Below, one piece after another: positions 1 to 23,071 of a stretch of 23,071 nt of DNA; the stretch's first letter is position 1, and each line of letters begins with the position of its first letter. A program made the translations under genes and the position numbers. The stretch comes from a virus: positions 1 to 23,071 of the IMG/VR virus record IMGVR_UViG_3300050015_000155; one strand, written 5' to 3'. The notes under the pieces were generated by a model that was not told where the DNA came from, made no database searches, and saw only the letters and a list, made by a program, of their open reading frames with translations.

Positions 1-78
1 GTTGATTATTACAATGCGTCAATTTTAAGGTTTAGGAACTATAAATTGCAGTACGCAATACAATACCCTGATGAATAA
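1..78 (+). CDS. 3' end of an unidentified gene (partial)
   Basis: Frame 1 is open from the left edge to a TAA and encodes the last 25 residues of a protein, ending QYAIQYPDE. It overlaps the start of the next gene by 8 nt (ATGAATAA), the compact junction seen throughout this window, which supports it as a real C-terminus. The fragment is rich in Tyr, Asn and Ile and too short to assign a family. Its position just before replication genes suggests an early gene. Confidence 0.55.
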   Translation, partial: VDYYNASILRFRNYKLQYAIQYPDE

Positions 79-457
79 TTGTACTATTTGCGGCTCTCAT
101 TGTGAAGATAAATTTTGCCCCGTCTGTCAGTATCACATAGACACTGGCGACCGTTCGGATATTCGTCAGCGGGTCAGGTATCACGACAATCGAGGCTATG
201 CCCTGATTAAGAAGATTTGTGAATTCTATAAGATTGAAGATGGCGACTTTTTTGAAGAGGGCAAGAGGCAGCCAGCAGCAAGGGCAAGATGTTTGTATTC
301 ATTCATCGCAGTTCGTAACCTACACTTTTCACAAAAGAAAGTAGCTGACTTCCTGAGCGTTTCTCCGTCGTTTGTATCTCAATGCCTCAAGGCTTGGATG
401 ATCAAATTAAAAAAGGAATCGGTGAGAAATAAATATCTGGAATTTATTAATTATTAA
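71..457 (+). CDS. Zinc-ribbon protein with DnaA domain IV-like HTH
   Basis: A 128-residue protein. Residues 4-19 hold two CxxC pairs (C4/C7 and C16/C19, with an extra C11), a likely zinc ribbon. Residues about 45-112 follow the pattern of the C-terminal DNA-binding domain of DnaA: a helix like that before the basic loop (ICEFYKIEDGDFF), an Arg/Ala-rich helix (RQPAARARCLYSF), then a helix-turn-helix (KKVADFLSVSPSFVSQCL). In DnaA this domain binds DnaA boxes, but here the AAA+ ATPase part is absent. The gene lies in the same block as the organiser and helicase genes, so a role in origin recognition or in regulating the early operon is plausible; this is inference. The DnaA resemblance is from pattern reading, not a search, and a generic transcription regulator is the main alternative. 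Confidence 0.7.
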   Translation: MNNCTICGSHCEDKFCPVCQYHIDTGDRSDIRQRVRYHDNRGYALIKKICEFYKIEDGDFFEEGKRQPAARARCLYSFIAVRNLHFSQKKVADFLSVSPSFVSQCLKAWMIKLKKESVRNKYLEFINY

Positions 458-459
458 AA

Positions 460-858
460 ATGTACGTATCTAAAAAAGATAGGGAGATTATAAGGCTGAA
501 ATTTGGCGGAAGATGTGCCTATTCTGGGACTGAATTAGAACCAGACTGGCAGATAGACCATGTTAATCCTATTGTAAGAAATTGGTGGACAAATACGGTT
601 CTATTCGAAAAAGAACACAATATTAATAATATGTTCCCGGTTCAGAAAACAATCAATCACTACAAGGGTTCAATGTTTTTAGAATTATTCAGGACGTGGT
701 ATTTAGGCGGATTACACGAACGTTTGAAACAAATTCCTAAAAATCCACGTACCGAAAATGGACAAAAGCGAAAAGATTATCTATTGAAGATTGCCGGATA
801 TTTTGGGATTACAGAGAATAAACCGTTTTCAGGAAATTTTTACTTTGAAACATTTTGA
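460..858 (+). CDS. HNH endonuclease-like protein
   Basis: A 132-residue protein with the HNH arrangement: an acidic-His pair (D33-H34 in QIDHVNP), an Asn cluster (N54-N57) and a downstream N66-H67 in INHYKG, spaced as in the beta-beta-alpha metal fold that cleaves DNA. C19 could belong to a structural site, but I see no paired CxxC. The start follows the previous TAA by 2 nt. Small phage HNH proteins serve either as free-standing homing nucleases or as packaging accessory nucleases. This one lies in the early block, away from the terminase, which favours the first or a recombination role. Substrate is unknown. Confidence 0.75.
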   Translation: MYVSKKDREIIRLKFGGRCAYSGTELEPDWQIDHVNPIVRNWWTNTVLFEKEHNINNMFPVQKTINHYKGSMFLELFRTWYLGGLHERLKQIPKNPRTENGQKRKDYLLKIAGYFGITENKPFSGNFYFETF

Positions 859-884
859 TTATTAAAAAACTATTCATATCTTTG
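854..884 (+). promoter_or_regulatory. Consensus Bacteroidota promoter
   Basis: TTTG at 854-857, a 19-base spacer and TATCTTTG at 877-884 match the Bacteroidota housekeeping consensus (TTTG, 17-23 bases, TAnnTTTG). The upstream box overlaps the stop codon of the HNH gene. Transcription would begin near 888-892, directly at the hairpin described next. Confidence 0.65.
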
Positions 885-892
885 AAAGGTTA

Positions 893-921
893 ACCACTCA
901 CCCGAAGCAGTGGTATTTTTT
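893..921 (+). terminator. Terminator-like hairpin just after a promoter
   Basis: ACCACT (893-898) pairs with AGTGGT (909-914) around a 10-base loop and is followed by A and six T (916-921). The form is that of a weak intrinsic terminator or attenuator. It begins only a few bases after the predicted start site of the 854-884 promoter, so it may cap the transcript, attenuate it, or end transcription arriving from upstream. The 6-bp stem is short, so strength is uncertain. Confidence 0.4.
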
Positions 922-932
922 GAACGAAATTG

Positions 933-940
933 TAACTTTG
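933..940 (+). promoter_or_regulatory. Second -7 element, adjacent to the HTH start
   Basis: TAACTTTG fits TAnnTTTG and ends 6 bases before the ATG at 947, so transcription would start at or next to the start codon. I find no TTTG at the expected upstream distance (about 910-913 reads GTGG). The element is suggestive only. Confidence 0.35.
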
Positions 941-946
941 TAAATT

Positions 947-1135
947 ATGGCAGAACTGATACTAATTAAAACGTCCGAAAAGGTTTTAGTCTGGTTGCAC
1001 CGGGAGAATAAAACCCAGCAATGGTTAGCCGATCAATTTGAGGTTACCAGGCAGGCGGTAAGTCAAAAAATAGCAGACAACTTTTTTTCAGTCAAAGACG
1101 TGATTATTTTAAAGAGACTTGGATGTCCCTTGTGA
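947..1135 (+). CDS. Tiny HTH DNA-binding protein (Cro-like)
   Basis: A 62-residue protein almost entirely composed of one HTH domain. Residues about 23-43 read TQQWLADQFEVTRQAVSQKI, with the first helix, the turn and a recognition helix (RQAVSQKI) typical of XRE/Cro repressors. Size fits a minimal phage Cro-like regulator. It is the first gene after two promoter-like elements and a terminator-like hairpin. The dyads there (GGTTAACC at 888-895, ACCACT/AGTGGT) are candidate operators for autoregulation, which is inference. No partner repressor gene is seen on the opposite strand in this window. Confidence 0.65.
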   Translation: MAELILIKTSEKVLVWLHRENKTQQWLADQFEVTRQAVSQKIADNFFSVKDVIILKRLGCPL

Positions 1136-1169
1136 TATTTTTTTTAAATAAATTTTAACAATGTAAATT

Positions 1170-1355
1170 ATGAATTCAAAAGTATTAACCATTGAAGATA
1201 ATGAAAATAGGTTAGAAATCTACATTAATTCAAAAGGAAACATTATCATAACGCTTACCGATAAATCTGATGAAGATTTTAGGGTGATACAATTAGAACC
1301 AGATGATGTTAGTGAGTTAATCAAAGAACTAAAAAGACTTTCAAAATATATCTAA
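1170..1355 (+). CDS. Small acidic protein of unknown function
   Basis: A 61-residue protein with alternating hydrophobic strand-like segments (RLEIYINSKGNIIITLTD) and a C-terminal helix with heptad-like leucines (VSELIKELKRLSKYI). It has no catalytic motif, signal peptide or membrane segment. It is followed without a gap by the replisome-organiser gene (stop TAA 1353-1355, next ATG 1356), so the two are probably co-translated. It may be an early accessory factor; I do not recognise the family. Confidence 0.55.
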   Translation: MNSKVLTIEDNENRLEIYINSKGNIIITLTDKSDEDFRVIQLEPDDVSELIKELKRLSKYI

Positions 1356-2075
1356 ATGGAAGGTTGGATTAAATTACATCGGAAAATAGCTCAACACTGG
1401 ATTTATAAAAATTCAGACTATGTAAAAGCATGGATTTGTATTTTAATTACAGTAAATTACGAAGATAAAAAAGTACTTATTCACGGTGAATTGATCGAGT
1501 GTAAACGAAGCCAGAGCCTTTTGAGTTTATTAAGTTGGGCCAAATTATTTGGTAAAAACTGGACAATTCAGAAGGTCCGTACATTTTTCGAACTATTAAA
1601 AAGTGATTCAATGATTCACACGGAAGGTCTACCAAAAACAACACGGTTAACAGTTTGCAATTATGACGATTACCAGACCGATCAACAGACAGATAACACA
1701 CAGATAACATTCAAACAACAGACAGATAACACACAGATAACAACAACTAAAGAAGTTAAGAAATTAAGAAGTAAAGAAGTAAAGAATAAAGAAGAGGAGT
1801 TGATTAAAGAAATTGATATTTTACCAGAATTCAAAGAGCCTTTTAAAAACTGGTTACAATTCAAAAGATTACGCGGTGAATCATACAAGGATAAACAGTC
1901 AACTTCACTGGCATATAAAAAACTTCTGAAACTTTCGGGAAATAATTTAATAAGGGCCGTTCAAATAATCGAGGAATCAATGGCAAATAATTACGCTGGT
2001 TTATTTCCTTTGAAACAAGAAAAGAACGGATCGCAGCCACAAAACCAAACAATAGAAGTAAGATTTGAAAAATGA
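1356..2075 (+). CDS. Replisome organiser / DnaD-like replication initiator
   Basis: A 239-residue protein. Residues 1-105 match the N-terminal winged-helix pattern of phage replication proteins of the DnaD/replisome-organiser type: GWIKLHRKIAQHWIY, a Trp-rich helical core, then a segment ending RLTVCNYDDYQ. Residues about 106-150 are a low-complexity linker with two copies of QQTDNTQIT followed by a Lys/Glu-rich run. The C-terminal part (about 155-225) is helical, with a KRLRGESYKDKQ segment that resembles the C-terminal helical region of such initiators. These proteins bind the phage origin and help load the helicase. The next gene is a DnaB helicase, overlapping by 4 nt (ATGA). The linker DNA carries iterons, as in phages whose origin lies inside the initiator gene. 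The family call rests on pattern and context. Confidence 0.75.
   Translation: MEGWIKLHRKIAQHWIYKNSDYVKAWICILITVNYEDKKVLIHGELIECKRSQSLLSLLSWAKLFGKNWTIQKVRTFFELLKSDSMIHTEGLPKTTRLTVCNYDDYQTDQQTDNTQITFKQQTDNTQITTTKEVKKLRSKEVKNKEEELIKEIDILPEFKEPFKNWLQFKRLRGESYKDKQSTSLAYKKLLKLSGNNLIRAVQIIEESMANNYAGLFPLKQEKNGSQPQNQTIEVRFEK
1677..1800 (+). other. Candidate phage replication origin inside the organiser gene
   Basis: The segment combines iterons (1689-1742) with a strongly purine-biased, AT-rich stretch (about 1746-1800) built from repeated AAAGAAGT/AAGAAAT-type units. This is the layout of an initiator-binding cluster beside an easily melted region. It lies within the initiator gene and just before the helicase gene, a placement known from lambda O and from several phages of Gram-positive bacteria. 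Proposed from architecture only. Confidence 0.5.
1689..1742 (+). repeat. Four phased 10-bp iterons (ACAGATAACA)
   Basis: Exact copies of ACAGATAACA start at 1689, 1700, 1722 and 1733. Spacings are 11, 22 and 11 bp, so all lie on one face of the helix. Two larger direct repeats of 27 bp (1683-1709 and 1716-1742) contain them. A degenerate copy, ACCGATCAACA, lies at 1677-1687. The 33-bp period is 11 codons, so the repeats also give a repeated peptide in the host protein. Confidence 0.85.
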
Positions 2076-3484
2076 AACGAATTAAAGAGCGTCCGATAAT
2101 TAATCTGGAACAATACGGCAAAGTACCACCACAGGCCGTTGATGTGGAAGAAGCAATTTTGGGAGCCTTTATGTTGGAGGCGGACGCTTATCTAATGAAC
2201 CCGGTAAATCCTGAAATGTTTTACAAGGATCAACACCGGAAAATTTGTGAGGTTATTCAGAAAATGTCAAAGGGGCAAAAGAAGATTGATTTACTCACGG
2301 TTTGCAGGCAAATTAAAGATGATGGAATTTTAGAAGAGATTGGCGGGCCGCTTTATATAGCGCAACTCACAAACCAGGTTTCAACCGTTGCGCACCTGTC
2401 GCATCATATTTTAATACTGAAGGATAAATACCTTCGCCGGGAAATGATCCGGATGTCGTCAGAATTACAATCAGGGGCCTATGATGAAAATATAGACCTT
2501 TCGGAAATTATCGAATCAGCTCAGGAAATCTTCATGAAACTTTTGGGCGATGAAATGGAAAGCGTTAAATCGTTTACCGAAATTTCAGAAAGCATATCGG
2601 AAACAATCCAAAGCAACGCAACCGCAAAAATTACTCACACTGGAATAACCACGGGTTTTAAGAAGTTTGATCAGTTCGCGCACGGGATGCAGCCGGGTGA
2701 CCTGGTTGTAATAGCAGGGGAGAGTTCGCACGGTAAAACAATGTTAGCGACAAACATAGTAACACACGCCGCAAAACAAGGTTATCCTTGCGACGTTCAC
2801 AGCTTGGAGATGTCAGGGGTGCAACTTGTAAGCCGGATTATTTCGATTGAGTCAGGAATTTCTGCAAAAGATATGCTATTCCAAAGATTAGGGCCGGAGT
2901 CAATCACTCACATAAATTCACATATCTCAAAAATGGCCGGGTTGCCGATTTACTTTGATGACAAAAGTACGGCATCGGTTCAAAAGATTTGCGCTTCGAT
3001 CCGTAAAATGGTTCTGAAATTTGGGGTTAAACTTGTGATGGTAGATTATCTTCAACTCGTTTCAGGGGACGCAAGTGCGGGCCGGGAGGAGGAGATCGGA
3101 CAAAATGCAAGGATCTTTAAAAACATCGCAAAGGAGTTAAATATTGTGGTTATCCTGTTATCTCAATTTAGTAACTCAGAAAGCCACGTCCCGAACACAG
3201 GCAGACTTCGCGGGTCTGGTCAAATCAAAGAAGCTGCAGACCTTGTAATTTTGGTATGGATACCGGAAATAAACAATATCATGTGGGTTAAGCGCGAAGA
3301 CGGAACAGAGGAAAGTATGAAGGGTAAAGCTGGTATAATCGTCGGTAAAGGCCGCAACACGGGAACAATGGATTTTACTGTTAATTGTGACAGGAATATA
3401 AACCGGATGTGGGATATTGAATCGGAGTTTTTTGAACCAATTAACCGAATTGAATCAGTAAAAAGAGAAGATGATCCATTCTGA
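2072..3484 (+). CDS. dnaB: Replicative DNA helicase, DnaB family
   Basis: A 470-residue protein of usual DnaB length. An N-terminal all-helical domain (PPQAVDVEEAILGAFMLE at 19-36) precedes a RecA-like ATPase domain from about residue 190. The Walker A is G216-T223, reading GESSHGKT. The Walker B is in LVMVDYLQL, followed by ILLSQFSNS and by LRGSGQIKEAADLVILVW, which matches the conserved LR-SG-I--DAD segment. The C-terminal GKGRNTGT corresponds to the K-R-G-TG arginine-finger region. It would form a hexameric helicase that unwinds the phage origin 5' to 3'. Overlap of 4 nt with the organiser gene implies coupled translation. S, S and H inside the P-loop replace the more usual R-P-x, so the sequence is divergent but all essential residues are present. 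Confidence 0.93.
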   Translation: MKRIKERPIINLEQYGKVPPQAVDVEEAILGAFMLEADAYLMNPVNPEMFYKDQHRKICEVIQKMSKGQKKIDLLTVCRQIKDDGILEEIGGPLYIAQLTNQVSTVAHLSHHILILKDKYLRREMIRMSSELQSGAYDENIDLSEIIESAQEIFMKLLGDEMESVKSFTEISESISETIQSNATAKITHTGITTGFKKFDQFAHGMQPGDLVVIAGESSHGKTMLATNIVTHAAKQGYPCDVHSLEMSGVQLVSRIISIESGISAKDMLFQRLGPESITHINSHISKMAGLPIYFDDKSTASVQKICASIRKMVLKFGVKLVMVDYLQLVSGDASAGREEEIGQNARIFKNIAKELNIVVILLSQFSNSESHVPNTGRLRGSGQIKEAADLVILVWIPEINNIMWVKREDGTEESMKGKAGIIVGKGRNTGTMDFTVNCDRNINRMWDIESEFFEPINRIESVKREDDPF

Positions 3485-3554
3485 AAATATTTTCACCTAT
3501 TTAACAAAACATGACAAAAGTCATAGATTCCCCAGTTTTTTAACCCTAAATTTA
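3483..3554 (+). promoter_or_regulatory. Intergenic region with two dyads and a weak -7 element
   Basis: The 96-base gap after the helicase holds a perfect 12-bp palindrome GAAAATATTTTC (3483-3494, overlapping the stop codon), an inverted repeat ATGAC-AAAA-GTCAT (3511-3524) and TAAATTTA (3547-3554), one base off TAnnTTTG. This could be an operator/promoter for the downstream gene chain. The promoter lacks a clear upstream box. Confidence 0.35.
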
Positions 3555-3580
3555 CAGTACAAAAATTAAAAAAAGACAAG

Positions 3581-4036
3581 ATGAGACCAAAAAACTACGA
3601 TCCGCTGATAGATGGAGCAATATCTCACAGGGCTTTGATATCAGTAATGGAAGATTTAAAACATGAGAGGGTTTTTACAATGAACTCACATGAGTTACAA
3701 CTCAGAAAAGTGAGCTACTCAACTCAATTAAATTCTGCACTTATCGGAATTGGATTAATTGATAAGTATTCAAAAAGATTACTTGTATCTGATTTTAATA
3801 TTGGGGAGGTAATTAAGAAGGTAAAACTATATGCCAAAGAGAGGAAAGGGTCAAGACCGAGAATTAACCACCAATCCGATTTTAGCCAATCACACATAAG
3901 TTATATTGACAGATTGGAGAAATCTGAGACTAACAGAAAAAAAACCGAGGTGTCTGATTTGTCTGATAAGGAGTTAGTTGATGAACTAAGAAAAAGAGGT
4001 TTTGAAGTAAAGGCCATTAAAATGATTGAATTATGA
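3581..4036 (+). CDS. Phage protein of unknown function with conserved C-terminal helix motif
   Basis: A 151-residue basic protein. The N-terminal half (MRPKNYDPLIDG, then a Leu/Ile-rich region to about 80) looks folded; about 85-120 is a polar linker. The end, DLSDKELVDELRKRGFEVKA (126-145), is a short amphipathic helix pair of a type I associate with the tails of several Bacteroidota phage proteins, perhaps an interaction motif. The start is preceded by an A-rich stretch with no Shine-Dalgarno. It is the first gene of a chain linked by ATGA overlaps. Function unknown. Confidence 0.6.
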   Translation: MRPKNYDPLIDGAISHRALISVMEDLKHERVFTMNSHELQLRKVSYSTQLNSALIGIGLIDKYSKRLLVSDFNIGEVIKKVKLYAKERKGSRPRINHQSDFSQSHISYIDRLEKSETNRKKTEVSDLSDKELVDELRKRGFEVKAIKMIEL

Positions 4037-4215
4037 CAACTTTTAAAAACAAGAACTTCACAAAACGCGATTACGAAGCAACAAACGTAGTTTTCTGCCA
4101 ATCATTCACAGCCCCGGATGCTAACTGGAAAAAATGCAAAGAGTCTGAAATTAAGGCCATGAAGTGCGGCAAGTTGTATGTTAAGGATTGTGTAAGATAT
4201 TTTGGATATTTATAA
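4033..4215 (+). CDS. Small basic protein of unknown function
   Basis: A 60-residue protein rich in Lys, Phe and Tyr with four Cys (C22, C35, C45, C53) too irregularly spaced to name a zinc finger. It begins in a 4-nt ATGA overlap with the previous stop. No recognised domain. Length and context fit the small early phage genes that often target host functions, but nothing here shows that directly. Confidence 0.55.
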   Translation: MTTFKNKNFTKRDYEATNVVFCQSFTAPDANWKKCKESEIKAMKCGKLYVKDCVRYFGYL

Positions 4216-4226
4216 ACAGTAAAAAG

Positions 4227-4541
4227 ATGAAAATAAAAATTAAACACGCAACAACTGAGGGAATTAAAGAAAGCGAAGGAACTTTATTTGAGGCTCATGG
4301 TTATCAGTTTTGCCTAATGCACGATAAAGAAGAGGGATGGTTTGGTGCAATTGAGTTGTCTACCGGATGCTCTGTCAATGTTTTTGACGAAGACTTTTAT
4401 ACCAGAGCAATTGCAATGAAGCGTCTTAAAAATGACATCTTACAGAAATCTACCGATGATTATAAGAGATCAATTGAGCAGGTCAAAAATACCTATTGTA
4501 AACAATATAATTTTTCACTTCCCCTAAATCAACCAGTATGA
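4227..4541 (+). CDS. Protein of unknown function
   Basis: A 104-residue protein. I start it at ATG 4227, preceded by AAAAAG, rather than at an upstream TTG (4188) that would overlap the previous gene. The first half is strand-rich (MKIKIKHATTEGI, GYQFCLMHDKEEGWFGAIEL), the second a charged helix (AIAMKRLKNDILQKSTDDYKR). No catalytic motif is evident. Ends in an ATGA overlap with the next gene. Confidence 0.6.
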   Translation: MKIKIKHATTEGIKESEGTLFEAHGYQFCLMHDKEEGWFGAIELSTGCSVNVFDEDFYTRAIAMKRLKNDILQKSTDDYKRSIEQVKNTYCKQYNFSLPLNQPV

Positions 4542-4747
4542 CAGACCTAAAATTCATCCGCCTATATTTTGCCGAACCCCTTCATCAGCAGTGTATCTAC
4601 CAGGCTGAAATCGAGAACCTGGCCGGGGTTGAAAACGGGACTATACAGACAGCCTTGACGGTTGACGATGCGGTGAGTGAGGAAGATTTGAAAATGATAG
4701 TAATAACCTTAAAATTAATAGGAAAATGGAAACAGAAAACGCAGTAG
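4538..4747 (+). CDS. Small protein of unknown function, ends at TAG
   Basis: A 69-residue protein with no recognised domain. It overlaps the previous gene by ATGA and the next gene by 22 nt. Its stop is TAG at 4745-4747, one of only two confident genes here using TAG. An in-frame TAA follows after one codon (4751-4753), so readthrough would add only two residues. Confidence 0.55.
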   Translation: MTDLKFIRLYFAEPLHQQCIYQAEIENLAGVENGTIQTALTVDDAVSEEDLKMIVITLKLIGKWKQKTQ

Positions 4748-6117
4748 TGGTAATTTTACCAAATGAAGTTCAGGAGTTGGCAGTTAAGGTTTCAGCCGAC
4801 AAACAGAAAGAAGTTAGTAATGTACTAACTCAAATTTTCACGGGAACAGCCGACTGGAAACAGCAAGCTGACTCAATTGTAGTTAAGGACATTAACGACA
4901 AAATGAGCATCCAAATGGCTGATGCAGGCAGGCGCAACGTAAAAACTGCCAGACTTGCAGCAGAGAAAATATTCGATGCAAAACGCGATGAGGTGCAACA
5001 GATCAAGGCAGAATACGACCTTGAAGATAAATTATGGTTGAAAGCAAAACAGACCATGCAGCTACTTTTCAAAGATGTTGAAAACACATTTGAGTACAAG
5101 GCTAAATTTGCCGAACGGTACGAAGCCGAACAAAAGGAACTTCGCACACAAAACCAGATCGAAAAGGTTAAACCATTTGCGGAATTGAACCGCTTTGAGT
5201 TTGAAAACATGAGTGAAGAGATGTTTACTATTTTCCTGACAGGTACTGAAAAGTCATATGATGACTGGATCGAAGCCGAACAAAAAGCAGAAGACGAAAG
5301 AATTGAACAGGGAAGAATCCTGCAATTATATGCAGAGCGCAAAGAGGCAATTATGGATTTATGGCCGTATGTTTTGCCGGAAGATAAACACGCCAATCTT
5401 GGTCATCTGGACGATCAGGGATGGGCTATTTTTACACAAAACCTAAATAATGCCAAATTAAAAAAGGAAGCAGAACAGAAACGGATCAATCAGGAAAATG
5501 TAAGGTTACAGGAGGAAAATAAAAAACAGGCCGCAAGGATCGAAGCAGAGATACTATTTCAAAAGGAACAACAGGCTAAAGCAGATCAGGAACGTAAAGA
5601 GATTGAAGAGAAAGCCAGAAAAGAAGCTGAAATCAGAGAGAGAAGAAATGCCGAACTAAGGCCGTATATTGTACTTATTCGGGATTATTCCAAGATGTTG
5701 AACCATTCAGAATCGGAATATCAAAAAGAACTTGCAAACCTGAAAGTAGCGTACAAATTAGAACGCGAATATGAAGAGTCTGAACGTCTCAAAAAAATTG
5801 ATATTGAGACCAAACAAATCGAAGAGTATCAAAAGGCAGAATCTGAAAGGGTTAAATTATCCGCTGAATTACAGGCCAAAAAAGACGCTGAACTGAAATA
5901 TCAACAGGAATACGACCGCAAAGAAAAAGAACGCAAACAGGCAGAAGAAAAGGAATCCAAAGCTCCGGACAAAATCAAGATGACCAAATGGATTGACTCC
6001 CTGAATATCGCAGTTCCTGAACTTTCAAACCTTAATGCAATGGCAACGGCAAACGTAATTTCACAAAAGTTTGAAGCGTTCAAAGTTTGGGCAAAACAGC
6101 AAATCGAAACACTATGA
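4726..6117 (+). CDS. Large coiled-coil protein with three degenerate repeat modules
   Basis: A 463-residue, highly charged protein dominated by Glu/Lys/Gln coiled coil (about 60-140, 245-307 and 350-410). Three related modules interrupt the coils: 140-170 (EKVKPFAELNRFEF..MSEEMFTIFL), 205-240 (RKEAIMDLWPYV..LDDQGWAIFTQNL) and 307-337 (RNAELRPYIVLIRDYSKML..ESEYQKEL). Each has R, then L/PY/PF, then an acidic-aromatic helix ending in Leu. The last 45 residues (KMTKWIDSLNIAVPEL to the end) form a small helical domain. There is no signal peptide or membrane segment. Its place among early genes suggests a nucleic-acid or scaffold role in replication or recombination rather than in the virion. It could also be a structural filament. 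Overlaps the next gene by ATGA. Confidence 0.7.
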   Translation: METENAVVVILPNEVQELAVKVSADKQKEVSNVLTQIFTGTADWKQQADSIVVKDINDKMSIQMADAGRRNVKTARLAAEKIFDAKRDEVQQIKAEYDLEDKLWLKAKQTMQLLFKDVENTFEYKAKFAERYEAEQKELRTQNQIEKVKPFAELNRFEFENMSEEMFTIFLTGTEKSYDDWIEAEQKAEDERIEQGRILQLYAERKEAIMDLWPYVLPEDKHANLGHLDDQGWAIFTQNLNNAKLKKEAEQKRINQENVRLQEENKKQAARIEAEILFQKEQQAKADQERKEIEEKARKEAEIRERRNAELRPYIVLIRDYSKMLNHSESEYQKELANLKVAYKLEREYEESERLKKIDIETKQIEEYQKAESERVKLSAELQAKKDAELKYQQEYDRKEKERKQAEEKESKAPDKIKMTKWIDSLNIAVPELSNLNAMATANVISQKFEAFKVWAKQQIETL

Positions 6118-6596
6118 AACCAGTAAAATTATCAGAGTTAAAAGTCGGCGATCAGGTTTACGATATAAAAACAAATCATATTGGACATGCAACGTTTTTT
6201 CAGGTTGTGAAAATTAAGAGTGGATCAATCTATTTAAAACCTGTCGGAGGGTTCAATGATTATCTTGTTGCGGATGATGGGAATGTAAGATTTTCAATCT
6301 TTTCAAAAGAGGATTTTTACAAACTACAACTTTCAGATTTAACCTTCGACCACGCCGACAAATATGGACAAATCAGAATTCCCAACCCGGACGCTCCCGG
6401 ATCATGTAAGGTATTCACGAAAGTCCGCAGGGACTGTTTTAACGAGTTTGTAGCTGAAATGATGGTAAGATACAACAATCCGGTAATAAGCGTTCAGTGG
6501 GGACGTGTGACTATCCACAGCGAGAAATTTACAGCAGATGTTGAAAGGCAAAATAAAGCGTGCCAAAGTTGGTGCGATCAAAATACAGCAGAATGA
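6114..6596 (+). CDS. Protein of unknown function with SH3-like N-terminus
   Basis: A 160-residue protein, started at ATG 6114 in an ATGA overlap with the coiled-coil gene; an upstream TTG in frame is not needed. The beginning KLSELKVGDQVYDIKTNHIG is the pattern of a small beta-barrel (KVGDxV..) seen in SH3-like and translation-factor-like folds. The rest is strand-rich with Trp and Cys near the end and no catalytic signature. Context gives only membership in the early small-gene chain. Confidence 0.6.
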   Translation: MKPVKLSELKVGDQVYDIKTNHIGHATFFQVVKIKSGSIYLKPVGGFNDYLVADDGNVRFSIFSKEDFYKLQLSDLTFDHADKYGQIRIPNPDAPGSCKVFTKVRRDCFNEFVAEMMVRYNNPVISVQWGRVTIHSEKFTADVERQNKACQSWCDQNTAE

Positions 6597-6817
6597 AACT
6601 AAAAATGGAACAAATTGAAAAACTGGAAGAAGCCGCAAGAAAGCACTCAGGTGTAATGGGAAAGCAATTATCATTTTTTCAGGGTGGTAAGTTTGGAATA
6701 CAACTGCAATGCGGAAAGATTGAGGAATGGGCAGAACAAGCGAAATGGAATGCTGAAGAGGGAAATGTAGTTATTTCATTTGAAGCATTAAAACAATTTC
6801 TAAATCAAACGAAATGA
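6593..6817 (+). CDS. Small protein of unknown function
   Basis: A 74-residue protein, started at ATG 6593 in the ATGA overlap with the preceding stop; an upstream GTG exists but would overlap more deeply. It ends with NVVISFEALKQFLNQTK. The pattern 'ISFEALKxFL' recurs two genes later as 'ISVEALKKWV', suggesting these small proteins share a C-terminal helix. No known domain. Confidence 0.6.
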   Translation: MKLKMEQIEKLEEAARKHSGVMGKQLSFFQGGKFGIQLQCGKIEEWAEQAKWNAEEGNVVISFEALKQFLNQTK

Positions 6818-7050
6818 CAGAACTACAAATAGAAGAAGCCAGTTTGAACGCTGAATATCCGCTTCAATTTATTGAAGGTGCCAAATGGTGCAGAGACAAC
6901 GACCAGACGCTGCAAAAGCTGAAGTAGTTGAGGGATAAATATGTTAATAAAATTAATTCAGAATGGCAAAGAGAAGAGACAAGCTCACGAAGAAAAGCCA
7001 TATATTCCTTGATTGTTTCAGAACTTAATAACATAATAAGCGAATCATGA
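6814..7050 (+). pseudogene. Small gene interrupted by an in-frame TAG (amber)
   Basis: The frame opens at ATG 6814, in an ATGA overlap with the previous gene, and meets TAG at 6925-6927 after 37 codons. The same frame then continues without another stop for 40 codons to TGA 7048-7050, which makes an ATGA overlap with the next gene. Both halves look like one helical protein (..DNDQTLQKLK, then LRDKYVNKINSEWQ..), and glutamine at the amber position would fit the helix. A single CAG to TAG change would explain the interruption. Either the gene is broken or TAG is read through at this site. If truncated, the product is 37 residues (6814-6927). Function unknown. Confidence 0.6.
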
Positions 7051-7244
7051 GTATACCAAATAAGATTTACACCCCTGATATGTCAGGATGGGCGCAATGG
7101 ACAAAAAAAGGAATTGGCCAAATGAATCATGAATATATTTCAGTCGAAGCACTGAAAAAGTGGGTAACCGAAAACACTCATTACTGGGAACATTCAGGAG
7201 TTGAGATTATTAAACCAGATGAACTTTTAAAATTTATCGAATGA
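7047..7244 (+). CDS. Small protein of unknown function
   Basis: A 65-residue protein rich in Trp and Lys (SGWAQWTKKGIG, EALKKWVTENTHYWEH) ending KPDELLKFIE. It starts inside the stop of the amber-interrupted frame and overlaps the next start by ATGA. The helix ISVEALKKWV resembles ISFEALKQFL of the gene at 6593, so the two may be diverged relatives. No known domain. Confidence 0.6.
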   Translation: MSIPNKIYTPDMSGWAQWTKKGIGQMNHEYISVEALKKWVTENTHYWEHSGVEIIKPDELLKFIE

Positions 7245-7417
7245 ATTATCACCGGGTAATTACCTACGCAGGAAAAAACTATTTCCTTGCTGAGCTGCTC
7301 ACTGAAAAAGGGCTGATGAAAAACTATTTTGCAATTATAAGGAGGCTGGCGAGGGGCTGGAATCCTAACAGGGCAATTGATCGTCCGATAAACTCATACG
7401 GCAAGTCCCTCCGGTAA
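7241..7417 (+). CDS. Small basic helical protein
   Basis: A 58-residue protein beginning in an ATGA overlap at 7241 and ending TAA 7415-7417. The C-terminal half, IIRRLARGWNPNRAIDRP, carries the R-L-x-x-G-W-x-x-x-x-A-I-x-x-P pattern that I associate with small HTH-like segments in phage HNH and homing-associated proteins, which suggests nucleic-acid binding. An HNH-like gene follows at 7542, so this may be a separated accessory domain; that is inference. The remaining 124 bases up to that gene hold only the very short frame listed next. Confidence 0.55.
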   Translation: MNYHRVITYAGKNYFLAELLTEKGLMKNYFAIIRRLARGWNPNRAIDRPINSYGKSLR

Positions 7418-7479
7418 CTGGGTACGTTCTTCATTATTAATTCACGCATTTTGCTGATTGTTCAAACGCTCTCGGCCCT

Positions 7480-7551
7480 ATGCCTACGCAAATGATTGAC
7501 AACCGGAACAGACGGCGAAAGAGTGGAAGGCTTTTAAAATTATGCAATTGA
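7480..7551 (+). CDS. Possible 23-residue basic peptide
   Basis: ATG 7480 opens a 23-codon frame with a strongly basic core (NRNRRRKSGR), overlapping the next gene start by 10 nt. The frame is also open upstream to 7441 without a start codon, so it may be the remnant of a longer broken gene. There is no independent support. Confidence 0.2.
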   Translation: MPTQMIDNRNRRRKSGRLLKLCN

Positions 7552-8105
7552 TTGAAAAGGGTTACCGATACGAATATTTGATCGAACCAGATGGGACGAT
7601 TTACCGAAAGTCACGCAAAGGGATTAAACCGGTTGAAAAGCGGCTTGGCTCCCGTGGATACTTGGAATTCAAGATGAATAGCAAAACAGTGCTTTATCAT
7701 CAGGAAGTCGCTAAAATGTTGGTTTCAAATCCTAAAAACGGAAATCTGGTATTTTTCAGGTCAAAGGATTATTTCGATGTAAGGCCGGAAAACCTTTACT
7801 GGGTATGGTCGCGGCAGGGGCAAACACTCAAACCACAGGAAGCAATACAAAGATCAACCGACCGGGATTTAATCGCATATTATCGAACTGGAAATAAAGA
7901 AGTTTTAACCAGCGTACTTCAAAGGGAAACGGCTAAAATTAAACCACAGCACGCCGGGGAGGTTTATTTGACGGCTTACAATTACGCTGAACGTGGTTTA
8001 CTCTTTGACGCTCAAAAAGATGTGAGATATTTGCTTTACGCTCATTTGAAATATTCAGGAAAGAAAAGAATTCGAACGGTACAACTTAATGAGAAATTTA
8101 ATTAA
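7542..8105 (+). CDS. HNH-like protein, probably catalytically dead, with extra helical domain
   Basis: A 187-residue protein. Residues 10-90 follow the layout of phage HNH/NUMOD4-type proteins: YLIEPDGTIYRKSRKG, a strand pair ending LYHQEVAKML (H53), an N-P turn (N63-P64), then VFFRSKDYFDVRPENLYWV. In active relatives the segment after N-P reads V-x-H-x-x-x-x-x-x-N-N; here it has FFRSKDY, so the catalytic His is absent. Residues about 100-187 are a helical domain (RDLIAYYRTGNKEVL..) with faint likeness to sigma-factor-like helices, too weak to call. It may have been recruited as a DNA-binding protein. Stop TAA; no overlap with neighbours. Confidence 0.6.
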   Translation: MQLIEKGYRYEYLIEPDGTIYRKSRKGIKPVEKRLGSRGYLEFKMNSKTVLYHQEVAKMLVSNPKNGNLVFFRSKDYFDVRPENLYWVWSRQGQTLKPQEAIQRSTDRDLIAYYRTGNKEVLTSVLQRETAKIKPQHAGEVYLTAYNYAERGLLFDAQKDVRYLLYAHLKYSGKKRIRTVQLNEKFN

Positions 8106-8115
8106 CTTTACAACT

Positions 8116-8235
8116 ATGAACCTGATTTTTGCCCTTTGTGTTATCGGAGTTGTCGCAGTGGTGACAGCATTTTTTACAATGATTTGGATATTAATTGACC
8201 CTAAAGATAAAGATGATGAGAGTAACAACTATTGA
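8116..8235 (+). CDS. Small single-pass membrane protein
   Basis: A 39-residue frame starting at ATG 8116, 10 bases after the previous stop. Residues 2-27 are continuous hydrophobic residues (NLIFALCVIGVVAVVTAFF, then TMIWILI), one clear transmembrane helix, followed by a short charged tail (DPKDKDDE). It overlaps the next gene by 23 nt in another frame. Small one-helix phage proteins can act in superinfection exclusion, membrane remodelling or lysis regulation; nothing decides between these. A holin is unlikely without a lysin nearby. Confidence 0.5.
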   Translation: MNLIFALCVIGVVAVVTAFFTMIWILIDPKDKDDESNNY

Positions 8236-8398
8236 TTACAAGGGAAGTCCTGTAAGGGTTTGCAATGGAGTAGTTTCATTGCTTCAGTTTGGAACAACGA
8301 TTGATGATCATTCAATGCACTATTCTTGGATTACTGTACCAATAAGTAATTTATCGGATGGGTTAATGAAGTTTTTAAAATCCGAAGGATTATTATGA
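8213..8398 (+). CDS. Small protein of unknown function
   Basis: A 61-residue protein started at ATG 8213 (a second ATG lies at 8216; a TTG at 8195 would enter deeper into the membrane-protein gene). It is strand-rich (VTTIDYKGSPVRVCNGVVSLLQF) with a final helix (LSDGLMKFLKSEGLL). No domain recognised. It overlaps the next gene by ATGA. Confidence 0.55.
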   Translation: MMRVTTIDYKGSPVRVCNGVVSLLQFGTTIDDHSMHYSWITVPISNLSDGLMKFLKSEGLL

Positions 8399-8607
8399 TT
8401 CCAATTGAACATCAGCTAAAATGTGAGGGATGCGGGAAAATCCTTGATATGCGAGACCCTTCAATACTTTGTCATGGATGGATTGAGAATGGCGAAATTG
8501 TATGTTATCTCGACGAAGGTGAACACTCAATTCCTTATAGTGGTTCACAGAAAATTGGAGAACCTATTTTTTGGACAAAAGATAAAGAACCAATTCATTT
8601 AAATTAA
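8395..8607 (+). CDS. Small putative zinc-binding protein
   Basis: A 70-residue protein with C10-x2-C13 and a second cluster C26-H27 and C37, spaced as a compact zinc site, around a conserved-looking block LDMRDPSILCHGWIENGEI. There is no HTH or catalytic residue. Begins in an ATGA overlap. A zinc-stabilised adaptor or inhibitor is possible; function unknown. Confidence 0.6.
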   Translation: MIPIEHQLKCEGCGKILDMRDPSILCHGWIENGEIVCYLDEGEHSIPYSGSQKIGEPIFWTKDKEPIHLN

Positions 8608-8612
8608 AGACG

Positions 8613-8819
8613 ATGAAAAGTGAAGCACTTGATTATATTTTGCAAAAAGCACATAATGCAATGTTGGATGAGATTATCGATGCCAATCTTAAAATATTAA
8701 CACAGCAACCATTTAAGTCAAGTGTGGAATATTTTTGTGAGAGTGGGAAATGTTCTGGTAGTTTTAGGATTGCACTCAGGGAGATGCTTGATTATTACGG
8801 TAAAATATGCGAACAATGA
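8613..8819 (+). CDS. Small helical protein of unknown function
   Basis: A 68-residue, mainly helical protein with two Cys (FCESGKCSG) mid-length. It starts 5 bases after the previous stop and ends in an ATGA overlap with the next gene. No recognised domain. Confidence 0.55.
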   Translation: MKSEALDYILQKAHNAMLDEIIDANLKILTQQPFKSSVEYFCESGKCSGSFRIALREMLDYYGKICEQ

Positions 8820-9016
8820 TTAAGCAACCCCTTACTTTCACGACAGATAGACCCCTGGAACCCGGCACAATCTACCAGATAACCAACGGGACAGAAAAGC
8901 GGGTAATTTCAACAGGATCAGTAAGCCGGGCCAAACTTACCGGACACTGGAAAATAATTCGTGAGTTTAAATCTGAAATAATAAATCGAGATGAAAATAA
9001 TAATCAACACGAGTAA
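8816..9016 (+). CDS. Small strand-rich protein of unknown function
   Basis: A 66-residue protein started at ATG 8816 in the ATGA overlap (an ATG at 8807 is possible). The pattern PLTFTTDRPLEPGTIYQIT and the closing SRAKLTGHWKIIREF suggest a small beta-barrel. It overlaps the next gene by 26 nt. Function unknown. Confidence 0.55.
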   Translation: MIKQPLTFTTDRPLEPGTIYQITNGTEKRVISTGSVSRAKLTGHWKIIREFKSEIINRDENNNQHE

Positions 9017-9155
9017 GTTGATCCAAAAGCTGGAATTTGAAGAAAACGGCAAGGCTGTTTGTTTTAACGAATTTTCAGAAAGTGACAAACTGGAAGTGAT
9101 TTATAATCTTGAGAGTTGTGTCAAAATTTTGAAACTAATTATAAAGCAGGGATGA
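8991..9155 (+). CDS. Small protein of unknown function
   Basis: A 54-residue frame from ATG 8991 to TGA 9153-9155. It fills the apparent gap between its neighbours and links to the next gene by ATGA, which supports it despite its length. The sequence is helical (SKLIQKLEFEENGKAVCF, LEVIYNLESCVKILKL). No known domain. Confidence 0.5.
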   Translation: MKIIINTSKLIQKLEFEENGKAVCFNEFSESDKLEVIYNLESCVKILKLIIKQG

Positions 9156-9355
9156 AAAACTTTAGACTAACCGTTGATTATGTTTTTACTGCTCAATTTT
9201 GGGTTACAGCTGAACACGAGGTTGACGCGAAAGTATTGATAAAAGACAAGGTTAGAGTAGTGGCCGGGATTAATCAGCTATCTGTCCGAATCAAAGACAA
9301 AGAGATGTCCGGTCAACCGACCAGGATTGAATTTAAGAAAATCGCAGAGATATGA
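9152..9355 (+). CDS. Small protein of unknown function
   Basis: A 67-residue protein started at ATG 9152 in an ATGA overlap, in preference to an in-frame GTG at 9116 inside the previous gene. It is beta-rich (FRLTVDYVFTAQFWVTAEHEVDA) with a Lys-rich second half. It overlaps the following gene by ATGA. Function unknown. Confidence 0.6.
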   Translation: MKNFRLTVDYVFTAQFWVTAEHEVDAKVLIKDKVRVVAGINQLSVRIKDKEMSGQPTRIEFKKIAEI

Positions 9356-9543
9356 TCGATAGTTACAGAACCGCTTTAGACCGACGCATAGCAGCCGGAA
9401 AGGTTCACCTGAACGACAAAGGTACCCTAATCACCGCTTGCTTTGAACGGGGTGCAGAATCGGTTGTAATCGTGGATGGGGAGGAATATATTTTGAAAGA
9501 GACAGATAATCTGATTACAAACGGCTGGAATAAAGAAAATTAA
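9352..9543 (+). CDS. Small protein of unknown function
   Basis: A 63-residue protein, last of the overlap-linked small-gene chain. It opens with a helix (SYRTALDRRIAAGKVHL) and continues with strands (TLITACFERGAESVVIVDG). The stop TAA is followed by a promoter for the HNH-AP2 gene. No domain recognised. Confidence 0.55.
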   Translation: MIDSYRTALDRRIAAGKVHLNDKGTLITACFERGAESVVIVDGEEYILKETDNLITNGWNKEN

Positions 9544-9573
9544 ACCAACTTAGTATATTGTTAATTATTTTTG

Positions 9574-9581
9574 TATCTTTG
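9574..9581 (+). promoter_or_regulatory. -7 promoter element before the HNH-AP2 gene
   Basis: TATCTTTG matches TAnnTTTG in a very AT-rich gap of 56 bases. The nearest TTG upstream (9558-9560) is only 13 bases away, closer than usual, so the upstream half is weak. The predicted start site is near 9586-9589. Confidence 0.5.
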
Positions 9582-9610
9582 TAATGCAGTACGGTTAACA
9601 TGAAAAATAT

Positions 9611-9688
9611 AAATCACCCATCAGTTACATTGCCCAATGTCAATTTTTTGACAGACCGGACTGCCTTTGTAATTGGTGGGTGTGATTT
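9611..9688 (+). ncRNA. Structured leader: 19-bp hairpin with inner stem
   Basis: AAATCAC (9611-9617) pairs with GTGATTT (9682-9688), and 9618-9629 pairs with 9668-9679 over 12 bp including two G-U wobbles, with only a 2-base bulge (9680-9681) between them. Inside, TGTCAA (9638-9643) and TTGACA (9648-9653) form a 6-bp stem with a TTTT loop. The wobble pairs point to an RNA rather than a DNA element. The stem ends 1 base before ATG 9690, so it could control translation of the nuclease. The same bases can also be read as the N-terminal 30 codons if translation starts at 9600. Confidence 0.5.
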
Positions 9689-9689
9689 T

Positions 9690-10229
9690 ATGAAGGAAAT
9701 TCTATTAAGTCAACAAAGCAAAAAAAACAAAGGTAAGTACGTTGCATTAGTCGACGATGAAGATTATGAATACCTAAATCAATTCAAGTGGCGTGCCGTG
9801 AAAGATTACAATACGTTTTATGCGTCAAGGAGTATTATGGTAAACGGATTACGCAAGGATATAAAAATGCACCGTTTAATTATGAACGTAAGTGATCCGA
9901 AAATATTAATTGATCATTTTTATGGTAACGGTATTAACAATCAAAGATATAATTTGAGAATATGCGATAATAAACAGAATCAGCAAAACGCTAATCCTCA
10001 AACAAATAACAAATCAAAATACAAGGGCGTATCGTTTAATAAAATTAAAAATAAGTGGAGGGCCAGAATTACAGTTGATAAAAAAACAATCTCATTAGGA
10101 TACTTCAGAGAGGAAAGAGAGGCAGCACACGTGTATAATGAAAACTGCCTTAAGTATTTTGGTTCATACGCAAATCCGAACGAACTGTGGAAGCTCAAAG
10201 GAACTTCACCAAAGCAGATTAAAAAATAA
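9690..10229 (+). CDS. HNH endonuclease with AP2 DNA-binding domain (homing type)
   Basis: I start at ATG 9690, giving 179 residues, because MKEILLSQ..GKYVALVDDEDYEYLNQFKW is the usual beginning of this family. An in-frame ATG at 9600 would add 30 unrelated residues encoded by the hairpin. In the longer numbering, H91 (KMHRLIMN), D105-H106 (LIDHFYGN) and N113-N114 plus N118 form the HNH site, and residues 139-195 (YKGVSFNKIKNKWRARI..SLGYFREEREAAHVYN) form an AP2 domain. Such proteins are free-standing homing nucleases that cut an intronless or vacant allele and spread by repair. Its own promoter and leader, and the break it makes in the overlap chain, fit an inserted selfish gene next to the terminase genes. 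Confidence 0.85.
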   Translation: MKEILLSQQSKKNKGKYVALVDDEDYEYLNQFKWRAVKDYNTFYASRSIMVNGLRKDIKMHRLIMNVSDPKILIDHFYGNGINNQRYNLRICDNKQNQQNANPQTNNKSKYKGVSFNKIKNKWRARITVDKKTISLGYFREEREAAHVYNENCLKYFGSYANPNELWKLKGTSPKQIKK

Positions 10230-10232
10230 TAG

Positions 10233-10263
10233 TTGTAACATATTGAAATATTGTTTAATTTTG
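10233..10263 (+). promoter_or_regulatory. Promoter at the head of the late module
   Basis: TTG (10233-10235), a 20-base spacer and TAATTTTG (10256-10263) fit the Bacteroidota consensus. The ATG of the next gene lies 5 bases after the -7 element, so the transcript would be leaderless or nearly so. It is placed to drive the terminase genes and perhaps the structural operon. Confidence 0.55.
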
Positions 10264-10268
10264 TTGGT

Positions 10269-10478
10269 ATGGCAGAATATAAGTACATCTCATTTGAAGA
10301 GGTTGAAACAAAAGGCAAAACCAGAAAATTCAATTGCCTGAATAAAAAGAGTGGTTTTGTACTGGGCGAAGTGAAATGGATTACAGGATGGAGGCAGTAC
10401 TGTTTTCTTCCAACAGAGTACACTCAATTCAGCGTAGGTTGCCTAAACGACATAATTGATTTTATTAAAAAGTTATGA
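10269..10478 (+). CDS. Small protein of unknown function preceding the terminase
   Basis: A 69-residue protein started at ATG 10269 (MAEYKYISFEEV). An in-frame TTG at 10251 falls within the promoter and is rejected. It is strand-rich with Trp (GEVKWITGWRQYCFL) and ends in an ATGA overlap with the terminase small subunit, so it is probably co-translated with it. A packaging accessory role is inference. Confidence 0.6.
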   Translation: MAEYKYISFEEVETKGKTRKFNCLNKKSGFVLGEVKWITGWRQYCFLPTEYTQFSVGCLNDIIDFIKKL

Positions 10479-11053
10479 GTGAAGAGGTTAAACAATACAC
10501 ACTTGAAGAGCTAAGGGAAGAACTGAATGAAAAGCAAAGAATATTTTGCCATTCTTATATAATTGCATGGAATAAAACAAAATCTTATAAGACCGCGTAT
10601 GGTGAAATGGATGATAATTCAGCGGCTGTAAGTGCGCACAATTTACTAAGAAATACTAAGATAGAACAGTACATTAATTTTATCAATAATGTTGATAATT
10701 TAGAAAAAGAGGCGGGTATAACAAAACTAAGAAACCTCTTAGAGCTTACAAAAATAGCCTACACTTCAATCGCTTCGCTTCATAATACGTGGATAACCCT
10801 TCATGAGTTTGAATCATTAACCGATGATCAAAAATCTGCAATCGAATCAATAGAGACCAAAACAGTAACGATAAATTTCGATGAAACGACAAAAGAAGTC
10901 GAATATGTTAAGTTGAAATTATTCAGCAAACAGGCCGCAATTGAGTCAATAAACAAGATGCTGGGCTACAATTTACCTGAAAAGAGGGAGTTAAAACTTG
11001 AAACAGAAATTAAGACAGTAATTAAGTGGGGTGATAAAGAAATAGAAATTTAA
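10475..11053 (+). CDS. terS: Terminase small subunit
   Basis: A 192-residue protein. Residues about 18-70 show the Terminase_2-like HTH pattern: NEKQRIFCHSYIIAWNKTKS followed by YKTAYGE and SAHNLLRNTKIEQYI. After it comes a helical oligomerisation region and a C-terminal segment with LFSKQAAIESINKMLGYN, where small subunits contact the large subunit. It recognises the packaging start site and hands DNA to the large subunit, whose gene begins 4 bases later. Length and placement are typical. The packaging site itself (cos or pac) cannot be read here. Confidence 0.85.
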   Translation: MSEEVKQYTLEELREELNEKQRIFCHSYIIAWNKTKSYKTAYGEMDDNSAAVSAHNLLRNTKIEQYINFINNVDNLEKEAGITKLRNLLELTKIAYTSIASLHNTWITLHEFESLTDDQKSAIESIETKTVTINFDETTKEVEYVKLKLFSKQAAIESINKMLGYNLPEKRELKLETEIKTVIKWGDKEIEI

Positions 11054-11057
11054 TCCA

Positions 11058-12452
11058 ATGATTGAATTAACCGCAAAACAAACCGAGGCAATGCAGGCAG
11101 TCGAATCAGAACGGTTCGATTTTATTTTATACGGCGGAGCCATAAGGGGGGGTAAAACAGTCTGGGGGCTTTCTGCCTTACTTGTTTTGTGTCAGATTTA
11201 CCCTAAAAGCCGGTGGTGCATAATTCGTGAAGATTTAGAAAAGATCAGAACCACTACAATTCCATCGTTTACAAAACTGGAACCTTCAGGAAAACTTCGA
11301 CAATCCCCGTATGAATATGTACACCCAAATGGATCGGTAATACTTTTCAAGTCAGAAAATTACGCTTTAGATAAGGATTTGGACTGGATGAAGGGACTGG
11401 AGGTTAACGGAATTCTGTTTGAAGAGATAAACGAATGCCAGAAACAGACCTTTTTTAAGGCGTTTGAACGTTCAGGCACATGGATATTGACAGGCGCAAA
11501 ATATCAGCCAAAACCTATTGTATTAGCCACGTGCAACCCGACATACGGATGGGTAAAAGAGTTGATCTATGACAGATGGAAAATAGGTTCTTTACCTGTG
11601 AGGTGGAAATACATTCCCGCAAAAATCACTGATAACGTTGATAAAGATGGAAAGTTAAATCTTCCACAGGCGTATATTGATAACCTCAGCAACCTTCCAA
11701 TATTTGAATACATGGTGTTTGTTGAAGGGAACTGGGATATTCAGCTAAAAACAGGAGGTGAATATTTAAGATCATTTGAACTTTCAAAGCACGTTAAACC
11801 AATAAAAAGAGATGACAGCGCCACTATTCATATTTCAATTGACTCGAATGTTTATCCCTACATCGCAGTTTCTGTATTTCAGTTGATCAAAAATGGAAGT
11901 AATTGGATAGTGAGGCAGATAGATGAACTCCCAGCTATCGACCCGGATAACTCAGCACTTAGGGCCGGGAAAAAAATAGCTAACTATCTGATAGGGTATA
12001 CTCAACCAGTTTTTTTATACGGTGACAGATCAACAAAAAGCCGAAATAATATTGATGACAACAAAAGGTCGTTCTATCAAATTGTCAATGAAACCATACA
12101 AACAAGCGGATTTACAACTGTTGATAAAATGGACAAACACGCCCCGCCTGTTGCTTCGATAGGGGACTTTGTTAATTCGATATTTGATGGAATGGTAAAG
12201 GGTATAGAAATTGAGATAGGTGAAAACTGTAAGGCTTCCATTTCAGATTACATCGAAACAAAGACAGACAAAGACGGAGGGATTCTGAAAAAGAGAATAA
12301 CCGACCCGAAAACGAAAGTCAGCTACGAACCGCACGGGCATTTAACCGACTGTTTGAAGGATTTTATTTACCAGGCATTCACCGAGGAGTATAATTCATG
12401 GTTAAAACGATTTGATGTGAATGAATATTACTCAAATATTACCTTTAACTAA
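11058..12452 (+). CDS. terL: Terminase large subunit
   Basis: A 464-residue packaging motor. The ATPase domain has Walker A G26-T34 (GGAIRGGKT), Walker B with catalytic Glu in GILFEEIN (E122-E123) and the coupling motif VLATCNP (155-161). The nuclease domain has the RNase H-like acidic residues D262 (HISIDSN), D323 (LYGDRSTKS) and D431 (GHLTDCLKDF). It hydrolyses ATP to push DNA through the portal and cuts concatemers. All expected motifs are present and the length is usual for the Terminase_6/PBSX-like group, though I cannot fix the subgroup by eye. Confidence 0.95.
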   Translation: MIELTAKQTEAMQAVESERFDFILYGGAIRGGKTVWGLSALLVLCQIYPKSRWCIIREDLEKIRTTTIPSFTKLEPSGKLRQSPYEYVHPNGSVILFKSENYALDKDLDWMKGLEVNGILFEEINECQKQTFFKAFERSGTWILTGAKYQPKPIVLATCNPTYGWVKELIYDRWKIGSLPVRWKYIPAKITDNVDKDGKLNLPQAYIDNLSNLPIFEYMVFVEGNWDIQLKTGGEYLRSFELSKHVKPIKRDDSATIHISIDSNVYPYIAVSVFQLIKNGSNWIVRQIDELPAIDPDNSALRAGKKIANYLIGYTQPVFLYGDRSTKSRNNIDDNKRSFYQIVNETIQTSGFTTVDKMDKHAPPVASIGDFVNSIFDGMVKGIEIEIGENCKASISDYIETKTDKDGGILKKRITDPKTKVSYEPHGHLTDCLKDFIYQAFTEEYNSWLKRFDVNEYYSNITFN

Positions 12453-12519
12453 CGGAAAAATAACAGTGCCACATCATAAAAACAACGCCAAATGTTAATA
12501 TATTGCTAAAATATATGAA

Positions 12520-12876
12520 ATGGATAAATTAGGTATAGATGATTTTAATTATCACGAAAATGTTTACACGCGAGGCGGGTTTAAATATAGCGTGAATTCA
12601 TTGATTGAGGCTTCAAAAGATTTAATTCCATTCAAAATGCCATTGTGTGGTATTGATATTAGTGTGGAGCCGTGGGGCAAAATGACAATTAAAAGTTTTA
12701 TTTATCATTCAAAAAGAGTAAGTAACTGTACTCTCGATCATCCTGTAATTTTAGATGACACTGGATATATTTGCGACGGATGGCATAGGGTTGTAATGGC
12801 TGTCTTAAGAGGTGATGAGTATATTATGGCAAAAAGATTGATCGTCATGCCTGAAAATATTGGAAAAGACACCTAA
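12520..12876 (+). CDS. ParB-like (sulfiredoxin-fold) protein
   Basis: A 118-residue protein. Residues 74-107 read HPVILDDTGYICDGWHRVVM and then AVLRGDEYIMAKRL, the core of the ParB/Srx-like domain, with D86-G87-x-H89-R90 in the place where ParB proteins bind nucleotide. There is no HTH after it, so it is not a full partition protein. It sits alone between the terminase and portal genes, with 67-base and 83-base gaps, unlike its tightly packed neighbours, and has somewhat higher A/T, so it may be a later insertion. Possible roles are a nuclease-like packaging accessory, a DNA-modifying or NTP-binding protein. Confidence 0.7.
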   Translation: MDKLGIDDFNYHENVYTRGGFKYSVNSLIEASKDLIPFKMPLCGIDISVEPWGKMTIKSFIYHSKRVSNCTLDHPVILDDTGYICDGWHRVVMAVLRGDEYIMAKRLIVMPENIGKDT

Positions 12877-12932
12877 TTAGTGGCGGTTGATAAAAAAACT
12901 GTTGTAAAACATAGTTTCTCAATAAAACTTTT

Positions 12933-12940
12933 TACATTTG
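12933..12940 (+). promoter_or_regulatory. -7 promoter element before the portal gene
   Basis: TACATTTG matches TAnnTTTG, 19 bases before the GTG start. No TTTG stands at the expected upstream distance. It may restart transcription of the head genes after the ParB-like insert. Confidence 0.4.
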
Positions 12941-12959
12941 CAAGAGTAAATCCGACCAT

Positions 12960-14744
12960 GTGAAAGAATTTATTGACAATTGTAAATTCAAAAAGGAAAT
13001 AAGCGAGGCCATTGCTTATGAAAAGAAACTTTCTTATTTCGTCCAAACCCATCTCGATACAGATATATTTACCAATTCCACGGATGTAGTCGACAACCTT
13101 TGGGACTCCACAAATCCCTTCATAAACTGGGTTCATGGCTGGATGAGAAGGGAGAATTTCAATTCTTTTATGAAGTTTTTGCGCAACCCGCTTCCAACCG
13201 CTTCGCTTATTCAAGATGACATAGTACCTGAACTCAAGAAGGTTTTCGACGCAACCAACGCCCGGTATGACTATTCCTTCAGCTCAAATGCAAATAAACC
13301 AGCCTGTGATAAGTTGATCGCAAAGTATGGCACGTTTTACAAGGATGTGATATTTGATGCACTTATCAACAGCCACAATTCAATTGTAATCACCGACTTT
13401 GAGAACAAGCGTGACCCGTATCGTTTTCTGATAAACATCTCGGAGGTTAAGGTAATTGAACCTACGAAGGCAGGAGCGATAAAAAGGATCGTTTTCAAGG
13501 GAGTTAACAAGGCAGGTGAAGAGCGTTATTATTTTTACACCGATGAATTCTTTGCGGTCTATACCGAAAAAGACGAGGTTTACACCGAGGAGTCAAAAAA
13601 CCCGCACGATTTAGGTGAATGTCCGGCAGACTTTATTTCAGCAGATCCGATTAATACAGATAAATTTGCAGTCCGGAAGAGTATTTTTTCAAACTACATC
13701 GAGAAGTTTGAGAATTACATCAACTATTACACGATGTTTAAGATGTTCATTCCATCCGGGATGATACCTGTTATAACCCACTACAAGCAAAATAACAAAC
13801 CATGTGAAAAGACTTTTGAGAACGGCACTCGTTGCGTTGCGACCCCTTCTGGAGGGTACATTTCAGGATTAAACGGAGTACTGGGAAACAAAGATAGTCT
13901 GGTCCCCTGTCCGGTTTGTAACACTTCAACTATCATTCGGGCAGGTACTGTTATCGGGCTCCCGGTTCCAAAGATTGGTGACAATGGAGAAAAGCCATTC
14001 GACATGAACGCCAATTTTGTTAAGTTTCACTATGCACCGACGGAAATATTGACCTGGGTAAATGAATTTATTAGCGAAAAGTATGACGAAATTAAATACC
14101 AATTAGTCGGCAAGGGTACCGAGCAGGCAAATGGTCAGGCAAAGAACGCGGACCAGATAGCCCGTGGAAACCAGACACTCGAAAATACATTGATTGAATT
14201 GAGCGGTAAACTTTCCAGGCTGCAAACCTCCCTGGATGGTAAACTACTGAAAATCGCTTTTGGTAAATCGTTCAAATCAGTTTACGTTGACCGAGGTACA
14301 GACTTCTATTTAGAGACCGAATTCGAGTTACGTGACTCGCTGGCTAAGGCTATTGATCCAATTGATAAAGAGAATTTAATCAGCCGGATAAATTACTCAA
14401 TCTATAAAAACAACCCTTCAGCACTCGAAAGAAGTGGGTTGCTGTATAAGTTACTGCCTTACTCAACATTGACAGATGATCAGTTTATTACGATGACTGT
14501 TGACCCGAAAATGAAAGAGCTGAGGTTAAATTACAAGTATTACATCGACGCGTTTGAAGCCGAATTTGGAGAGCTGAACATTTTCTTCAACGAATATTTT
14601 GGCGAAAACGTAACGATGAGCAATAAATTAACTGTTGCGAGGCAGTTACTACTTGACAAGGTTAAAATAATTGAAACAAAACCGGTTACACCTGTTATCC
14701 CGACAGATATGCCAGTGCAGCCACAAATGAACATTAATACATAA
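12960..14744 (+). CDS. Portal protein with zinc-ribbon insert
   Basis: A 594-residue protein. The start is a GTG at 12960; the next in-frame ATG would remove 61 residues. Order, length and overall composition match a portal: a helical N-terminal clip and wing region (INWVHGWMRRENFNSF), a strand-rich core, and a long C-terminal helical part (TEILTWVNEFISEKYDEIKY, ADQIARGNQTLENTLIELSG) suiting the stem and crown. The portal forms the dodecameric ring through which DNA enters. C282, C292, C317 and C320 (the last pair as CPVC) make a likely zinc ribbon in the middle, unusual in portals at large. The assignment is by position and pattern. Confidence 0.85.
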   Translation: MKEFIDNCKFKKEISEAIAYEKKLSYFVQTHLDTDIFTNSTDVVDNLWDSTNPFINWVHGWMRRENFNSFMKFLRNPLPTASLIQDDIVPELKKVFDATNARYDYSFSSNANKPACDKLIAKYGTFYKDVIFDALINSHNSIVITDFENKRDPYRFLINISEVKVIEPTKAGAIKRIVFKGVNKAGEERYYFYTDEFFAVYTEKDEVYTEESKNPHDLGECPADFISADPINTDKFAVRKSIFSNYIEKFENYINYYTMFKMFIPSGMIPVITHYKQNNKPCEKTFENGTRCVATPSGGYISGLNGVLGNKDSLVPCPVCNTSTIIRAGTVIGLPVPKIGDNGEKPFDMNANFVKFHYAPTEILTWVNEFISEKYDEIKYQLVGKGTEQANGQAKNADQIARGNQTLENTLIELSGKLSRLQTSLDGKLLKIAFGKSFKSVYVDRGTDFYLETEFELRDSLAKAIDPIDKENLISRINYSIYKNNPSALERSGLLYKLLPYSTLTDDQFITMTVDPKMKELRLNYKYYIDAFEAEFGELNIFFNEYFGENVTMSNKLTVARQLLLDKVKIIETKPVTPVIPTDMPVQPQMNINT

Positions 14745-14750
14745 TAGATT

Positions 14751-15233
14751 ATGAAAGTGTACCAATTACGTTTAATTCTGGGAAAGGCAACGAATTACGA
14801 CCAGAACGGCAAACTGAAAAATCAAACCATTACGGCAAAGTACGCCGGAGAGATGGAGCTGGAAAACATTCTGGAAGACCAGAATTGGAAGAAGCTGGGA
14901 GCCTGTGAGATTTCATGCGTTGGAGTGTTCGACACCGAGACCAAAGAGCAGGATGTAACCTTGATGGGTAAGATTAACGACCGTCTTAAAGCAAGCATAC
15001 AGGCTGGCACAAAGCCAAAGACTGAGATTGAACTATTGAAAGAGCAGATTGCTTCGCTGACTGAAAAGGTAAACAATCCTGTGATTGTCGAAAAAGAGAT
15101 TGTAACTCAGTTAAAAGAAGATCGGGTACACCTTTTTGAAGAGGCTACAGAGCTGGGATTAAAGCCGTCCCGAAATATTAAGACCGACATTCTGAAAGAT
15201 TTGATCGCAAACGCTAAAAAAGAAAAAGCATGA
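14751..15233 (+). CDS. Virion-module protein with coiled coil and LEM/HeH-like C-terminus
   Basis: A 160-residue protein. The N-terminal 70 residues are beta-rich (MKVYQLRLILGKATNYD). Residues about 88-125 are a short coiled coil, and 126-155 (VHLFEEATELGLKPSRNIKT, DILKDLI) resemble the helix-extended-helix fold (HeH/LEM/SAP type) found in phage head-region proteins. Between the portal and scaffold genes, a head-assembly accessory is likely. Ends in ATGA overlap with the next frame. Confidence 0.6.
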   Translation: MKVYQLRLILGKATNYDQNGKLKNQTITAKYAGEMELENILEDQNWKKLGACEISCVGVFDTETKEQDVTLMGKINDRLKASIQAGTKPKTEIELLKEQIASLTEKVNNPVIVEKEIVTQLKEDRVHLFEEATELGLKPSRNIKTDILKDLIANAKKEKA

Positions 15234-15460
15234 AAAATCAAATGGCAACGAAAAAATCTATCGGTAAAATCAGTTCTTTTTTGAGGGGGCTAAGGTCTGG
15301 AATAAAAAAACACTCAGAAAATAGGGGTGTAGCAAGACACCCTCAGTATTTTCCGGCATCAACTAAGGTTGGGGCGGGAGTTGTTACCGCAAGAAGGAGT
15401 CTTCCTGCTTTGATTTTGCACAAAAGGAACCACAGAGAGAATACTATTATTTGTAATTAA
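15230..15460 (+). CDS. Small strongly basic protein, uncertain
   Basis: A 76-residue frame from ATG 15230 (ATGA overlap) to TAA; a second start at 15242 is possible. It is rich in Arg, Lys, Gly and Ser (SSFLRGLRSGIKKHSENRG) with no known domain. Basic proteins of this size near the scaffold can bind DNA or act as minor head components. The codon pattern is less typical than that of its neighbours, and an inverted repeat lies inside, so it could instead be a partly non-coding stretch. Confidence 0.4.
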   Translation: MKNQMATKKSIGKISSFLRGLRSGIKKHSENRGVARHPQYFPASTKVGAGVVTARRSLPALILHKRNHRENTIICN

Positions 15461-15483
15461 ACATAATTTAAACATAACAGACT

Positions 15484-16335
15484 ATGTTACTCACAGAAGA
15501 TTTAAAAGTAGGGTTAACACCTGAACAGATTCAGGCAATTGAGACAACCTACACGACCAAAGAAACCGAATTGAAAGCATTGGCGAATAAAAACGCTGAT
15601 GGAATTTTCAATGGAGCTGCTCAAAAGCTGGCAGAACAAACTGGTATTCAAAAAGCTGAAGGCGAAAAGTATTCAGATTATTTTGCCCGTCTTGGTACCG
15701 AGTGGTTACCTGAACAATCGAAAACAAAACTCGCAGCCGCTGAAGAAAAGGTCCGTCTGGCAGAAGAAAAGTTTGCAAATCACAAAGGTGATGAGACGTT
15801 GAAGATAGAACTTCAGAACGCAAAGGCAGAACTGGCAAAGATCCCTGAGTTACTGACAGCCAAAGAAACTGAATGGAAAACTAAATACGAAGGATTGGAG
15901 ACAACTTACAAGACTTTCAAATTCAACCACTCCATTTCACAGGCTATGCCGAAGTTTGACGATTCAGTTAACCAGTTCGAGCTGAAGGCAAAGCAACAAA
16001 ACGCAATTGACAGGATTAAAAAGACTTATGAGCTGTCATACGATGAAAACGATAATCTCATCGGTACAAAAGATTATCAAAAATATCTCATCTCTGACCT
16101 TTTGAAGGCAGATGAAGAGTTAAAAGATTTGATCCTGATAGATCAGGCTTCCGGTGGTGCAGGCGGTGGTGGACAAAAGAAAACCACAGCTTTGACCATA
16201 CCTGGGAATATATCAAAGGCAGCCGGCCAGCAGATAGTACGGGAGTTCATTAAGACGGTTGAACAGATCGACCAGTTAGATTTTCGCTATGCAGACCGGT
16301 TTAAATTATTGTGTAAGGAAAACAATGTACTCTGA
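15484..16335 (+). CDS. Capsid scaffold-like protein
   Basis: A 283-residue acidic, helical protein. Residues about 80-145 are continuous coiled coil (KTKLAAAEEKVRLAEEKFAN, LKIELQNAKAELAKI). A Gly-rich hinge (GGAGGGG, near 225) precedes a short C-terminal domain rich in basic and aromatic residues (QLDFRYADRFKLL), which is the usual coat-binding end of scaffolds. It would guide capsid assembly and then leave. The gene directly precedes the capsid gene. No protease motif is seen, so scaffold removal may need another enzyme. Confidence 0.75.
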   Translation: MLLTEDLKVGLTPEQIQAIETTYTTKETELKALANKNADGIFNGAAQKLAEQTGIQKAEGEKYSDYFARLGTEWLPEQSKTKLAAAEEKVRLAEEKFANHKGDETLKIELQNAKAELAKIPELLTAKETEWKTKYEGLETTYKTFKFNHSISQAMPKFDDSVNQFELKAKQQNAIDRIKKTYELSYDENDNLIGTKDYQKYLISDLLKADEELKDLILIDQASGGAGGGGQKKTTALTIPGNISKAAGQQIVREFIKTVEQIDQLDFRYADRFKLLCKENNVL

Positions 16336-16385
16336 TTAACAGACTAATTTGGTACGCATTTATTAATCATTTAATTTTTAACATT

Positions 16386-17453
16386 ATGGCAGATCGTTTA
16401 ATTGACTTTTCGGCCCTATTAGCGTATCAAGACAAAAAGACGCAAACCGAGCTACTAAGCCAAAGGTACGGGCTTATTGAGTGTTTGAAATACAACACAC
16501 CTTTCAATAAGGTTTTAACCCCTACGCTCAAGGCACACCTTCAGCAGGTTGAAGGACGTACAACAGAATACACTGGCCTCAAAGAGAGCGTTATTACAAC
16601 GACCTCAACCGAGAGCTTTACTATTCCTGCTCACTTGTCAACTTCTGAACAAAAGACGTTGACCTCGATCAGTATTTTTTCTGGTTTCCAGATTTATCCT
16701 GCATGGTTCCAAAACAACACCATCGCAATGGCTGACTATCTGGCCAATAAATACGATGAGGTTTTCATGGCAATGGCTTCGGCTAAAGAGGTGTTGATTG
16801 CAACCCTTTTAAACACGAACCGCAACCAGGTGGCACTGGCAGTAAACCAGATTAACGGAGGTGATGGAGTGTTTACTTTTGACGCCTCACTGGACACGGT
16901 AACCGTTACCAAAGCAGCTCAAAAAGATACTATGTTTGCTAATCTCAAAACGTTGATGCGGATCGCAAAAATGGCCGGAGAATACAACATGGTTGTTAAT
17001 GAAGGTGGTTTTAACTTGGCATTGAATGAAATTTACAAGTATGCTGCATCGAACGATAAGAACCTTGCATTCATTCAGAACCAGCTTCCTAAATTCTTTG
17101 AGACGCTGAACATTGCGCCTGAATCATTCCAGTTCAAGGCATATTTGATGCTTAACGGAGCTATCGGATCAGTTCAAAATTATCCTTTCGACTTCCGCAT
17201 GGGTACTACCGTTGACTCCAAAGTTTGGGGTATCATGGACACGCCTGCACCTTACATCGGTGAACGCTTAAATGTCTATCATAACCGCGAAGCCGTTGAC
17301 GCTTCCTCTCTTGGTGACACTACCGCACATTTGAAAATGACCTCAATGGAAGAGTGGGGATTTTTGGATAAGTTCTTTTTGGTGACTAATTACCATTCAG
17401 ACCTCGTAAATGTCTTAACGGACATCGTTAAAGTAACTGGTGCAACCACTTAA
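16386..17453 (+). CDS. Major capsid protein
   Basis: A 355-residue protein placed between the scaffold and decoration genes. It has a long N-terminal arm, a region FQIYPAWFQNNTIAMADYLA that suits the long spine helix, a middle strand-rich domain and a C-terminus (EEWGFLDKFFLVTNYHSDLV) typical of Bacteroidota phage coats. No signal peptide or Cys-rich site is visible. A HK97-type fold is expected from the context, but I cannot confirm it from sequence alone. The absence of a clear cleavage site suggests it is used at full length. The gap before it (50 bases) contains no convincing promoter. Confidence 0.85.
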   Translation: MADRLIDFSALLAYQDKKTQTELLSQRYGLIECLKYNTPFNKVLTPTLKAHLQQVEGRTTEYTGLKESVITTTSTESFTIPAHLSTSEQKTLTSISIFSGFQIYPAWFQNNTIAMADYLANKYDEVFMAMASAKEVLIATLLNTNRNQVALAVNQINGGDGVFTFDASLDTVTVTKAAQKDTMFANLKTLMRIAKMAGEYNMVVNEGGFNLALNEIYKYAASNDKNLAFIQNQLPKFFETLNIAPESFQFKAYLMLNGAIGSVQNYPFDFRMGTTVDSKVWGIMDTPAPYIGERLNVYHNREAVDASSLGDTTAHLKMTSMEEWGFLDKFFLVTNYHSDLVNVLTDIVKVTGATT

Positions 17454-17464
17454 TACTTAAAGTC

Positions 17465-18277
17465 ATGGCAGATTATGTAAAAGTAAACAGTGATGGCACT
17501 CAAAGTAGGGTCTTCACAGAGGGGAGCGTAACAAGCGCGAATACTTCGGCTAAAAAAGTAAATGTTACTAATGTAGCAGAATTAGAGGCCGCTGTTGCGG
17601 CTCAAACAGCTGGGCAATTCATTTACCTTGCACCGGGAACATACAACCTTACCAAAAGTTTAGGCATTCTTGTTGCCGCTGATGGAGGTGGGTTAATTGG
17701 TGAAGGTATTGTCGTAATCAATGGTATTGCAGCCGCAGACGAAGCTATCAAAATCAATACAGCTTTGGCTACCGGTACATTTGAATACACTATTGGCGGT
17801 GGAATTGAAACAAAAGGTGGTTCTGGTAAAATAGCATTAAAGATCGTCAATGGGTCTTCAACTCAAAAGACTATTGTTTATGTTAATGGTACTGCAAATT
17901 TTCTGGATAACGCTGCTGGCAAAGCTGTTTCAATCGTAAATACTGGAACCGGAGCAATTCGATTTTATGTAAATGGACAGGGTCAGGGATTTGATTCTAT
18001 TGCCATTACTCCAGCTGTTGCAGATGACCGCTTTACTTTCAATAATATTTCTATTGATGAAATAATGGTTATCGCTGCCACTCCCGATGTAGCCGCTCAC
18101 TATTTCTTCTCTAATTGCAGAATTAAGCATGAAGGAATAACCGGCGGAGGTGCTGCAAGTGTTAAATCGGCTGCTTATTGTTGGACTGAGGCCGCAGCGG
18201 ATAACTTTATCCCTGTTGTTTTGGATACAAATGATTTCACTGGCGCAGCTACTGAAACAATCTTACAGGGATCGTAA
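17465..18277 (+). CDS. Beta-helix protein next to the capsid (likely decoration)
   Basis: A 270-residue protein. Residues 36-85 carry the mark of the right-handed beta-helix (pectin lyase fold): VAELEAAVAA..GQFIYLAPGTYNLTKS..GGGLIGEG, followed by repeating short strands with Gly, Asn and Val (about 85-230). No catalytic acid pattern is evident. Its place immediately after the capsid gene is where cement or decoration proteins lie, so it probably sits on the head surface, possibly contacting glycans. It could also be a host-binding appendage. It overlaps the next gene by one base (TAATG). Ala/Gly-rich composition differs from that of its neighbours. Confidence 0.65.
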   Translation: MADYVKVNSDGTQSRVFTEGSVTSANTSAKKVNVTNVAELEAAVAAQTAGQFIYLAPGTYNLTKSLGILVAADGGGLIGEGIVVINGIAAADEAIKINTALATGTFEYTIGGGIETKGGSGKIALKIVNGSSTQKTIVYVNGTANFLDNAAGKAVSIVNTGTGAIRFYVNGQGQGFDSIAITPAVADDRFTFNNISIDEIMVIAATPDVAAHYFFSNCRIKHEGITGGGAASVKSAAYCWTEAAADNFIPVVLDTNDFTGAATETILQGS

Positions 18278-19488
18278 TGTACAATTTAAGCGACATAAAT
18301 GCGAAGTTTTTCAGCGACAAGTTGATAACGTTCAAATCATCTTTGAACAGTACAACACTTGTATTTGCACCTGAACTGACGGGAGTTTCAAAATCAAACC
18401 GATACTTTAATTCAGGAGTTCACCCTGTGATTAATATCGAAAACGTTGAGGCGTTTCTTCCTGCTCTTTCGGGGTATGTTATTACGGCTTATTCTGCCGG
18501 AACTACATACGGCAACTACAACAGTACATTCAGCTTGTCGGACATTGTTTCAAGCGGAGGTAAATATTACATTTCCATCGCTTCAGGCAACTTGAACCAT
18601 GCAGTGAACACCGCTTACTGGACTGAAACCACGCTACTGTCGCTTATTCTGAAGGATAAAATCAGAAGTTCCATCGAAGTTGTGATGAGTAATTTGATAC
18701 AGCCTAACTTTATTGAAGATAACGTTGCGATGTACCGGATTGCTGATAACGCAGATGATTTGATTGAAAACACAGGTAAGTTGGTCGGGTTTAGGATTAA
18801 TCCGATCTCATCCGACCACTTACTTTTTATCATCAATCAATTAGGCTTACACTTCGAAGGAATTGAGACTATTACCTTTTATCTGTACAATCAAAACACG
18901 CTGGTAACTTCATTTGACTTAACCACGCAAGCTGGATTCTTTGAATGGAAGGATTTGACCACTTCCATTGAGATAACAGCCAATTCTGGTCCGTGGTTCC
19001 TTTTCTATGATCAAGACGAACTGATAGGCCGGGCAATCGGTAAGAACACTATTTTCACTAACGGGATGTTTAGATATGCAAATATCACCCCGATTGAATT
19101 TAGTGCCATCGCTGATTTGACCGACATTGACAGTCAATTGGTCTATGATAAGAATTACGGGATCAACCTGAATTTTACAGTTAGCTACTCACTCACCAAC
19201 TTTATCAAACAACACCTTGCTCAGTTCGCTGAATGTATTCAGAAACAGTTTGAATATGATATGATTAGTATGATGTGTTACAATCCGGACGCTCAGATAT
19301 GCGCACGGGAGCGTAACCTGAATACTGAAAATCTCATATTTGAATTGAAGAGCTACGAAGGTGACACAGTGATCAAAAGACTGGCTTCGGCTTATAAGCA
19401 AATGAAAACTACGCTGATAAGGCTGGGGTACAGGGATCAGGCATTCACGGTTAACGAGGATGATAATTATTCAATCGGTTCGATATGA
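18277..19488 (+). CDS. Head-tail connector-like protein with carbohydrate-binding-like insert
   Basis: A 403-residue protein of unknown family. Residues about 78-117 (YGNYNSTFSLSDIVSSGG..KYYISIASGN..AYWTE) look like the short CBM5/12-like module common in tail and fibre proteins: an aromatic/Gly start, D-x-V, G-x-x-Y-x-S and a final W. The remainder is mixed alpha/beta, ending with a helical segment (RLASAYKQMKTTLIRLGYR). Its place between the decoration and tail-completion genes suggests neck or head-tail joining. It overlaps the next gene by ATGA. A gene at this site with an adhesin-like insert is unusual. Confidence 0.5.
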   Translation: MYNLSDINAKFFSDKLITFKSSLNSTTLVFAPELTGVSKSNRYFNSGVHPVINIENVEAFLPALSGYVITAYSAGTTYGNYNSTFSLSDIVSSGGKYYISIASGNLNHAVNTAYWTETTLLSLILKDKIRSSIEVVMSNLIQPNFIEDNVAMYRIADNADDLIENTGKLVGFRINPISSDHLLFIINQLGLHFEGIETITFYLYNQNTLVTSFDLTTQAGFFEWKDLTTSIEITANSGPWFLFYDQDELIGRAIGKNTIFTNGMFRYANITPIEFSAIADLTDIDSQLVYDKNYGINLNFTVSYSLTNFIKQHLAQFAECIQKQFEYDMISMMCYNPDAQICARERNLNTENLIFELKSYEGDTVIKRLASAYKQMKTTLIRLGYRDQAFTVNEDDNYSIGSI

Positions 19489-19976
19489 GTAAAGGGATTG
19501 ACATATCAATAGACGCACTGGTAGCAGATTTTACAACTTATCTGTGGACTTCCAACGTACGGAGCTTTTATGGCCGTGTGTTCAGAAATGAACGCAACGG
19601 TAAAATCAGCCCTGAAATTTGGGTAACTCCAAATAAATACATCGAAGTTCTGAAGGATAGTTCAAAAGATGCTCAATGCTTTTTTGATGTTCAACCCTCA
19701 ATCCCAATGATAGCCGATATTTGTACCGCTGATGTCTGGCTTTGCGTTATGGTCAACCTTCAAAAGTTGTACCCTGCACTCGTAAGACAGGACGCAACGG
19801 AACAAGTTCACCAAGACGTTAAGGATCTTTTGATGCAAAGTCAATTTGAAATTAAGGGACTGGTTACCGGATCAACCGGTTTTTCAGGTTATTGGAGTGA
19901 ATCGGCTATTGCGGATATGTCGCCTCATTATTTATTTAGATTCAATCTACAAACAATTTACACAAATACATTATGA
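19485..19976 (+). CDS. Tail-completion or head-closure-like protein
   Basis: A 163-residue protein. Its size, mixed alpha/beta makeup (an N-terminal helix, Trp- and Cys-containing strands such as CTADVWLCVMVNLQKL, and a C-terminal strand YLFRFNLQTIY) and place directly before the tail tube gene are those of the small tail-terminator and completion proteins of siphoviruses. No sequence signature proves this. It is linked on both sides by ATGA overlaps (19485-19488 and 19973-19976). Confidence 0.5.
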   Translation: MSKGIDISIDALVADFTTYLWTSNVRSFYGRVFRNERNGKISPEIWVTPNKYIEVLKDSSKDAQCFFDVQPSIPMIADICTADVWLCVMVNLQKLYPALVRQDATEQVHQDVKDLLMQSQFEIKGLVTGSTGFSGYWSESAIADMSPHYLFRFNLQTIYTNTL

Positions 19977-20866
19977 CAACACTCAAGTATTCAGGTAATG
20001 GGTTAAGCAAGGCACTCCTTCAGGACGTGAAAGGCTTGATTATCCTTACCAAGAACACCACTCAAACCGTAGCGGTCGCTAAGACGCTGGCAGGATGGAC
20101 GGGGTTGATAGCTCCGGCCACTACCGCAGCGATTAAGGCAACTTATATCGACATTGCACGTGGATTCGAGTCTAAGACAAAGGCGGCTGAAATGGTCACC
20201 GCTAACACTGGTTTTGAGGAAAAGACGAAAGACTTTCCACCTCAATTCATCGCTTATGGTCACCTTTCGTATGCTGATTATCAAACATGGTTCGCAGCCG
20301 ATGGACAGGAGTTTGATTTTATCCCTGTTTTGCAGGATGGTAAATTGATCTTCCCGCTGACTTCTACCGGGTTAATGATTGGATTCTGTGGCCGTTTGAT
20401 TATCACAAATTTCGACCTTCCCAAAGCTGGCGGAGCAGAAAAGGCTAAATACAGCGAATTGACGGTAATGTTTGACGATGTAGATCAAATGAAGGCCGCT
20501 CAGATTGTTACTCCTGCCTTCACTCGCAAAGAACTGGAAGCTGTTGTTCCGGTTGGTTTAAATCTGGAAGTCGTTACCGCCTATGAAAGTTCGGGCGGTA
20601 CTGTTGTGGTTAAAGCCACTCACAGGGCTACAGGTCTGCCTTATGCAGGATTAACAACCACGGCTGAATGGGAAGTTGTTTCAATCAGTGGAGACACTGG
20701 CGGGGCTGTTACGACCGTTAGCGCAACGTCTGCTAATTTGGGTATTTATACCTTGACGGTATTGAACACCACTCCAACGATGACAAACGACTTCGAAATC
20801 CAGGGTGTGAAAATCACTGCCGGTGCCGTTGTTTATCTTACTAACGTGCTTAATATCCCGGTATAA
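19973..20866 (+). CDS. Major tail tube protein with Ig-like C-terminal domain
   Basis: A 297-residue protein. The first ~190 residues are beta-rich with the loop and strand pattern of tube subunits, here including DIARGFESKTKAAE and the sandwich-like YSELTVMFDDVDQM. From about 200 (NLEVVTAYESSGGTVVVKAT to the end) follows an Ig-like domain with Gly/Thr/Val strands (EWEVVSISGDTGGAVTTV). Tube proteins with a C-terminal Ig-like domain are known in several siphoviruses and the domain projects from the tail. Position before the terminator and the tape measure supports the call. It overlaps the previous gene by ATGA and the next by one base (TAATG). Confidence 0.7.
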   Translation: MTTLKYSGNGLSKALLQDVKGLIILTKNTTQTVAVAKTLAGWTGLIAPATTAAIKATYIDIARGFESKTKAAEMVTANTGFEEKTKDFPPQFIAYGHLSYADYQTWFAADGQEFDFIPVLQDGKLIFPLTSTGLMIGFCGRLIITNFDLPKAGGAEKAKYSELTVMFDDVDQMKAAQIVTPAFTRKELEAVVPVGLNLEVVTAYESSGGTVVVKATHRATGLPYAGLTTTAEWEVVSISGDTGGAVTTVSATSANLGIYTLTVLNTTPTMTNDFEIQGVKITAGAVVYLTNVLNIPV

Positions 20867-21063
20867 TGGCACAGTTCGGCAAAGTACACGTAAGGGATGA
20901 CAATAAATGGAATGAATGGATCTGGGAAGATTTTCTCAGTTTCTATAAATCTTCATTAAAAGGTCATTGCACGGAATCACCTGAAGATGTTGCGAAAGCC
21001 CTCGGAGTGGTTATTCCTGAAAAAGTCAAACCTGATAAGGTCAAACCGAGCGGAGACGCTTAA
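20866..21063 (+). CDS. Small tail-module protein of unknown function
   Basis: A 65-residue protein. The first part is aromatic (NKWNEWIWEDFLSFYKSSL). The end is a low-complexity tail with a repeated KVKP (EKVKPDKVKPSG). It starts in a one-base TAATG overlap with the tube gene and is followed by a strong terminator. Its position is where small tail-assembly factors lie. Function unknown. Confidence 0.5.
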   Translation: MAQFGKVHVRDDNKWNEWIWEDFLSFYKSSLKGHCTESPEDVAKALGVVIPEKVKPDKVKPSGDA

Positions 21064-21070
21064 ACAAAAT

Positions 21071-21101
21071 AGGGGTTACGAGAGATTGTAACCCTTTTTT
21101 T
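21071..21101 (+). terminator. Intrinsic terminator within the late operon
   Basis: GGGTTAC (21073-21079) and GTAACCC (21088-21094) form a perfect 7-bp stem, extended by a G-U and an A-U pair, with an 8-base loop and a run of seven T (21095-21101). It lies 7 bases after the 65-residue gene and 5 before the next start, so no promoter fits after it. Partial readthrough is implied. Confidence 0.85.
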
Positions 21102-21106
21102 ATATT

Positions 21107-21553
21107 ATGAGTAGAATCCTTGACATACAGAAAAAAAGCAATCAGTACATGGCAGCGTTCAAAGATAACGTTATCCGGGTGATTGAATCGCATTCAAAAG
21201 AGATGGTCAATATGAACCGTGTGCAGATGCTTAATTCAAAAGGCGCTCAGGATAACCCGCTGATTCATCGAAGTACAAAATCCGAATATCTGACAAAGCC
21301 GTATGCAAAACGAACAGGCAAAAGCAAGCCTAATCTATTGGTGAACGGGGACTTTCAAAACGGGATGCAAATGTTTGTACCGTCCGAAAAAGAATATTTC
21401 ATCAGCTCAAAAGATTACAAAAGCGGGTACCTGGAAAAGAATTACGGATATGAGAAGAGCATATTTGGGGTAGGCCCGGAAGCACAACCGAAAGCCCGCG
21501 AAGTGAATGACGGTGCAATTGTAAATGATTACATGAAAACAGTATTTCAATGA
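21107..21553 (+). CDS. Tail-module protein of unknown function
   Basis: A 148-residue basic protein. A helical N-terminus (RILDIQKKSNQYMAAF, NVIRVIESHSKEM) is followed by a Lys/Tyr-rich polar region (YAKRTGKSKPNLL, KDYKSGYLEKNYGYEK). It has no known domain. Being between the tube and tape measure genes suggests a tail-assembly or tail-tip role. Its transcription depends on readthrough of the terminator just upstream. It overlaps the next gene by ATGA. Confidence 0.55.
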   Translation: MSRILDIQKKSNQYMAAFKDNVIRVIESHSKEMVNMNRVQMLNSKGAQDNPLIHRSTKSEYLTKPYAKRTGKSKPNLLVNGDFQNGMQMFVPSEKEYFISSKDYKSGYLEKNYGYEKSIFGVGPEAQPKAREVNDGAIVNDYMKTVFQ

Positions 21554-22176
21554 ACTTTCTCAAACCATATCATGAGATTATTTTGCGCGATGTGATCCTT
21601 TTGGATGCCACAAAGTCGGCCAATGTCCTGAAAAAGTATTGGTTCATACCGTTGTTTCTATGTCGCAAAGAATTAGAGAAGCTGGCAAAAGATATATTCG
21701 ATGCAATCGGAGGCGAAAAGATTACAGATATTTCAGATGACTTTGAAAAGCTGCTAAGTTATCGCAGGATCCAACTATTACAGGCACTATTCAAAGCCGT
21801 TCAAATCGAGATAGGATTAAAGCCACGTATCATTGCCTGGAAGATTATTCTGGAAAAGGACTTCAAAGAATCACCGCTATTGGAGGAGGTGTTATCTGAA
21901 GTAAAACGAATTACAGATATTGACATTGAGGCTCCAGAAGATGTTCAAACGTTATTCGATTACATTCAGCATAAAATTGATAAATATAATGAGATGTTCC
22001 CGGAACAATTGGAAGAGGATGGCGAAAGTCATTCAATTGTTGAGGTTTTAAATTCGGTATTCCACTATTTTAATTTGCAGCCTAACGAAAGCATGTTACT
22101 CATCACGTGGGTTGGAATGAAGAAAACAGCGGAGGCGCAAAGTAAACAATCTAATAATCAAGACAATGGCGAATAG
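21550..22176 (+). CDS. Likely tail assembly chaperone
   Basis: A 208-residue acidic, helical protein lying directly before the tape measure gene, where siphoviruses encode tail assembly chaperones that coat the tape measure during assembly. The end (SMLLITWVGMKKTAEA) is followed by a short Gln/Asn-rich tail. There is no obvious slippery sequence for the usual chaperone frameshift. The stop is TAG with TAA directly behind it, and the frame overlaps the tape measure start by 11 nt. The role is inferred from position, with no motif. Confidence 0.5.
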   Translation: MNFLKPYHEIILRDVILLDATKSANVLKKYWFIPLFLCRKELEKLAKDIFDAIGGEKITDISDDFEKLLSYRRIQLLQALFKAVQIEIGLKPRIIAWKIILEKDFKESPLLEEVLSEVKRITDIDIEAPEDVQTLFDYIQHKIDKYNEMFPEQLEEDGESHSIVEVLNSVFHYFNLQPNESMLLITWVGMKKTAEAQSKQSNNQDNGE

Positions 22177-23071
22177 TAACGAGATCGCTCAAATAGAGCT
22201 AATTAACAAAGGGTTAACCTCGCTGGACGGGTCTATTAATAAGATTGTGGACGGCTATATGAAGGTTATTAAAAGTATTAGTGACGGGAATGCTGTAATA
22301 AAAGACGCAACCACTTCTCAAAACAACTTAACCAACGCACAAAACGCAACCGCCGCAGCAACCGAGAAACTCGATGCACTCGATAAGCAATTAGCCGGAC
22401 AAGAAGCGAAGTTAAAGCAACTGGAAGATGACCGGATGAAAACCATTATCGCCAATAAGATCGCTATTCAGGAAAAGACCAAAGCGGTCAACGATGCAGT
22501 GAAGGCAGCCGGGGCAGAAGAGGGTTCGTTGGTTCGTATGCGGCAACGGTTAATTGAATTAACGGCAGCTTATGATAAGCTTGGCGCGCCAACTAAAAAG
22601 CAGACGGACGAAATAAACAACCTCAGTAAGGCTATTGGTAAAGCAGAGGAAGCAACCAACAGGCACCAGCGAAACGTAGGAAACTACAAAAGTGCTCTTT
22701 CTGGTTTGCCTGGACCAATAGGACAGGCGGCTGGTAGTATTATTTCGATGGGCGAAAGTGTTAAATCAGTTTCAAGTATTGGTTTTGCTGGTTTGATTGG
22801 CGCAGCTGGTATTGCAGCGGTCGGAGTTGGTGCGGCTTTTATGGCAGTAAAGAATAGTACTCACGCAATGGCTGATGCTTTTGAATTTTCGGTTGCAGGA
22901 ATGAAAACTGGTTTAAATTTCTTTTGGCAAACTATCGCAACCGGTGACTGGACTAATTTCTTTTCAGGACTTTCAAAGGCTATCAAAGGAGGTTATGAAT
23001 ATGCTCAGATGTTGGATGATGTAAAGGACAAAAGTAGAGCATTGAGAATAATAGAAGCCGCCGCACAGGGG
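22166..23071 (+). CDS. Tape measure protein (partial, runs off the window)
   Basis: Open from ATG 22166 to the right edge: 302 residues without a stop. The first 170 are helical and charged with Gln/Lys/Leu repeats (TEKLDALDKQLAGQEAKLKQ). A block LVRMRQRLIELTAAYDKL and then RHQRNVGNYKSALSG is a hallmark I recognise from tape measures of Bacteroidota phages. After it comes a hydrophobic region (GFAGLIGAAGIAAVGVGAAF), the type thought to insert in the cell envelope during DNA entry. The protein fixes tail length and is ejected with the DNA. Full length is unknown. Confidence 0.85.
   Translation, partial: MANSNEIAQIELINKGLTSLDGSINKIVDGYMKVIKSISDGNAVIKDATTSQNNLTNAQNATAAATEKLDALDKQLAGQEAKLKQLEDDRMKTIIANKIAIQEKTKAVNDAVKAAGAEEGSLVRMRQRLIELTAAYDKLGAPTKKQTDEINNLSKAIGKAEEATNRHQRNVGNYKSALSGLPGPIGQAAGSIISMGESVKSVSSIGFAGLIGAAGIAAVGVGAAFMAVKNSTHAMADAFEFSVAGMKTGLNFFWQTIATGDWTNFFSGLSKAIKGGYEYAQMLDDVKDKSRALRIIEAAAQG

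Follow-up and report, generated by a model that had tools for sequence, protein, structure and literature searches.

Contiguous 11-bp iterons and a low-stability tract within a phage initiator gene: a candidate replication origin

Initiator gene, iteron array and low-stability tract

The window, i.e., the whole stretch of DNA that was analysed, is one entire IMG/VR record of 23,071 bases. It is linear, probably a fragment, and carries genes on a single strand only. Similarity of its terminase to counterparts in Bacteroides and Flavobacterium phages (among others), and of its capsid protein to that of a Croceibacter phage, makes a Bacteroidota host likely for this virus.

Features of the locus are listed in Table 1. 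In profile searches, the N-terminal domain of the initiator matched phrog_2514 ('DnaD-like helicase loader', E 1.6e-26) and phrog_186 (E 1.5e-9), and its C-terminal part gave 'replication initiation O-like' PHROG matches (phrog_678). phrog_2514 was also matched by 40 of 42 aligned relatives. For the DnaD domain (TIGR01446 / PF07261) in the C-terminal part, the window initiator gave no Pfam or NCBIfam match, and the domain was present in 2 of the 42 relatives. Phage_rep_O (PF04492) was not matched by the window initiator and was matched by one of the 42 relatives, at E 0.0029. No RepA_N match was obtained for the window initiator in Pfam at E ≤ 0.1, and RepA_N was not among the families matched by the 42 relatives.

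An AlphaFold2 model, for which named-phage rows were left out of the alignment, divided the protein into a winged-helix N-domain (residues ~1-107; pLDDT 96-98, with the winged helix at residues 10-107), a disordered linker (~108-135; pLDDT ~50) and a helical C-domain (~155-212; pLDDT 83-89). A fold search with this model revealed generic winged helices only, with a best E of 0.013 and nothing significant; matches to entries described as 'Structure of initiator' and 'N-terminal domain of DNA binding protein' were weak (E 0.25-0.36).

The 3′ end of the initiator gene overlaps the start of dnaB by 4 nt. A DnaB or DnaC-like gene was found within 3.5 kb downstream in 53 of the 91 relatives with enough flanking sequence. 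Upstream of the replication genes, positions 460-858 hold an HNH endonuclease-like gene (phrog_2118, E 3e-18). Positions 71-457 encode a small protein whose N-terminus resembles a zinc ribbon and which has a weakly matched DnaA-C-like helix-turn-helix (E 0.014); this product showed no sign of a part in the origin.

Table 1. Features of the initiator locus (window coordinates)
Feature	Position	Strand	Evidence or remark
DnaD-like phage replication initiator gene, 239 aa	1356-2075	+	PHROG profiles, AlphaFold2 model
Degenerate upstream 11-bp unit CCAGACCGATC	1673-1683	+	In phase with array; within Tandem Repeats Finder (TRF) array 1674-1742
Iteron 1 AACAGACAGAT	1684-1694	+	Motif search, TRF
Iteron 2 AACACACAGAT	1695-1705	+	Motif search, TRF
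Iteron 3 AACATTCAAAC, degenerate, fills apparent 22-bp gap	1706-1716	+	Slot also occupied in L001, L104
Iteron 4 AACAGACAGAT	1717-1727	+	Motif search, TRF
Iteron 5 AACACACAGAT	1728-1738	+	Motif search, TRF
Iteron 6 / junction unit AACAACAACTA	1739-1749	+	L104 AACAACAAAC(AAG), L001 AACAACAACTA: same position and register
C-free, purine-rich, low-stability tract (type II), candidate DNA unwinding element	1748-1823	+	TRF, nearest-neighbour energy
DnaB-type replicative helicase, presumed client of initiator	2072-3484	+	Pfam DnaB_C 1.3e-56, DnaB N domain 1.3e-21

Inside the disordered linker of the initiator lie six contiguous 11-bp units in the register AACA(N7) (1684-1749), preceded by a degenerate unit. 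The four exact copies of ACAGATAACA reported in the original prediction were all found (1689, 1700, 1722 and 1733), and no others occur in the 23 kb. Their predicted spacings of 11, 22 and 11 bp hold for the exact copies; however, the array is not gapped, because the 22-bp interval holds a degenerate copy. The further degenerate copy placed at 1677 lies in phase at 1678 instead. The proposal that all copies face the same side of the helix is roughly right, but a drift of ~17 degrees per repeat is calculated at 10.5 bp per turn. The location in the linker of an initiator-like gene directly upstream of DnaB was confirmed by the domain model and the 4-nt overlap, and a purine-rich repeat tract of low calculated stability, predicted to be melt-prone, does follow the array.

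With one mismatch allowed, ACAGATAACA had 7 matches in the window against 2.0 expected, and 7 was reached in no shuffle. Tandem Repeats Finder independently reported a period of 11 with 6.2 copies at 1674-1742. The lag-11 match count of 39/55 was the top short-period signal (lag 5-59) in the window; the next best lag-11 count elsewhere was 27. As a synonymous null, the protein was held fixed and codons were redrawn from the gene's own usage in 20,000 draws. Both the lag-11 matches (p = 0.00085) and the four exact copies (p = 0.0007) exceeded these protein-preserving shuffles. A step of 11 bp does not preserve the reading frame: adjacent units encode different peptides (TDN and then QIT), and the period therefore does not come from a protein repeat. 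These findings indicate that the repeats are a DNA-level feature. Part of the array probably arose by tandem duplication of 33 bp (11 aa).

The tract at the end of the array is the sole C-free stretch of at least 52 nt in the 23-kb window. Its nearest-neighbour energy places it in the lowest 1-2% of the window for stability, and its first part (1748-1794) consists of TAAAGAAG-like units with a period of 8 in 6 copies (Tandem Repeats Finder). A DnaA-trio identity was considered for the tract, which has a three-base rhythm, and was rejected because polarity and sequence do not fit the Bacillus subtilis element. A mismatch search and Tandem Repeats Finder revealed no second iteron array in the window, and the window contains no exact DnaA box TTATNCACA. 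Cumulative GC skew rises throughout this 23-kb linear fragment, whose genes are all on one strand.

Conservation of tract and period as DNA

Most of the relatives found carry another form of the tract, type I, AC(A/T)AACAA(G/T)AATGATAA(G/T)AATG, which encodes T-N-K/N-N-D-K/N-N. Scanning viral contigs for an exact 22-bp tract gave at least 120 stretches. Among the matches listed, all were in the same frame; for genes whose start was available, the tract lay around residue 123-215. There were 97 distinct upstream sequences (a few of them from the type II scan), with differing 11-bp arrays before nearly all tracts.

A scan for all 256 encodings of TNKNDKN was then compared with the codons used. 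All 71 strict family genes (71/71) have AC(A/T)AACAAGAATGATAAGAA(T/C), essentially 2 of the 256 encodings; the encoding can also be written AC(A/T)AACAAGAATGATAAGAAT, with one gene having a final AAC. Seventeen further canonical hits, missed by the strict filter, have mostly the same surroundings, and the remaining hits have mixed codons. Lysine in the tract is AAG in 142 of 142 cases, versus ~28% of lysine codons elsewhere in such genes. The C-free run from the tract start has a median of 41 nt in the family versus 11.6 nt in synonymous shuffles; in the window, the C-free top strand after the array extends for 76 nt. Type II is rarer than type I: 25 bp of the window tract recur exactly in four contigs (L050-L053), and the encoding AAAGAAGT(A/T)AAGAATAAAGAA is used in 8/8 true family genes (L275 and L309 passed the filter and were left out as non-initiators on inspection).

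The 11-bp period was likewise kept while the repeat changed. Across 34 homologues, some of them near-identical, the mean synonymous z was highest at lags 11 (1.85) and 22 (1.52). In 92 distinct genes, nearly all of type I, mean z over the array reached 2.47 (lag 11) and 2.20 (lag 22), and control stretches flanking the array in these genes gave lag-11 values of 0.41 and -0.09; the 11/22-bp period exceeded synonymous shuffles in the linker only. Thirty distinct homologues were found by protein similarity alone. Of these, 16 had p < 0.05 at lags 11 and 22 combined, versus 1-4 at control lags; the other 14, including the closest (L001), had no significant 11/22-bp signal. The feature is thus common in the family, not universal.

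Individual relatives illustrate the change. L001 (69% identical in the best segment) has AACA every 11 bp six times, with most other positions changed. L104 (47-48% identical) has AACAAACAGAC/AACACGCAAGT/AACATGCAAAG/AACAAACAAGT/AACAAGCAAGT/AACAACAAAC in the same register, followed by a different tract. The iteron is GAAACGCAAAT in a Sphingobacterium homologue (L002) and GAACCGATGAT in a Petrimonas-type one (L003). In L007 the repeat at this place has a period of 24 bp instead, and in L019 and L030 one of ~12 bp. In the Sphingobacterium element, a short winged-helix-only gene (L002:5989-6315) directly precedes the full initiator (6333-7205). The Bacteroides finegoldii plasmid 67 (L374, 125 kb) carries a homologue directly upstream of dnaB without linker, iterons or tract; such elements may use another origin.

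A comparison of DNA repeats with protein drift in homologues had been proposed as a check, and in it the period persisted while both repeat and peptide changed. Homologues lacking the repeats had been named as refuting evidence. Some edge members of the family do lack them (for example L374; no 11/22-bp signal in L018 and L039), and in the set found by protein similarity alone the period was significant in 16 of 30. By sequence criteria, iterons followed by a predicted easily opened tract, with different repeats, recur in well over a hundred further phage sequences from several bacterial phyla. The retention of period and tract as DNA in relatives supports the original prediction of a candidate in-gene phage origin.

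Domain exchange and known in-gene origins

In 133 genes, iteron similarity rose with N-domain identity (rho 0.34, against a maximum of 0.13 in 500 permutations) and not with C-domain identity (rho 0.02); N- and C-domain identities were themselves uncorrelated (rho -0.01). For example, L185 and L209 match L121 at 95-97% over the C-domain, whereas their N-domains are 32% identical and the iterons differ. Among family genes, C-domains swap at the tract. Such tracking of the N-domain and not the C-domain would be seen if the iterons were bound by the winged helix and the C-domain served as an interchangeable adaptor. Part of the correlation could come from linkage because the iterons adjoin the N-domain, yet the C-domain is almost as close. 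The type of the downstream helicase gene agreed in 94% of pairs of nearest C-domain neighbours, 82% of pairs of N-domain neighbours and 66% with shuffled labels; because some shuffles reach these values, the association of C-domain with helicase type is suggestive only. C-domains like that of the window are also found attached to seemingly unrelated N-parts (L367, L371 and L372). A C-terminal module (..SMANNYAGLF..) is common to L366-L372 and the window (1800-2075), again with N-parts that look unrelated, which suggests a widely traded helicase-contact domain.

In-gene origins as a kind are known from lambda O, SPP1 gene 38, 80alpha ORF20 and pSK41 rep. Ori-lambda has iterons and an AT-rich element inside the initiator gene, and its repeats are 18-19 bp. 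The window differs in its 11-bp repeat and protein family; in the C-part of its initiator, resemblance to lambda O is limited to 'O-like' PHROG hits. Like the window, Lactococcus phage r1t orf11 and Staphylococcus phage PVL orf46 have tandem units of 11 bp in the linker, and next to these comes a tract that is AT-rich and almost devoid of C. Their iterons (GGAACCGAAAT and CAACATCAAAA, respectively) are unrelated to that of the window. PVL orf46 is a direct homologue of the window initiator, whereas r1t orf11 has a different N-domain; origin work on r1t has reportedly been done. The 11-bp period is absent from TP901-1 rep and 80alpha gp20, and therefore not every DnaD-like phage initiator has this arrangement.

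In SPP1, the direct repeats of oriL lie within gene 38 and next to an AT-rich unwinding element, and they are bound by gp38 (PMC6316719). By description, the window resembles this system in its direct repeats and AT-rich element within the initiator gene and in its phage DnaB-family helicase (PMC6316719). SPP1 differs in having a second origin, oriR, and a separate loader, gp39, whereas the window fragment has one iteron array. For 80alpha, autonomous replication in cis of the ORF20-21 module was shown, and ORF20 could not be complemented in trans; the authors read the origin as embedded in ORF20 (PMC5499656), like the arrangement considered here, and the 80alpha sequence record annotates a putative origin inside the initiator gene. 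Besides lacking the period, 80alpha differs in having a separate DnaC-like loader. The statement in the original prediction that several other phages carry the origin inside the initiator gene is in line with SPP1 gene 38 and 80alpha ORF20 (PMC6316719, PMC5499656), the latter publication also citing the lambda case. The pSK41 rep gene has four central Rep boxes, a dispensable central linker and a winged-helix N-domain, and plasmid pPR9 has a phage-type N-domain and origin region in place of those of pSK41 (PMC5703833). RepA_N replicons of the pSK41 type are thus like the window in their central boxes, linker, winged-helix N-domain and exchangeable N-domain plus origin; they differ in being plasmids, not phages, and the window initiator lacks a RepA_N Pfam match.

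A search of the literature revealed no Bacteroidota phage example, no shared 11-bp grammar, no DNA-conserved tract across phyla and no linkage of iterons to the N-domain, nor any publication printing the tract sequence; older lactococcal phage papers may contain parts of this.

Interpretation as an origin and alternatives

We propose, with a probability of roughly 85%, that 1673-1823 is a replication origin inside the initiator gene, at which the gene's own product would bind the iterons, the tract would be opened and DnaB would be loaded. Binding, melting, helicase loading and use as an actual origin are inferred by us from the established in-gene origins of SPP1, 80alpha and pSK41. Initiator protomers would sit next to each other on the contiguous iterons, each bound by its N-terminal winged-helix domain; because the 11-bp sites are contiguous, protomers would be packed head to tail, about one per helical turn. 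In the simplest model, the resulting helical winged-helix filament would strain the duplex and bend or unwind the adjacent tract. The C-free, A/G-rich tract would then open, and the C-terminal domain would deliver the phage DnaB, encoded immediately downstream, to the exposed strand. Because the record is a fragment, a second origin may be present elsewhere.

An operator is the first alternative: the initiator would bind inside its own gene and throttle transcription or translation of the replication operon, with replication starting elsewhere. Winged-helix domains are often repressors, in-gene roadblocks are known, and iteron initiators often autoregulate. However, an operator would require neither 5-8 contiguous units nor, downstream of them, a low-stability tract in which each codon is fixed across phyla, and the array is more than 300 bp inside the gene. 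Moreover, in related phages with the same gene position there is origin evidence at that site (PMC5499656, PMC6316719). We regard an operator in place of an origin as improbable; the two roles may coexist.

Three further alternatives appear very unlikely. The tract could be kept since it mediates exchange of initiator C-domains between phages, as the swaps at the tract and the uncorrelated domain identities would allow; but such a recombination junction leaves the 11-bp iterons, their link to the N-domain and the low duplex stability unexplained, and conservation for exchange alone needs group selection. More probably, an origin is conserved at the tract and C-domain exchange there follows as a by-product. 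The top, non-significant fold matches of the initiator model are TubR winged helices, which bring to mind a centromere-like site for segregation, or an incompatibility site, with a winged-helix protein bound to it in the manner of TubR on tubC. These matches cover the generic winged-helix fold only; no partition ATPase or GTPase was recognised among the predicted genes and proteins examined, and the neighbours are dnaB and other phage genes. Finally, the repeats could be a protein feature alone, a low-complexity Q/T/N linker with codons repeated by slippage: the linker is indeed low in complexity and predicted to be disordered, and tandem duplication probably contributed to the array, but this cause is largely refuted by the frame shift at each 11-bp step, by synonymous shuffles that fail to reproduce the period in the window or the family, and by tract codons fixed against the gene's own usage.

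The origin reading can be extended to the family. We lean slightly towards the view that a winged-helix domain, its 11-bp iterons and the codon-by-codon conserved tract form a portable cassette shared by phages of Bacteroidota, Bacillota and Vibrio, in which the iteron is rewritten together with the N-domain as a readable protein-DNA code, and the C-domain is exchanged in keeping with the helicase or loader in use. If this is right, the origins of many otherwise unannotated phages would be readable from sequence alone, by looking for a C-free tract after a DnaD-like winged-helix domain and for 11-mers before the tract. Natural pairings of an initiator domain with its iteron, well over a hundred of them, would become available for working out how these domains read DNA, and a simple rule would follow for which phage origins exclude each other. 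The cassette could also be built into replicating plasmids for Bacteroidota and similar hosts in which such plasmids are scarce.
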